Below are positions 1-64,000 of a stretch of 64,000 nt of DNA, piece after piece. Numbering within the stretch: the stretch's first letter is position 1; each line of letters begins with the position of its first letter. This DNA comes from Acidobacteriota bacterium. Its GTDB lineage: Bacteria; Acidobacteriota; Terriglobia; Bryobacterales; UBA6623. The notes under the pieces were generated by a model. The model was not told the DNA's origin and ran no database searches. It saw only the letters and a program-made list of their open reading frames with translations. The translations under genes were made by a program, and so were the position numbers. The DNA is taken from the NCBI GenBank assembly GCA_016125275.1, contig WGMB01000011.1, positions 124,001 to 188,000 of the forward strand. Reading direction: 5' to 3'.

Positions 1-3000
1 AGCCATCACAGCGAGCGGCTGGCCGTGGTCGGCTCCACTCCCGATGAGCTGCGCACGGCCCTGGCCGCCGCGCCGACGCGCTCGGTCGTCCCCGGACAGC
101 GTCCGCGCATCGCCTTCCTGTTCCCCGGCCAGGGCAGCCAGTCCGCCGGCATGGCGCGCGACCTGCTCGCCGCCGAGCCGGTCTTTCGGCAGTCGATCGA
201 GGCCTCCGAGGAGGCCTTCCGACCGCATGTCGAGTGGTCCCTGCGCGCGCTGCTCGAAGGCGACGACGAGAGCTGGACGACACGCATCGACCGCGTGCAG
301 CCGGCCCTGTTCGCGGTTCAGGTCGCCCTCGCCGCTTTGTGGAAGAGTTGGGGCGTCGTCCCCGACGCCGTCTGCGGCCACAGCATGGGCGAGATCGCCG
401 CCGCGCACGTCGCCGGAGCGCTTTCGCTCATTGACGCCGCCCGCATCATCTGTCGCCGAAGCCTGCTGTTGCGCCGCGTGGAAGGCCGGGCCGGCCTGCT
501 GCTGGCCGATCTCTCCGCCGAAGAAGCCCGTCAGGCCATCGCCGGCCACGACGAGCTCTGCATCGCCGGCGTCAACGGGCCGCGGACGACGCTGCTCGGC
601 GGCCCCGAGACGGCGCTCGACGCCCTGCTGCAGCACTTGACCGACCAGGGTGTCTTCGGCCGCCGGGTCAAGATCGGGACAGCGTCGCACACGCCGCAGA
701 TCGACGCTTTGGTTCCCGAGCTCACCGAAGCCTTCGCCGGCGTTCAGCCGAACCCGGCGACGGCCGCCTTCTACTCCACCGTCAGCGGCTCGGCGCAGCC
801 GGGCGAGCGCTGCGACGCGCGCTACTGGGTGGCCAACCTGCGCGAGCCCGTCGAGCTCTGGCAGGCTCTCCAAAGCATGGCTGCGGACGGTTACCGCCTG
901 TTCGTGGAGCTGAGCCCGCACCCCGTCCTGGCGCCTTCGATCGTCGACGGCCTGGGCGCCCTGGGGCTCGACGGCGCCGTGCTGCCGTCGCTGCGCCGGA
1001 GTGAACCCTCTCTGCAAACCCTGCTGGGAACGGCGGCGGACCTCTACACTCGCGGCCAAAGCCTGCGCTGGAGCGCCCTGGCGCCGGCGGGACGCCCGAT
1101 CGCCCTGCCCAGCTACCCCTGGCAGCGCCGCCGCTATTGGGTCGAAGCCGCCGCTGACTCCTGGCGCGGCTTGGGCCCCAAGCCCTTGCTAGGGGATCAC
1201 CGGCTCTACTCGGGCCAGCCCGGGACTCACCTCTGGGATCTCGAGCTCAGCCTCGAACGCCTGCCTTATCTGGCCGACCACCAGGTCGAGGGCGCGGCGG
1301 TCGTTCCCGGCGCGTTCTACCTGTCTGTCGCGGCGCAGGCGGCGGCAACCGTCTTCGAAGGGCCGGTGGCGGTCCGCAACGCGGTCTTCCAGCAACTGTT
1401 GACCGTGCCGGCCGAAGGCGCCGTCACGCTGCAACTGACCGTCCGGCGGCTTTCCGCCGGCGAGGCCGAGTTCCAGTTTTCCAGCCTGCACGGCGACGCC
1501 TGGACGCCCCACGCCGCGGGCCGGGTGGAGCAGGCGGCGAACGCCTCCGCGCCCAATCCGCTCGACTTGGCCGCCATCCGAGCCCGCTGCCCCGAGCGGA
1601 TCCCCGGGGCTGCCTTCTACCGGGCTCTGGCCGCGGCCGGACTCGGCTACGGCCCGTCCTTCCAGGGCGTGGCGGAGCTGTGGCGCGGCGACGGCGAGGC
1701 CTTGGCGCGTATCGCCACGCCGGCCGGCCTCGGCGCCCGAGAGCTGCACCCGGCCGTGATCGACGCCTGCTTCCAGGCCCTGGGCGCGGCTCTGTCCGGC
1801 GCCGACGAGGGGCTCTACCTGCCGGTCGGCGCGGCGACGGTTCGCCGCTTGGGCGACGGCGCCGAAGAGCTTTGGGCCTACGCTCGGCGCACGGGCGCGG
1901 ACCCCGTCGAGGGCGACCTGCAACTGGCCGACGAGCAGGGACGCGTGGTCTTCGAGACCCAGGGCTTCGCGCTCCAGCGGCTGGCGGCGTCGGCCGCCCC
2001 GGACGCCGACGCCTCGTTGTTCTATGAGGTCGCCTGGCGTCCTCAGCCCGCCCAGCCCCAAATCAGCGAACCCCAGGCAGCGGGCGCCTGGCTGTTGCTG
2101 GGCGACGGCCCCGATGGCCTCGCCGCCGCTCTTGCAAGCCGCGGCGCCCGCTGCTTGGACGCCTGGCCCGATACGCTGGCCGAGATAAGCCACATCGTCT
2201 TTCTGGCCGCCGGTCCGGCCCAATCCGCGGAGGCGGCTCTCGCAGAGTCCGTGGCGCTGCTCGGCGTGATCCAGAAGCTGTTGCAGGCGGGCCTGCGCGA
2301 CCTCCCGCGGCTGTTCGTGGCCACCCGCGGCGCCCAGGGCGACCTGCGGCAAGGCGACGCGCCCGTCGCGCCCGCCCATGCCGCGCTGTGGGGGCTGGCG
2401 CGAACCGCCGCGCTGGAGCATCCCGAGCTGGGCCTGCACTGCATTGACCTGGACGCCGAACCCGGCCCCCAGGACGCCGTCCGCTTGGCCGACGAACTGC
2501 TGCGCGGCGGCGACGAAGGGCAGGTGACCCTGCGCGGCGCCGAGCGCCGGGTCGCCCGCCTGACCCGTTGGGCGCCCTCCTCGGCGACCTCCGTGCGACC
2601 CGCCGGCGACGCCGCCTTTCGCCTGGAGATCGACCAGCCGGGCATTCTCGACGAGTTGCGGCTGCGCGAAACCTCCCGCGTTCCGCCCGGCCCCGGGGAG
2701 GTCGAGATCGAGGTCCGCGCCGCCGGCCTCAACTTTCTGGACGTGCTCTCGGCCATGGGCCTCAAGCCCGACGGCAGCGCCGTGATGCTCGGCGGCGAGT
2801 GCGCCGGCGTGGTCGTCGCCGTGGGCGAAGGGGTCGAGGAGTGGCGGCCCGGCGACGCCGTGCTCGCCATCGGCCCCAGTTGCTTCGGGCGCTACGTCAC
2901 CACCCGCTCGGCCTTCGCCGCGCCCAAGCCCGCGAACCTCAGCTTCGAGGAGGCCGCCGCCGTCCCGGCCGTCTTCCTGACGGTGTGGCTCGCGCTGATC

Positions 3001-4844
3001 GAGGTCGGCCGCCTGCAACCCGGCGAGCGCATCCTCATCCACTCGGCCTCCGGCGGCACCGGCCTGGCCGCCGTGCAGCTCGCCCAGCGCTGCGGCGCGG
3101 AGATCTTCGCCACCGCCGGCAGCGAGTCCAAGCGAGAGTTTCTGCGCTCCCTGGGCATCCGCCACGTGATGGACTCCCGCTCGCTGGCCTTCGCCGAGCA
3201 GATCCAAGAGATCACCGGCGGCCAGGGCGTGGACATTGTGCTGAACTCCCTGGCCGGCGCCGCCATCGAGAAGGGCGTCTCCGTGCTGGCGCCCTACGGA
3301 CGCTTTCTCGAGATCGGCAAGCGCGACATCTACTCCGACCACAAACTGGGGCTGCTGCCGTTCCGCAACAGCCTGACGTTCTCGGCGGTGGACTTGGCCG
3401 GCATGACCGTGCGCCGGCCCGCCGCGGTCTCCAAGCTCCTGCGCGAGATCTCCGCCGAGCTCGCCGCAGGCAGCCTTCGGCCGCTGCCCTGTACGGCCTT
3501 CCCGATCTCCCAGGCCGCCGAAGCCTTCCACACCATGGCCCAGGCCAAGCACGTCGGCAAGATCGTCCTGACGACGCCCGACGCCGCCGCCACGCCCATC
3601 GAAGCCGCCGCGGCGCAGTCGCCCATCCGGCCCGACGCCTCCTATCTCGTCACCGGCGGGCTCGGCGGCCTCGGCCTGACCGTCACCAGATGGCTGGTCG
3701 AGCAGCGCGCCCGCCATGTGGTGGTGGCCGGACGGCGTCCCCCGGACGCCGCCGCGGAGGCTCGCCTCGCTGAGCTGCGCTCGCTCGGCGCGAACATTGT
3801 CGTCAGCCAGACCGACATCGCCGACCGCGGTCAAGTCGCTGCAATGCTCTCCCGCATCGCCGCCGAGCTGCCGCCGCTGCGCGGGGTCTTCCACGCCGCC
3901 GCCGTGCTCGACGACGCCGTTCTGTCGCGCATCAGCCCGGATTCGGTCGCCCGCGTCTTCGCCCCCAAGGCCGGCGGCGCCTGGAACCTCCACGAGCTCA
4001 CCCAGTCCGCACCGCTCGACCACTTCGTGCTGTTCTCCTCCGCCGCGGCCGTGCTCGGCTCGCCGGGCCAGGCGCACTACACCGCGGCCAACGCCTACCT
4101 CGACGCCTTGGCCCTGCATCGCCGCAGCCAGGGCCTGTCCGCGCTGAGCGTCAACTGGGGCCCTTGGGCCGAAGTGGGCCTCGCCGCCCAGTCCGAAAAG
4201 CGCGGCGAACGGCTGGCCGCCATGGGCATCGGCAGCCTCAGCCCACAGCAGGGGCTCGACGCCTTGCAACGGCTGATGCAGTCCGGGGCGGCCCAGGCGA
4301 CCGTGATGCCGTTCAACCTGCGGCATTGGCGTCAGGTGCTGCCGGCGGCGGCGGGCCTGCCGCTATACGCCGAGCTGATGGAGGGCTTGTCGAGCGAGGA
4401 GGAAGGCCGCCAGGAGTCGTCGAAGTTCCGCGCCGAGCTGCTGGCCGCCAAGCCGTCCGCGCGCCGGGCCCTGCTGGAGCGCCATCTGGCCGAGCAGATC
4501 GCCCAGGTCCTGCGGACCTCGCCCGACCGCATCACCAAGGACACGCCGTTCAACGCCCTGGGGCTGGACTCCCTGATGGGCCTCGAGTTGCGCAACCGCT
4601 TGGAGCGCAGCCTCGGCGCGGGTCTGCCGGCCACCATGGTCTGGAGCCACCCCACCATCGCCGCCCTCGCGCCGCACTTGGCCGCCAAGATGGACGCGCC
4701 CTTGGAGGACGCCGTCGGCGAGCCCGCGCCGCCTGCGGCCGAGCCCGAGCCGGAGCCCGCCGCCGAGATCGACGAGCTGTCAGACCAGGACGCCGCCGAC
4801 CTGCTCGCCGAAAAGCTCGCCGCCCTGGAGAGCGAATTCCTGCA

Positions 4845-4848
<4 letters not shown>
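1..4848 (+). CDS. Type I polyketide synthase, 5'-truncated: AT-DH-ER-KR-ACP (fully reducing module)
   Basis: The reading frame is open from base 1, so the KS and anything before it lie outside the window. Domains seen in order: acyltransferase (FPGQGSQ near 120; GHSMGE, active Ser codon 382-384), dehydratase (HxxxGxxxxP with His at 1279-1281, then IDACFQ near 1760), enoylreductase (about 2640-3560, NADPH loop SASGGTG), ketoreductase (about 3640-4170, TGGLGGLG, LDD at 3907-3915, Tyr in QAHYTAAN) and ACP (GLDSL, phosphopantetheine Ser codon 4570-4572). A full KR-DH-ER set means the beta-carbon is reduced to methylene. The AT has TASH (679-690) where malonyl-ATs usually have HAFH, so a methylmalonyl extender is possible. 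The acidic helical C-terminus looks like a docking segment for the next PKS. The stop overlaps the next start as ATGA, so the two are translationally coupled. Confidence 0.95.
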
Positions 4849-10978
<6,130 letters not shown>

Positions 10979-10979
<1 letters not shown>

Positions 10980-11890
10980 TGGACGCCGTCTGGGAAATTC
11001 CGTTCGCGCTGGCCTCGTTCGTCTTCTACAAGGTCATGCGGGTCATCATGCGCTGCCTGGTGATGCTCAACTCGCACATGAAGGGCCGCAAGGGCTACGC
11101 CTGGGGCGTCGTCTCGGCCGAGCCGCTGCAGTTGAAGATCGCGCTGCCCGCACTGATGACCACTGCGCCCCGTTGGAACACGCATGCCATCATCGGCGGG
11201 GCCGGACCCTTCCACGTCGAGCGGACCATCAGCTTCGACGTGGCCGCCCTGCAAGCCTCCGCCGGCTCCTGGACCGTCGTTCTCTACTCCTTCCCTTGGC
11301 AGCGTTTCGCGGGGATGCTGGGCTCCATCGACGGCCCCTTCGAGGACCGCTGGCGGACCCTCGAGCTGCCGCCCGGAACCTACAACGCCGTCGCCCGCCT
11401 CTATCGCCGCGCCGAGACCATTGCGTTGCCGGAGATCCGCATCGACGGCGAGCCCGCCATCGCCGGCCGTCCCGTGGACCCGCGCACCAACGACTTCTAC
11501 TTCGACCTGCCGCGCCGCCGCGGCCTGTTCTACCTCTGCCTGCACTTCTACATCTACACGTTCCTGCGGGTCGGAGCCCCCCGCTGGCTCATCGAGCCTG
11601 AGCTGCTGCCCATGGGCAACCCGGAAACCGTCTTCAAGTACGGCGCCGTCAAGCGCGGCGAGGCGCTGGCCTTCCACATTCCGCCGGCCGTCCTAGCCCA
11701 GCACGACGTCTACTTTACGCTGTACACTCGCGACAGCTTTCCGGCTCTCTGGCATCCCATCGCCGAACCCGAAAGCCGCACCGAACCCGTGGCCGAATCC
11801 GGCTTCTACCTGCTCCGCCTGCACGCCCTCTCGCACGCCGCCGACCGGGCCGCCGCCGGCCAAGTCCGCATCGAGACGCTTCGCCGATGA
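10979..11890 (+). CDS. Conserved protein of unknown function downstream of the olefin PKS (possibly DUF6208-like)
   Basis: The ATG shares a base with the PKS stop (TGATG), giving 303 residues. The first 30 residues include a hydrophobic stretch (IPFALASFVFYKVMRVIM) that may anchor it to a membrane. The rest is a mixed, probably beta-rich domain with the conserved-looking patches PRWNTHAIIG, YSFPWQRF, TNDFYFDLP and HFYIYTFLRV, the last possibly a second membrane-associated segment. I recognise no catalytic motif. From memory it resembles cyanobacterial DUF6208-type proteins, which I could not check. Its place between the synthase and the transporter, with overlaps on both sides, suggests a role in handling or localising the hydrophobic product. 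That is inference. Confidence 0.85.
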
Positions 11891-12573
11891 CCCCCGATAT
11901 CATTACGCTCCAAGGCGTCTCCAAGCGCTACGAAGGCAAACGTCAGGTGTCGGCGCTCGACGCCGTCGATCTGCGCATTGCGAAGGGCGAGATGGTGTCG
12001 CTGGTCGGCCCCTCGGGCTCGGGCAAGTCCACCCTGCTGAATCTGATCGGGGGCCTCGACCGGCCCAGCGAAGGCGACATCTCGGTCGACGGCGTGCTGC
12101 TGCGCGGCATCTCCGACAACGAGCTCACCTGCATCCGGCGCGACAAGATCGGATTCATCTTCCAGTTCTTCCACCTGCTGCCGACGCTTTCGTGCCTGGA
12201 AAACGTCTCGCTGCCCCTGCACCTGAGGGGCTGGCCCGCGGCCAAGATCAGCGAGCGCGCCCGCGAGCTGCTGGCGCTCGTCAAGCTCGACAAGCGCCTC
12301 GACCACTTGCCCGAAGAGCTCTCCGGCGGCGAGCGCCAGCGCGTCGCCATCGCCCGGGCCTTGTCGGTCTATCCCCCGATTCTGCTCGCTGACGAGCCCA
12401 CCGGCAACCTCGACTCTCACACCGGGGCGGACATCCTCGGCCTGATCCGGGAGCTCCACGAGCGGCTCGGCGCCACCATCTTGATCGTCACGCACGACCG
12501 CGGCGTGGCCGAGAGCTGTCCGCGCCGCATAGCCCTCAAGGACGGCCGCATCGTCAAGGACGAGCGCGCATGA
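11887..12573 (+). CDS. ABC transporter ATP-binding protein, LolD/MacB family
   Basis: This 228-residue ATPase has Walker A GPSGSGKST at residues 41-49, the signature LSGGERQRVAIARAL from residue 145, Walker B with catalytic Glu in LLADEPTGNLD near 167-177, and the H-loop in VTHDRG. Length and motifs fit the LolD/MacB/FtsE type, which energises FtsX-like permeases to extract lipidic substrates from the inner membrane or work periplasmic partners, not the classical import type. ATGA overlap couples it to the gene before, and its stop overlaps the permease start. Its partners are the permease, LolA-like protein and barrel that follow. Confidence 0.95.
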   Translation: MTPDIITLQGVSKRYEGKRQVSALDAVDLRIAKGEMVSLVGPSGSGKSTLLNLIGGLDRPSEGDISVDGVLLRGISDNELTCIRRDKIGFIFQFFHLLPTLSCLENVSLPLHLRGWPAAKISERARELLALVKLDKRLDHLPEELSGGERQRVAIARALSVYPPILLADEPTGNLDSHTGADILGLIRELHERLGATILIVTHDRGVAESCPRRIALKDGRIVKDERA

Positions 12574-15122
12574 TTCTGCTCCGGCTCATCAGTTGGCAGT
12601 ACGTCCGCAAGCACCTGCTGCGGACAGCGCTCACCATGGCCGGCATCGTGCTCGGAGTCGCCGTCTTCGTCGGCATGCACACGGCCAACCAGTCCGTGCT
12701 GACGGCCTTCAACAAGACCGTCGACCGCATCGCCGGCGCCACCCAGCTCCAGATCACGGCGGGCGAATCGGGTTTCGACGAGGAAGTCCTCGAACGCGTC
12801 CAGGCCAACCCCGACGTCCGCGTGGCGGTGCCCGTCATCGAAGCCGTCGTCAACCTCGGGCTGAGCTCCGGCGGCAACATCCTCGTGCTCGCCGTCGACA
12901 TGACCGGCGACCGCAGCCTGCGCGACTACGACCTCGAGGACGGCGACGACGCCTTCATCGAAGACCCGCTCATCTTTATCGCCCAGCCCGACTCGCTGAT
13001 GATCACCCGCGAGCTGGCCGCCGCCAACAACCTGCAAATCGACTCCCGGCTCACCCTCGACGCCATGGACGGCCCGCGCACCTTCACCGTCCGCGGCATC
13101 ATGAAGTCCAGCGGCCTCGCCAGCGCCTTCGGCGGCAACCTCGCCGTCATGGACATCTACGCCGCCCAGATGGTCTTTGGGCGGGGCCGCAAGTTCGACC
13201 GCATCGACCTGGCCGCCGCCGAAGGCGTGCCGATCGACCGCTTGCGAGCCGAGCTGAGCGCCGAGCTGGGCCCGGGCTTCGAGGTCGAGCCCCCCAGCGC
13301 CCGCGGCAAGCAATTCGAATCCTTGTCGAGCGTCTACGGCATGCTGGCGAACATCACCAGCCTGTTCGCGCTCTTCATCGGGATGTTCATCATCTACAAC
13401 TCGTTCGCCATCGCCGTCACCCAGCGCCGCACCGAGATCGGCGTCCTGCGCGCCTTGGGCGCCGGCCGAGGACAGATCCAGACGCTGTTTCTGGCTGAGA
13501 GCGCCGTTCTCGGGCTCCTCGGCGCGGCCATCGGCGTCCTGTGCGGACTGCTCATCGCCCGGGCCATTTCGGCCTCGCTCGGCGACTTCTTGGGCGAGGT
13601 CTACGGCGTGGCCCAGAAGGCCGACGAGGTCTCTTCCGATCCCCGCTTGCTGCTGGGGGCGCTGGGCATGGGCGTCGTCACCAGCTTGATTGCGGCTTGG
13701 ATTCCAGCCCGCGCGGCCGCCGCGATCGACCCCGTGCGGGCCTTACAGAAGGGCGGCTATCAGTCGCTCTCGCAGGGCGAGAACCGCCTGCGCCGGCGGA
13801 TCGCGCTGGCCTTGTTTGCGGTAGTGCTGGGCTGCCTGTTCTTCTCGCAGAACCGGATCGTGTTCTACACCGGCTACTTTCTGGCCGTGGCCGCCGGGCT
13901 GTTGTTGGTTCCAGCCATGGCCCTGGCGCTGAGCAAGGCGCTGCGCCCCGTGATGAAGGCGTTGCGGCCGGTGGAGGGCGCGCTGGCGGCCGACAGCCTC
14001 ATCCAAGCGCCCCGCCGCACCTCCGGCGCGGTCTCCGCCCTGGCCCTGTCGATCGCCCTGGTCATCTCGCTCGGCGGCATGGCCCGCGCCAGCTACAACG
14101 CCATCGACGAGTGGATGCGCATCGCCTTCAATCCCGATATGTTCCTGGCCCCCACCCAGAACATCACCGACCGCGCCTTCCGCTTCCCCGCCTCCTTCGC
14201 CGAGCAGGTGAGAGAGATTCCAGGCGTCGCCTACACCCAGGTCGTCCGCAACACCCGCGTGGCCTACCAGGGCTCGCCCGTCATGCTCATCTCCATCGAC
14301 ATCGGCAACCTCCGGCCCGAATCCTTTCTGCCGGCCGTACAGGGCGACAGCGCCGCCATGTACCGCTTGGCCGCCGAAGGCCGGGGCTGCATCGTGTCTG
14401 ACAACTTCGCCGAGCTCTACCACGTCGGCTACGACGAGCCCCTCACTCTCAACGCCCCCGACGGTCCGCTGACGCTGCCCGTGGTCGGCATCGTGCGGGA
14501 TTACAGCGACCAGAAGGGCTCGGTTCTCATCGACCGCGAAGTCTACAAACAGCATTGGAACGACGACTCGGTGAACCTCGTCCGGATCTACAAGGACGAC
14601 GCCGTGACCGCTCCCGAGCTCCGACGCCGCATCGAGCAGACCCTGGCCGGCAAGACGCGCTTCTTCCTGTTCGCCAACGCCGACCTGAAGGCCTATATCG
14701 TTCGGATCACCGACCAGTGGTTCGGGCTCACCTATATCCAGCTCGCCGTCGCCGTGCTGGTGGCCGTGCTGGGCATCATCAACACGCTCACGGTGTCGAT
14801 CACCGATCGTCGCCGCGAGCTCGGGGTCTTGCAGGCCGTGGGGGCCTTGCGCAACCAAGTCCGCCGGACGATCTGGATGGAAGCCGCCGCCATCGGCGTG
14901 ATCGGACTGGCGATCGGCTGGGGCTTTGGCGCCGCCGCTCTTTGGTATAGCCTGGAGATGTCCGCTCGCGACATCGCCGGGCTGCGGCTCGACTACAGCT
15001 ACCCCTGGACCATGGCCGCTGGCCTCTTTCCGGTCATCCTGGGGGCCGCGCTGTTCGCGGCGCTGGGGCCGGCCGAGCAGGCCGTGCGCGGCAGCCTGGT
15101 GGAGGCGTTGGAATATGAGTAG
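12570..15122 (+). CDS. ABC transporter permease, duplicated FtsX/MacB-like
   Basis: The protein has 850 residues and two FtsX-type halves. An N-terminal membrane helix (TALTMAGIVLGVAVFVGM) is followed by a large periplasmic domain, then membrane helices at about 260-355 ending the first half, further helices near 415-445, a second periplasmic domain, and a final FtsX block at about 720-845. The TEIGVLRALGA and RELGVLQAVGA loops mark the two ATPase-coupling regions. The duplicated layout is typical of the COG0577 family and differs from the single-half LolC/LolE subunits. Such permeases push lipidic or amphipathic substrates toward a periplasmic carrier. ATGA overlap joins it to the ATPase, and the next gene starts inside its last codons. 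Confidence 0.93.
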   Translation: MILLRLISWQYVRKHLLRTALTMAGIVLGVAVFVGMHTANQSVLTAFNKTVDRIAGATQLQITAGESGFDEEVLERVQANPDVRVAVPVIEAVVNLGLSSGGNILVLAVDMTGDRSLRDYDLEDGDDAFIEDPLIFIAQPDSLMITRELAAANNLQIDSRLTLDAMDGPRTFTVRGIMKSSGLASAFGGNLAVMDIYAAQMVFGRGRKFDRIDLAAAEGVPIDRLRAELSAELGPGFEVEPPSARGKQFESLSSVYGMLANITSLFALFIGMFIIYNSFAIAVTQRRTEIGVLRALGAGRGQIQTLFLAESAVLGLLGAAIGVLCGLLIARAISASLGDFLGEVYGVAQKADEVSSDPRLLLGALGMGVVTSLIAAWIPARAAAAIDPVRALQKGGYQSLSQGENRLRRRIALALFAVVLGCLFFSQNRIVFYTGYFLAVAAGLLLVPAMALALSKALRPVMKALRPVEGALAADSLIQAPRRTSGAVSALALSIALVISLGGMARASYNAIDEWMRIAFNPDMFLAPTQNITDRAFRFPASFAEQVREIPGVAYTQVVRNTRVAYQGSPVMLISIDIGNLRPESFLPAVQGDSAAMYRLAAEGRGCIVSDNFAELYHVGYDEPLTLNAPDGPLTLPVVGIVRDYSDQKGSVLIDREVYKQHWNDDSVNLVRIYKDDAVTAPELRRRIEQTLAGKTRFFLFANADLKAYIVRITDQWFGLTYIQLAVAVLVAVLGIINTLTVSITDRRRELGVLQAVGALRNQVRRTIWMEAAAIGVIGLAIGWGFGAAALWYSLEMSARDIAGLRLDYSYPWTMAAGLFPVILGAALFAALGPAEQAVRGSLVEALEYE

Positions 15123-15864
15123 GCTGCTGCCTCTGTTGTTGCTCGCCGCGACTGCGTTCGCCCAGGACGCCCGCCAGATCGTCGAGCGCTCCCAGTCCCG
15201 CCATCGCTCCGACTCCCAGCAGTACGAAGGGGTCCTGAAGGTCTTCAACCCCAACGGTAAGAACAGCGAGAAGCGCTGGAAGTTTTCGCGCCTGGGCGAC
15301 TACGGCGCCAGCAAGGCCCTGCTGCGCTTCGTCAGCCCGCCCGAGGTCAAGGGCGTGGCGCTGCTGATCGTCAACCACCCGGACAAGGCCAGCGACCAGT
15401 GGATGTGGCTGCCGGAGTTGCAGCGTGACCGCCGCGTCGCCCTCCAGGACCGCTCCACGCGCTTCTTCGGCACGGACTTCAGCTACGAAGACCTCGAGGA
15501 GCGCGACGTGGACCAGAGTGACTACAAGCTCCTGGGCGAGGAGACCGTCGACGGCCAGGCCTGCTGGAAGATCGAGTCGACGCCTCGCAAGGGCAAGTCT
15601 TCGCAATACGACCGGACCGTGCTGTGGATCCGAAAGGACATCGAGTTCCCGGTGCAGTACGAGATGTACGTGAAGGGCCAACTGGTCCGCAAGCTGCACC
15701 ACGGCAAGGTCCAGCAGGTCGACGGCGTCTGGTCGTCGCTGGAGCTCGAGATGACCGACCTGCGCCGCAAGGGCCGCACGATCCTCGAGCTCGACAAGCT
15801 GCAGTACAACGCACCCTTGAAAGACGAGTCGTTCACGCTCCAGGCGTTGCGGCGAGGCGAATGA
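15115..15864 (+). CDS. LolA-like outer-membrane lipoprotein-sorting family protein
   Basis: The chosen ATG lies eight bases inside the permease gene and gives 249 residues beginning with a clean signal peptide (MSRLLPLLLLAATAFA, cut before QDA). The mature part matches the LolA-like family usually annotated as outer membrane lipoprotein-sorting protein: an early RQIVERSQ segment, long antiparallel beta strands, and the conserved-looking patches DQWMWLPELQR, FFGTDFSYEDL and WIRKDIEFPVQYE. LolA-fold proteins hold acyl chains in a hydrophobic cavity and shuttle them across the periplasm. Between a permease and a barrel in one operon, the simplest reading is a periplasmic shuttle for the operon's own product. 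Confidence 0.9.
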   Translation: MSRLLPLLLLAATAFAQDARQIVERSQSRHRSDSQQYEGVLKVFNPNGKNSEKRWKFSRLGDYGASKALLRFVSPPEVKGVALLIVNHPDKASDQWMWLPELQRDRRVALQDRSTRFFGTDFSYEDLEERDVDQSDYKLLGEETVDGQACWKIESTPRKGKSSQYDRTVLWIRKDIEFPVQYEMYVKGQLVRKLHHGKVQQVDGVWSSLELEMTDLRRKGRTILELDKLQYNAPLKDESFTLQALRRGE

Positions 15865-17081
15865 GAACGGCGGCTCTCACCTTGCTGCTGGCGTCTGCGC
15901 TGGCCGGCCAGAGCTTCGACCAGCGCGGCTACCTGGACCTGCGCACGACGCTCTATCCCCAGACCGCGCCCAACGACGCCGGCCAAGTCATCGGCGACGG
16001 CCTGTTCCGCTACGAGGCCTCCTCCAAGCTCACGCCCTGGCTGCGCGTGAACGGGGCCTTCGACGCCCGTACCGACTCGCACCATCAGACCGAGCGCAGC
16101 CTGCGCTTCGACTGGCAGGACCGAGGCTTCCAGCGCCCCACCTTCTCCTTCCGCCGCTTCTCGGCCACCGCCTACAAGGGGCCGGTGACCTTCGACATCG
16201 GCAAGCAGCTCATCCGCTGGGGCAAGACAGACATCCTCAACCCGCTCGACCGCTTTGCGCCGAGGGATTTCCTCAACGTCACCGACAACGACTTTCTGGG
16301 CGTGCTCGCCGCCCGGCTGACCGTGGAGGAAGGGCCGCATACCGTGGAGCTGGTGCTGCAGCCGCGTTTCACCCCCAGCCGTACGCCGCTGATCAATCAG
16401 CGCTGGGTGGTGCTGCCGCAGGAGCTGCAACAAGGCCCCACGCCCGTCAGCCAGGGCGCCCCCTACATCCCCGGCGGCGTGCAGGCCGGCGCCCGCTGGA
16501 GCTACCGCGGCGACGGGTATGACATGACGCTGGCCTTCTACGAGGGCAACAACCATCTGCCCCAGGTCGCCGGCCGCCAGCTCTCGGACCGCATCGAGCT
16601 CTACAACCGCTTTGCGCAGATGCGCATGTACGGCATGGCCGGCGCCATCCCCTTGCGCTGGTTCACCATCAAGGGCGAAGGCGGACTGTTCACCACCGAG
16701 AGCGACTACGCCGACAGCTACGCCCTCTACGTGGTGCAGCTCGAACGGCCCGTGGGCGAATGGCTGTTTGTCGGGGGCTACTCGGGCGAGCAGGTCACCC
16801 GTCGCCGCACCACCCAGGATTTCGCGCCTGACCGGGGCCTGGGCCGGGCCTTTCTAATGCGGGCGCAGTATACGATCGACCCGAACCGCTCCATCTACGC
16901 CGAAGCCGCCATCCGCCAGAACGGCGACGGCGCCTGGATCAAGAGCGAGTACACCCAGACGCTCTCAACGCACTGGCAGGCCCGCGCCAGCTTCAGCCTG
17001 GTCCGCGGCGCCGCGAACGACTTCATCGGCCAGTACCGGCTCAACTCCAACGCCATCCTGGCGCTGCGCTACAGCTTTTAG
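15861..17081 (+). CDS. Outer-membrane beta-barrel protein (DUF1302/alginate-export-like)
   Basis: ATGA overlaps the LolA-like gene; 406 residues. A signal peptide (MRTAALTLLLASALA) is followed by alternating amphipathic beta strands throughout. The C-terminus ends in a strand closing with Phe (AILALRYSF), the usual barrel-assembly signal. The pattern GKQLIRWGKTDILNPLDRFAPRDF is characteristic of the DUF1302-like porins that often accompany LolA-like proteins and COG0577 permeases. It is the last gene of the seven-gene run and would give the pathway an outer-membrane exit. Only four bases separate its stop from the convergent cytochrome gene, and I see no terminator there. Confidence 0.88.
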   Translation: MRTAALTLLLASALAGQSFDQRGYLDLRTTLYPQTAPNDAGQVIGDGLFRYEASSKLTPWLRVNGAFDARTDSHHQTERSLRFDWQDRGFQRPTFSFRRFSATAYKGPVTFDIGKQLIRWGKTDILNPLDRFAPRDFLNVTDNDFLGVLAARLTVEEGPHTVELVLQPRFTPSRTPLINQRWVVLPQELQQGPTPVSQGAPYIPGGVQAGARWSYRGDGYDMTLAFYEGNNHLPQVAGRQLSDRIELYNRFAQMRMYGMAGAIPLRWFTIKGEGGLFTTESDYADSYALYVVQLERPVGEWLFVGGYSGEQVTRRRTTQDFAPDRGLGRAFLMRAQYTIDPNRSIYAEAAIRQNGDGAWIKSEYTQTLSTHWQARASFSLVRGAANDFIGQYRLNSNAILALRYSF

Positions 17082-17085
17082 CGAG

Positions 17086-17577
17086 TTAGAACGTGATCCA
17101 GTCCCGCTTGTCCTGGATCTTCGCCGCGTCGATGCCGGGCACCTTCAGCAGGTCGTCGATCGACTCGAACTTCCCGTGCGCGGCGCGATACTTCAGAATC
17201 GCCGACGCCTCGGAGCGCTTCAGCGTCAGCCGGCTCTCGAGCTCGATCGCCCGCGCTGTGTTCACGTTCACCGGCGGCAGCTCTTCCGGCTGGAAGTGCG
17301 TCTCCAGGTAAGCCAGCATTGTGCGCAGCTCCTCGTCGCTCGACTTCATGCCGAAGCCGACCATTTTGAGCAGCGTCGCGCCCCAACCGGCGCGGTCCTG
17401 GCGCACCGAAACCGCCTTGCCCAGGTCATGGCAGGTCGCGCAGTTCTGGGCCACCTCGGTCTTGCCGTCGCCGTCCGGCAGCAGCTCGTTCTCGGCGCCG
17501 AACGCCGTCACGGCCAAAGCCGCCGCCATGACGGCCACGCGGGTCATGGAATGGAGTGAGAAATTGCGAATCAACAT
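17086..17577 (-). CDS. Exported c-type cytochrome domain fused to ComEA-like helix-hairpin-helix
   Basis: Starting at the ATG four bases after the upstream stop gives 163 residues; a later ATG at 17547 would place the signal peptide (MTRVAVMAAALAVTAFGA) at the very N-terminus and is a real alternative. Residues 46-50 are CATCH, a single c-type haem site in a cytochrome-like segment. From about residue 100 the sequence is a helix-hairpin-helix pair (VNVNTARAIELES, then FESIDDLLKVPGIDAAKI), as in ComEA. In ComEA this fold binds DNA, but fused to a haem domain in the periplasm its role is unknown. It is transcribed with the propeller gene just upstream, so it may accept electrons from that protein. 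Confidence 0.88.
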   Translation of the reverse strand: MLIRNFSLHSMTRVAVMAAALAVTAFGAENELLPDGDGKTEVAQNCATCHDLGKAVSVRQDRAGWGATLLKMVGFGMKSSDEELRTMLAYLETHFQPEELPPVNVNTARAIELESRLTLKRSEASAILKYRAAHGKFESIDDLLKVPGIDAAKIQDKRDWITF

Positions 17578-17581
17578 GCCG

Positions 17582-19162
17582 TCAGTGCTCGATCGGGAAT
17601 CCGAAAGCATAGAGCGTATTATCGTGCGCTCCGAGATAGACGCGTCCGCCGCCGGCTGACAGGCCGCCCGTCGGCGCCGGCGCCGTGATCGTCCGGCCGC
17701 TGTCCCACAGCGCCTTGCCGCTCACGCCGTCCAGCGCGTAGAGCTTCGCCGGCCGGCCGCTCGCCAAATCGCCGCCGTCAGCCGCGAACACCACGCCGTT
17801 CACCACGATCGGCGGCAGCGGCGAGCCCAGATCCGGCGAGACCCAGCCGCCCTCGAAGGCGTATCCACCGTCTTTCTCCACGATCTTCCAAGCCACGATC
17901 GCACCCTGCGAGACCGAGCCGTTCGAGCTGAGCCCCGCGCCGGACGGCGGCGCCCCGCCGATCGGCTGCAGCAGCCAGGTCGAACCCGAGAAATCCCGCC
18001 ATGTCGCCAGAGCCCCGGGCGCGAACTTCTGCGCCCCGGCGTAGCCCGGCGTCTTGGCGACCTCTGCGCCGGACAGGTTCGCTCCGGCCAGCAGATGCAC
18101 CGAGCCGTCCTGGGCGGCCACCGCGATGTAGTCCTTGTCGTTGAGGTCGATCAGCACCGGAGCGGTCACGAAGCTCTGCCCGGAGGCCTTGTGCACCGCT
18201 TGCTGGCTCAGCGTCTTCGGCTCGAGCGCGACCACGCGCCCGTCGGAGGTCGCCACATAGAGCGTGCCGTCCGGAGCCATCGCCGGCCCCACCGCGCCCG
18301 CCACCGTCCCTGCGCCGGACTTCCAGGAAGTCTTCTTGCCGCTTTCGATATCCAGCGCCCACACGCCGTCCGCCACGCCGCCACAGCCGTTCGAGGTCGC
18401 CACATAGGCGGTCTCGTCGTCCACCACGATCAGCCCCTGCGCGTTGGCGTTAGGCGGCAGGAACGGGATCGGCGGCTCGTAGTCATAGCCGTTCGAAGCC
18501 AGCATCCTCCGCAGGTCGCCGTCGCCGGTCAGCGCGTAGACCAGCGTGAGGCCTCGCAAGCTGCGCCGCGGGGCGGCCTGGCTGCGGGGGTTGCGCTTCG
18601 GCGCCTCCGGCGAGACCACCGGGGCCGCCGGCCGCGCCGCCAAGGTCACGGCCCCTTGGCCCGGCTGGCCCACGTCGCTCACGCCCGGCTCCCTGCGCCG
18701 CGATCCAAAGCCTGAAATGCCGGCCAGCGCCGGCAGGGCGGTCGTCGTCGGACGAGACAGACTGGAGGTCATGCCGCCGGGGCACTCCGCCGTCACCGCC
18801 GGGTACTGCATCTCCATGCCGAAGCGCCGCTCCCACTCCTTCCGCGCCAGATCGGTGTCGATCGTGAACACCGCGCCCTCGCTACCGCCCAAGAAGGCCA
18901 GCGACCGGAAACCTTGGTGGCTGATCAGGAAGTCCAGCAGCACCGGCGGCGTCAACGCATGCGGACCGCGCACCTCGTTCTCGAGCTGCATCTTCCAAGC
19001 CAGTTGGAACTCCGGGGTTCCGACGGTCGTCGGCGTAATCTTGGAGTCGGAACGCAACCAGGACGAGCGCTGGGCGTCGTTGCCGATGGTGGTCCAGTCC
19101 TGGGCCAGCGCCGGCAGCGCCATCATCGAAAGCGCTGCGCTCCACGCGGCGAGTCTTCTCAT
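17582..19162 (-). CDS. Exported PQQ-type beta-propeller protein
   Basis: The start was set by a good Shine-Dalgarno (GGTGAGGAG) nine bases before the ATG at 19162; the ATG nine bases further upstream abuts that site. This gives 526 residues with a signal peptide (RRLAAWSAALSMMALPALAQ). Repeated blades are visible (VYALTGDGDL, GVWALDIESGKKTSWKSGAG, LYVATSDGRVVALEPKT, VYLGAHDNTLYAFG), as in PQQ-dependent dehydrogenases and PQQ-like repeat proteins. I do not see enough to say it binds PQQ. A Pro/Ala/Arg-rich insert (about residues 175-205) interrupts the blades. The cytochrome gene follows at four bases, which fits a dehydrogenase/cytochrome pair. Confidence 0.9.
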   Translation of the reverse strand: MRRLAAWSAALSMMALPALAQDWTTIGNDAQRSSWLRSDSKITPTTVGTPEFQLAWKMQLENEVRGPHALTPPVLLDFLISHQGFRSLAFLGGSEGAVFTIDTDLARKEWERRFGMEMQYPAVTAECPGGMTSSLSRPTTTALPALAGISGFGSRRREPGVSDVGQPGQGAVTLAARPAAPVVSPEAPKRNPRSQAAPRRSLRGLTLVYALTGDGDLRRMLASNGYDYEPPIPFLPPNANAQGLIVVDDETAYVATSNGCGGVADGVWALDIESGKKTSWKSGAGTVAGAVGPAMAPDGTLYVATSDGRVVALEPKTLSQQAVHKASGQSFVTAPVLIDLNDKDYIAVAAQDGSVHLLAGANLSGAEVAKTPGYAGAQKFAPGALATWRDFSGSTWLLQPIGGAPPSGAGLSSNGSVSQGAIVAWKIVEKDGGYAFEGGWVSPDLGSPLPPIVVNGVVFAADGGDLASGRPAKLYALDGVSGKALWDSGRTITAPAPTGGLSAGGGRVYLGAHDNTLYAFGFPIEH

Positions 19163-19306
19163 TCCTTGCATCTCCTCACCGGGTGAACGCCACGGCCTGG
19201 GGGCTCACCCGTCGCTTCTGTTCCACTCGGGCCGGCCAAGGCGCCGTCCCACCCTGCGTATATAGCCTACACTGTAGAAACCTTTTCTCACGAGGTCTTC
19301 CCCACG

Positions 19307-20857
19307 ATGCGGATTCCCAGCCTATTGACGGCCCTTTCTCTCAGTTGCTCCCTGGCCTGGGGCGGCGACTGGCTCACCGACGGCGGCGACGTGCAGCGCA
19401 CCGCCTGGCAGCGCAACGAGACGGTCTTCTCCCACGAAAACGTCTCCAAGATGAAGCTGCTGTGGAAGCTCCAGCTCGACAACGAGCCGCGGCAGATGCA
19501 CTCGCTCTTCCCGCCGCTCATCGTCGAACGCGTCGACACCGCCGACGGGCCCAAGGAGATCGCCATCGTCACCGGCGTCTCCGACAACCTCTACGCCGTC
19601 GACGTCAAGACCGGGAAACAGCTCTGGAAGAGGCATTTCGAGAACACCTTCACACCGCCGGCCGGCGCGCGCCCGCACTACGTGCTCTGCCCCGGAGGCA
19701 TCACCGCCACGCCCGTCATCGGGCCGGCCGACAAGCCCGGCAAGTACACCATCTACGCCGCCTCCTGGGACGGCCGTCTGCACCGGCTCAACGTCGCCGA
19801 CGGCAAGGACGTCGCGCCGCCGGCCCCCTTCATGCCGCCCGACGGCAAGCCCTACGCCCTCAACCTGGTGGACAACGTCATCTACACCCACAGCGCCCAG
19901 CACTGCGGCGGCAACCCCAACATGGTCTACGCTTACGACCTGGCCACCGATAAGGTCGGCACCTGGGGCCCCGCCGGCGGCGGCATGTGGGGCCGCACCG
20001 GTCCGGCCATCAGCAAGTCCAAGGTGCTCTACACCGGCACCGGCGACGGCCCTTGGGAGCCCGAGTTCGGCGTCTTCGGCAACGGCATCATCGGCGTGCA
20101 GCAGAACCCCGAGACCAAGGCCATGGAGCTGGTCGACTACTACGGCCCCTCCAACGCCGAGTGGCTGTTCAAACGCGATCTCGACATGCAGGTCACCCCG
20201 GCCATCTTCGACTACAAGGGTCGCGAGCTGATGGTCGACGCCGGCAAGGAGTGCCGCATCTACCTCATGGACACCGAGTCCATCGGCGGTGACGACCACC
20301 GTACGCCCGAGTACCGCACGCCCCTGCTGTGCAACGAAGAGGTGAACTTCGCCTCGGCCGGCATCTGGGGCTCGATGGCGACCTGGGAGGACGACGAGGG
20401 CGTCCGCTGGGTGCTGACGCCCATCTGGGGGCCCAAGCACTCCAAGTTCCACGCCCCCATCGAGAACGGCGAAGTCGTCAACGGCGCCGTCGTGGCCTTC
20501 AAGGTCGAGACCAAACCGGACGGCAAGGCCTGGCTGCAGCCCGCCTGGATCTCCCGCGACATGAACCGCGCCGAGCCGCCCGTCATCGCCAACGGCCTGA
20601 TCTTCGCCTTCGGCAACGGCGAGGACACGCATCAGGCAATGCCCGACGTGGGTCTCACCAACACCGCCGAGGAGCGCATTGCCGGCTCCACCCACGCCGT
20701 GCTCTACGTGCTCGACGGCAAGACCGGCGAGGAGCTCTGGTCCAGCGGCGACGAGATCACTTCCTGGAACCACTGGAGCGGCCTGTCGCTCGCCAACGGC
20801 CGCGTCTATCTGCCGACGTTCGACGGGACGGTCTGGTGCTTCGGAATCCCACGCTAG
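19307..20857 (+). CDS. Exported PQQ-type beta-propeller protein, divergent from the one at 17582
   Basis: This 516-residue protein begins with a signal peptide ([19 protein letters not shown]). It carries propeller blades such as [53 protein letters not shown] and [15 protein letters not shown]. The aromatic Trp/Gly motif that closes each blade is clear. It aligns with the divergent neighbour at the start ([14 protein letters not shown] against DWTTIGNDAQRSSW), so the two look like paralogs. Cys residues (VLCPGGI, HCGGNP, GKECRI, LLCNEE) could form periplasmic disulfides. The substrate is not visible. A GTG start for the next gene lies within its 3' end. Confidence 0.9.
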
Positions 20858-21609
20858 GGCCGCGCGCGCTGCTGCTCGGCCTCTGCCTGGCGACCAGCGC
20901 CGCCTGGGCGCAGTCGCACGAGGATCGTCTCGACGCGCTCGAGCGGCGCGTCGAAGCCGACCGCAAGCTGCTGCACGACTGGGGCGGCCTGATCCGCTAC
21001 GGCAGCGAGAACACAGAGGTCCCCAAGCGGCGGCCCGGCGAAACCCGCGTCGTCTTCTTCGGCGACGACACCTTCGACCTTTGGGACGACCGGGCCGAGT
21101 TCTTCCCGGGCAAGCCCTATTTCAACCGCGGCGTGGCCGGCCAAACCACGCCACAGATGCTCGTGCGCTTCCGCCAGGACGTCATCAAGCTCGACCCCGC
21201 TGTCGTCATCCTGCAAGGCGGCATGAACGACATTGCCAGCCTCACCGGCCCGAGCACCCAGGGCATGATGATCGAGAACTACCAGTCGATGATCGAGCTC
21301 GCCCAGGCCCACGGCATCCAAGTCGTGCTGGCCTCCCTGCTGCCGATCTGCGACTGCGGAACCAACCAGACCGCCCTGCGGCCGCGCGGCAAGATCTTCG
21401 GCGTCAACGACTGGCTCGAGGAGTACGCCGAGGAGCATGGCCTGGTCTACCTGAACTTCTACGGGGCCCTAGCCGACGGCCGGGAGTTCCGCCGCGACCT
21501 CACCGACGACGGACTGGTTCCGAACGCCGCCGGCTACAAAGCGATGGCCCCGCTGGCCGAGGCCGCCATCGCCGAGGCGGTCGCCCAAAGCCAAAGGCCG
21601 CCCCGGTAG
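20836..21609 (+). CDS. SGNH/GDSL-fold exported protein with both catalytic residues replaced (probable pseudoenzyme)
   Basis: A GTG start overlapping the propeller gene by 22 bases gives 257 residues and a good signal peptide ([15 protein letters not shown] before QSHED). The body is an SGNH hydrolase: block [11 protein letters not shown], block [11 protein letters not shown] (Gly102), block III GGMNDIA (Asn131), block [12 protein letters not shown]. In active family members block I is GDS with the nucleophilic Ser and block V is D-x-x-H-P. Here residue 78 is Asp in place of Ser, and residue 228 is Val in place of His. With nucleophile and base both gone, ester hydrolysis is unlikely. Binding of a glycan or acyl ester is more plausible. 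The reading frame is otherwise intact. Confidence 0.85.
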
Positions 21610-21622
21610 CCCGAGGCGGCCT
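21595..21622. terminator. Weak hairpin between convergent genes
   Basis: AGGCCGCC (21595-21602) and GGCGGCCT (21615-21622) form an eight-base-pair stem spanning the stop of the SGNH gene. A pyrimidine run follows on the + strand but there is no clear T tract. It could end transcription from either side; support is weak. Confidence 0.35.
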
Positions 21623-21641
21623 CCGCTCTCCTCCCCCCAGG

Positions 21642-23981
21642 CTAGAAGCGATAGCTGATCGAGCCCGTCACCATCCGCTGCACGCCGAAGAAGCAGTCTC
21701 CGCGCGCCAGGCAGGCGGCCACGTACGTCTTGTTCGTCAGGTTCGCCGCGTTCACCGCCAGGCGCCAGCTCTGCCGCTGGTACGAGGCCGTCAAGTCGAA
21801 GACGGTGTAGGCCGGGACCCGCAGTGCATCCAGCCCATCGAACGTCGCGCCGATGTGCCGCACGCCGCCGCCCGCGCCGAACACGCCCGGCACGTCGGGC
21901 AGCTCGAAGTTCTTCAGCGCCCACACGGACGCGTTGTGTTTCGGCGTCACCGGAATTCGCTTGCCCTGCGTGTCGTCGTTGCTCTCCGAGATCCGAGCGT
22001 CCAGAAACGTGTAGTTGGCGATCAGGTTCACGTCCCAGAACGGCTTCGAGCGGCTCTCGAACTCAAAGCCCCGAATGTGCGCCTCGCCCGCCTGGAGATT
22101 GTTCAGCGGGTTCGACAGGTCCGGCGTCAGGCGGTTGTTCTCGCGGATGTCGAACACCGACGTGGTCAGCAGCGTCTGGCTCGCGCCCGGCTGATACTTG
22201 GCGCCCGCCTCGAACTGGCGCGCCCGCGTCGGCTTATAGGGCTTGTTGTAGATGTCCGTGCCGGCCAAAGGCTGAAAGGACTGCGAGAAGCTGAAGTACG
22301 GCGCCAGCCCGCCTCCGGCGGCGTAGACCACGCCGGCCCGGCCCGTTACCGCGCCGTCTTTGTTCAGGCTGTCCGGGTCGCCTTCATTCTTCGAGCGCGC
22401 CCAGTCCTTGCGCACGCCGAGCGTCGTCGAGAGCCGCTCGGTCAGCTTCAGGTGATCCTGCCCGTAGACACCTACTTGGCTCTGGCGGCTCTCCGGGTTG
22501 GGATACAGCGTCGGCACGGTGTAGTTGCCGTACTGCGGTGCGTACACGTCGATCGCCGGTGCCAGATCGTAGCCCCACACCTCGTTCTGCACGGCCCCTT
22601 GGTAGCCCGTTCCGGCCAGGAACGTATGCTGCACCGAGCCCGTGCGCAGCCGCTTCTCGGCCTGTGTGTCGATCACCGGACTGTGGATCTTCGGCTTGCT
22701 GACGTAGATGTTCCGCTCGACCGAACGGTTGTCCTCCAGAAACGTCGGACGCGGGTTGAACGCCGTGTACAGCGACTGATAGCTGACGCTGCTCTCGGTG
22801 TAGTTGGCGTTCTGCCGAATCGTCCAGCCGTTCGAGAACGAGTGCGCGAACAGGTACCCGAGCGCGATCTGCTCACTGTTGTACTCATCGAAGCCCGGCT
22901 CGCTGATGAACGTGTTCGTGGGTATCCGCCCGAACGCGCTCGGCAGCAGCGTGCCCTGCCAAGGGAAGAAGCCGACCGACGAGCCGGTCTCGTCCTTCTG
23001 GAAGTTCGTCAAGAACGTCAGCGACGTTGTGGACCGAGGCCGCCAGGTCAGCGACGGCGCCAGCAGCAGCCGGTCCTCGGGAACGTAGTCCACCTGTGTG
23101 TTGGAGTCGCGCGCCACGCCCACGAAGCGGTAGAACCAGTGCCGGCTGTCGCCCATCGGGCCGGTCACGTCGAACCCTACCTGCCGCCGGCGGTAGCTCC
23201 CCAACTGCACCTCGATCTCGCGGTGGTGCTGCTGCAACGGGCGCTTTGAGACCAGGTTGATCACACCGCCAAAGCCGCTCTGCCCAAACAGCACCGACGA
23301 GGGCCCCCGCATCACCTCGATCCGCTCCAGCGCAAACGGCTCCGGACGTACGTTGTTGTAGTAGTTGAACAGCATCCGCAGCCCGTTGAGGTACTGCCCC
23401 GAGTCCTCCGCCCCGCGCATGGACATCCAGTCCCCGCGGGCGTCCTGGCCGTAGAGGCCCGTCGCGACGCCGGCCGAATAGCGCATCGCATCCTGCAGCC
23501 GCAGCGGCTTCTGCTCCTCGAGCTGTTCCCGCGGAATGATCGCGATCGCCTGCGGGGTCTCCAGTAGCGGTATGTCCATCTTGGTCACCGCGCCGGAGAC
23601 GGCGTCGACGGTGGCGGTCACCTCCACCTGCTGCGAAATCCCCGACGGCCGCAGAAAAATCGTCGTCTCGGCTGTCCCGCCGACCGACACCCGCACGCCT
23701 TGGCGCGTCTCGGCCATCCCCGGGCTAGCCGCCGCCAGCTCATACGAGCCCGGCTCCACGGCTTCGATGCGAAAGCCGCCGTCGGCCGCCGCCGTCGCCT
23801 CGGCGATCGCCGCGTCGCCCGGACCGATCAGCCGAACGGCCGCGTTCGGTATGGCCGCCCCCGAGGCATCCAGGACCTTTCCTGTGATGGTTCCGGTCTG
23901 AGCCGCGGCCGGAAGCGTCAACAACAACAGACACAACAGGGGATACAGTCGGCTCGACCTTGGAGTCAAAACATATTGCAT
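21642..23981 (-). CDS. TonB-dependent siderophore receptor with carboxypeptidase-regulatory-like N-terminal domain
   Basis: The ATG at 23981 has GAGGAA upstream and yields 779 residues with a signal peptide ending in LPAAAQ. Residues about 30-105 form a carboxypeptidase-regulatory-like beta sandwich (GTITGKVLDASGAAIPNA). The plug follows (ETPQAIAIIPREQL, ERIEVMRGPSSVLFGQSGFG), then a large barrel ending in a terminal aromatic strand (GSISYRF). The plug wording is typical of the ferric-siderophore (FhuA/FepA-like) subfamily. The extra N-terminal domain is common in Acidobacteriota. It is the second gene after a PepSY membrane protein, the usual partner in iron-siderophore uptake. Confidence 0.93.
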   Translation of the reverse strand: MQYVLTPRSSRLYPLLCLLLLTLPAAAQTGTITGKVLDASGAAIPNAAVRLIGPGDAAIAEATAAADGGFRIEAVEPGSYELAAASPGMAETRQGVRVSVGGTAETTIFLRPSGISQQVEVTATVDAVSGAVTKMDIPLLETPQAIAIIPREQLEEQKPLRLQDAMRYSAGVATGLYGQDARGDWMSMRGAEDSGQYLNGLRMLFNYYNNVRPEPFALERIEVMRGPSSVLFGQSGFGGVINLVSKRPLQQHHREIEVQLGSYRRRQVGFDVTGPMGDSRHWFYRFVGVARDSNTQVDYVPEDRLLLAPSLTWRPRSTTSLTFLTNFQKDETGSSVGFFPWQGTLLPSAFGRIPTNTFISEPGFDEYNSEQIALGYLFAHSFSNGWTIRQNANYTESSVSYQSLYTAFNPRPTFLEDNRSVERNIYVSKPKIHSPVIDTQAEKRLRTGSVQHTFLAGTGYQGAVQNEVWGYDLAPAIDVYAPQYGNYTVPTLYPNPESRQSQVGVYGQDHLKLTERLSTTLGVRKDWARSKNEGDPDSLNKDGAVTGRAGVVYAAGGGLAPYFSFSQSFQPLAGTDIYNKPYKPTRARQFEAGAKYQPGASQTLLTTSVFDIRENNRLTPDLSNPLNNLQAGEAHIRGFEFESRSKPFWDVNLIANYTFLDARISESNDDTQGKRIPVTPKHNASVWALKNFELPDVPGVFGAGGGVRHIGATFDGLDALRVPAYTVFDLTASYQRQSWRLAVNAANLTNKTYVAACLARGDCFFGVQRMVTGSISYRF

Positions 23982-24130
23982 TTGATTGGGTTCCTCATTC
24001 GTTTCGGACGCAGCGGGTCCTGGACGGCCGCGCAATCCCGCGCGCCGTCGGCGATACACGCCTTCGACGGAAAACAAACCGGGGAACCTACAATGGAGGG
24101 GCTCCTCGGCCGTTCCGGTTGATGAGCGCA

Positions 24131-24170
24131 GGGTCGGACGGGCGCTGCGCCACAGTTCTCCGTCCGACCC
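24131..24170 (-). other. Perfect 11-bp hairpin between the PepSY and TonB-receptor genes
   Basis: GGGTCGGACGG (24131-24141) and CCGTCCGACCC (24160-24170) pair perfectly around an 18-base loop, seven bases beyond the PepSY stop. No T tract follows on the minus strand, so it is more likely a partial terminator or an RNA-stability element setting the ratio of the two products than a full terminator. The rest of the 195-base gap shows only the receptor's Shine-Dalgarno. Confidence 0.6.
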
Positions 24171-24176
24171 GCCTTC

Positions 24177-25403
24177 TCAAACTTCTTCGTTTCGGGCGGT
24201 CCACTCGACCGCGCCAATTCTTCCGCTCGCCTCCTCGGCGCCGCCTCGGGCCCGCCGCCGCCAACGCCGCCAGCGTTTGCTGAGCACGCGATTCCACCAC
24301 ATCAAGAAGCCGGTCACGAACAACAGCCCCGGCGTCAGCCCCAACACCGCCCAGAGAACCTTCACCGGCCAGCCCCCGAAGGTTCCGAAGTGCAAGCTCG
24401 CGAACAGCGCCAAGGCTCGATCGCCGGCCGTCCGGTCCTCCGGCCGGTCGATCCGCAAGACCTCCGCCCGGTAAGGGTCCATGTGGACGTAGGTGGACTC
24501 GTGTCCGTCGCGCTCGTCTCGCGGAACCAGGTAGATCGTCGCCAGGCGCTCGTCGTCGTGGTGCGGCAGGCCGATCCAGTCGGGCCGCATGCCCGGCGCG
24601 GCGTCCAGAGCCTTTTGGACCAGCGCGTCCACCGGCGCCATCGGCCGGCCCTCGACCGGTTCGGCCACCTTCGGCGGCGGCGCGGACAGCGGCAGGACCG
24701 CCTGCACGGCCGCCACGAACGGCTGCGGAAAAGCGAAGTACGCGCCCGTCAACGACCACATCGCCACGAAGGCGAACGTCCAGAAGCCGCCCGCATTGTG
24801 CAGGTCCCAGTTCAGGCGCTTCCAGCCCTTGCCGCTCCGCAGTTTCAGGGCCCGCCGCCACTTGCGCGGCCCCGGCCACCAAAGGATCAGCCCGGTCAAG
24901 CACAGCGCGCCCAGCAGCAACCCGCCCGCGCCGTTCACCAGCAAACCCACGCGGCCGGCGAACAAGTAGAAGTGCAGGTCTTGCAAAAACGTCCAGACCG
25001 ACGTCGTCGCGCCGACCTCCTCCACCAGGGCCGGCCCATACGGATTGACCCAAGCCAGACGGGCGTCCTCGCCCTTCTCGACCCACACGTCATGCGCCAG
25101 GTCCTGCTCCGCCGGGTCCCGAATCCATGCAACTTTGTAGCCGGGAAACTCCGCCGCGGCCAACTGCCGCACTTGCTCCAGCGAGGCCCTTCGCCCGGCG
25201 GCTTCCACCCGCCGGGGTCCGGTTAAAAACCCTGTTTCCAGCTCTTCTCGAAAGACCAGCGCGCTGCCCGACAAGCTGATCGCCAGGATGTACAGTCCCA
25301 CGCCGACGCCCGCCCACAAGTGGATCTGGAAGGTCCAGTAGCGCAGACGAGTCTTTTGCGGCTCGCGCCAGAAAGACTGCAGCCAGGGCGTTCGACCCGT
25401 CAC
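24177..25403 (-). CDS. PepSY-associated membrane protein, iron-siderophore reductase-like
   Basis: A GTG at 25403 gives 408 residues. I prefer it to an upstream TTG (25451) because the protein then begins MTG and aligns from the first residue with the paralog at 45599, and because the TTG would fall within the predicted promoter. Features: first membrane helix (LWAGVGVGLYILAISLSGSALVF) followed by FREELE, a PepSY-like periplasmic segment, a middle helix pair (INGAGG-like LLVNGAGGLLLGALCLTG, then LILWWPG), NWDLHNAGGFW, a second periplasmic part, and a C-terminal helix (VLWAVLGLTPGLLFVTGFLMWWNR). Conserved His in the helices could bind haem, as in related FegB/PiuB-type reductases. It is first in the operon with the TonB receptor. 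Confidence 0.92.
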   Translation of the reverse strand: MTGRTPWLQSFWREPQKTRLRYWTFQIHLWAGVGVGLYILAISLSGSALVFREELETGFLTGPRRVEAAGRRASLEQVRQLAAAEFPGYKVAWIRDPAEQDLAHDVWVEKGEDARLAWVNPYGPALVEEVGATTSVWTFLQDLHFYLFAGRVGLLVNGAGGLLLGALCLTGLILWWPGPRKWRRALKLRSGKGWKRLNWDLHNAGGFWTFAFVAMWSLTGAYFAFPQPFVAAVQAVLPLSAPPPKVAEPVEGRPMAPVDALVQKALDAAPGMRPDWIGLPHHDDERLATIYLVPRDERDGHESTYVHMDPYRAEVLRIDRPEDRTAGDRALALFASLHFGTFGGWPVKVLWAVLGLTPGLLFVTGFLMWWNRVLSKRWRRWRRRARGGAEEASGRIGAVEWTARNEEV

Positions 25404-25416
25404 TCCGGCACCGTTT

Positions 25417-25470
25417 TGCAACTGAATTGCACTACGGACGAATGTAGACAACCAGCGGCGCGCAAGTCAA
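25417..25470 (-). promoter_or_regulatory. Promoter and palindromic operator of the PepSY-TonB receptor operon
   Basis: On the minus strand: -35 TTGACT (25470-25465), 18-base spacer, -10 TACATT (25446-25441). The palindrome TGCAA-CTGAA-TTGCA (25431-25417) then lies at or just after the expected transcription start, where a repressor would block initiation. The GTG start is about 14 bases further on. The controlling protein is unknown; an iron-responsive repressor is the obvious candidate given the genes. Confidence 0.5.
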
Positions 25471-25573
25471 CCGCTGTTTTTGCAATCGAGGGAGAATCGG
25501 CGCCCGGACGCCGCGATGCAGCGCGGCGCGTCGATGCAACGCACGAGCGGAAGGGAAGGAGCCGCGGCGCGGC

Positions 25574-26812
25574 CTATGCGAAGACGTTGAGCGGCTCGAA
25601 CCGGCCCTTGAGCACCGCCGCCGTGTCGGGATACTGCATCCACTCAGCGATCATCGTGGCGTAGACGCGGCGGAAGTCCGTCGTCATCTTCAGGTTGCCG
25701 TCGTCCAGGTCGGTCAGGCTCGGCGTACGGCCGTAGAAGCCGCCCTGCACGCCTTCGCCCACCAGAAACATCGGCCCGGCCGTGCCGTGGTCGGTCCCCT
25801 GGCTGGCGTTTTCCTCCACGCGCCGGCCGAACTCGGTGAAGATCATCATGCCAACGTCCTTGCGCCGGCCGATCCGCTCCAGGTCCTTCATGAAGGCGTT
25901 CACGGCGTCCGCCGTGTACATCAGCAGCCGCTCGTGCAGGTCGGCCTGGTGGACGTGCGTATCGAAGGCGTTGCCGCGATAGCTCACGTAGTAGATCTGC
26001 GTCGGCAGGTCGGCCGCGATCAGCGCCGCCACCTTGCGCAGGTCCGTCGCCACGCCCACGGCCAGACCGTAGTCCACAGGGGTCTTATACGAAGCCCAGG
26101 CGTCGCGCACCAGCGCACCGCCCTCGGCCGCGTTCCGCGCCGTCGAACGCAGAAAGGCCAGGTTCGCGTTGGGGGTCTCGCGATCCGCGGCATAGCGGCC
26201 CAGTACGGCGCGCTCGGCGTCCGACCCCGCCCGGCGCAGTTGCGCGGGGTCGTCGAAGACCAGCGGCGAATGCTTGCCGCTGCGCACGGCGAGCGACTGC
26301 GAGCTGCCGATGTTGATGATGGCGTTCGACGCCGTCTCGCCCTCGTAGGCGTCGGCGAAGCGGCCCGCCCACCCCAGGGCCTCGCCGCTGTGGGGAACTC
26401 CGGTGTGCCAGTAGCTCATCGACGAGAAGTGGGACAGGCTCGGGTTCGGGTACCCGCAGCCTTCCACCACGGCCATCAGCCCGTCCTTGTAGAGCCTCTC
26501 GAAGCCGATCAGCGAAGGGTGGAAGCCGGCCTCGTCGGTCACCGCGATCGCCTTGTCCTTCGGGATCGCCAACGTTGGCCGCACCCGGTAATACTCGTCG
26601 TCGCGATACGGCGCGACCGTATTCAGGCCGTCGTTGCCGCCGGAGAGCTCCAGCACCACCAAAATCCGCTCGGAGCGCCGCGGCTCGGCGGCCAACGCTT
26701 CAGAGGCGCGCGAGAGCATCACCGGCAGGCCGGCCGAGACGCCGAGCCCGCCCAAACCCTTGCGAAACAGCTCGCGCCGGGAACAATTGCAGTGGAACAG
26801 AGTCCGGCTCAT
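25574..26812 (-). CDS. DUF1501 family exported protein
   Basis: This 412-residue protein has a Tat-type start (CSRRELFRKGLGGLGVSAGLP). The DUF1501 signature follows: ERILVVLELSGGNDGLNTV, then PNPSLSHFSSMSYWHTG, and IFTEFGRRVEENASQGTDHGT. DUF1501 proteins are related to the alkaline phosphatase/sulfatase fold; the substrate is not known for most. It sits seven bases after the DUF1800 gene. This pair occurs together very widely in Acidobacteriota and Planctomycetota, so they probably work as a unit in the periplasm or at the cell surface. Confidence 0.95.
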   Translation of the reverse strand: MSRTLFHCNCSRRELFRKGLGGLGVSAGLPVMLSRASEALAAEPRRSERILVVLELSGGNDGLNTVAPYRDDEYYRVRPTLAIPKDKAIAVTDEAGFHPSLIGFERLYKDGLMAVVEGCGYPNPSLSHFSSMSYWHTGVPHSGEALGWAGRFADAYEGETASNAIINIGSSQSLAVRSGKHSPLVFDDPAQLRRAGSDAERAVLGRYAADRETPNANLAFLRSTARNAAEGGALVRDAWASYKTPVDYGLAVGVATDLRKVAALIAADLPTQIYYVSYRGNAFDTHVHQADLHERLLMYTADAVNAFMKDLERIGRRKDVGMMIFTEFGRRVEENASQGTDHGTAGPMFLVGEGVQGGFYGRTPSLTDLDDGNLKMTTDFRRVYATMIAEWMQYPDTAAVLKGRFEPLNVFA

Positions 26813-26819
26813 GGCTTGG

Positions 26820-28631
26820 TCACCCCAGTTGGTACTCCGGCGAGCTCAAGATCACGTACAGAGCGCTCCGCAAGGCTTCCTCGGCCGCGTCGTCGACGGG
26901 CTTGGCCCCGCCCAGCCGTTCTTCCAGAAACGCCGTCAGCGCCTGCCGGTCCTCCTGCTGGAACGGCGCCCGCAGTAACCGTCGCGACAGGCCGTCCACG
27001 GCGTCGGCGGCCGTCTCGGCCCCGTCGGCCCGCGCCATTGCCGCCAAGCTCAGCTCAGCCGTCCGCCGCGGAATCAGCTTCACCCGCTCATGCGCCAGCA
27101 CGTAGCCTCGGTAGACGCCATAGCGGGTGTTGAAGTCCTCGTCGGCGTCCAGCATCTGACTCATCGCCGAGTCGCCCGAGTAGGTCGCCTGGGTGATGTT
27201 CATCCCTTGCGCCAGCCGCTGGCCCACCCGGTTGTAGATCTGCGGGATGAAGCGGTCCGGATGGCCGTACTTCGCCAGATCCGGGGGGAACAGGATGTCC
27301 CGCATGGCGTTGCCGCGCTCCAGCAGCGTCGCCGGCGTAATCCACACCCGCCCGCCGGCCCAACCGGCCACGTTCGGCGGATACAGCAGGGTCTGCCCCA
27401 GCGGCGTCGTCAGCTTATTGAAGTCCGGCGCCGTCGGCGCCTGTTGCAGGCCGAGCTTGCGGTAGGTGGAGACGAACAACTGGACCGGGCTCTTGATCTG
27501 CGTCGCCACCGACGGCTCGCTGTAGAAGTCGCGCGAGAGGAACATCGCCCGCAGCAGCGGCTTCACCTGGTAGCCCGACTCCCGAAAGACCTTCGCCAGC
27601 GCCGTCCGCGTGGCGTCGGAGATCTCCTCGCGCACGAAGAACTGGTACATCTTCGTCGCGATCCGCTCCGCCGCGGCCGGCTGCGCCAGAATGATGTCGA
27701 CCACTTCTTCGCCGTTGAGGGCGCCCTCGCGCCCGAGGAAGCGCTTGCGGCCGGCGTCATGCAGCTCGGGGTCGAAGCGGAACTCGAGCACGTCGTTCGT
27801 CCAGCCGGTGAACGCACGCGACGCTTCGCGAATGTCTTCCTCGGTGTAGTTGCCGACGCCGAGCGTGAACAGCTCCAGCAGTTCCCGCCCGAAGTTCTCG
27901 TTGGGGTGGCCCTTGATGTTCTCGCCGTTGTCCAGATACACCAGCATCGCGGGGTCGCGCATGATGCCCAGCAGCAGCTCGCGAAAGCCGCCCGAGGCGC
28001 GCTCGCGCAGCATGCGGTTCTGCACGAGCATCATGCGGTAGTCGCGCACCTTGGTCTCGGAGGTGGCGAAGTGGCCGTGCCAAAAGAACGTCAGCTTCTC
28101 TTCGAGCGGCCGCGGCGTGCGCACCATCCGGTCAGCCCACCACAGGGCCAGCCGCTCGTTCTCGAGCGTATTGGCCCGCAGGCTGTAGAAGAACTTGTCG
28201 ACCACCGGCTGCAGGCGGCGTGATGAGCCCTCCGGCAGCGGCTCCTCGCCGAGCGCGGAGCCCTTCTCGCGCGCAATCCGCACGGCCTCGGCTCGGCTGG
28301 GCGGAAACGGGTCCATCCCCGGCTCCCACACGCCGGACTCCTCGAACGCCGGCAGCATCGAGGCGTCCACCGACTCATAGTCGACCAGTGTCGCGACGGC
28401 CTCGCGCGGCGTCATCTCCGCCAGCCGCCGAACATCCTCGGGCGGAGCACCGAAGCCGGCCCTCTCCGCCAAATGCGCGGCGCGCTCATAGGTCCACTCC
28501 GCCGCATCGATCTCACGCAAATCATCCGCCCAAGCCGCAGGCGGAGCCGACGAGCCGGTGGACGCCGCCCTGGCGGCGGCCGCGCCGGCCGAAGCGGCCA
28601 AGAAAGCAAGTCCGAACGATCTGCGTTGCAT
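26820..28631 (-). CDS. DUF1800 family exported protein
   Basis: The ATG at 28631 gives 603 residues opening with a Tat-like or Sec leader (MQRRSFGLAFLAASAGAAAARA); the in-frame sequence further upstream contains the -10-like element and is not coding. The family is recognisable from HLAERAGFGAPPEDVRRLAEM near the start, then LTFFWHGHFATS, PAMLVYLDNGENIKGHPNENFGRELLELFTLGVGNYTEEDI (only part conserved) and PPNVAGWAGGRVWI. Function is not established for DUF1800. It is first of the two-gene unit with DUF1501. Confidence 0.94.
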   Translation of the reverse strand: MQRRSFGLAFLAASAGAAAARAASTGSSAPPAAWADDLREIDAAEWTYERAAHLAERAGFGAPPEDVRRLAEMTPREAVATLVDYESVDASMLPAFEESGVWEPGMDPFPPSRAEAVRIAREKGSALGEEPLPEGSSRRLQPVVDKFFYSLRANTLENERLALWWADRMVRTPRPLEEKLTFFWHGHFATSETKVRDYRMMLVQNRMLRERASGGFRELLLGIMRDPAMLVYLDNGENIKGHPNENFGRELLELFTLGVGNYTEEDIREASRAFTGWTNDVLEFRFDPELHDAGRKRFLGREGALNGEEVVDIILAQPAAAERIATKMYQFFVREEISDATRTALAKVFRESGYQVKPLLRAMFLSRDFYSEPSVATQIKSPVQLFVSTYRKLGLQQAPTAPDFNKLTTPLGQTLLYPPNVAGWAGGRVWITPATLLERGNAMRDILFPPDLAKYGHPDRFIPQIYNRVGQRLAQGMNITQATYSGDSAMSQMLDADEDFNTRYGVYRGYVLAHERVKLIPRRTAELSLAAMARADGAETAADAVDGLSRRLLRAPFQQEDRQALTAFLEERLGGAKPVDDAAEEALRSALYVILSSPEYQLG

Positions 28632-28654
28632 GCCGGGCCCGAGAATCCACCCGG

Positions 28655-28660
28655 ATTGTA
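28655..28660 (-). promoter_or_regulatory. -10-like TACAAT upstream of the DUF1800 gene
   Basis: TACAAT on the minus strand, 23 bases before the ATG at 28631, within GCGGTACAATC. A similar GCGGTACAATC precedes the WecA-like gene. No good -35 is visible at the right distance, so this is a tentative promoter. Confidence 0.35.
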
Positions 28661-28691
28661 CCGCTTCGGCCCCGCATAGGCCCAAAAAGCA

Positions 28692-28723
28692 AAAGCCCCG
28701 GAGCCTTGCGGCCCCGGGGCTTT
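28692..28723 (-). terminator. Rho-independent terminator
   Basis: AAAGCCCCGG (28692-28701) pairs with CCGGGGCTTT (28714-28723) around a 12-base loop. On the minus strand the stem runs into TTTTGCTTTTT. It ends transcripts coming from the sulfotransferase pseudogene before they enter the DUF1800 gene. Confidence 0.85.
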
Positions 28724-28782
28724 CGAATGTCAAAAGTAAATGTAGTGGGAATCAGCGGCGTAACGCGCGCGTCGTTTTGAGC

Positions 28783-29397
28783 CTACTTCTTCTTTCCCCG
28801 ACCGGCGACGTTCAATCGCGGGAACGAACCGCTCGGCCCCTTCTTGGAGAGAAAGTCACACAACTGGGGCCAACCGTCGCCGCCGATGAGGTTCATTTCC
28901 AGCAGCGAGCCCGGACGGTCGGCAAAGTACGAGCGCACATCCGCGTAGTGTTGCTCGTAACGACCGACGTAAGCTTCCCGCTGCCCGACGGGCGACGCAG
29001 CGCCGTAGATCCAGCGGCGCATCGGCGTCTCAGTCTCGCCGAAATGGTTCACGACGGAACGGTACTAGCCTTCGGTATCCCGCACCGTCAGAATGAACTT
29101 GGCCGACGGAAAGGCCTGGTCGAGCTCCCGGTAGAGGATCGGCCACGGGTTGTCCTGGAAGGCGTCGTACCGCCGGCCGAGCTGAATGGCCTTCGCCAAC
29201 GTCTCGTCCTTGCTGTTGAACGTCATCACGTCGAACATGCCCGCCACGCGGTAGCCGAGCAGTGACAGGGCGTAGCCCAACGACGTGGTGCCCGTCTTCT
29301 GGAACCCGATGCAAAAGACCTTGGCCTTGGGCGAGCCGTAGCGGACCCGCCGGAGCCGGAGCCCGATCTCGCTCTTGAATCGTTTCGCTACTTCCAT
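28783..29397 (-). pseudogene. Sulfotransferase-family gene interrupted by an in-frame amber codon
   Basis: One 205-codon frame from the ATG at 29397 (GGAG upstream) to the stop at 28783, broken only by TAG at 29065-29067. The first part has the PAPS-binding loop GFQKTGTTSLGYAL and ends FILTVRDTEG. After the stop the sequence resumes in the same frame as YRSVVNHFGETE. In related small sulfotransferases the junction reads DTExWYRSVVNHF, so TAG appears to replace a Trp codon TGG by one base. There is no frameshift and the tail is intact to GRGKKK, which suggests a recent mutation, a sequencing error, or readthrough. Without readthrough the product would be a 110-residue fragment. Confidence 0.8.
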
Positions 29398-29420
29398 TGA
29401 ATCTCCGATGGCTCAGTGTT

Positions 29421-29465
29421 CCGCCGACCTGCGAACCCGTTGCACCGGGTCGCAGGTCCAGGCGG
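29421..29465 (-). terminator. Long hairpin after the exopolysaccharide operon
   Basis: GACCTGCGAACCCG (29426-29439) pairs with CGGGTCGCAGGTC (29446-29458) with one bulged A, and CCGCC/GGCGG (29421-29425/29461-29465) extend the stem past a small bulge. It starts 15 bases past the stop of the WecA-like gene. There is no T tract, so termination may need Rho, or the element may protect the 3' end. Confidence 0.55.
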
Positions 29466-29479
29466 ACAATGGGTCCCAT

Positions 29480-30952
29480 TTAGACGGGAGAGCCGCCGGC
29501 AGCTTCTTGCGCCAGCTCGGATTCCTCCCGGCGGGCGGGAGCCGACTCCCTCGGCCGGCGATTGGATGTAATGCTGACGCCGCGGTTCAGGGTCATGGCC
29601 AAGGCCTCGGCCGGCGCCAGCAGCGGCGTGGCGGAGTACGGACGCTCCAGCCGAATCAGCCCCCCGCCGTTCACCACAGTTTCGATCGTCCAGCCCGGCC
29701 CTTTGCCCTTCACGTTGTCGAACCGTTCGCGGAACAGCGCCGTACCGAACTCGAGCTCCACCGAGCGGAAGCCGAGCGAGCGCGCTTCATCCCGCACCGC
29801 GCACCAGTAGTCCTCGAGAGCTTCAGCCGTGCCGAGGCGCTCGCTGAACCGGCGCAGTTCCAGCTCTCCGCGAATCCGCTTCTGGAAAGTGCCGTTGAGA
29901 AGCATCTTCCCGGCCACGCCGAACTCGTGATAGCCCAGCCGATTGATGCCGAACCAAGCGGTGACGCAGAACGCGAAGACCACCAAGCCCTGCAGTTGCC
30001 CGCTCTTCACCACCGTGCCCAGCAGCGAGAACACGGCGCCGACCGCCGAAACGCAGTACAGCAGCAAAACCGCCCGCCGCGGCGTCAGGCCGCTCTTGAG
30101 CAGCCGGTGATGGATGTGATCCCGATCGCCGCCGAAGATCGGCTCATGCTTGATGAACCGCCGGCCGATGGACACGGTCGTGTCCACCAAGGGCAGCGCC
30201 AGCGCCATGATGGGCGCGGTGATGCCGAGGACCGTAGCGGACTTCTGGCTCCAAAGAAGCCCGAAGCATCCGAGCACGAAGCCGATGACCAAGCTCCCGG
30301 AATCCCCCAGAAAGATCGTGGCCGGATCGAAGTTGTAGCGCAGGAAACCCAAGATCGAGCCGAGCAGCGGCACGGCCAGCAGCGCCAAACCGAAGTTGTC
30401 CGTCACCAGCGCCCCAATCAGGATGGTCAAGGTCGCAAAGGCGCCGGTCCCGGCCGCCAACCCGTCCACGCCGTCAATCAAGTTGAAGGCGTTGGTGCAG
30501 CCGACCAGCCACACGAAAGTCGCAGGGATGCTGAGCCACGGATCCAAGTGGTGCGCGAAGACGCCGTCGAGCCGCACGCCGCCCCAAATCGCCAATCCGG
30601 AGGCGACGAACTGCCCCACCAGCTTCTGCCAGGGCCTCAGCTCGACCATATCGTCGAGCATTCCGACGACAAAGATCATCACAATCCCCGGCAAGATGGT
30701 GATCGCCATCGACCACCCGCCACGCAGCACGGCTCCACCCTGCAAAGGAAACAGCATTAAGACGCCGAGGGCGCCCAGGAATGAGCCGAACACCGCAATA
30801 CCGCCCGCTCTTGCGACGGGGCGTCCATGCAGTCTCCGGCCGCCATCGGGATGATCGACCCAACCAGCCCGAATCGCTATTTTCCGCACAAAAGGCGTCA
30901 GAACCAACGAGAACACGAAGGAACAGATCGCTAAAACAAACAGGGAAAACAC
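29480..30952 (-). CDS. WecA/MraY-like polyprenyl-phosphate sugar-1-phosphate transferase with C-terminal extension
   Basis: The GTG at 30952 with CGAGGTG upstream gives 490 residues; an upstream TTG (30988) is less likely. Membrane helices fill the first ~340 residues. Family motifs: DHPDGGRRLHGRPVARAGG, VGMLDDMVEL (the DD pair), NAFNLIDGVDGLAAG, FLGDSGSLVIGF and GGDRDHIHHRL. The enzyme would load the first sugar phosphate onto undecaprenyl phosphate at the inner membrane and so prime polysaccharide assembly. About 140 soluble residues follow the last helix (from around NGTFQKRIRGELELRRF), longer than WecA and unrecognised. It is last in the operon, after a 178-base gap with its own likely promoter. 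Confidence 0.92.
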   Translation of the reverse strand: MFSLFVLAICSFVFSLVLTPFVRKIAIRAGWVDHPDGGRRLHGRPVARAGGIAVFGSFLGALGVLMLFPLQGGAVLRGGWSMAITILPGIVMIFVVGMLDDMVELRPWQKLVGQFVASGLAIWGGVRLDGVFAHHLDPWLSIPATFVWLVGCTNAFNLIDGVDGLAAGTGAFATLTILIGALVTDNFGLALLAVPLLGSILGFLRYNFDPATIFLGDSGSLVIGFVLGCFGLLWSQKSATVLGITAPIMALALPLVDTTVSIGRRFIKHEPIFGGDRDHIHHRLLKSGLTPRRAVLLLYCVSAVGAVFSLLGTVVKSGQLQGLVVFAFCVTAWFGINRLGYHEFGVAGKMLLNGTFQKRIRGELELRRFSERLGTAEALEDYWCAVRDEARSLGFRSVELEFGTALFRERFDNVKGKGPGWTIETVVNGGGLIRLERPYSATPLLAPAEALAMTLNRGVSITSNRRPRESAPARREESELAQEAAGGSPV

Positions 30953-31076
30953 TCGTACACCTCGTTTTTTGGGGGCGCGAAGGCCCAAAGGTGAACCCTG
31001 CTGACGACGTCAGATTGCACGTTCTCGACGGGGTGCAACTGAACGAACGACGTCTGAGTGCGTCCGCACTCACCCG

Positions 31077-31105
31077 ATTGTACCGCTCTCAAGCGCTCAC
31101 GTGAA
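31077..31105 (-). promoter_or_regulatory. Candidate promoter for the WecA-like gene
   Basis: TTCACG (31105-31100), a 17-base spacer and TACAAT (31082-31077) on the minus strand, inside the 178-base gap before the GTG at 30952. The hexamers match the sigma-70 consensus at four and five of six positions. It would let the priming enzyme be made independently of the long operon. Confidence 0.45.
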
Positions 31106-31130
31106 ACAAGTCACGCAGATTTAATCCGAC

Positions 31131-31904
31131 TCACGTCACGAAATCCGAGATCCAGTAGACCGCGTATCCGATCAATTCTCGAATCGAAATCTGGCATCGC
31201 GCGAGCGAATCAACGTCTGGAATGAAACAACTAAGACTCAACGAAGGAGCATTCAGCCCGCAGTCGCCGGCGCGATGATCCACCGGCGCCGGGATCACGC
31301 TGAGCCCTTGGCCTTCAAACAGCAACACGGATCGCGGCATGTGGAACGCCGACGTCACCAGCAAGATACGGGTCCACCCGTATCGATCTCTGAGTTCACG
31401 GATCATGCGCGCTTCAGCCGCCGTGTTGACGGCGTTCCCAAACACGAGCACGGATTCCGATGGGATGCCGCGGCTCTCGGCCAATCGGCGCAGCCACGCC
31501 CCCTGGGTCTCCGCATCCGGCCCCTTGGGCGCTCCCGCGCTCAAGACCAGTAGCGGCGCGCGCCCGCCGCGATAGAACGCCAGACCAGCCTCGAATCGGT
31601 CGACGGCGTCATTCCACGCCTCGATGTCCGCGCCTTCGTCCTCGGACGCGAACCCGCCCAGCACGACCACGGCGTCGGCCGACGGCGCGCTCTCGATACG
31701 CAGTCTGGGATATCGGCTCTCCAGGTAGCGCAGGGCGGACTCTCCCGTGACCGGCGTGCTGCCCAGGCACAGAATGCCGCCGGCGGCGATCATTGCCCCT
31801 CTCGACCGGCGAATCGCCCCCCAGGCGATCAAAACGAGCGCCAGTCCGAGCGGCATCACCAGCAGCGGCAGGATCTTGTGGGTTAGGACAAACCAGAAGG
31901 TCAA
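31131..31904 (-). CDS. YdcF/DUF218-family membrane protein
   Basis: Translation most likely starts at TTG in a TTGA overlap with the upstream stop, with GAGGCGA before it, giving 257 residues; an internal ATG at 31856 is possible. Two N-terminal membrane segments precede the DUF218 domain: ADAVVVLGGFASEDEG, APLLVLSAGAPKG, PSESVLVFGNAVNTAAEARMI and TRILLVTSAFHMPRSVLLFE. Members such as SanA and ElyC affect envelope integrity and undecaprenyl-linked glycan synthesis. Being inside a polysaccharide operon fits a role in lipid-carrier or glycan handling. The exact function is unknown. Confidence 0.9.
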   Translation of the reverse strand: MTFWFVLTHKILPLLVMPLGLALVLIAWGAIRRSRGAMIAAGGILCLGSTPVTGESALRYLESRYPRLRIESAPSADAVVVLGGFASEDEGADIEAWNDAVDRFEAGLAFYRGGRAPLLVLSAGAPKGPDAETQGAWLRRLAESRGIPSESVLVFGNAVNTAAEARMIRELRDRYGWTRILLVTSAFHMPRSVLLFEGQGLSVIPAPVDHRAGDCGLNAPSLSLSCFIPDVDSLARCQISIRELIGYAVYWISDFVT

Positions 31905-33085
31905 ATCGCCTCGCCGGTCGGGAGCCCCAAGACGTCGATCACCCGCCGAACGCCCACCGGCTGGTCATACTCGCGCTCGAACGATCGCCGAGCGCGTCGG
32001 CCGGCCTCCGTATACAGGGCGGCGTCCTGCTGCAGTTGGAGCAATACGGCGACCAAGTCATCCGCGCAACCGTTCCGAATCCGCCAGCCGGCTCCGTGCT
32101 CGTCGATCACCTTCGACGGCGTCGCATCCTCAGGCCCCACGAACAAGATTCCGCGCCCGGCCGCCATCAGTCCGTAGGTCTTGGACGGCACGACGGTTCC
32201 CTGCGTACCGTCCTTCTGCGTCACCAGTCCGACGTCGCACCAACCCAGCAGATCGTTCAGGGCTTCGCGCGGCTGGAACTCTTGGAAACGGCAGGAGGTG
32301 TAGCCGCGCTCGGTGCACAGCGCCTTGAGCTGGGCCCACTGCGGGCCTCCGCCGCTGAACAAGAAGGAGAAGCGCGGATCCGCCCCCAGGCTTTCCAAGG
32401 CCCCTGCGACGGTTTCGAAGTCATGCGCCAGCCCAAAATTCCCCGAATAGAGCACCTTCAGCGTTCCATCCGAGACGAACTCGCGGGGCGTTAGGGCCTG
32501 ACCGTCCGCCCAGTTGTGGCAGATGTGGATCTTCGCAAGCGAAACGCCCCGCCGAACCAGTCTCTCGGCCATACAAGGCCCCAACGCGATGACGCCCGTG
32601 GCATTGCGACGGGGCCAGTCCGCCAGCCAGCCGACGACGCGATCCGTCCAGCCGCCTCGGCGAAAGACGCCGAGCTCGGTCGCCACATCCGGATACATGT
32701 CCATCTCCCAGATGTAGTGCTTCGCTCCCCTCAATCGCTGCAGGGCCAAACCGATCAGCCCCAGCAGCGGCGGCGTCGTCATGGTGACCACCACGCCGCC
32801 CCGAGGCGAGCGCGCCAGCGCCGTCGCCAGGGCCTTCAAGTAGAAGCCTCCGTAGCTCCAGAGCTTGCGGCCCTTGCCATGTCCAAAGGCGGGGACCGCC
32901 ACGCGCCAAACCGCCAGGGAAGGCCCTTGGGAGGCGATGCTGCCGCCGTTCTGCGCGCCGGCATAGCCGACCTGGCCGCAGACGACGCCGACCTCTCCCG
33001 ACATCGCCGCGACGACGTCGCCTAGCAACTGAGCCGTGGCGGCTCCATCGGGGAGGAAGAACTGGTTGATGAATAAGACTCTCAC
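31901..33085 (-). CDS. Glycosyltransferase family 4 (WbuB-like)
   Basis: GTG at 33085, preceded by GGCGGAAG, starts the protein exactly at the first beta strand (RVLFINQFFLPDGAATAQLL); 394 residues. The C-terminal half carries LKVLYSGNFGLAHDFETV and VVPSKTYGLMAAG, the nucleotide-sugar site of WbuB-type GT-B enzymes that extend O-antigen or exopolysaccharide units. It would act at the cytoplasmic face on an undecaprenyl-linked acceptor. The sugar is not predictable from sequence. Its stop overlaps the YdcF start. Confidence 0.92.
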   Translation of the reverse strand: MRVLFINQFFLPDGAATAQLLGDVVAAMSGEVGVVCGQVGYAGAQNGGSIASQGPSLAVWRVAVPAFGHGKGRKLWSYGGFYLKALATALARSPRGGVVVTMTTPPLLGLIGLALQRLRGAKHYIWEMDMYPDVATELGVFRRGGWTDRVVGWLADWPRRNATGVIALGPCMAERLVRRGVSLAKIHICHNWADGQALTPREFVSDGTLKVLYSGNFGLAHDFETVAGALESLGADPRFSFLFSGGGPQWAQLKALCTERGYTSCRFQEFQPREALNDLLGWCDVGLVTQKDGTQGTVVPSKTYGLMAAGRGILFVGPEDATPSKVIDEHGAGWRIRNGCADDLVAVLLQLQQDAALYTEAGRRARRSFEREYDQPVGVRRVIDVLGLPTGEAI

Positions 33086-33144
33086 GGTAACTTCCGCCGC
33101 CAGGCGGCGCGGAGATTCAGTCGGCCGGGGCCTTCGCGGCCCGT

Positions 33145-34503
33145 TCAGATCGTCAGCTTTCGCGGCATCACGGTCCGGCCCATCGGATCGGGAGGGGCCC
33201 AAGCGCCCCGGGGCATATTCGCGTATGCCACCGCCATGCCCAGAATGAACGAACCCAAGTAGAGCGACTGCACAAACACGCTCTGCGCAACCACGCAGAG
33301 GACCAGGAACTTGAGGAAGAAGGATAGCTTTCGGTCCGTCTTGAGCGACAGGATCAAAGCTACGCTGCCGCCGTACAAGATGAGCAACCCCGGCAGACCA
33401 AGATCAAAGCCGATCTCGAAGATCTGCGAGTTCAGGGGCAGCAGCATGTTGCCGACGAGCCCAACGCCTTCTCCGTACTCCTCGTTCAGAACGTTGTTGT
33501 AGCGCCCCATCCCCAGACCCGTGACGAGCGACAGAGGGTGGGCCTTCGCATAATCCTCGGCGTAGAACTCCTGGCGGTAGACACGCACGGCGTCCAAGCC
33601 CGCGCTGACTTCTTCGAACCGATCCTCCACCGTGTCGGCGAACAGGTCGGTGACGCGCGAAGCCAAGTCCGGCGAAGCGAACAATGCGAGCCCAACGACC
33701 GCAACGCCAACGGGCACGATCCTCCACAACCGGGAGCTCATCAGCAGCATCCCACCGATGGAGACAGCGACCGCCGCGAAGTACGATGCGGACATCGTAA
33801 GAAAAGACAGCGCGAACGATATGATCGCATTCGTCCGCAGGGCCGTTCTGTGGAGGCCCGGACTCACGCTCTTGGTCAGATAGATCGACGCCAAAGCGCC
33901 GGCAAACAGCACATATCCAAGTCGCTTCGGCTCGGACGCCAGCCCGTTCACACGAAACAGCCCGTACGCTTGCGCGACGTCAAAGCGTCCCGAAAGGCCT
34001 CGGACGATGGCTCGAAACGGCAGTCCGGTCTCAAAGGCGACGATCTGATAGAGCGCGTACGCCCCGTGCAAGCCCGCGCAAATCGCGAGTCCCCACATGG
34101 CCATGGTCAGGCCTTTGGGGGTGCGGCACCCGTAGGCGGCGAAGGCGAAGATTGACAGTAGAGTGGCGTAGTTCAAGAACCGCAACAGCGGCCTACTACC
34201 GGAATCCGCGATCATCAGCGCTGCCAGGACGCTTACGATGGACAACGTGATGACGACCAGAAACACATCGAGATGCCGACGAAACGGCTCTCCTCGCGCC
34301 GAAATCACCATCCAAGCCAGCAGGACGAGCGGTACGACTCGGCTCGGCGTCAAAAGAGTGCCGAACGGAACGATGACGTAGAAGGTCAGAATGAATGGCA
34401 ACGCGTAGAGAAGGCGTTGCGGCCGATACAAGAGCTCGTAGCCAACGTAGATGAGACAGAGCGCGAATCCGACATAGTCGAGTACGCTAAACCCAAAAGG
34501 CAT
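33145..34503 (-). CDS. O-antigen ligase/polymerase-like membrane protein (Wzy-like)
   Basis: This 452-residue protein has about a dozen hydrophobic segments and one large hydrophilic loop (residues about 285-355: RVTDLFADTVEDRFEEVS through GLGMGRYNNV). That is the WaaL/Wzy layout, with the long periplasmic loop holding the active site. Sequence in this class is poorly conserved, so topology and context carry the call. It lies between glycosyltransferases and near Wza/Wzc genes, so polymerisation of repeat units in the periplasm is more likely than ligation to lipid A. Confidence 0.82.
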   Translation of the reverse strand: MPFGFSVLDYVGFALCLIYVGYELLYRPQRLLYALPFILTFYVIVPFGTLLTPSRVVPLVLLAWMVISARGEPFRRHLDVFLVVITLSIVSVLAALMIADSGSRPLLRFLNYATLLSIFAFAAYGCRTPKGLTMAMWGLAICAGLHGAYALYQIVAFETGLPFRAIVRGLSGRFDVAQAYGLFRVNGLASEPKRLGYVLFAGALASIYLTKSVSPGLHRTALRTNAIISFALSFLTMSASYFAAVAVSIGGMLLMSSRLWRIVPVGVAVVGLALFASPDLASRVTDLFADTVEDRFEEVSAGLDAVRVYRQEFYAEDYAKAHPLSLVTGLGMGRYNNVLNEEYGEGVGLVGNMLLPLNSQIFEIGFDLGLPGLLILYGGSVALILSLKTDRKLSFFLKFLVLCVVAQSVFVQSLYLGSFILGMAVAYANMPRGAWAPPDPMGRTVMPRKLTI

Positions 34504-34518
34504 AAGTTCACACGCAGA

Positions 34519-36378
34519 TCATAGCTCGTTCCCTCCTCCTAACATACGTGGTGTAGCGACGGTGTCAGCAAGCGCCGCACTGGGGGGATGAGGCGGCGCT
34601 CCAAACACGATACGTCCCAAGAACTGCGCGCCGGCGTCCGTCAAGTGGACCCGGTCGGCAGACAAAAGAAACCCATGGTCATCGAACACGCGCACAGTCT
34701 TTCCGTCCGCGCTGAGGGCCCCGATCAGGTCCACATACTGGCCGGGCGGAACCACCTTCTTGAGGCGCCCGTTGATGGCCAACGTTCGTGAATCCACCAG
34801 GTTGTACACCGAAGCGCGAGTCTCACGCGGCGTGTCTTTGTAGACGTTGAGGTTGTATCCGAACGCCTTGGGCCCGAAAACCACGGGAACCGCCCCCAGA
34901 TTCTGGACGATCTCCAGATTCTTGCGGAGGCAGTCGGTCGGGTAGTTGCCCGAAGTAAAGTAGACCTCATCCGCGGCCTCGATAAGGCCGGCGATGTTGG
35001 TTTCGGGCGACAGGCACGAGGGGACGTCGCTCCGATAGATGAGATTCTTGTCCGCCAAGTAGCCGCTCTCGAGCGCCATGTTGGAGACATCGCGACCAAA
35101 GCTGTTGCCCAACACCAACACGTTTCGCTGACCGTTTTCCGGAAAGGCGTTTGCCTCATAGGACCGGATACGCTCGTTGTAGGCGATGTGGCCTCCTGCG
35201 GCGGTGGACAGCACGTCCACGCGCGAGGGCGCTCCGCCCGTGAAGTGAAAAGCCGCCCCGACGGCGCACAGCGCAACGCCGGCCCCCGCCATCGCGGGGT
35301 AGAACACGCCCGGGCGCGCCAGCTTGCGGTCTCGGGCCGGGTTCTCCACGAACCGCCACGACAGGTATGACAAGCCCACACAAAGCGCGATCAGCGGCAC
35401 GAACACCGCGGCGCCCGGCTCTTCCCTGCTCAGAATGCGAGCAAAGGCGAAGAGCGGCTGGTGCCAAAGGTACAGGCTGTAGCTGATCAAACCAACCGCG
35501 ACGAACCCCTTCCAGGACAGAAACCGCGCCGCCAGGTTCTCCTCGGTAGCGAACAAAATGACGAGCGCTGCGCCGCCCACCGGAACCAGGGTGTACAAGG
35601 ACGGAAACGGCGTCGAACGGTCGTACATCGCCACCGACCAGAAGATCATCGCCAGCCCGCCCGCCCCCAGTAACCCGCTGAATCGCCCTCGCCGCAGCGG
35701 TCCGACCGCAGCGCAGAGGGAGCCGGCGAGGAGCTCGAAAGCGCGCGTCGGAAGCAGGTAGAAATTCGCCGCCGGCGACCAATGCAGCAGCCACAGCGTG
35801 AGCCCCAGGCTTGCCAGTGCGGTCACTGAGAGCGTCGGCACGATCCAGCGCGGCGCCGCCGTGAACATCATCCACAACGCCAACGGAAACAGCAGGTAGT
35901 ACTGCTCCTCGACGCCGAGACTCCAGGTGTGCAGCAACGGCTTGAACTCCGCCGCCAGATCCCAGTAGCCGGTCGTCAGGAACAGCAGAATGTTGTTGGT
36001 CGAAAGCACCGTGGAAATGATGCTCTGGCCGAAGTTCTCGAGCGGGTCCGGCAACATCAGAAACCAGGCAAAGGGAATACAAGCCGCCACCACCACGAAG
36101 AGCGCAGGAATGATCCGCCGAACCCGCCGTTCGTAGAAGTGCATCAGCGAAAAGCGCTCTTGCCACATCTCCGCGAGGCAGATGCGCGTAATCAGGTAGC
36201 CGCTGATGACGAAGAAGATGTCCACGCCCACGAAGCCGCCGGCGAACGCCTCCAGCTTCGCGTGGAACAGGATGACGGGAATCACCGCGATCGCGCGCAG
36301 GCCGTCGATCTCACGCCGATAGCTCTGCGGCCCTTTCGCCCAAGACATCAAAGAGTCGTTGTGGTTGGAGGTGTTCAT
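34519..36378 (-). CDS. Acyltransferase-3 membrane protein with C-terminal SGNH domain (OafA-like)
   Basis: I start at the ATG at 36378 rather than the TTG one codon upstream; 619 residues. The N-terminal half is an acyltransferase-3 domain: YRREIDGLRAIAVIPVILFH, GFVGVDIFFVISGYLI, then about ten membrane helices. The C-terminal third is a periplasmic SGNH domain with an intact nucleophile (VLVLGNSFGRD) and block V (DRVHLTDAG). The protein would pass acetyl groups across the membrane and O-acetylate the polysaccharide in the periplasm, as OafA does. It sits 27 bases after a GT4 gene and 15 bases before the polymerase. Confidence 0.94.
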   Translation of the reverse strand: MNTSNHNDSLMSWAKGPQSYRREIDGLRAIAVIPVILFHAKLEAFAGGFVGVDIFFVISGYLITRICLAEMWQERFSLMHFYERRVRRIIPALFVVVAACIPFAWFLMLPDPLENFGQSIISTVLSTNNILLFLTTGYWDLAAEFKPLLHTWSLGVEEQYYLLFPLALWMMFTAAPRWIVPTLSVTALASLGLTLWLLHWSPAANFYLLPTRAFELLAGSLCAAVGPLRRGRFSGLLGAGGLAMIFWSVAMYDRSTPFPSLYTLVPVGGAALVILFATEENLAARFLSWKGFVAVGLISYSLYLWHQPLFAFARILSREEPGAAVFVPLIALCVGLSYLSWRFVENPARDRKLARPGVFYPAMAGAGVALCAVGAAFHFTGGAPSRVDVLSTAAGGHIAYNERIRSYEANAFPENGQRNVLVLGNSFGRDVSNMALESGYLADKNLIYRSDVPSCLSPETNIAGLIEAADEVYFTSGNYPTDCLRKNLEIVQNLGAVPVVFGPKAFGYNLNVYKDTPRETRASVYNLVDSRTLAINGRLKKVVPPGQYVDLIGALSADGKTVRVFDDHGFLLSADRVHLTDAGAQFLGRIVFGAPPHPPSAALADTVATPRMLGGGNEL

Positions 36379-36408
36379 CAATTCACTGCTTGGCAGTGGC
36401 CTTGCCCA

Positions 36409-37671
36409 TCAATCTCCACTGGAGGCCAGCGAGGGCGCGTAGCTGTGGGCGGCGGTCCCGGCCCGCAGGAGCCGCTGGTATGTCGATGTCAGATCCGTCG
36501 CCGCGGCGCTCCACGAGTAGCGCTGGCGAATGGCTTCAGCCGTCTTCCGCGGATCGCCGGCCCAGCGATCCTCCCGCACGAATCGCAGGATGGCTTCCGC
36601 CAGGGCCTGCGGATCGCTCTCCACGCATTCGCCTCCGCTATCGGCGGACAATCGCGGCAGGGCGCCGGCCGGAGAGGCGATGACGGGCAGGCCGCAGGCG
36701 GCGGCGTCCAAGGCCGTCAAACAGAAGCCCTCTTCTGTCGACGGCTGCACGTAGATGTTGGCGCCGTCGTACAGGCGAGCCAGATCGCCCTGCTCGGCCG
36801 CTCCCCGCGCAAGAACGGACTCGCCCAAATCACGCTGGGCGATCTCGGAGCGCACGGCGTCGAAGTAGCCAGCCAGTCGGCCGCTGGGCCCCACGACGTC
36901 CCAGTGGATCTTCAGGCCGCCTGCCATCAGCCGCTCCGCGACGGCCGGAAGCAAGTGTTGGCGCTTGTGCGGCGCCCAGCCGCCGACGGTCAGCAGCCGC
37001 AGCGGAGCGCCGGGTTGCGGACGCCGTTCGTCGGGCGGATTCATCAATCCGGCCAACTCCGCGCCGATGCCGTGGCCGATGGTCGTCACATCAGCGCCGG
37101 GCAGGATCGCCGAAAGGGCCCGCGTCACGGGATCGCTGGGCGTCACGTAGGCGTCGTAGCGATGCCGGCGCAGTCGGTAGGCGTTCATTCTGGCGACGGC
37201 GCGAAGCCGCAAAGCGTCCTTCAGCCGCCGGTGCAGGGGCTCTCCCTGCCAGGAACGCCCGCACTCCATCGGTGGCACATTGTGTACGGTCGCTGCGATG
37301 GGAGCGCCGGCCTTGCGGATCGCTTCCGTGTTCAGCACTTCCATCAAGAAGAGGCCGAACATTACGTGGACGACATCGGCCTCGCCGTGGCGGATGTTCT
37401 CCAAGATCGCGCTCTCCGCTTCCCGGCAAAACTGGTAGCGCGTGTCGCGGGAAGGGTCCCCGGAGCTGGGAAAAGTCGTCTCCAGCCGCTCGACGCTCAT
37501 GCCCTCCACCAGTTCCGAGCCCAGTCCCGGCGAACCGGGAACCAGCAGGCGCACGGAATGCCCCATGCCGGCCAACGCGGCGCAGGACTCGACCACATAG
37601 TTCACCGTGCCGCCCACGCGTGGTCGGTAGTGCTCGCTCAGGGCCAGAATGCGGAGTCCGGACCGGCTCAT
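36409..37671 (-). CDS. Glycosyltransferase family 4
   Basis: This 420-residue GT-B protein starts in ATGA overlap with the GT2 stop. The N-terminal domain has ILALSEHYRPRVGGTVNYV, with the Gly-rich acceptor-side loop. The C-terminal domain has LRLLTVGGWAPHKRQHLL and STEEGFCLTALDAAACGLPV. The latter is the family EX7E motif with the second Glu replaced by Asp. It probably adds a sugar to the exopolysaccharide repeat unit in the cytoplasm; donor and acceptor cannot be read from sequence. Confidence 0.93.
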   Translation of the reverse strand: MSRSGLRILALSEHYRPRVGGTVNYVVESCAALAGMGHSVRLLVPGSPGLGSELVEGMSVERLETTFPSSGDPSRDTRYQFCREAESAILENIRHGEADVVHVMFGLFLMEVLNTEAIRKAGAPIAATVHNVPPMECGRSWQGEPLHRRLKDALRLRAVARMNAYRLRRHRYDAYVTPSDPVTRALSAILPGADVTTIGHGIGAELAGLMNPPDERRPQPGAPLRLLTVGGWAPHKRQHLLPAVAERLMAGGLKIHWDVVGPSGRLAGYFDAVRSEIAQRDLGESVLARGAAEQGDLARLYDGANIYVQPSTEEGFCLTALDAAACGLPVIASPAGALPRLSADSGGECVESDPQALAEAILRFVREDRWAGDPRKTAEAIRQRYSWSAAATDLTSTYQRLLRAGTAAHSYAPSLASSGD

Positions 37672-38663
37672 GAGAACATCACCCCCCGCACCCGTCGCAG
37701 GGCGGCCATCACGGCGATGGAGCCGCTGATTCCCAACGAGCGCCGCAGTGCGCGCTCGACGCGCGAGCCGCTGGGCGGCGCCGAAGGGTCCACCTGGGCG
37801 GCCAGCCCGAGCAGGTCATCGGCAAAGGTTCTGTGCGTGGTCCAGCTCTTGACCGCCAGGTCGTCCAGGCGCCGCGCCACGGCCCGGCGCACCGTCGGCG
37901 GCACGACCTTGTTGCGGGCCTCGTAGCTCTCGAGCACCTTCTCGCTGACCCGCCGACGCGCCTTGAGCTTGTCCAGATTGTCGTCACGAGACACTCGGAT
38001 TCTCGATCCCTGGTGCCGGTAGACGTAGCTCGATGTCGGGACGGCCTGGAAGCGCCGGCCCGACTGCAGCATGCGAATCAGCAGGTCCCCGTCCTCGTCG
38101 GTACAGAGGCTCGTGTCGTACGGACCCAGCTCGAGTAGCAACGACCGCGGAAACAACGCGCCGCAGTGATGCAGGAACGGCGCCGCGAGTTGGGACGCCA
38201 GTTGCTCCGCCGAGGTCTCGCCGGCGACCTGGTAGGCCGTGTTTACGAACTCGCGACCTGTGTCCAGAAACACGTGGCGCGTGGGGGCGAAGACGATCAC
38301 GTCCGCCGGAGCCGATTCGGCCGCCCGGAGCAGGTTTTCGAGATGCGTCGGGTCCAGGGCGTCGTCCGCATCCAGAAACTTCACATAGTCGCCCTGGGCC
38401 TCCAGCACGCCCGCATTCCGGGCGGCCGCCTGGCCGGCGTTGATCTGCTGCCGCAGGACCACCGCGGGAGCCTTCGAAGCGGCTATGGCCCCGGCTATCG
38501 CCGCTTGGTGGGCGGCGGCCGAGCCGTCATCCACCAAAACCCACTCGAAATCGCGAAACGTCTGCGCGTTCAGCGCTGCGACGACGACGTTCAAGTCGTC
38601 GCCGACGGGGTTGTAGGCCGGCGTGACGACCGAGATCTTCGGATGGGCTTTCAACAAAGTCAC
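37668..38663 (-). CDS. Glycosyltransferase family 2
   Basis: The GTG start overlaps the acetyltransferase stop (GTGA); 331 residues. GT-A features: ISVVTPAYNPVGDDL, WVLVDDGSAAAH, NAGQAAARNAGVLEAQGDYVKFLDADD (the DxD-type metal site is LDADD near residue 95) and DEDGDLLIRML. The final 60 residues are helical and Arg-rich and may sit at the membrane. It would add one sugar of the repeat unit, using a nucleotide sugar, next to the acetyltransferase and GT4 genes. Confidence 0.93.
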   Translation of the reverse strand: MTLLKAHPKISVVTPAYNPVGDDLNVVVAALNAQTFRDFEWVLVDDGSAAAHQAAIAGAIAASKAPAVVLRQQINAGQAAARNAGVLEAQGDYVKFLDADDALDPTHLENLLRAAESAPADVIVFAPTRHVFLDTGREFVNTAYQVAGETSAEQLASQLAAPFLHHCGALFPRSLLLELGPYDTSLCTDEDGDLLIRMLQSGRRFQAVPTSSYVYRHQGSRIRVSRDDNLDKLKARRRVSEKVLESYEARNKVVPPTVRRAVARRLDDLAVKSWTTHRTFADDLLGLAAQVDPSAPPSGSRVERALRRSLGISGSIAVMAALRRVRGVMFS

Positions 38664-39250
38664 CGGGGGTTCAAGGTTTCCGTAATCTGTCGAGTGCGCA
38701 TCGCTTTGGCCGGAGCGCCCGCATAAATCGTCCAGGCGTCGAGGTCGTGCGAAGCGACGGCGCCGAACGCCAACACAGCGCCGCGGCCCACGGTCACTCC
38801 GGGGCCAACGGAGGCGCGAGCAGCCACCCAGGCGCCTTCGTCCACCTTGATCGGCTTGACGATTAGATCAAAGGTGACCGAAGACCAGTTGTGACTGCCG
38901 GTGCACAAGTACGCGCCCTGGGAAAGGCAGCAGTTGTCGCCGATCTCTACGTCGGCCAAGTTGTCGATCCAGACATCCTCGCCAATCCAAGTGTTGTCCC
39001 CAATCTTCAAACGCCAGGGGAACTTGACCCGCACGCCGGGCTTCACTGTCACGTTCTGGCCGATCTGCGCGCCGAACAGGCGCAGGACCGATCGGCGCAG
39101 CGAAGAACCAGGCAACGGCCCGCGCATGATCACCGCTTGCGCCACGAGCCACAGCGCTTCGACGAGCGCCGACCGGCCCCGTCGAAAGTCTCCGGACGAG
39201 TACGAGCCGAGACGAGGTCCCGACGCAGGCCTGATGTTGGCGTCCGTCAT
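38660..39250 (-). CDS. WcaF-like hexapeptide-repeat acetyltransferase
   Basis: This 196-residue protein has left-handed beta-helix repeats from about residue 60 (IGQNVTVKPGVRVKFP, LKIGDNTWIGEDVWIDNLADVEIGDN in part) and the catalytic His in CTGSHNWSS. PGVTVGRGAVLAFGAVAS and the WTIYAGAPAKAMRTR ending match the colanic-acid WcaF/WcaB group. It should O-acetylate a sugar of the repeat unit or its lipid-linked precursor from acetyl-CoA in the cytoplasm. It overlaps the GT4 before and the GT2 after by four bases each. Confidence 0.92.
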   Translation of the reverse strand: MTDANIRPASGPRLGSYSSGDFRRGRSALVEALWLVAQAVIMRGPLPGSSLRRSVLRLFGAQIGQNVTVKPGVRVKFPWRLKIGDNTWIGEDVWIDNLADVEIGDNCCLSQGAYLCTGSHNWSSVTFDLIVKPIKVDEGAWVAARASVGPGVTVGRGAVLAFGAVASHDLDAWTIYAGAPAKAMRTRQITETLNPR

Positions 39251-40353
39251 GCCGAGGCGACCGGGTTCATCCCCGGAGTCCGCGTCCCGCCTTCATAGGC
39301 GGAAAGCATGTGCTGAGCGATCCGCTCCCACCCGTACTTGTTCCGGATCAAAGCCCTACCGCGCGCTCCCATCTCCGCGCGCCGCTCATCGCTGCAGCTC
39401 AGCGCGTCCCGCAGTCCGGCGGCAATCGCCTCGGTCGTCGGCGAGACCCACCAGCCGCAGTCTTCACTCACCAGCTCCGCCCAAGGAGCGCCCGTGGTGG
39501 TGAGCACCGGAATTTCGTCCGCGAGCGCCTCCGCCACGGCCATTCCAAAATTCTCCGAGTGCGTCGGCAGCACAAAGAGGTCGGCCTCCTGCAAGAGGCG
39601 GCGTTTGTCCTCGCCGAACTGCGGCCCCACGAGCGAAACGGCGTCGCCAAGCCCGCGGCTCGCCGCGAGCGCCCGAATCTCCGCGGCGTGCCCGAGCTCC
39701 TCGGGGCCGGCGATGATCAGCCGCCAATTCTCCGGACGCAGTTGCGCCCAGGCCTCCACCAGCATCGGCAAGCCCTTCTTGGGATGAACGCGGCTCAGAA
39801 ACAGTGCGACCCGGGTCCGATCCGCCGAGCGGCTCTTCTCGATGGGATGATCCGGCACGTCCATGCCGTTGGCGATGACGCGGACGGGCGGCGGAAGCCG
39901 AAACCTCGTAAAGCTGGCCGCCTCGGAATCCGCCGTCGCATGGATCACGTCGGCGACGGCCAAATCCCGTCGCTGATAAGCGAGCCAAGCGATCCGTTTC
40001 CGTACTGGCTTATAGGCAAACGCCCAGGGCTCCAGCATTCCTCTCAGGCTCACCACCCGTCGCAGGCCCCGTGCGGCGCAACGCTTGGCGACCGCGTGAT
40101 GGAACGGCATCCAGACGCCGTTGTCGTGGACCACGTCCGGGGAGGCGGCGGCCAAGGCCGCGTCGATCGTACCGTCCAGCCTCGTCACAGGAGCGTCGTC
40201 CGCGATCACCGAAGAAGTCTTCGCCGAGCCGTCAGGCGCCCACAGCGCCACGGTGGCGCCGGCCCGAGAAAGGGCCACGCCGAGCTGCGAAACGGACCAA
40301 GCCGGCCCGCCATACTCCGGGGTGAAACTTCCAACTGTCAGAAGAACGCGCAT
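39247..40353 (-). CDS. Glycosyltransferase family 4
   Basis: The ATG at 40353 is chosen because GGGGAGAG lies about eight bases upstream and the protein then begins at its first strand (MRVLLTVGSFTPEYGGPAWS); 368 residues. GT-B motifs are RVALFLSRVHPKKGLPMLVEA in the C-terminal domain, LPTHSENFGMAVAEALADEIPV with an intact EX7E, and a first-domain VSLRGMLEPWA loop. It likely transfers a hexose to the growing repeat unit. It opens the overlapping glycosyltransferase block and follows a 186-base gap after wzc. Confidence 0.94.
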   Translation of the reverse strand: MRVLLTVGSFTPEYGGPAWSVSQLGVALSRAGATVALWAPDGSAKTSSVIADDAPVTRLDGTIDAALAAASPDVVHDNGVWMPFHHAVAKRCAARGLRRVVSLRGMLEPWAFAYKPVRKRIAWLAYQRRDLAVADVIHATADSEAASFTRFRLPPPVRVIANGMDVPDHPIEKSRSADRTRVALFLSRVHPKKGLPMLVEAWAQLRPENWRLIIAGPEELGHAAEIRALAASRGLGDAVSLVGPQFGEDKRRLLQEADLFVLPTHSENFGMAVAEALADEIPVLTTTGAPWAELVSEDCGWWVSPTTEAIAAGLRDALSCSDERRAEMGARGRALIRNKYGWERIAQHMLSAYEGGTRTPGMNPVASA

Positions 40354-40505
40354 CCTCGTCATCTCTCCCCAAGACGACGCCGTCGCCCCACGGAACCCGT
40401 GTCGCCCTGCCTCTCGGAGGGCCGAATCGTTCAAGTAGCGGAAAGTAGACCTTAAGCTCGTCGCCCGAAGGAGGCGACAGCGGAGCGGCGAGGCGCCCGG
40501 CGGAC

Positions 40506-40531
40506 GCCGGAACCTCCGCGGAGGTCCCGGC
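40506..40531 (-). other. Strong hairpin just after the Wzc-like gene
   Basis: GCCGG, one mismatch, the perfect palindrome ACCTCCGCGGAGGT (40512-40525), one mismatch, CCGGC. It begins nine bases past the wzc stop and has no T tract. The 186-base gap (40354-40539) otherwise shows only GC-rich sequence. It may be a pause or attenuation site between the export genes and the glycosyltransferase block. Confidence 0.5.
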
Positions 40532-40539
40532 GGTTCGCC

Positions 40540-42960
40540 TCAACTAGCCTGCGGCCGCCGATAGTAGTCTTCGTAGCGGTAATACTGCCCGTAGTAGCCC
40601 GGATCGCTGGCCTTCGGATTCCAGTGGTTCAGCACCGATCCGTACAGCTTGGTTCCGTCCTTCCGCAGCCGTTCCTGGCACGCCGACACGCTGTCGCGCG
40701 TCGTAGAGCCTGCTTTGACCACCAGCACCACGCCGTCCACCAACCGGCCCAGCAGCCGGGCGTCGGCAAGCTGGATCATCGGAGGCGTGTCGATCAACAC
40801 CCAGTCGAAGTTCTCATGGGCGATCGTCAGCAACTCGCGCGTGCGATCCGAGTGCAGCAGGTTCGAAACGCTGCTCGCGCCCGGTCCGCTGGGCAGCAGC
40901 ATCACGCCGGGCAGAGGCGTCTGCTTGGCCAACAACTTCAACATGTCCGCGTCCAGCTTCGCCGGATGGCGCAGCAGGTCCGACAGGCCCTGCTCATTCT
41001 CGACGCCGAAGATCCGGTGCTGCCGCTGGCGGCGCATGTCCGCGTCGATGACCAGCACCGTCTGGTTGATCTCCGCTATGGCAGCCGCCAGGTTCGACAC
41101 AACCGTCGACTTCCCTTCGCCCGGCGAACCGCTCGTCACTACCAATTGGCGAGGCCCGCGCCCGTTGCCGTTGCTCGGCGAGAACAGGATCGACGTGAGC
41201 GTCGCCTGGACGCACTCGGTGGCCCAGGAATTCTGCTCATTCCAAGCCACGAGCTCCGGGCTCAACTGCGGCTTCTCCGGCGCAGCGGGCGTACTGCGGA
41301 TCGGCTGCAGGCCCAGGCCATGCCCCTTCCCGGTTCCATTCCCGTTCTTCGCCTCCGGCCGGCCTTTCGAGTCGGACGACGACCCGCCACGAAGCAGCCG
41401 GACGCGCACCTTTCTACTGCTGGAAGGCGCGGTAATCGCCGGAATGAAGCCGAGCTCAGAAGCGCCGAGATAGAACTCGGCGTCGCCGGGATTCTTGATC
41501 GTGCGGTCCACTCGCTCGCGTCCCACCACGAAGACGACGCCCAGGAACAATCCGCCCACAGCGCCCAGAAGCGAGTTCCGAACGTGATTGGGCTTCACCG
41601 GGAATCGCGATGCCACGGCTTCGTCGACCACGCGTACGGGGCTGGCCTTCATCGCCGCTGCCAGGCGGGCCTCCTTGCCCTTCTGCAAGATGGTCTCGTA
41701 GAGCTGCCGGTTCGTTTCGACCTCGCGCTTGAGGATGTTGTACTGGATCGACTTGCGCGCTTGGTCCGAAACGGCCGTGGCCTGGCTGTCGTAGGCCGCC
41801 TGCAGCAGCTTCTCGCGCCTGACGGACTCATCGTACTCGTTGCGGATGCGCTCGATGATGTTCTTGCTCTCGCGGCGCATCGCGGTTTCGAGCTCGGCGA
41901 TCTCCGCCTTGCGCCGCTTCACGTCCGGATAAGAATCGGTGAACGTCGTCCGCAGATTGGCCAACTCCTGCCGCAACCGGTTCAGCTCCAATTGGTAACC
42001 GGCCAGCGCTTGGCTGTCCAAAACGTCGGGCAGGGACTCCGGTGGGCTGCTCGAAGCCAGCTCATACCTCGACTGCTTGGCGATGCGATCCGCCCTGGCG
42101 TCGGAAAGAGAGGCTTGCACCTGCTCCAACTCCTGCTCCACGACGTTGGAGGCTTCCGAAGTGAAGATCAAGCCGCTGGCGTCGGCCGACGCCTGCAACC
42201 GATCCTCTGATTCCTCGAGCTTGATCTTGAGGTCATCGAGCTGACGATCCAACCAATCCTCTGTGTACTGCGTCGCCTCCCACCGGGATTCGATGCTCTC
42301 CGTGATGAAGTGCTCCGCCAGGGTATTTGAAAATTTGGCGGCTAGCTGAGGATTCATGGATTCGGTGCGAATCCTGACGATGCGCGAGTTTCTCGAAGGC
42401 GTGGCCTTCACGCTGTGCGCGGCCATCGCCACGGCAGGCGACCATCTCGTGTCGGCCTTGGGTTTGTCTTCCCGCAGTCCCAGGGCCTGCATCCAGGCGC
42501 CGAGGCGGCCGCCGGCGGCTTCCATCGGACCTTCCTGGTAGTCCTCCTGGAGCTTGTCCGCCACCGCGGAGACCAAGGTGCGGCTCTGGATGATCTCGAC
42601 CTGCGTCGCCAGATCCGCGCTCTGTAAGCCGCCGCGACTGTCCTGGGTGGGATTGACGTCCTCCATCCCCAAGAAGCCTTGATTCAGGCCCTGAATCTCA
42701 ATGCTGACCTCGGATTCATACACCGGGGTCTGCGGCAGGCTCACCAAAACGCCCACAATGGCGCCGCAAACCGCCGCCAGCGCGATGGCGCCCTTGTGCC
42801 TGGTGAGCAGCCGCCAGTAGGTGTGTAGGGGGGCGTGCTCCGGGTCGGCATCGAAGTCGTCGACCTGCATGCCGTAGCGGCCACGGCCGCCCGCCCATTC
42901 GACCGCAGCCGGAGGCGCGCTGGGCCCCAGCGGCGCGAGATCTTTGTCGAGGTGATTCAT
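40540..42960 (-). CDS. Wzc-like polysaccharide co-polymerase with tyrosine autokinase domain
   Basis: Start at the ATG five bases after the Wza-like stop (a GTG 30 bases upstream would overlap it); 806 residues. A short cytoplasmic N-terminus leads to a first helix (AIALAAVCGAIVGVLVSLP), a Wzz-type periplasmic region with long coiled coils (about 200-430), and a second helix (LLGAVGGLFLGVVFVVG). Then comes a BY-kinase: Walker A SGSPGEGKST near 610, Walker A' VLVIDADMRR near 640, Walker B VLIDTPP. The C-terminus is the expected tyrosine cluster (YYGQYYRYEDYYRR), the autophosphorylation tail. It would control chain length and gate export with the Wza partner encoded just upstream. Confidence 0.95.
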   Translation of the reverse strand: MNHLDKDLAPLGPSAPPAAVEWAGGRGRYGMQVDDFDADPEHAPLHTYWRLLTRHKGAIALAAVCGAIVGVLVSLPQTPVYESEVSIEIQGLNQGFLGMEDVNPTQDSRGGLQSADLATQVEIIQSRTLVSAVADKLQEDYQEGPMEAAGGRLGAWMQALGLREDKPKADTRWSPAVAMAAHSVKATPSRNSRIVRIRTESMNPQLAAKFSNTLAEHFITESIESRWEATQYTEDWLDRQLDDLKIKLEESEDRLQASADASGLIFTSEASNVVEQELEQVQASLSDARADRIAKQSRYELASSSPPESLPDVLDSQALAGYQLELNRLRQELANLRTTFTDSYPDVKRRKAEIAELETAMRRESKNIIERIRNEYDESVRREKLLQAAYDSQATAVSDQARKSIQYNILKREVETNRQLYETILQKGKEARLAAAMKASPVRVVDEAVASRFPVKPNHVRNSLLGAVGGLFLGVVFVVGRERVDRTIKNPGDAEFYLGASELGFIPAITAPSSSRKVRVRLLRGGSSSDSKGRPEAKNGNGTGKGHGLGLQPIRSTPAAPEKPQLSPELVAWNEQNSWATECVQATLTSILFSPSNGNGRGPRQLVVTSGSPGEGKSTVVSNLAAAIAEINQTVLVIDADMRRQRQHRIFGVENEQGLSDLLRHPAKLDADMLKLLAKQTPLPGVMLLPSGPGASSVSNLLHSDRTRELLTIAHENFDWVLIDTPPMIQLADARLLGRLVDGVVLVVKAGSTTRDSVSACQERLRKDGTKLYGSVLNHWNPKASDPGYYGQYYRYEDYYRRPQAS

Positions 42961-42965
42961 AGCGC

Positions 42966-44024
42966 TCAGCGAGTCCCGCGCAACCGCCACACCGCGATGC
43001 CGGAGCCAGCACCGATACCCGCGGCAACAGTAGCCTTCAACAAGGCCTTGCTGCCGCTTTCAGGAACGAAGAGGATGTCGCCGGCGTAAAGCGGCAAGTC
43101 CGCCCCCTCGTTCTTCATTACTTCTTTGAGATCGACTGGAATCTCTTCTCGGCCTGAACTGCCCGGCTTGGGCCGCAGGATCATGGCGCCGCGTTTCGAT
43201 GCGCTGCCGGCCGCCCCTCCTGCCAATGCCAACAACTCCAGCACCGACATTTCCTGGCGCTCACTGAGCACGAACCCGCCGGCCCTGTGCAGAGCGCCGA
43301 TCGCGTAGATCATCTTGCCGGTTGGAATCGATACCACGTCGTGCGGCATGATCTGGATGTTGGTGGCCGGATTGAGCGCCTCCGTCAGATCATCCAGATC
43401 CACCTCGGCTACGGAATACTCGCCGGTGGGGTCTTTGTGCGCGCCGGGCAGCGGCAACTCACCGTATTCCATGCGCCTCGTGATTCGGAGTTGGTATCCT
43501 GCATCCGGGCTGATGCCGCCGGCCAGCGACAAAATCTCGACCAGGGACTTTTGGCCCTGCAACTGATGCACTCCCGGCGAATTCACAGCCCCTAGGACCG
43601 AGATGGGCTGGCTCCGAAACTCCACGACGTTGACGGCGACGTGAGGCTCCAGAACATACTCTTTCAACCGGTCTTCGAGCAGCGTGGAGAATTCCTGTAC
43701 GGTAAAGCCGGCCGCTTGGACGCGCCCGATGAGGGGCAGTCCGATAATTCCGTCGCTGCCGATTCGCATCTGCTGCAGTTGCAGATCCTTCAATTCGAGC
43801 GCTGACACGGTAATCTCGTCGCCTACGCCCAGCCGATAGGAAAGGTCGGAGCGGGGCTCGACTCCTGACGCCTCCCAATTCCCCGCACCGCCCGTCGTAA
43901 CGGCGGGCAATGCGACGGCCTCTGCGGCCGGCTGATACGTGGGAACAGATTGGGCCTGTCCGTTTCCCAGGGCAAGAGAGATCGTGAGCGCCAGAAAAAG
44001 AAACCCATGAAGCATCGTTCTCAT
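42966..44024 (-). CDS. Wza-like polysaccharide export outer-membrane protein
   Basis: The ATG at 44024 is preceded by AAGGAGAGG at good distance, so it is preferred to an ATG nine codons upstream; 352 residues. A signal peptide (MLHGFLFLALTISLALGNGQAQ) shows no lipobox Cys, unlike E. coli Wza. The polysaccharide-export domain begins at YRLGVGDEITVSALE. Two SLBB-like units follow (ISVLGAVNSPGVHQLQGQKSLVEILSLAGG in part; IYAIGALHRAGGFVLS). The C-terminal hydrophobic helix (TVAAGIGAGSGIAVW) could insert in the outer membrane as the alpha-helical barrel does in Wza. It pairs with the Wzc-like gene five bases downstream. Confidence 0.93.
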   Translation of the reverse strand: MRTMLHGFLFLALTISLALGNGQAQSVPTYQPAAEAVALPAVTTGGAGNWEASGVEPRSDLSYRLGVGDEITVSALELKDLQLQQMRIGSDGIIGLPLIGRVQAAGFTVQEFSTLLEDRLKEYVLEPHVAVNVVEFRSQPISVLGAVNSPGVHQLQGQKSLVEILSLAGGISPDAGYQLRITRRMEYGELPLPGAHKDPTGEYSVAEVDLDDLTEALNPATNIQIMPHDVVSIPTGKMIYAIGALHRAGGFVLSERQEMSVLELLALAGGAAGSASKRGAMILRPKPGSSGREEIPVDLKEVMKNEGADLPLYAGDILFVPESGSKALLKATVAAGIGAGSGIAVWRLRGTR

Positions 44025-44081
44025 AGTAGGCGCATCCTCTCCTTCCAACATTCTCGACTTTAGGGGTCGCCGAAGGGCCGA

Positions 44082-44654
44082 TCAAGAGCTAAAAGCCGCG
44101 GCGCTCCGCATTACCCCCCTGCGGGCTCCCGTTGATGTGCGATGGGTCCGAGCGGGCGCGATCCACGACCGCTGTACCTCCGCGGCCACCGAGCGGTGAA
44201 TGAGACCAATCGAGACGACAACCCGATCAACGCCTCGCTCACCCGTCAAGATGCCCGTCAATCCAAACAAGGGCCCGCTGACGACCCTCACCCGCTCTCC
44301 AACCGTCAAATAGGGCCAAGGCTCATAGGATTCGCCGGAATCCACGATCGTTCTCACGGCATCCAATTCGCCCGGCTCCACCGGCAGCGGAGTCCGTCCC
44401 ACTCCAACCACGCGAACCACTGGATTCACTGTAACGACCGGCCCGCGATTCTCCGGCGGAAACTGGCAGAAGAGATACCCAGGGAAGAGTGGGATTTCCA
44501 ATTCCTTGGTACTGCCCCGCCTGCGCCTCATTTCGCGCCGCAACGGAAGAAACGTTGGAATCCCCTTGTCGGCAAGCAGCAGGGCGGCCAACTTTTCTTG
44601 ATTCGAGCGCACGTGCACTGCAAACCACGCCAATTCAGAACAGGCCGCATTCAT
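44082..44654 (-). CDS. NusG-paralog transcription antiterminator (RfaH/LoaP/UpxY type)
   Basis: ATG at 44654 with AAGGAG ten bases upstream; 190 residues. The NGN domain is clear (ELAWFAVHVRSNQEKLAALLLADKG, LEIPLFPGYLFCQF, RVVGVGRTPLPV). A KOW domain follows (LTVGERVRVVSGPLFGLTGILTG), with an unusual Arg/Ser-rich tail. A specialised NusG at the head of a long polysaccharide operon is the pattern of RfaH, UpxY and LoaP, which travel with RNA polymerase and suppress termination. Its target signals are probably in the leader just upstream (44981-45021). It likely acts in cis on its own operon. Confidence 0.9.
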   Translation of the reverse strand: MNAACSELAWFAVHVRSNQEKLAALLLADKGIPTFLPLRREMRRRRGSTKELEIPLFPGYLFCQFPPENRGPVVTVNPVVRVVGVGRTPLPVEPGELDAVRTIVDSGESYEPWPYLTVGERVRVVSGPLFGLTGILTGERGVDRVVVSIGLIHRSVAAEVQRSWIAPARTHRTSTGARRGVMRSAAAFSS

Positions 44655-44980
44655 CAAACGAAAGCTCCTTGCGAAATCGTCAGGCTAATAATCCCGAACG
44701 CTTCGCATTGACCGAGTCCCTTCGCAAACGTTGGCGACTCGAAACCAGTTAGCTGCTATGCAGTGACCATCATGGGCGCGACCATGCGAGCAACCACTCC
44801 TCAAATGAATCGAATCACGAACAAATCACAGAGATTCGATTGTGTTGCTTGAACTAAGGTACTATGACCATATTCAACCAACGTTTCTCCCACAGGGCGC
44901 TTGATCTCGAAATTTACCCGTCACTAAAACGGATAGGATTCGGTAGAGCAGAGGCGGGAAACTTGCCGCGCTCACGACGT

Positions 44981-44989
44981 GCTACCGCC
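44981..44989 (-). promoter_or_regulatory. ops-like element in the EPS leader
   Basis: The minus strand reads GGCGGTAGCACG; E. coli ops, the RfaH loading site, is GGCGGTAGCGTG. The first nine bases are identical. It lies about 40-50 bases past the predicted transcription start and about 330 bases before the NusG-paralog start. Confidence 0.5.
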
Positions 44990-44995
44990 CCTTCG

Positions 44996-45021
44996 GTTCC
45001 GCAGAAACGACCCTGCGGAAC
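44996..45021 (-). promoter_or_regulatory. Perfect 9-bp leader hairpin upstream of the ops-like site
   Basis: GTTCCGCAG and CTGCGGAAC pair perfectly around an eight-base loop; six bases separate the stem from GGCGGTAGC in the transcript. LoaP-type NusG paralogs recognise a hairpin in their target leader, so it may be a recruitment site or a pause hairpin. Confidence 0.55.
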
Positions 45022-45036
45022 GCCTCCTCAAGTCAA

Positions 45037-45065
45037 TTGGTACCAGGTACCACGGACCTTGTCAA
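45037..45065 (-). promoter_or_regulatory. Candidate EPS-operon promoter with overlapping palindrome
   Basis: Minus strand: consensus -35 TTGACA (45065-45060), 17-base spacer, weak -10 TACCAA (45042-45037). The near-palindrome GGTACCAGGTACC (45039-45051, as read on +) covers the spacer and part of the -10, where a regulator would control initiation. Confidence 0.4.
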
Positions 45066-45598
45066 CAACCACATTTCGCGGAAACACAAGCGTCATCAGC
45101 GCGCGCTACGGGCCCCACGAGACCAAAATCGCAGAGACCGAATTCGGCGATCAACGCAAAATCTGACGAGACGTAAAGCCTTTTGGTTCAGGAAGTCACA
45201 CTCAATCTTTTCACGCAGAGCAGCAGAACTGACAGCAGAGATCGTCGCATTTCGAACCAACAACTCGGCTAAGGTCGAGGCCCTAGGCGAGCGCGCGATA
45301 GAGGCCTGTAATCGGCATGATTTCAAGGGAAATCCGCATGCGACCCCGTACGTTTCCCGTCCCCCTGGCGGCAGCAAAGGGTCCCATCTCAGGGCCGCCA
45401 TCACACTGATGGCACTGGGTTGAACCCGGTCGAGACAGGCGGGAGCCGACGGCGCGGCGGTACCGATGATCCACTTCGATCACCGTGGAAGGCAAACTTT
45501 GGTTTTCGCCATGAGGCGCCGCCCGGGGCCTAGGGAGGGCGCCGTCCTCCGCCCCGCTCTCCGCGCAGCCGATCTCCGCCCGAAGGCCGTCAGCGTCG

Positions 45599-46771
45599 TC
45601 AACGGGCCTGCTTTCGGCTGCGTAGACGCCGCCAGACGCCGCTGAGCGAGCGGTTCCAATACATCAGGCACCCGGTCACCGCCAAGCCCGGCAGAGCCAA
45701 GCCCAGCGTCGCCCACAGCGCTTTCAGCGCGAAGCCCCAGTAGACGCCGAAGTGCAGCGGCCCCATCAGGAAGACGATCTCGTCGCCCAGCGTCTTGTTC
45801 ACCCCGCGTTCCCAGGTTCCTAGGTATTCGCGGCGATAGGGGTCGTAATAGAGATAGTTGGTTGAACGCGTATCCCAAAGCTCGCCGCGCGCCATCATCA
45901 CGCGCAAAGGGACCGTGGGCGCTGTGGGGAAAATCACACCGGAAACACGATGCTGTGGCTCTCGCTCCTGCGCCAGCGCGACCAGCGCCGCCACATCGAT
46001 GGCCGGCGCCGGCTGGTCCTGCGGAAGCTCCTTCACGGACAGCTTTGGCGGGGCCACCGAGATCACCGGCGAGAACACGTTGACCGCCGCCGCAAACTCC
46101 TGAGGCCAAGCAAAATACGCTCCCGTCACGCCCCAGATCAGCACCAGCGGCAGGCTCCAGAAACCGCCCACGCTATGCAGATCCCAATTGAACCGTTTCC
46201 AGTTGGATCGAAAGCGAATCACCAGCGCACGGCCCCAGCGCCGCACGCCGGGCCACCACAGGAAAATGCCCGTCAAGCAAAGCAACGACAGGAATAATCC
46301 GCCGATTCCGTTGGCGATCAACCCCGGCTTGCCCGCCAGCAAGTAGAAATGCAATTGCTGCATCCAGGTGATCCAGTAGCCGTCGCGCTCGATCACCCCC
46401 AAGACCTCGCCGGAAGCCCTGTCCGAGTAAGCCGTCAGCGAAGAAGGGCCCGACAGGAAGGCGCGAAAGTTCTCCGTGTACAGCGACGGAAGCTGGATCG
46501 TGTTGACCGCGTGCTCAGGATAGGTGGAGCGTAGCTCAGCCTCCACCGCCTCCAGCGGCGCCAATGGGGCCTCCGGGTGTGGCGACCGCACCAGCGAGGG
46601 GTTCCCAAGAGCCGTCAACTCTTCGCGAAACACCAAGATGGACCCGCTCAGCCCGACCGCGATGAGATAGAGGGCGAGGATGATCCCCGCCCACAGATGG
46701 ATCTGAAAGATCCACCACCGCAGGCGGAGCGCCTGCGGCCGGTGGACGAACTGCCTCCAAGCCCCCGTCAT
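45599..46771 (-). CDS. PepSY-associated membrane protein, paralog of the one at 24177
   Basis: This 390-residue protein starts at ATG 14 bases after the TonB receptor stop. Layout matches the paralog: first helix HLWAGIILALYLIAVGLSGSILVF then REEL, a periplasmic PepSY part, QLHFYLLAGKPGLIANGIGG, a central helix ending IFLWWPGVRRW, FNWDLHSVGGFWSLPLV, and a final helix ending CLMYWNR. Helix-borne His residues could hold haem, as proposed for iron-siderophore reductases of this group. It is the downstream gene of the pair here, whereas at 24-25 kb it is upstream of the receptor. Confidence 0.92.
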   Translation of the reverse strand: MTGAWRQFVHRPQALRLRWWIFQIHLWAGIILALYLIAVGLSGSILVFREELTALGNPSLVRSPHPEAPLAPLEAVEAELRSTYPEHAVNTIQLPSLYTENFRAFLSGPSSLTAYSDRASGEVLGVIERDGYWITWMQQLHFYLLAGKPGLIANGIGGLFLSLLCLTGIFLWWPGVRRWGRALVIRFRSNWKRFNWDLHSVGGFWSLPLVLIWGVTGAYFAWPQEFAAAVNVFSPVISVAPPKLSVKELPQDQPAPAIDVAALVALAQEREPQHRVSGVIFPTAPTVPLRVMMARGELWDTRSTNYLYYDPYRREYLGTWERGVNKTLGDEIVFLMGPLHFGVYWGFALKALWATLGLALPGLAVTGCLMYWNRSLSGVWRRLRSRKQAR

Positions 46772-46785
46772 TCGGATCCTCGGGG

Positions 46786-49700
46786 CTAGAAGCGCAGCCG
46801 GAGCGACAGTTGGATGGATCGCGGCCCGCCGGTCTGGTAGATCGAGCTCAGCCCTCCCAACTGGCTGTTCTGGGTGCTGTAGGCGTAGCCGAAGCGGCTG
46901 GCCCCGTAGCCCAGGTCGTTGTAGATCGCCCCAAAGATCGGCGTGTTGAACACGTTGAAGGCTTCAGCGCGAAGCTGCAGCCCAAGGCGTTCGGAGAGCC
47001 GAAAGTGCCGCCGCAGCGCCAAGTCCGTCTGGAAGGCGCTGAAGCCGCGGACCGGATTCCGGCCGGCGTTGCCGTAGACGCCCTCGGGAGCCGCCTCGAA
47101 CGCGTCGAAGTTGATGCGTCGTCCGCCCGGCGCTGAGGCGTCGTCGATGTAGAGCGGTTGCCCCGGCACGAGGTTCGGAGCGTACGGGAACGAGGAGCCC
47201 GAGTCCGGGCTCACCGCGCGGCGTCCGATCAGGTCGACCGGCATGGCCGAACGAGCCGACAGGCGGGCGTCCACGGCAAAGCCGTTCACGATCGCCTTCG
47301 CAACGCCGCCGGACTGGAGCCGCGGCAGGTCGTAGGTGGCCGCGAGCTGGAAGTTGTGCCGAATGTCGAAGTCCGAGCTGCCCCGCAGCAATTGCTCCAC
47401 ATCGAAGTTGGTCGAAGCCGTGTCGATCGAGTGCGACCAAGTGTAGGAAGCCAGCAACTGCAGGCCGTGTGACAGGCGCCGTTGGAACCGCGTCTGCAAG
47501 GCATGGTAGTCCGAATCCGAGCCGTTCGTGGTGATGTAAGCCGTGTTGCCGAACTGGTCGTTGGACTTGAAGTTCTCGTTGCCCAGATAACCCGGAACGT
47601 AGCGCCGCTGCAACAGCAGCCGCCGGCCGGCGGCGCCCACGTAGCTGACGGTCAGCGTCTGGCGCCCGCCCAGACCTTGCTCGATCGAGAAGTTCCACTG
47701 GGTCGTATAGGGCAGCTTCAGCTTGGGGTCATAGGCGTAGACAGTGTTCTCGTACGGAGTCGCCGTGCTCGGACCGGGCGTGGCGTCGATCTGCGCCTGC
47801 GTGGCTGGCGCGGCAATGCCCGTCAGCGTCTGGCTGCTGGCGGTTCCCACGCCCCAATAGCCCATCGAGGCCAGGTTGTTGCCCGTGTCGTAGAACAGGC
47901 CCGCCCCGCCCCGCAGCACCGTCAGGTACCGCGACGATTGCCGCAACTGGTAGGCAAAGCCGAACCGCGGCGCCAGGTTCAAGTAGCGGGTCTTCCACAG
48001 CGGCGTGCCCTGCGGAGAGAGCTTGGCCGTCACCAGGTCGTCCACCTGGTCCAAGTTGTAGGGCAGGTTGCCCTTCGCGTCGCCCGGCGCCGGGTTCACA
48101 TCCCAGCGCAATCCCAACGACACACTCAGCCGCGAATTCACACGCCACTCGTCCTGCACGAACGACGAGAAGTTCGTGTAGACCGGCGCGGCCGAGGCGC
48201 TGCTGAACCGAAACAGCGTGACGAACTGCGGCTGGTTGGCGCGCACCTGGTTGGCGTTCGAGAACACCGGGTACTCATACACCGACGGCAGCGGATGCGT
48301 ATTCCCCACCCGCCGGTAGTCCACGCCGAAGCGAAGCATGTGGCGACCCACGGAAGCCGTCAGCGTGTCCGTGAAGTTGAACTGGGTCTGGTCGATATCC
48401 CGCGGAATGATCCGCATGACCGGCCGGAGCCCAAAGTTCAAATAGAAGAACAGGTTGGCGTTGGGGTCCTGGAGCCCCGGCAGATCGTTGATCTCAAAAG
48501 GCGTCGCTCCGCCGAAATCATCCGGCGTAAAGCTGCCCAGCGAATTGTTCCAGGTGGAGTTGTAGCGAAACTCGTTGCTCACGCGCGGATTCAGGATGTT
48601 CGTCGCGCCCAGCGTCAGGGTCGTCACGTCGATCGAAACCGACGAGACATTCGCCAAGTTCGGAAGCTGTCGGCTCGAGGTGCTCGACGGCGAATAGTTG
48701 AAGCGGCCGAACACCTTGAACGAGTCCGTGAAGCTATGGTCCAGGCGGAAGCTGGTGGCGTCCAGGTCGCTCGGCGCGGAGTAGCTGGCGGTGAACGAAG
48801 ACAGGCCGTCGACGCCCGTCGCCGGGCCATTCGGCAGGGGGAAGCCGTTGAGCAGCGAATGCAGCTCGGGCGGCGCACTCTGGCGCAGCTCCAGGCTCGG
48901 GACGTCGAACGTCCGCGAAGCCTGCGGATTCCGCAGCCGCAGTCCTTCGTACGAGAAGAAGAAGAACGTGCGGTCCTTGCCCTTGTACAGGCCCGGAATC
49001 CAGACCGGTCCGCCCAGCGTGCCGCCAAAGTCGTTCTGCCGCTCGGCCTGGCGCGGCAGGCCCGTCTGGTTGTTGAACCAGTTGTTGGCGTCGAGCTTGT
49101 CGTTACGGAAGTACTCGAAGGCGGAGCCGTGGAGCTGGTTCGTGCCCGAGCGGGTCACGAACTGGAACTGCCCGCCCGGCGTCCGGCCGAACTCGGCGGA
49201 ATAGGTGGACGTGGTGGCCCGAAACTCCTGCAAGGCGTCAACGGAGACCAGGGACTGGGTCGTCCCGATAGCCGATTGCATCGGCGTCGAGCCGGAGAAG
49301 CCCGACCCGCGGCCCACACCGCTGCTGTTGTTGATCGTCAGCGCGCCGGTATTGGCGCTCACGCCGTCGATCATGTAATAGTTCGCCTCGGTGCGCTGCC
49401 CGTTCACCGAAAGCTCGCCGCTAAAACCCGTCCCCGACGACGGCACGGCCAGCACGCCGGGCGTCATCGTCAGCAGCGACTGAAAGCTGCGGCCGTTGAG
49501 CGGAATGTTCTCGACGAACTGCCGATCCACCACAGTGCTCACCGCGCCGTTGACGGTGTTCACGTCGAGGCCGCTGTCGGTCACGGTCACCGTCTCGGAC
49601 ACGCTGCCCACCGCCAACGAGATGTTGCGGGTCATCTTGGCGCCCACGTCGAGCGTCAAATCTTCGATCACCTGCTTCTCGAAACCATCGGCCTCGGCGG

Positions 49701-49998
49701 TAACCCGGTAGACGCCTGGTTGCAACGAGGAGAACAAGTAGAGACCCGCCGCATTGGTCGTCGTCTGCGTGCGGACCTCGGTGGACACCTGCTGAACGGA
49801 GATCGTAGCGCCCGGGATCACGCCGCCGCCGGCGTCCTTGACGAACCCCGACAGGTCGGCGTTCTGAGCCGCCGCGGAGACGGCAAACAGCGCCAACAGC
49901 GCAAGGACCGACGGTCCGCGGCTAGACAGTCCGGAGCCGACGGAGCGGCGAAAGCCTGGACGAAGCCCAGACAGGAAACAGCAAGATAGACTTGGCAT
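46786..49998 (-). CDS. Oar-like TonB-dependent receptor with carboxypeptidase-regulatory domain
   Basis: The ATG at 49998 follows GGGAGGAA at ten bases; 1070 residues. Signal peptide (about 25-45, ending VSAAAQ), then a carboxypeptidase-regulatory-like domain (DLSGFVKDAGGGVIPGATI). A divergent plug follows (VENIPLNGRSFQSLLTMTPGV, NGQRTEANYYMIDGVSANTG). The large barrel has YSAEFGRTPGGQFQFVTRSG and ends in a terminal Phe (IQLSLRLRF). This is the large Oar type that is hugely expanded in Acidobacteriota. Its ligand is not known; the linked PepSY gene points to iron-chelate or a related substrate. Confidence 0.93.
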   Translation of the reverse strand: MPSLSCCFLSGLRPGFRRSVGSGLSSRGPSVLALLALFAVSAAAQNADLSGFVKDAGGGVIPGATISVQQVSTEVRTQTTTNAAGLYLFSSLQPGVYRVTAEADGFEKQVIEDLTLDVGAKMTRNISLAVGSVSETVTVTDSGLDVNTVNGAVSTVVDRQFVENIPLNGRSFQSLLTMTPGVLAVPSSGTGFSGELSVNGQRTEANYYMIDGVSANTGALTINNSSGVGRGSGFSGSTPMQSAIGTTQSLVSVDALQEFRATTSTYSAEFGRTPGGQFQFVTRSGTNQLHGSAFEYFRNDKLDANNWFNNQTGLPRQAERQNDFGGTLGGPVWIPGLYKGKDRTFFFFSYEGLRLRNPQASRTFDVPSLELRQSAPPELHSLLNGFPLPNGPATGVDGLSSFTASYSAPSDLDATSFRLDHSFTDSFKVFGRFNYSPSSTSSRQLPNLANVSSVSIDVTTLTLGATNILNPRVSNEFRYNSTWNNSLGSFTPDDFGGATPFEINDLPGLQDPNANLFFYLNFGLRPVMRIIPRDIDQTQFNFTDTLTASVGRHMLRFGVDYRRVGNTHPLPSVYEYPVFSNANQVRANQPQFVTLFRFSSASAAPVYTNFSSFVQDEWRVNSRLSVSLGLRWDVNPAPGDAKGNLPYNLDQVDDLVTAKLSPQGTPLWKTRYLNLAPRFGFAYQLRQSSRYLTVLRGGAGLFYDTGNNLASMGYWGVGTASSQTLTGIAAPATQAQIDATPGPSTATPYENTVYAYDPKLKLPYTTQWNFSIEQGLGGRQTLTVSYVGAAGRRLLLQRRYVPGYLGNENFKSNDQFGNTAYITTNGSDSDYHALQTRFQRRLSHGLQLLASYTWSHSIDTASTNFDVEQLLRGSSDFDIRHNFQLAATYDLPRLQSGGVAKAIVNGFAVDARLSARSAMPVDLIGRRAVSPDSGSSFPYAPNLVPGQPLYIDDASAPGGRRINFDAFEAAPEGVYGNAGRNPVRGFSAFQTDLALRRHFRLSERLGLQLRAEAFNVFNTPIFGAIYNDLGYGASRFGYAYSTQNSQLGGLSSIYQTGGPRSIQLSLRLRF

Positions 49999-50540
49999 CT
50001 CGGGCGAATTCCTCCCGTCCGGACGCACCTGCATCCGGACGCAAAGCCGCAGCCGAGTCGCCTACAATAGGGTCGGTCGTCAGTTGCGGCTGTCGATCGG
50101 GGGCCTTCGCGGATGTCCCGTTCCAAAGTTCGTCCGCGGAGGCCCAACTCTTACATTTCTAGAAACCAAACAAGGGACGCTTTGCGACGGCGAAACCGCG
50201 TCCGTCGCGTGCCCCCTTGCGACCAATCCTAGATGTAATTGCAACTGGATGTCAATCACGCGGCCGGCCGCCGGAGCATCGGCTGTGGCAGAGCGTACGC
50301 CGCACCAGCAGGACCTGCACGCCAGTTTCAAGTATCGAAACGGAAGAACGGCGGGCGGGATCGCCAGGACCCGCGGGATCGCCCGATCAGCGTTGGACGC
50401 TCGGGGCTCCGCTTGCCGGCTTCCCCAGCGAGCCTTCGACAGAATACACTTGCGACCATACGGCACTATATACTTGTAATGGTACGTCGCTACGTACTTG
50501 TACTCGTCCGAGAGTCGCCGTGAATCGCCGGGCCACACCG
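49999..50540. other. Divergent intergenic region between the TonB receptor and the Fic gene
   Basis: About 540 bases without a convincing gene. It holds TACAAT within CTACAATAGGG (50062-50072, + strand), TTGCAACTGGAT (50239-50250, close to part of the operator at 25416) and the repeats before the Fic gene listed separately. Frames read through it lack start signals. Confidence 0.5.
50469..50502 (+). promoter_or_regulatory. Promoter-proximal repeats upstream of the Fic gene (candidate autoregulatory operator)
   Basis: TATACT (50469-50474) is a -10-like hexamer. The direct repeat TACTTGTA occurs at 50471-50478 and 50495-50502, and between them GTACGT-cgct-ACGTAC (50482-50497) is a perfect six-base inverted repeat. 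It lies 40-70 bases before the ATG, as for the operator of an autorepressing antitoxin-type domain. Confidence 0.5.
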
Positions 50541-52073
50541 ATGTCCACGCCCAACGAAAGACTCGCCGCCTCCCTCGACGTCCTCCGGAGACTCCAGCAG
50601 GATGGCCGACGCGTGTTCGAGTCCGGCGAGTTCAGCCGCCTTCACCGCAAACGCCTGCTCCAGAACGGCTTTCTGCAGGAGGTGATGAAGGGTTGGCTGA
50701 TCTTTTCGGGTCCGGGCGTGCGCGAGGGCGACAGCACCCCGTGGTACGCCTCGTTCTGGGAGTTCTGCGCTCGCTACTGTGAAGCGCGGTTCGAGCGGGA
50801 GTGGCGCCTTTCCCCCGAACAATCGATCCTGCTCCATGCGGAGAACACGGTCGTCCCCGCCCAAGTCGTCGTGCATAGCCCGAAGGGCGCGAACAACAAG
50901 ATCGATTTGCCGTTCGGCGCGTCGCTCTATGACTTGAAGGACTCTCGCACACCCCCCGCATCGGATCTGACCGTCCGTGACGGCCTCCGATTGTTCTCGC
51001 CCGCGGCCGCTCTGGTTCGCGTCTCGGAGAGCTTCATCCGTCGCAATCCGGTCGAGACCCAGGTGGCGCTTGCGAGCGTAGCCGACGCTTCCGAGATTCT
51101 ACGCCGTCTGCTGACGGGCGGTCACTCCGTCGTAGCCGGCCGCCTGGCCGGCGCCTTCCGAAGGATCGAACGCGCAGATGTAGCGGAAGAGATCCTCCAA
51201 ACCATGCAAGCTGCCGGACATGACGTGCGGGAAAACGACCCGTTCGCGCCGGAGCAGCCGGCCGGCGCCCTGCCGGACGCCGCGCCTCCGATCGTCAGTC
51301 GCCTGCGAGCCATGTGGAGCGCGCTGCGGAAGGATGTATTGGAAGCCTTCCCCGATCCGCCGGGCCTTCCTACGGACAAGGGCGCCTATCTCGGCTTCGT
51401 CGAAGACATCTACCAAAGCGACGCCTATCACTCGCTCTCGATCGAGGGCTACCGCGTCTCGCCGGCTTTGATCGAGCGCGTGGCGTCAGGCGGCTGGGAT
51501 CCGCAAGACAGCGAGGCGGATCGCGAAAGCCGGGACGCCCTCGCGGCGCGGGGATACTGGCAGGCCTTTCGGCTCGTCCAGGACGACGTCGTGAAGATTG
51601 TTAGCGGAGCCGAACCGGCAGACCTCGTCCGGAAGAGCCACCGCGCGTGGTATCGGGAGCTTTTCCAGCCTTGTGTGGTGGCAGGGCTAATCAACGCATC
51701 GGCCCTGGCCGGCTACCGCAACGAAGCCGTCTACTTGCGCACGTCGCGCTTCGTCCCGCCACGGTGGGAGGTCGTCCGCGACGCCATGGGAGCGCTCTTC
51801 GACCTTCTCGAGCAAGAACCGGAGCCTGGCGTCCGGGCCGTCCTCGGGCACTGGCTGTTCGGCTACGTTCACCCGTACCCCGATGGCAACGGACGCATGG
51901 CCCGGTTCCTGATGAATGCGATGCTGGCCTCCGGGGGCTATCCCTGGACCGTGATTCGCGTCGACGGCAGGACGCGCTATCTCACCACGCTCGACAGCGC
52001 CAGCATCGAACAGGATATTCGCCCGTTCGCTCGATTCGTCGCCGACCAGGTTCAACGATCCGGGAGACGGTAG
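50541..52073 (+). CDS. AbiEi-like N-terminal region fused to a Fic AMP-transferase domain
   Basis: ATG at 50541 gives 510 residues (a GTG eight codons upstream is possible). Residues 1-60 look like a winged-helix unit (LRRLQQDGRRVFESGEFSRL, RKRLLQNGFLQEVMKGW), followed by a beta-rich region (SPEQSILLHAENTVVPAQVV). Both are reminiscent of AbiEi antitoxins, which bind their own promoter. The C-terminal half is Fic: active loop HPYPDGNGRMAR with His444, canonical apart from Tyr for Phe. Upstream in the same chain is SLSIEG (Ser298-Glu302), the (S/T)xxxE(G/N) inhibitory motif that places the protein with class II, self-inhibited Fic enzymes. It would transfer AMP from ATP to a Ser/Thr/Tyr of an unknown target. 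Regulator, toxin and inhibitor may thus be one polypeptide. Confidence 0.88.
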   Translation: MSTPNERLAASLDVLRRLQQDGRRVFESGEFSRLHRKRLLQNGFLQEVMKGWLIFSGPGVREGDSTPWYASFWEFCARYCEARFEREWRLSPEQSILLHAENTVVPAQVVVHSPKGANNKIDLPFGASLYDLKDSRTPPASDLTVRDGLRLFSPAAALVRVSESFIRRNPVETQVALASVADASEILRRLLTGGHSVVAGRLAGAFRRIERADVAEEILQTMQAAGHDVRENDPFAPEQPAGALPDAAPPIVSRLRAMWSALRKDVLEAFPDPPGLPTDKGAYLGFVEDIYQSDAYHSLSIEGYRVSPALIERVASGGWDPQDSEADRESRDALAARGYWQAFRLVQDDVVKIVSGAEPADLVRKSHRAWYRELFQPCVVAGLINASALAGYRNEAVYLRTSRFVPPRWEVVRDAMGALFDLLEQEPEPGVRAVLGHWLFGYVHPYPDGNGRMARFLMNAMLASGGYPWTVIRVDGRTRYLTTLDSASIEQDIRPFARFVADQVQRSGRR

Positions 52074-52133
52074 CAGACCTGGATTCGGTGGGCGGGCAAG
52101 AACCGTTGTTCGAGAGGCGCGCCTGCCCCTTCC

Positions 52134-53648
52134 TCAATCCGCCGCCGGCTTCTCCGCCTCCGCCTCGACCGCCGGCTCCCACCGCACAATCGGGTTCCGG
52201 GCCGCCAGCGTCTCATTCACCCGCCGAGTCCGCGTCGAGTGCGGCGCGTTCTTCACCATCTCCGGCGCGCTCTCCACCTCGTCGGCGATCGAGCGCATTG
52301 CGTCGATGAACAGGTCCAGCTCGCCCTTGCCCTCGGTCTCGGTCGGCTCGATCATTAGCGCCCCGTGCACGATCAGCGGAAAGCTCACCGTATACGGGTG
52401 GAAGCCGTAGTCGATCAGCCGCTTGGCGATGTCGCCGGTCTTGATCCCCTGCTTGGTCTGCTTCTGGTCCGAGAAGACCACCTCGTGCATCGAGCGGCCC
52501 TGGTACGGCAAGTGGTAGCGGTCCGCCAGCCCTTGGCGAATGTAGTTGGCGTTGAGCACCGCGTCGGCCGTGGCGTTGCGCAGGCCTTCGCCGCCGTGCG
52601 CCAGAATGTAGCTCAGCGCCCGCACCAGCACGCCGAAGTTGCCGTAGAACGCCCGCACCCGGCCGATCGACTGCGGGCGGTCGTAATCCAGCTTGTAGCC
52701 GTTGCCGCCGGTATCCACCACACGCGGCTTCGGCAGGAAGGGCTCCAGGTGCGCCTTCACTGCCACCGGCCCCGCGCCCGGTCCGCCGCCGCCGTGCGGC
52801 GTGGAGAACGTTTTGTGCAGGTTCAGGTGCATCACGTCCACGCCGAAGTCGCCCGGCCGAGCCCAGCCGACCAGCGCGTTCATGTTGGCGCCGTCCATGT
52901 AGAGCTGCGCCCCGCGGGCGTGCAGCAGATCCGCCGCCTTCGAGATGTCTTCCTCGAAGATGCCCACCGTGTTGGGGTTGGTCACCATCAGCGCGGCCAC
53001 GGAATCGTCCACGGCCTTGTCCAGCACCTCGAGGTCGATCAGCCCACGCTCATTCGAGGGGATCTCGCGGACCTCATAGCCGCACATCTGCGCCGTCGCC
53101 GGGTTGGTGCCGTGCGCCGAATCCGGCGCCAGAATCACTTTGCGGGCGTCGCCCTGCGACTCCAAATAGGACCGCACGGCCAGAATGCCGGTCAGCTCGC
53201 CGTGCGCGCCCGCGGCCGGCTGCAGCGTCACCGCATCCATGCCGCAGATCTCGCACAGGAACGACTCCAGGTCCCACATCACCCGCAGCACGCCCTGCGA
53301 GAGCTCTTCGGGCTGATACGGGTGCGCCCAGGCCAGCCCCTCCAGCCGCGCCACGTGCTCATTCACGCGCGGGTTGTACTTCATCGTGCAGGAGCCCAGC
53401 GGATAGAGCCCCAGGTCGATGGCGTAGTTCCACGTCGACAGGCGCGTGAAGTGGCGGATGACCTCCACCTCGCTCACCTCCGGAAAGCCCGGAATCTCCG
53501 CCCGCACGTTCTCCTCGCCCAGCTCCGAGGCGAGGTTCACCTCCGGCACGTCCAGCTCCGGGAGCTGATACGCCTTCTTGCCCGGCGAGGAGCGCTCAAA
53601 GAGCAGGGGCTCGTTCTGGACGATGTGCGATCGAACTTTCTTGATCAT
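52134..53648 (-). CDS. gcvPB: Glycine dehydrogenase (decarboxylating) subunit 2
   Basis: This 504-residue protein is the PLP-binding half of the split P-protein. The PLP Lys is K279 in LNLHKTFSTPHGGGGPG. The DGANMNALVG segment (252-261) and SAHGTNPATA (177-186) are also family-typical. With GcvPA it decarboxylates glycine and passes the aminomethyl group to lipoylated GcvH. The C-terminal 25 residues are acidic and Ala/Glu-rich beyond the usual end. It is last in the operon, ten bases after gcvPA, and meets the Fic gene tail to tail with 60 bases between. Confidence 0.97.
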   Translation of the reverse strand: MIKKVRSHIVQNEPLLFERSSPGKKAYQLPELDVPEVNLASELGEENVRAEIPGFPEVSEVEVIRHFTRLSTWNYAIDLGLYPLGSCTMKYNPRVNEHVARLEGLAWAHPYQPEELSQGVLRVMWDLESFLCEICGMDAVTLQPAAGAHGELTGILAVRSYLESQGDARKVILAPDSAHGTNPATAQMCGYEVREIPSNERGLIDLEVLDKAVDDSVAALMVTNPNTVGIFEEDISKAADLLHARGAQLYMDGANMNALVGWARPGDFGVDVMHLNLHKTFSTPHGGGGPGAGPVAVKAHLEPFLPKPRVVDTGGNGYKLDYDRPQSIGRVRAFYGNFGVLVRALSYILAHGGEGLRNATADAVLNANYIRQGLADRYHLPYQGRSMHEVVFSDQKQTKQGIKTGDIAKRLIDYGFHPYTVSFPLIVHGALMIEPTETEGKGELDLFIDAMRSIADEVESAPEMVKNAPHSTRTRRVNETLAARNPIVRWEPAVEAEAEKPAAD

Positions 53649-53658
53649 GACCGAGCTC

Positions 53659-54987
53659 CTAGCTGAAAGCGGCGGCGTACCGCTCGATCTCTTCGCGCGT
53701 GTTCATCTCCGTGGCGCACACCAGCATCCAGCCTTGCCAATCGGGGTTGAACCGGCCCAGGTCCAGGCCGCCGACGATTTTGTCGTCCAGCGCCTTGGCG
53801 TTGCCGGACTCGAGCTTCGAAGAGCTCGCCCGCACCACCAGCTCGTTGAAGTACGGCGCGCTGAACACGCGCTCCACGCCCTTGTCCGCCAGCGACCGCT
53901 CCAGGTAGCGGGACTTCGCCACGTTCTGCGCGGCCAGCTCCCGCAGTCCTTCCTTGCCGTAGATCGACATGAACACCGTCGCCATCAGCGCCACCAGCGC
54001 CTGGTTCGTGCAGATGTTCGAGGTCGCCTTGGCGCGGCGGATGTGCTGCTCGCGCGTGGAAAGCGTCAGGCAGAAGGCCCTCTCGCCGTCCTGGTCCACC
54101 GACTGCCCGGCCAACCGGCCCGGAATCTGCCGGATGTACTCCTTGCGCGTCGCCAGCACGCCGCAGTAGGGCCCGCCGTAGCTCGGCGGATGCGCGAACG
54201 ACTGCAGCTCGCCGGCGACGATGTCCGCGTCCGACGGCGGCTCCACCAGCCCCATCGCAACGGCTTCGGTGAACATCACGATCAGCAGCGCGCCGTGTTT
54301 GTGCGCCAGCTCCGCGATCTGCTTGGACTGCTCGATTACGCCGAAGAAGTTCGGCGACTGGATCAGCACGGCGGCCGTCTTGTCGTCGAGCTGCTTCTCC
54401 AGGGCCTCCATGTCCACCCGGCCGGTCTTCTCGTCGAAGGCCACCGTCTCAACGGGCAGCCCCTGGCGCTCCAGGTAGGCGTCCATCACCTCGCGATATT
54501 CCGGGTGCACCGTGCGGGCGGCCAGAATCTTCTCGCGCCGGGTGATGCGCACGGCCATCATCGCCGCCTCGGGCGTGGCCGACGAGCCGTCGTACATGGA
54601 CGCATTGGCGATGTCCATGCCGGTGAGCTGCGCTACCATCGTCTGGAACTCGAAGATCGTCGTCAGAATGCCCTGCGAGATCTCCGGCTGGTAGGGCGTG
54701 TAAGAGGTCAGGAACTCCCCGCGGGTCACGATCGAGTCGACCACCACCGGCCGAAAGTGCCGATACGCTCCCGCTCCGAGAAAGCATGCGTACCCTTCGC
54801 CGCTTTCCCGCGCCCGAGCCCGAAAGTACTCGATGATTTCGTACTCCGAGCGGCCCGCCGGAATCGCCAGCGGGTTCTCGATGCGGGCGCTCTGAGGCAG
54901 ATGCTGAAACAGCTCGTCAACAGACGAAAAACCGAGCGCGGCCAGCATTTCGCTGCGCTCTTGGGGTGATTTTGGAAGGTAGCGCAA
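53659..54987 (-). CDS. gcvPA: Glycine dehydrogenase (decarboxylating) subunit 1
   Basis: This 442-residue protein is the N-terminal half of P-protein in split form: MRYLPKSPQERSEMLAALG, TPYQPEISQGILTTIFEFQT, YDGSSATPEAAMMA, and the PSYGGPYCGVLA stretch. It forms an alpha2beta2 P-protein with GcvPB and contributes structurally to the active site, although the PLP Lys is in the partner. It lies seven bases after gcvH. Confidence 0.97.
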   Translation of the reverse strand: MRYLPKSPQERSEMLAALGFSSVDELFQHLPQSARIENPLAIPAGRSEYEIIEYFRARARESGEGYACFLGAGAYRHFRPVVVDSIVTRGEFLTSYTPYQPEISQGILTTIFEFQTMVAQLTGMDIANASMYDGSSATPEAAMMAVRITRREKILAARTVHPEYREVMDAYLERQGLPVETVAFDEKTGRVDMEALEKQLDDKTAAVLIQSPNFFGVIEQSKQIAELAHKHGALLIVMFTEAVAMGLVEPPSDADIVAGELQSFAHPPSYGGPYCGVLATRKEYIRQIPGRLAGQSVDQDGERAFCLTLSTREQHIRRAKATSNICTNQALVALMATVFMSIYGKEGLRELAAQNVAKSRYLERSLADKGVERVFSAPYFNELVVRASSSKLESGNAKALDDKIVGGLDLGRFNPDWQGWMLVCATEMNTREEIERYAAAFS

Positions 54988-54994
54988 GGGTGAC

Positions 54995-55384
54995 TCAGGA
55001 CTCCGATTCGGCTGACACGTAGGCCGCGTAGTCGTCCGCTGTCATCAGTGTATCGAGTTCCGTTTTGTCGGAGATCTTCACCGAGATCAGCCACCCGCCG
55101 ACGTGCGGATCCTCGTTGATCTTCTCCGGCGCGTCGATCAGATCCTCGTTGATCGCCACGATATCGCCGCTCACCGGCGCATAGATGTCCGAAACCGCCT
55201 TGACCGATTCGACGGTGCCGAACGACTGCGTCGCGTGAGCCTTGTCGCCGACCTTGGGCAGCTCGACGAAGACGATATCGCCCAACTGGTCCTGGGCGTG
55301 GCTGGTGATGCCGATCTTGGCCGTGTCGCCGTCGACCTTCACCCACTCGTGCTCTTTGGTGTAAAGCAGCTCTTTCGGATACAT
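54995..55384 (-). CDS. gcvH: Glycine cleavage system H protein
   Basis: 129 residues. Lipoyl attachment Lys62 is in GTVESVKAVSD; the preceding HEWVKVDGDTAKIGIT and following YAPVSGDIVAINEDL are textbook for the family. The lipoyl arm carries the aminomethyl group from P-protein to GcvT. It sits between gcvT (23 bases upstream) and gcvPA (seven bases downstream). Confidence 0.98.
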   Translation of the reverse strand: MYPKELLYTKEHEWVKVDGDTAKIGITSHAQDQLGDIVFVELPKVGDKAHATQSFGTVESVKAVSDIYAPVSGDIVAINEDLIDAPEKINEDPHVGGWLISVKISDKTELDTLMTADDYAAYVSAESES

Positions 55385-55407
55385 CCCTGGTACGTGCTCC
55401 TCTTTGC

Positions 55408-56511
55408 TCAGGCGCGATCGCGTTTGTAGAAAGGCCGCTTGACGACCTCGGCCGCGGTCTTCTTGCCGCGGATCTCAATGCCGATCGGCTCGCCGATCCC
55501 GGGCGCCGGCTGCTCGACGAGGGCCATGCCGATATTGGTTCCCAGGTACGGCGAAGGGCCGCCGCTGGTGACCACGCCCGCTTGCTTGTCGCCGACGACG
55601 ACCGGATAGCCGTCGCGGCCGATGCCTCGGTCGCGCATCTCGAAGCCGATCAGCTTGCGCGGCGCGCCCTGCTCCTTCTGCCGCACGAGCGCGTCGCGGC
55701 CGATGAAGTCGCCCTTGTCGAGCTTGACGATCCAGGCCAAGCCGGCTTCCAAGGGCGTAATGGTCTCGCTGATCTCGTGCCCGTGGAGCGCCATGGCGGC
55801 CTCCAGGCGCAGCGTGTTGCGCGCGCCGAGCCCGCAGGGCAGAATGCCCGCGTCCTTGCCGGCCTCGAGCACGGCGTTCCAGGCCTCCACGGCGGCCGAA
55901 GCCGGCACGTAGAGCTCGAATCCGTCTTCGCCCGTATAGCCGGTGCGGGCCAGAATGCCCGGAACGCCGGCCACCACGCCCTGCGAGAACCAGTAGTACT
56001 GAATGGCCTCGAGGTTGGCGTCGGTGAGCTTCTGCACCGTCGCCACGGCCTTCGGCCCCTGCACGGCGATCTGCGCCCAGCTCTTGCTGACGAAGTCGAC
56101 CTTCACGTCGCCCTCGGCCTGCGCGGCGATGTGCGCGTAGTCCTTGTCCTGGTTGGAGGCGTTCACGCAGAGGAAGTAGTGCCCTTCCCCCACCCTGTGC
56201 ACCAGCAGGTCGTCGATGAAGCCGCCCTGCTCGTTGAGCAGCCCGGTGTAGTGCGCCTGCCCGTCCTGCAGGTTCGCCACGCGGTTGCATGTGACCTTCT
56301 CCAGCAGGTCCAGCGCCTGCGGCCCGGTCACCTCGATCTCGCCCATGTGGCTGACGTCGAACAGGCCCACGCCGGTCCGGACGGCCATGTGCTCGGCGGC
56401 GATGCCCGCCGGATACTGCACCGGCATGTCCCAGCCGCCGAAGTCCACCATGCGCGCACCGGAGGCTCGGTGCACCTCATTGAGAGGAGTCTTGAGAAGT
56501 GCGTCGTCCAT
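55408..56511 (-). CDS. gcvT: Glycine cleavage system T protein (aminomethyltransferase)
   Basis: The start is set at ATG 56511, where homology begins (LLKTPLNEVHRASGARMVDFGGWDMPVQY); 367 residues. No clear Shine-Dalgarno precedes it. Folate-site and catalytic patches: GLFDVSHMGEIEV, CNRVANLQDGQAHYTGLLNEQGG in part, FVSKSWAQIAVQGP, LARTGYTGEDGFELY, GLGARNTLRLEAAMALHGHE in part. It transfers the methylene from the lipoyl arm of GcvH to tetrahydrofolate and releases ammonia. It is first of the four-gene operon; I see no glycine riboswitch in the 198 bases before it. Confidence 0.96.
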   Translation of the reverse strand: MDDALLKTPLNEVHRASGARMVDFGGWDMPVQYPAGIAAEHMAVRTGVGLFDVSHMGEIEVTGPQALDLLEKVTCNRVANLQDGQAHYTGLLNEQGGFIDDLLVHRVGEGHYFLCVNASNQDKDYAHIAAQAEGDVKVDFVSKSWAQIAVQGPKAVATVQKLTDANLEAIQYYWFSQGVVAGVPGILARTGYTGEDGFELYVPASAAVEAWNAVLEAGKDAGILPCGLGARNTLRLEAAMALHGHEISETITPLEAGLAWIVKLDKGDFIGRDALVRQKEQGAPRKLIGFEMRDRGIGRDGYPVVVGDKQAGVVTSGGPSPYLGTNIGMALVEQPAPGIGEPIGIEIRGKKTAAEVVKRPFYKRDRA

Positions 56512-56557
56512 GGGGGGAAAGCTCAAGCTAACACAGATGAGGGGCGAGCCGGAATTG

Positions 56558-56668
56558 GTGAGCAGTGAGCGGTGAACGGTGAACAGTGGGAAGAGGTCCT
56601 GCGTTCGGCCATCCGGCATCCCGCGCCGTCAGGCGCGCACTGCTCACGGCTCACCGCTCACTGTTCAC
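56558..56668. repeat. Pair of inverted heptad-repeat arrays between gcvT and the aldolase gene
   Basis: Left array (56558-56588): four tandem heptads GTGAGCA, GTGAGCG, GTGAACG, GTGAACA plus GTG. Right array (56638-56668), read on the minus strand: GTGAACA, GTGAGCG, GTGAGCC, GTGAGCA plus GTG. The arrays face each other across 49 bases and could fold into a long imperfect stem. They occupy the divergent promoter region. Confidence 0.8.
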
Positions 56669-56709
56669 TTCCTGTGGTACAACTGTGGATCGCTTCCCCG
56701 TAGAATCCC

Positions 56710-57513
56710 ATGCAACACAACACGATCAAGCACAAGCTCAAGGCCGGCGGCTCGGTCCTCGGCACCTGCATCACCGACTACGTCGGCCCTGAGGTTGTCA
56801 CCATCCTCAAGGCCGCCGGGATGGAGTACTTCTTCCTCGACACCGAGCATGGACGAGCCAGCTTCTCTGACATTCAGACGCTGGTGCGGGTCGGGCGCGC
56901 CGCCGATGTGATTCCGCTCGTGCGCGTCACCTGGAACGAGTACCCCTTCATCGCCCGCACCTTCGACTGTGGCGCCATGGGCGTCATCTGTCCGCGTGTG
57001 GATTCGATCGAAGAAGCTCGCCGGATCGTCAACTGCATCAAGTTCCCCCCGCTGGGCAACCGCGGCTACGGGCTGCGCTCCATCGTCACCGATCTCGACT
57101 TCAAGGGCGCGCGCGGCGAAATGGACTCCTCCAACGACGAGACCATGGTGATTCTCCAGATGGAGACGCAGAACTTCGTCGATCAGGTCGACGAGATCAC
57201 CGCCATCCCCGGCGTGGACGCCACCATGGTCGGCCCCTTCGACCTCTCGGTGTCCCTGGGCATCCCCGGCGAGTTCGACAATCCCAAGTTCTGGGCCGCT
57301 TTCGATCGCATGGTCGAAGCCTGCGAGAAGAACGGCGTCGCGCCGGGCGTACACGCCGGCAACGCCCAGATGCTGCAGAAGTGCAAGGACCACGGCGCCC
57401 GCTTCCTCACCTGCGCCACTGACGCCTCGGTGCTGCTGCGCGGTTGGAAGGAGATTCGGGCGGCCTTCCCGGCCGGCGACAAGAAGGCCGGCGGCGAAGG
57501 CGGCTACATGTAG
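56710..57513 (+). CDS. HpcH/HpaI family aldolase
   Basis: 267 residues. Class II (metal-dependent) aldolase motifs: YFFLDTEHGRAS (catalytic-region Glu/His), MGVICPRVDSIEEA, a metal-binding Glu in LQMETQNFVDQVDEI, and MVGPFDLSVSLGIPG. Relatives cleave 2-keto-3-deoxy acids such as 2-keto-3-deoxyglucarate or 4-hydroxy-2-oxoheptanedioate to pyruvate plus an aldehyde. The exact substrate cannot be read. It stands alone: divergent from gcvT and closed by a terminator. TACAAC 30 bases before the ATG is a possible -10. Confidence 0.92.
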   Translation: MQHNTIKHKLKAGGSVLGTCITDYVGPEVVTILKAAGMEYFFLDTEHGRASFSDIQTLVRVGRAADVIPLVRVTWNEYPFIARTFDCGAMGVICPRVDSIEEARRIVNCIKFPPLGNRGYGLRSIVTDLDFKGARGEMDSSNDETMVILQMETQNFVDQVDEITAIPGVDATMVGPFDLSVSLGIPGEFDNPKFWAAFDRMVEACEKNGVAPGVHAGNAQMLQKCKDHGARFLTCATDASVLLRGWKEIRAAFPAGDKKAGGEGGYM

Positions 57514-57564
57514 CTCAGGCGGAGCCCGCCGCGGAAACCAGAAAACCGCGGAACCGGAAAACCA

Positions 57565-57593
57565 AAAGAGGGGCGCGATCCGCGCCCCTCTTT
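57565..57593. terminator. Bidirectional Rho-independent terminator
   Basis: AAAGAGGGGCGCG (57565-57577) pairs perfectly with CGCGCCCCTCTTT (57581-57593) around the loop ATC. TTTCATTTT follows on +, and TTTTGG follows on the minus strand. It closes the aldolase gene and the converging STAS gene. Confidence 0.92.
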
Positions 57594-57633
57594 CATTTTC
57601 GATGCGGCCGTAACGCGCGCCGCGCCGTGGCTC

Positions 57634-57981
57634 TTAGGAAAAGCTCAGAACCGCGTCGGCTTCGTTGTCGAAGGTGTCGAACACGGTGTAGAGCTTGGTG
57701 ATCTGCAACAGGTCCTGGACCTTCTTCTGTACGTTCAGCAGCTTCACCTTGGCCCCTTGGTTCGACGCCGTCGTGTAGGTCGAGACCAGCTCGCCCAAAC
57801 CGGAGCTATCGATGTAGCTGACGTCGCCCAGGTTCAGGATGACCTTCTTGGCCCCCTTGCCCAGGATCTCGCGGACCGTCTCCCGCAGCTTGCCCGACGA
57901 GGCGTCGCCCAAGGTAATCCGACCAGCCAGATCGACGATCGTCACTCCGTCGACTTCGCGCACTCCCACGTTCAGACTCAT
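57634..57981 (-). CDS. STAS-domain anti-sigma factor antagonist
   Basis: 115 residues, all STAS domain. DVSYIDSSGLGELVS carries the phosphorylatable Ser59 of the SpoIIAA/RsbV group. Unphosphorylated, such a protein binds its kinase/anti-sigma partner and frees the sigma factor. The partner is the gene 14 bases upstream. No sigma factor or phosphatase is next to them in this window. Confidence 0.95.
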   Translation of the reverse strand: MSLNVGVREVDGVTIVDLAGRITLGDASSGKLRETVREILGKGAKKVILNLGDVSYIDSSGLGELVSTYTTASNQGAKVKLLNVQKKVQDLLQITKLYTVFDTFDNEADAVLSFS

Positions 57982-57995
57982 CTGTTCTTCCTCCT

Positions 57996-58433
57996 TTAGC
58001 CCCTTTTGGCGCCGGGCCCTTTCTTGAACATCGTCACCTGCATGCCACGAGGCTCCGCCCGCTCGACGGAGAACTCATCCACCAGGGCGCGCATCAGAAG
58101 CAGTCCCCGACCCGATGTCTTCAACAAGTTCTCAGGCGCGGTCGGGTCGGGAACGCCCCGAGGCTCGAACCCCTCGCCCTCGTCCCTGATCCCTACCCTC
58201 AGCCCGCCGTCCTTCTCAACACGCGCCGAGAAGTAAACCCACTTCTCCGCGCTGTACCCGTTCCCATGCGTCACGGCATTGACCATCGATTCCCGGACAG
58301 CCATGCCCAGGTGGTCGATCTCGTCTTCCGGATGCCCCGCTTCCCGCGCCAGACCCTGAACGATCAGTTCCGCCGCATCAACGCTGTCCACTTTGCTTTC
58401 GAGTTTGAGCTCGAGGCTTCTGGGATCCGCCAT
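57996..58433 (-). CDS. Anti-sigma regulatory factor, GHKL serine kinase (RsbW/SpoIIAB type)
   Basis: ATG at 58433 starts the recognisable domain; 145 residues. The N box is VRESMVNAVTHGN, G1 is DEGEGFEP, and G2 is TSGRGLLLMRALVDEF. These bind ATP in the HATPase_c fold. It would phosphorylate the STAS antagonist encoded next and hold a sigma factor inactive when free. The STAS gene follows closely, so the pair is made together. Confidence 0.94.
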   Translation of the reverse strand: MADPRSLELKLESKVDSVDAAELIVQGLAREAGHPEDEIDHLGMAVRESMVNAVTHGNGYSAEKWVYFSARVEKDGGLRVGIRDEGEGFEPRGVPDPTAPENLLKTSGRGLLLMRALVDEFSVERAEPRGMQVTMFKKGPGAKRG

Positions 58434-58581
58434 GCGTGGGGCCGTATTCGTAGGCAGTGGCGCTACCGAGCTCGAGTGGCCTTGGGCCGCGCCGACGAAG
58501 ACGAAAGATCGCACACCGCTTTCGCCAAAGTCAAGGACGAGCCGGCGCCCCGGCTCCGCCGCAGCGCGCCCGTTGGGGCCC

Positions 58582-58785
58582 CTACCCCCTCGGTTTCCAC
58601 AGCGCCGCGTCCAGGATCGACCACAGGTGGATGATCCAGCCCAGCAGGAAGATCCACAGCCCGGCGGCCAGCACGAACTGGATGACGGCCATGCCCAGCC
58701 GGCCTTGCAGAAGCTGTCCCAACCCCGGGATGAAGAAGCTCGCCAGAGCCGCAATCACATTGCCCGCCGATCCCTGCCCAGCCAT
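58582..58785 (-). CDS. Small membrane protein (TM2-like)
   Basis: ATG at 58785 has GGAGG ten bases upstream; 67 residues. Two hydrophobic helices are visible: VIAALASFFIPGLGQLLQG, with the small-residue hinge PGLGQ, and the stretch from MAVIQFVLAAGLWIFLLG through WIIHLWSILDAAL. The pattern is that of TM2-domain small proteins. No function is known. It lies 148 bases before the anti-sigma gene on the same strand, and that gap shows nothing distinct. Confidence 0.75.
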   Translation of the reverse strand: MAGQGSAGNVIAALASFFIPGLGQLLQGRLGMAVIQFVLAAGLWIFLLGWIIHLWSILDAALWKPRG

Positions 58786-58913
58786 CTCTTTGGATCCTCC
58801 CCGCCGCCCCATTGTAAGCCACCGTCAAGACGTCGCCGAGCGCCTTCGGCGCCAGTTAAGGATTGATTAAGATTTTGTGGCAATTCGGTGACTTTGCTGT
58901 TACAGTCGCCCCC

Positions 58914-59663
58914 ATGAAATGGGCTCTGCTGGTGCTCGCGCTCCCCGCCTTGATGGCTGCCGGCGACCTCGAGCAAGCCCAGCAGGACTACCAAAAAGGC
59001 CGCTACAGCAAGGCCGCCGCCACTTTCCAGCGGCTCGCCGAGAAGGGCAAGGCGGAAGCCTACTTCCCGCTCGCCAACCTCTACGCCCGAGGTCTCGGCG
59101 TGACCCGCGACGACCTGGCCGCACGCAGTTGGCTCGAGCGCGCCGCCGCCGAGGGAGACGCCCGCGCCATGCACAACCTCGGGCTGTTCGCCCTCGAGGG
59201 CCGCTGCGCCCCGCCCGACGTCGCGGAAGCCCGTCGCTGGCTCCACAAGGCCGCCCGAGCCAACAGCCAGGACGCGCAGTACGCGCTGGGACTGCTGGCC
59301 GAGCAAGGCCGCGGAGGTCCCTCCGACCCGCGCGAGGCCGCCACGTGGTACTTCCGGGCCGCTGTGCAGGGCCACGCGCGCTCGCAATACAACCTGGCGT
59401 CGCTCTATATGGAAGGGCTGGGCGTGGAGCAGGACTACGCCGAGGCCGCCCGCTGGTGCCTGCGGGCCGCGCGCAGCGGCCTGGCGCGGGCGCAGTATGA
59501 CCTGGGCGCTCTCTACGCCAAGGGCTTGGGCCTGGAGCTGGATCTGGAAGCCGCCACGCGCTGGATGCGCTCCGCCGCCTCTTCCCAGGAGCCCGAGGTC
59601 GTCGCAATGGCCGAAGCCGCCCTGGACAAGCTGCAAGCCGCCCCGCTGGCCGCCGCGCGCTGA
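58914..59663 (+). CDS. Exported Sel1-repeat protein
   Basis: ATG at 58914 gives 249 residues with a short signal peptide (MKWALLVLALPALMAAG). Five to six Sel1-like repeats of about 36 residues follow, each with A-x-x-x-L-G-x-L-Y and G(V/L)-x-x-D (for example AYFPLANLYARGLGVTRDD, AMHNLGLFALEGRCAPPD, AQYDLGALYAKGLGLELD). Such alpha-solenoids are scaffolds for protein complexes, often at the envelope. The partner is unknown. No strong Shine-Dalgarno precedes it. Confidence 0.88.
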   Translation: MKWALLVLALPALMAAGDLEQAQQDYQKGRYSKAAATFQRLAEKGKAEAYFPLANLYARGLGVTRDDLAARSWLERAAAEGDARAMHNLGLFALEGRCAPPDVAEARRWLHKAARANSQDAQYALGLLAEQGRGGPSDPREAATWYFRAAVQGHARSQYNLASLYMEGLGVEQDYAEAARWCLRAARSGLARAQYDLGALYAKGLGLELDLEAATRWMRSAASSQEPEVVAMAEAALDKLQAAPLAAAR

Positions 59664-59730
59664 TCCGGCCCGAGCCCGGAATCGTCTACAATGGGCCTCG
59701 GTTCGGCGACCCTGCCGGCCCCCACACCCC

Positions 59731-60495
59731 ATGAGACTCGAAGGAAAAGTTGCGCTCGTCACCGGAGGCGGCACCGGTATGGGCCGCGCCATCTCCACCC
59801 TGTTCGCCGCCGAGGGAGCCCGCGTCGCGGTCAACTACCGCGCCTCCCAAAAGGAGACCGACGAGGTCGTCGCGGCCATCAAGGCCGCCGGCGGCGAAGC
59901 CTTCGCCGTGCAGGCCAACGTCTCCGTCGAAGCCGAGGTCCAGGCCATGATCGCCGCCATCGACGAGCGTTGGGGACGCCTCGACGTGCTGGTCAACAAC
60001 GCCGGCTGGAGCCAGGTCACGCCGCACCCGCAGCTCGACCTCTTGACCGACGAGATCTGGGACCGCACCCTCGACATCAACCTGCGCGGCGCCTTCTACT
60101 GCGTACGCCAAGCCGTACCGCTGATGCGCCGCAACGGCGGCGGGGCCATCGTCAACAACACCTCGGCGTCGGCCTTCCACGCCGCAGGCAGCTCGCTGGT
60201 CTACTCGGCCTCCAAGGCGGCCCTCGTCAACCTCACCATGGGGCTCGCGCGCGCCCTCGCGCCGGACATCCGCGTCAACGCCTTCGCGCCCGGCATGGTC
60301 GAGACGCGCTTCGCCGGCTGGCCGGCCGACTCGTTTGACAAGGCTCGCGCCTCCACGCCGCTCGAGAAGATCGCCTCGGCCGAAGAGGTCGCCCAGACCG
60401 CCCTGTTCCTGGCCGCCGAGGCCACCGCGCTCACCGGCGAGACGATCGTGATCGACGGCGGACGGACTCGCCTAGGCCCCAAGGCCTACAAGTAG
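59731..60495 (+). CDS. Short-chain dehydrogenase/reductase (FabG-like)
   Basis: 254 residues. Cofactor loop TGGGTGMG (residues 11-18), NNAG at about 90-93, catalytic Ser in NNTSASAFHAAGSS and Tyr-x-x-x-Lys in YSASKAA. The C-terminal LTGETIVIDGGRTRLG matches the classical SDR end. It is an NAD(P)-dependent oxidoreductase of FabG type; the substrate is unknown. TACAAT (59687-59692), 38 bases before the ATG, is a possible -10. Its last ten bases overlap the converging serine hydrolase gene. Confidence 0.93.
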   Translation: MRLEGKVALVTGGGTGMGRAISTLFAAEGARVAVNYRASQKETDEVVAAIKAAGGEAFAVQANVSVEAEVQAMIAAIDERWGRLDVLVNNAGWSQVTPHPQLDLLTDEIWDRTLDINLRGAFYCVRQAVPLMRRNGGGAIVNNTSASAFHAAGSSLVYSASKAALVNLTMGLARALAPDIRVNAFAPGMVETRFAGWPADSFDKARASTPLEKIASAEEVAQTALFLAAEATALTGETIVIDGGRTRLGPKAYK

Positions 60496-61601
60496 TCGAG
60501 CGTCCGCGTCACGGCAGCCCCCAGGCGCTTCTCGGCCTCTCCGTTGAGCTTGGCGACCGTGTAGGTCACGGCGGCGTAGCCGCCGCTATCCAAGTCCGCC
60601 TGCAGGATCGCCCGGCTGGCCGCCAGGGCGCCGTTGTGGCGCAGCCGCCGCACGCGCCCCGACGCATCGAGCAGCAGCCCCCACCCGTGGCCGTACGGCT
60701 GTTCGGGGAACGGCTGCCGCGTCCACTCCCGCCAGGCCCTCTCGCTCAGCGCCCGGCGCCCGCCCGGGGCCGCGCCCTTCGCCAGCGCCATGCGGGCGAA
60801 GCGAGCCAGTTCCCCGGCCGTGGAATAGACCGAGCCGCCCACCAGCGCCAGCCGCAACTCCGCGCCCAGCAGGTGCGGCGTCTCCGGGTGCGGCTTGCCG
60901 GTCCTGGGGTCCGCTCCGGCCGCGATGTCCTTCTCCGCCGGGTCCGGGAAGTAGCCGGTCCGTTCCAGAGCCAACGGTTCGACCACGCGCCGGCGTAGGA
61001 TTTGCTCGAACGGCTCCCCGACAGCGGCGGCCGCCGCCGCGCCGAGCACGCAGTACCCCGCCCCGCTGTAGGCGTAGGCCGAACCCGGCGCGGAAGCCAA
61101 GGGTTCGCCGGCGATGCCTTCGACGGCTTCGGCCAGCGTCAGCCGGAAGTCCCGAATCCAGCGTTTCTGGCTTGGCCTCATGGGACCGGCGTGTTGTGAG
61201 TACACCCCGCCCCGGTGAGCCAGTAACTGACGCAGCGTCGGCGCCTCGGCCGACTCCCCGGACGCGAGCCGCAGATGGGAGTACGCCGGCAGGTAGGCGT
61301 CCGCCTTGGCGTCTAGGTCCAGCTTGCCTTCGTCGGCCAACCCCACGATGGCCGCGGAGGCCAGCGGCTTCGAGACCGATCCCACGCAGAACTGCGTCGC
61401 CGCGCCCACCTTCCGGGCGCCGCCGGGCTCCACCAGGCCGATCGCGATCTCGCTCGCCTCCGCGCCCTGGCCGTAGACGGCCTGCGCTCCCACCACCGCC
61501 CCTTCGGCGACCAGCTCCTCGAGTGTGGAGGTCAGCGGAGAGGCCGCCGGCGACGGGCGAGCCGCCAGCAGAGGGAGGGCCAGGATCTCTCGGCGGCGCA
61601 T
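60486..61601 (-). CDS. Serine hydrolase, class C beta-lactamase/transpeptidase-like
   Basis: 371 residues. The N-terminus (MRRREILALPLLAARPSPAAS) looks like a Tat or Sec leader. The nucleophile is in SVSK (Ser75, Lys78). At the second motif, where family members have Y-x-N, it reads YSG (Tyr178, Gly180). The third motif region is HGWGLLLDASG and RRLRHNGALAASRAI. The fold is the penicillin-binding-protein/AmpC group, which includes esterases and D-aminopeptidases as well as beta-lactamases, so antibiotic resistance should not be inferred. It converges on the SDR gene with a ten-base overlap. Confidence 0.9.
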   Translation of the reverse strand: MRRREILALPLLAARPSPAASPLTSTLEELVAEGAVVGAQAVYGQGAEASEIAIGLVEPGGARKVGAATQFCVGSVSKPLASAAIVGLADEGKLDLDAKADAYLPAYSHLRLASGESAEAPTLRQLLAHRGGVYSQHAGPMRPSQKRWIRDFRLTLAEAVEGIAGEPLASAPGSAYAYSGAGYCVLGAAAAAAVGEPFEQILRRRVVEPLALERTGYFPDPAEKDIAAGADPRTGKPHPETPHLLGAELRLALVGGSVYSTAGELARFARMALAKGAAPGGRRALSERAWREWTRQPFPEQPYGHGWGLLLDASGRVRRLRHNGALAASRAILQADLDSGGYAAVTYTVAKLNGEAEKRLGAAVTRTLDYL

Positions 61602-61664
61602 CGCAGCCGCAGTGTACCGTCAATTCTCCGGGAAAGACGTGCTAAATTCGGTTTTCTCGATCTC

Positions 61665-63533
61665 ATGGCGGAGCAATTTCGAGCCGGACCGGCGGAAGTG
61701 CACACAATCGGCGGGGACCGCAGGCTGCTGGTGGCGCTGCGCACCGGCCGGGCGCTCGAAGCGAGCAAGGAAGACGCCGACCTGCTGCTGAGCTGCCGCT
61801 TCTTCCGCCCGCTCGACCGCATCGCCGCCGACGAGGCCCGCAGCCGTGAGCTGGCGTCCGCCCGCCGTCTCACCGCCAAGGGGCCGCGCTGGCTGCGCGC
61901 CGCCGTCCGGCGCACCGAGCAGACCGTCAAGCCGGACCCGCAACGGATGAACGCCGTCCGTGCGACGCTGATCGCCTTCGTCGAGAGCGGCCTGCTGGTC
62001 TCCCGCTCCAGCTTCCTCCAAGAGGCCCGCCGGCACGGCGCCCCCGCGGCGCCCCCGCCCATTCGCACCGTCGGCTTCACCACGCGCAACCGCCCGGAGC
62101 TGTTGCAGCGCGCCATCCGGAGCTGGGTGGCCAACGCAGCCCCGTCCGGCCGCGACGTCGCCTTCACGGTCATCGACGATTCGCGCTCCGAAGACGAAGA
62201 GCGCCCCACCCGCGAGGCCCTCGCGGAGCTCGTCGCCGAGGGCGTCGCCGTCCGGTTCGCAGGCCCCCGGGAACGAGACGCCTACGCCCAGGCCCTGGCC
62301 GCCGAAGCCGACGCCGCCCCCTCCCTCGTCAGCTTCGCGCTGCGCGGCGACCCGCGCTTTCCCTTGACTACCGGTTCAGCCCGCAACAGCCTGCTGCTGG
62401 ACTCGGCCGGCGAGCCCTACGTGCTGGCCGACGACGACGGCGTGGCCCGCTTGGCCGCCTGCCCCGAGCCGCTCGACGGCTTCGAGATCACCTCCCGCAA
62501 CGACGCGACGGACTTCTGGTTCTATCGCAATCGCGACGAGATGCTCGCGCAGGGGCTCTTCGTCGAGAAGGACGTGCTCGGCGAACACGAGCGCCTGCTG
62601 GGCCGCTCGGCCTGCGACCTGCTGGGCGCAAACGGCGCCGAGCCCTCACTCGAGCTGATGAGTGTGGACTTCGAGGATCGCCTGCGGCGCGGCCCGGTGA
62701 CCGTGCGCACCAGCATGGCGGGCGTCATCGGCGACTCCGGCATCGGCGCCACGGCGCATCTATTCACCTCGCCCGAGGCCCGCCGCCGCCTGACGCTCTC
62801 CGAGGAGTTCTACCACGACGCCGTTCGCAACCGCCAAAGCCTCCGCGTGGCGCGCCGCCCAACCCTCGGGGACGGCATCATCACCATGGCCGGCAACCTC
62901 GGGCTCGACGCCGCCGCGCTCCTGCCGCCCTTCTGCCCCATCCAGCGCAACTCCGACGGTCTGCTCGGCCGCACCCTCCGGCAGTGCTTCCCCGACGCCT
63001 GCCGCGGCTATCTCGACGTGGCCGCGCTGCACGACCCTCCGCACGGGCGCAGCCAGAGCCTGGAGGAGTACTGGGACCAAGTGCGCCGGCTGCGCTTTCC
63101 CGACGTATTGGGGTCCTTCATCGACGCCTGGGCGCCGCCGCCGGGCAGCCTGTCGCCGGCCCAGGGCTTGGCTCTGCTGGGAGAGCGGCTGCGCGAGGTG
63201 GGCCGCCTGCCGCAGAGCGCCTTCCGCGGCCTGCTGCGCGCGCAACAGTTGCGCAAGGAAGCGCCTCGGCTGGCCTTCGACCGCACCGGCGAAGCCTCGG
63301 AGATGCCCGAGTTCTACGCCCGATTGCGGCAGCGCCAGCTCGAAGTCTTGCGCCAAGCCGTGGCCTGCGATTCGTACTTGGAGCCCCGGGATCTACCCTT
63401 CGACGATCCCCTGGCCGAAACACAGGCCGCGATCGGCCGCTTTGGGGAGCTATTGATCGCCTGGCCGCGCATCTGGCAGGCCGCCTTGCGGCTACGGGCG
63501 GCGGGAGGCCGACTGGCGCGACCGCTCGGCTAA
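61665..63533 (+). CDS. Glycosyltransferase-like protein with an N-terminal unrecognised domain
   Basis: 622 residues. Residues 1-60 (EVHTIGGDRRLLVALRTGRA, ADLLLSCRFFRPLD) resemble in a general way the small PqqD-like recognition domains found near peptide-modifying enzymes; I am not sure of this. From about residue 130 a GT-A-type fold starts (IRTVGFTTRNRPELLQRAI, FTVIDDSR), followed by GSARNSLLLDSAGEPYVLADDDG, where ADDDG would be the metal/nucleotide-sugar site. The last 250 residues are mostly helical, with no motif I know. The gene stands alone, converging on dut with a four-base overlap. It may glycosylate a peptide or surface polymer. Confidence 0.75.
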   Translation: MAEQFRAGPAEVHTIGGDRRLLVALRTGRALEASKEDADLLLSCRFFRPLDRIAADEARSRELASARRLTAKGPRWLRAAVRRTEQTVKPDPQRMNAVRATLIAFVESGLLVSRSSFLQEARRHGAPAAPPPIRTVGFTTRNRPELLQRAIRSWVANAAPSGRDVAFTVIDDSRSEDEERPTREALAELVAEGVAVRFAGPRERDAYAQALAAEADAAPSLVSFALRGDPRFPLTTGSARNSLLLDSAGEPYVLADDDGVARLAACPEPLDGFEITSRNDATDFWFYRNRDEMLAQGLFVEKDVLGEHERLLGRSACDLLGANGAEPSLELMSVDFEDRLRRGPVTVRTSMAGVIGDSGIGATAHLFTSPEARRRLTLSEEFYHDAVRNRQSLRVARRPTLGDGIITMAGNLGLDAAALLPPFCPIQRNSDGLLGRTLRQCFPDACRGYLDVAALHDPPHGRSQSLEEYWDQVRRLRFPDVLGSFIDAWAPPPGSLSPAQGLALLGERLREVGRLPQSAFRGLLRAQQLRKEAPRLAFDRTGEASEMPEFYARLRQRQLEVLRQAVACDSYLEPRDLPFDDPLAETQAAIGRFGELLIAWPRIWQAALRLRAAGGRLARPLG

Positions 63534-63973
63534 ACGCCCGTGGAGCCGAATCCGCCGTCGCCGCGGTCGCTCTCGTCGAGCGCCTCCGCCCATTCCCACT
63601 CGGCCGCCGCATACGCACCCACGATGAGCTGCGCGATGCGGTCGCCCGGCTGCACCGAAAAGTCCCGGTCCGAGTGGTTGACCAGCAGCACGCGCACCTC
63701 CCCGCGGTAGCCCGGGTCGATGGTTCCGGGCGAATTCAGCAGGGTCACGCCGTGGCGCGCCGCCAGGCCGCTGCGGGGCCGCACCTGCCCTTCATACCCC
63801 GGCGGAATCTCCAGCGACAGCCCCGTGCCGACCGAGGCCCAGCCCCCGGCGGGGATCACGGCAGAATCCACGGCATGTAGATCCATGCCGGCGTCCTCAT
63901 GGGGACCGTGGGCGAAGCGCGGCAGGCGCGCGTCGGGATGGAGCCTGCGGGCTCGGAGGCGCAGCGGCGTCAA
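63530..63973 (-). CDS. dut: dUTP diphosphatase
   Basis: 147 residues of trimeric dUTPase: motif I AGMDLHA, II PRSGLAARHG, III NSPGTIDPGYRGEVRVLLVN in outline, IV GDRIAQLIV, V RGDGGFGSTG with the glycine-rich C-terminal arm. It hydrolyses dUTP to dUMP and pyrophosphate, keeping uracil out of DNA and feeding dTMP synthesis. The start is TTG with GGAG only three bases upstream, and homology begins just after it (RRLHPDARLPRFAHGPHEDAG). The window ends 27 bases beyond, so a better start further upstream cannot be excluded. Confidence 0.94.
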   Translation of the reverse strand: MTPLRLRARRLHPDARLPRFAHGPHEDAGMDLHAVDSAVIPAGGWASVGTGLSLEIPPGYEGQVRPRSGLAARHGVTLLNSPGTIDPGYRGEVRVLLVNHSDRDFSVQPGDRIAQLIVGAYAAAEWEWAEALDESDRGDGGFGSTGV

Positions 63974-64000
63974 GACTCCGAGGATACCAACTCGAGCCGC

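Follow-up and report, generated by a model that had tools for sequence, protein, structure and literature searches.

Two kinds of proteins, AbiEi antitoxins and class II Fic enzymes, provide the closest described counterparts of the gene product presented here. AbiEi of S. agalactiae (structure 6Y8Q) and Rv2827c of M. tuberculosis (1ZEL) share a two-domain fold made of a winged helix and a nucleotidyltransferase-like domain, and AbiEi has a repeated operator before its own gene. PMC7319586 describes auto-repression by both proteins and a requirement for positively charged residues of the AbiEi second domain in DNA binding. Class II Fic enzymes carry an inhibitory motif N-terminal to the catalytic core in the same chain (PMC9755527). 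FICD (HYPE) is an endoplasmic reticulum protein with TPR repeats, an N-terminal inhibitory S/TxxxEG helix and an HPxxDGNGRxxR loop. A switch of FICD between monomer and dimer is described in PMC6826200. CccR of Yersinia and CbFic2 of Coxiella combine Fic and a DNA-binding part in one chain. CccR represses its own promoter and AMPylates FtsZ with growth arrest (PMC9755527), and dimerisation of CbFic2 is driven by DNA binding (PMC10628234). SoFic is a self-inhibited class II AMPylase with anti-phage function.

The gene reported here resembles all of these systems and is identical in layout to none. Like AbiEi it is predicted to encode the two-domain fold and has a repeated operator-like region before its start. 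Unlike AbiE systems it has no AbiEii partner gene and is fused to Fic; its operator consists of direct 24-bp repeats whereas AbiEi operators are inverted repeats, its second-domain hairpin tracks bases, and its sequence is too distant for the Pfam AbiEi models. The Fic half has the inhibitory helix and loop of FICD, its closest solved relative, but its partner is the DNA-binding AbiEi-like part in place of TPR repeats. The helix-turn-helix of CccR and CbFic2 is C-terminal, whereas here the winged helix comes first and the Fic core closes the chain at aa 510; the CccR site is a palindrome, and the text consulted on CccR and CbFic2 reports neither an AbiEi fold nor a 24-bp array. The PADLOC SoFic model matches the Fic half (5.3e-20), the NCBIfam SoFic model NF046030 stays far below its cut-off (19.1 vs 550 bits), and the N-terminal part of SoFic differs from the AbiEi-like part. 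No description of an AbiEi-Fic fusion or of a hairpin-base code was found in the open-access journal literature searched, nor was the fusion found in the text consulted of works treating both AbiEi and Fic (PMC9755527, PMC11514479, PMC8562856, PMC3985639, PMC6504116). We regard the architecture as a variation of known kinds and the covariation between hairpin and bases as the surprising part.

The window, by which we mean the whole stretch of 64,000 nucleotides analysed (contig WGMB01000011.1 of assembly GCA_016125275.1, Acidobacteriota bacterium, positions 124,001 to 188,000), holds the features listed in Table 1. The AbiEi-Fic gene is present in a single copy in the source genome. Its start was placed at ATG 50541 because relatives start at the same place, mostly with M-x-x-P-N/H-E-K-L. 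The preliminary description had it begin at 50469, a position without a start codon that falls within the upstream repeats. Both neighbours lie on the opposite strand and were named from reading their translations: a TonB-type receptor gene (46786-50034) and gcvPB (52134-53648). The receptor has 1082 aa with an N-terminal carboxypeptidase-regulatory-like part, and gcvPB belongs to a glycine cleavage run with gcvT, gcvH and gcvPA (52134-56619). No AbiEii nucleotidyltransferase partner was seen beside the gene in the translated open reading frames of the window, nor directly beside it, by gene name, in 15 annotated plasmid loci.

Table 1. Features of the AbiEi-Fic locus (positions in the window; aa, residues of the encoded protein).
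Feature	Residues	Position	Strand	Basis or remark
Putative operator unit 1, CAGAATACACTTGCGACCATACGG, core ACTTG at 50448		50440..50463	+	exact 24-bp period, conserved in relatives
Putative operator unit 2, CACTATATACTTGTAATGGTACGT, core at 50472		50464..50487	+	exact 24-bp period
Putative operator unit 3, CGCTACGTACTTGTACTCGTCCGA, core at 50496		50488..50511	+	exact 24-bp period
AbiEi-Fic gene	510 aa	50541..52073	+	ATG at 50541, stop 52071-52073
Winged helix-turn-helix of AbiEi-like part	aa 1-60	50541..50720	+	predicted structure, fold match
AbiEi-like C-terminal (nucleotidyltransferase-like) domain	aa 61-230	50721..51230	+	predicted structure, fold match
Beta-hairpin SPKGANNKID, proposed base-reading element	aa 113-122	50877..50906	+	covariation with operator core
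N118 (tracks core base 2) and N119 (tracks core base 0)	aa 118-119	50892..50897	+	covariation
Fic catalytic half, FICD-like	aa 269-510	51345..52070	+	Pfam, sequence and structure matches
SLSIEG, class II inhibitory motif S298-xxx-E302-G303	aa 298-303	51432..51449	+	translation, conservation in relatives
Fic active-site loop HPYPDGNGRMAR	aa 444-455	51870..51905	+	translation, conservation in relatives

Fic is the sole Pfam family above cut-off in the window protein (45.7 bits for a cut-off of 24) and is matched in 44/44 family members. FICD is the nearest solved structure both by sequence (phmmer E 2.4e-16) and by fold (VIA Z 24.6, 221 residues, rmsd 2.7), and the SLSIEG region aligns with its inhibitory helix. 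SLSIEG and HPYPDGNGR (aa 444-452, 51870-51896) do occur in one chain, as had been proposed. Conservation was assessed in 100 non-redundant relatives, obtained from 116 proteins by removal of 16 that shared 97% identity or more with another. The inhibitory S298, E302 and G303 are kept in all 100, a conservation that speaks for the self-inhibition postulated earlier. All tested inhibitory and active-site residues, the loop H, D, G, N, G, R and R included, are intact in 97; the other three are one full-length protein with an altered loop (L009) and two that are cut short (L052, L151). In L009 the change is most likely an R at 444 and the upstream array is retained; this protein is possibly a repressor without catalysis. 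The class II label, which also follows general usage, is given because the inhibitory motif precedes the Fic core in the same chain. Judged by these motifs and matches, residues ~269-510 form a FICD-like Fic enzyme of class II whose active site and inhibitory motif are both intact.

Full-length relatives are found in 8/100 relatives' genomes and in 15/297 genomes of the phylum, the source genome being included in both counts. The 80 loci kept from GTDB genomes are 50-73% identical to the window protein, and their record titles name Acidobacteria, Proteobacteria, Chloroflexi, Gemmatimonadetes, Cyanobacteria and others; some of these labels may be wrong since many records are metagenome bins. 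Plasmids contribute 76 records at a coverage of at least 80%, among them a relative with 47% identity on the Bacteroides p5482 plasmid. Plasmid neighbours differ and are often transposases, partition, replication or toxin-antitoxin genes (15 annotated of 16 fetched loci). Other Fic-family and HipA genes adjoin two of the plasmid copies (L135 2604-3725, L137 1-2521). A relative is present on 8 IMG/VR contigs; among phage records just 2 match, and these over part of Fic only. Gene fragments occur in related genomes (L090, L091, L092, L093), two of them with an internal stop (L090, L093), which suggests that some copies are decaying. As read from these records, the gene is distributed in the way expected of a mobile accessory gene.

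The main rival to a toxin or defence role is a homeostatic one, in which a FICD-like AMPylase/deAMPylase tunes a housekeeping protein and auto-repression merely sets its dose. FICD is bifunctional, and both the closeness of the Fic half to FICD structures and the invariance of the inhibitory motif would fit this explanation. Against it stand the patchy presence, the plasmid carriage, the spread of relatives with 50-73% identity over several phyla and the broken fragments in relatives, all of which point to accessory-gene behaviour. We consider a homeostatic role unlikely, although it deserves more weight than any other alternative discussed below.

The nature of the N-terminal half was decided by structure. 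Pfam, a sequence search of the PDB and hhalign were indecisive as proof of AbiEi kinship from sequence. Pfam AbiEi models matched 0/44 family members at E 0.5, and PF13338 had no match anywhere in the source genome. The PDB search returned only RPB_PLP3_R6 (2e-4), which we take to be a designed repeat protein, and alphaREP (2.7); both matches are regarded as chance. With hhalign, comparison to 23 AbiEi_4-type proteins from relatives and seven single ones gave a best E of 0.013 at a probability of 3.4%, while Fic-half controls gave E 0.088-0.56 (one locus, L128, lacked the motif used for strand choice and was dropped from the AbiEi set). The full-length predicted structure has a mean pLDDT of 93.5. 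A search with this model was filled by Fic structures and uninformative for the N-terminal part, hence residues 1-230 were modelled separately (mean pLDDT 94.0). The three top Foldseek matches of this model in the PDB are chains of the AbiEi structures 6Y8Q and 1ZEL, with E-values of 4.1e-4 (6y8q_A, prob 1.00), 1.0e-3 (1zel_A, prob 1.00) and 1.9e-3, followed by a nucleotidyltransferase at E 0.16. VIA also ranks them first, with Z 10.4 for 1ZEL (213 residues aligned, rmsd 4.8) and Z 9.0 for 6Y8Q (178 residues, rmsd 5.0). In both searches the match covers the two domains but is distant.

MenT1 nucleotidyltransferases come close behind in VIA (Z 8.0 and 7.5). A second enzyme, composed of a MenT/MNT-like nucleotidyltransferase and a winged helix in place of an AbiEi repressor, would agree with the Z 8.0 of MenT1 8an5 over 139 residues and the Z 7.7 of LnuA. 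The 8an5 match is, however, confined to residues 67-209 whereas the two AbiEi structures lead with both aligners over both subdomains, and we find this explanation improbable. Residues ~1-230 thus carry the two-domain AbiEi fold in the predicted structure. The AbiEi-like N-terminus announced in the preliminary description holds at the level of fold; the profile search proposed for it matched no Pfam AbiEi model and profile-profile similarity is weak. We use the term "AbiEi-like by fold" and refrain from calling the protein a member of the type IV AbiE systems because sequence methods miss the likeness and the toxin gene is absent. A profile of residues 1-230 matches 15/297 phylum genomes, in 14 of them within frames of at least 518 aa and in one (L151) within a 326-aa frame at a contig end. 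The whole protein matches the same 15 genomes, so the AbiEi-like part is not found apart from Fic in this sample.

The region preceding the gene had been described as a symmetric site with nested direct and inverted repeats. Repeats exist, and they are three direct 24-bp units (50440-50511) that all share the core ACTTG, not mainly a palindrome at 50465-50505. Inverted symmetry is present as a partial dyad in the family consensus unit, CAtaATAnACTTGTAaTngcaCag, roughly TGTA-N4-YACA (correlation 0.53 at one shift, -0.23 to 0.31 at others). In the first set of 80 loci, 77 are most self-similar at lag 24, and in 66 at most 3 of 300 mononucleotide shuffles were as good; the window's own stretch is better than 300/300. 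Among the 100 non-redundant loci, 95 have the self-similarity peak of the 115-nt upstream stretch at precisely lag 24, vs 13/98 for stretches far upstream and 25/100 for stretches within the gene, where coding sequence favours multiples of three. A search with the core masked, apart from a bonus for likeness of neighbouring units, found arrays of at least two units scoring above 100/100 shuffles in 96/100 loci from several phyla. Units near their own core number four in 53 of these arrays, three in 17 and five in 17. The four loci whose arrays are not above all shuffles are L069, L154, L155 and L159. The arrays of L154-L157 repeat every 23 bp instead of 24; these four are contigs of the viral collection that encode relatives of 44% identity with a core of about AACAAAGTAAATTT and a GGTS hairpin. 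Upstream of the gene, 35/100 loci have a sigma-70-like pair vs 2.0 expected from shuffles; a simple scan revealed no promoter in the window's own array.

ACTTG triples at the 24-bp period show no enrichment in the source genome relative to a reversed-pattern control: 31 (15 + 16) vs 51 (27 + 24) with at most 2 mismatches. The only other exact triple (C13:366883) is, when read by eye, without the CA..AT flanks. Because of these two results the array appears local to the AbiEi-Fic gene in the source genome. They also weigh against the view that the N-terminal half regulates other genes, its own repeats being one target of many and the Fic half vestigial. PMC9755527 does report effects of CccR on other genes, but the retention of Fic residues in nearly all relatives argues in addition against a vestigial enzyme. 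This alternative seems to us slightly less credible still than a second enzyme.

The core word of the repeat varies among relatives together with the hairpin of the AbiEi C-terminal domain, and a core change affects most units of one array together. Residues 118 and 119 lie at the turn of this predicted hairpin (strands 108-113 and 119-122). In the first set, where 63 loci were labelled ACTT or GCTT, residue 119 is N in 46/46 of the former and H in 17/17 of the latter and no other column equals it in mutual information (0.84, the next being 0.49). Loci added later from plasmids, phylum genomes and viral contigs follow the same pattern: A is present in each of seven new non-redundant N119 loci (L133, L134, L135, L136, L139, L160 and L161, the last after a shift of register by one base made by hand, without which base 0 is T), and G in each of three new H119 loci (L138, L143, L151). 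Over 93 loci, residue 119 is paired with base 0 as N-A in 58/58 and H-G in 20/20, and in the remaining loci as K with C (2) or G (3), G with C (2) or A (1), R with G (2), A with G (1), S with C (1), Q with C (1) and M with C (2). Residue 118 is paired with base 2 as N with T (82) or G (3), G with G (6) or T (1) and R with G (1). The code thus has exceptions: K119 and G119 are mixed, N118 goes with G in 3/85 and G118 with T in 1/7. These counts omit the four arrays not above all shuffles and three loci of unclear register, of which L032 and L023 have ACTTG units with N119, in agreement with the code, and L148 is unreadable. A hairpin RN(K/R/A) goes with the cores GCTAA or GATAA (L153, L146, L149, L150) and GN(K/M/S)(P/K) with CCTA (L082, L147, L163, L165, L166); a wider hairpin-core code may be readable from more loci.

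After removal of whole-protein distance, the partial correlation is 0.90 between base 0 and residue 119 (next residue 0.35) and 0.71 between base 2 and residue 118 (next residue 0.42). Bases 3 and 4 are confounded with deep clade. The best covarying window of seven residues is 117-123 (r 0.50), followed by the Fic window 436-442 (0.44), whose signal we take as a deep-clade effect. The winged helix was considered as the main tracker of the core and set aside because its best window (23-29) reaches only r 0.32. On a first tree of the Fic half built by a quick method, only one independent pair lay on well-supported branches. A careful tree, for which residues 100-135 were left out, has 8 changes of residue 119 and 8 of base 0; in 7 independent pairs on well-supported branches the two change in parallel in 6.7 on average and in opposite directions in 0 (p 0.016). 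For N/H with A/G alone, 5/5 pairs are parallel, a number too small to reach significance (p 0.06). For residue 118 with base 2, the changes are parallel in 5.9 of 7 pairs and opposite in 0.2 (median p 0.03).

Asparagine-adenine and histidine-guanine pairing are known from DNA recognition. That the hairpin reads the repeat would be the simplest account of the covariation, and the comparison of relatives argues strongly for binding of the array by its own protein. The self-repression suggested earlier gains support, at the level of sequence comparison, from the conserved 24-bp array whose core changes alongside the hairpin. As far as the literature was searched, base reading by an AbiEi second domain would be new. 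In the least probable alternative, a different factor binds the repeats, or they are mere tandem promoter elements, and the 118/119 link is due to shared ancestry; the promoter-like hexamers upstream and the clade dependence of bases 3 and 4 are in its favour, but the joint switches of base 0 and residue 119, the N/H-A/G pairs included, the concerted core changes within arrays and the company of array and gene across phyla make it very hard to sustain.

Comparison of the relatives establishes the fusion, the array, the covariation and the intact motifs. We consider it probable that they belong to a single-chain, self-repressing and self-inhibited Fic enzyme, with the AbiEi-like repressor seated on its own array and the Fic half held by E302. 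One protein would bind each 24-bp unit upstream of its gene, the winged helix reading the constant CA..AT part and hairpin 113-122 the variable core, with base 0 read by residue 119 and base 2 by residue 118. Occupancy of the promoter would limit expression to a low level while E302 of the SLSIEG helix holds the Fic half off. Candidate triggers are loss of DNA binding, an altered oligomeric state and the arrival of an element; the trigger would increase expression and release the Fic site. Stripping the protein from DNA would be one event that both raises its level and changes its oligomeric state. The freed Fic site would then AMPylate a cell target and growth would stop. Each step has a precedent among Fic proteins: auto-repression and FtsZ AMPylation by CccR, DNA-driven dimers of CbFic2 and the monomer/dimer switch of FICD. 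Repression, trigger, AMPylation, toxicity and defence are what we infer; from its class, mobility and patchy distribution the gene is probably a mobile toxin or defence module. A bolder extension, which we put forward tentatively, combines the two-residue hairpin code (119: N-A, H-G; 118: N-T, G/R-G) with an iteron-like array bound in tandem that might serve both as repressor site and as scaffold setting the oligomeric state, and so Fic activity, making the locus a one-gene toxin-antitoxin-operator unit.

AbiEi and class II Fic are both well-known conflict modules, and here they are united in one polypeptide that occurs in several phyla and on plasmids. Its relatives supply naturally varied operator/protein pairs on which a residue-base code is testable by single substitutions. 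AbiEi antitoxins in general may recognise bases directly with their second domain, which needs positive charge to bind DNA. Since putative DNA binding and self-inhibition reside in one chain, the family would provide a clean system for asking whether DNA sets Fic activity.
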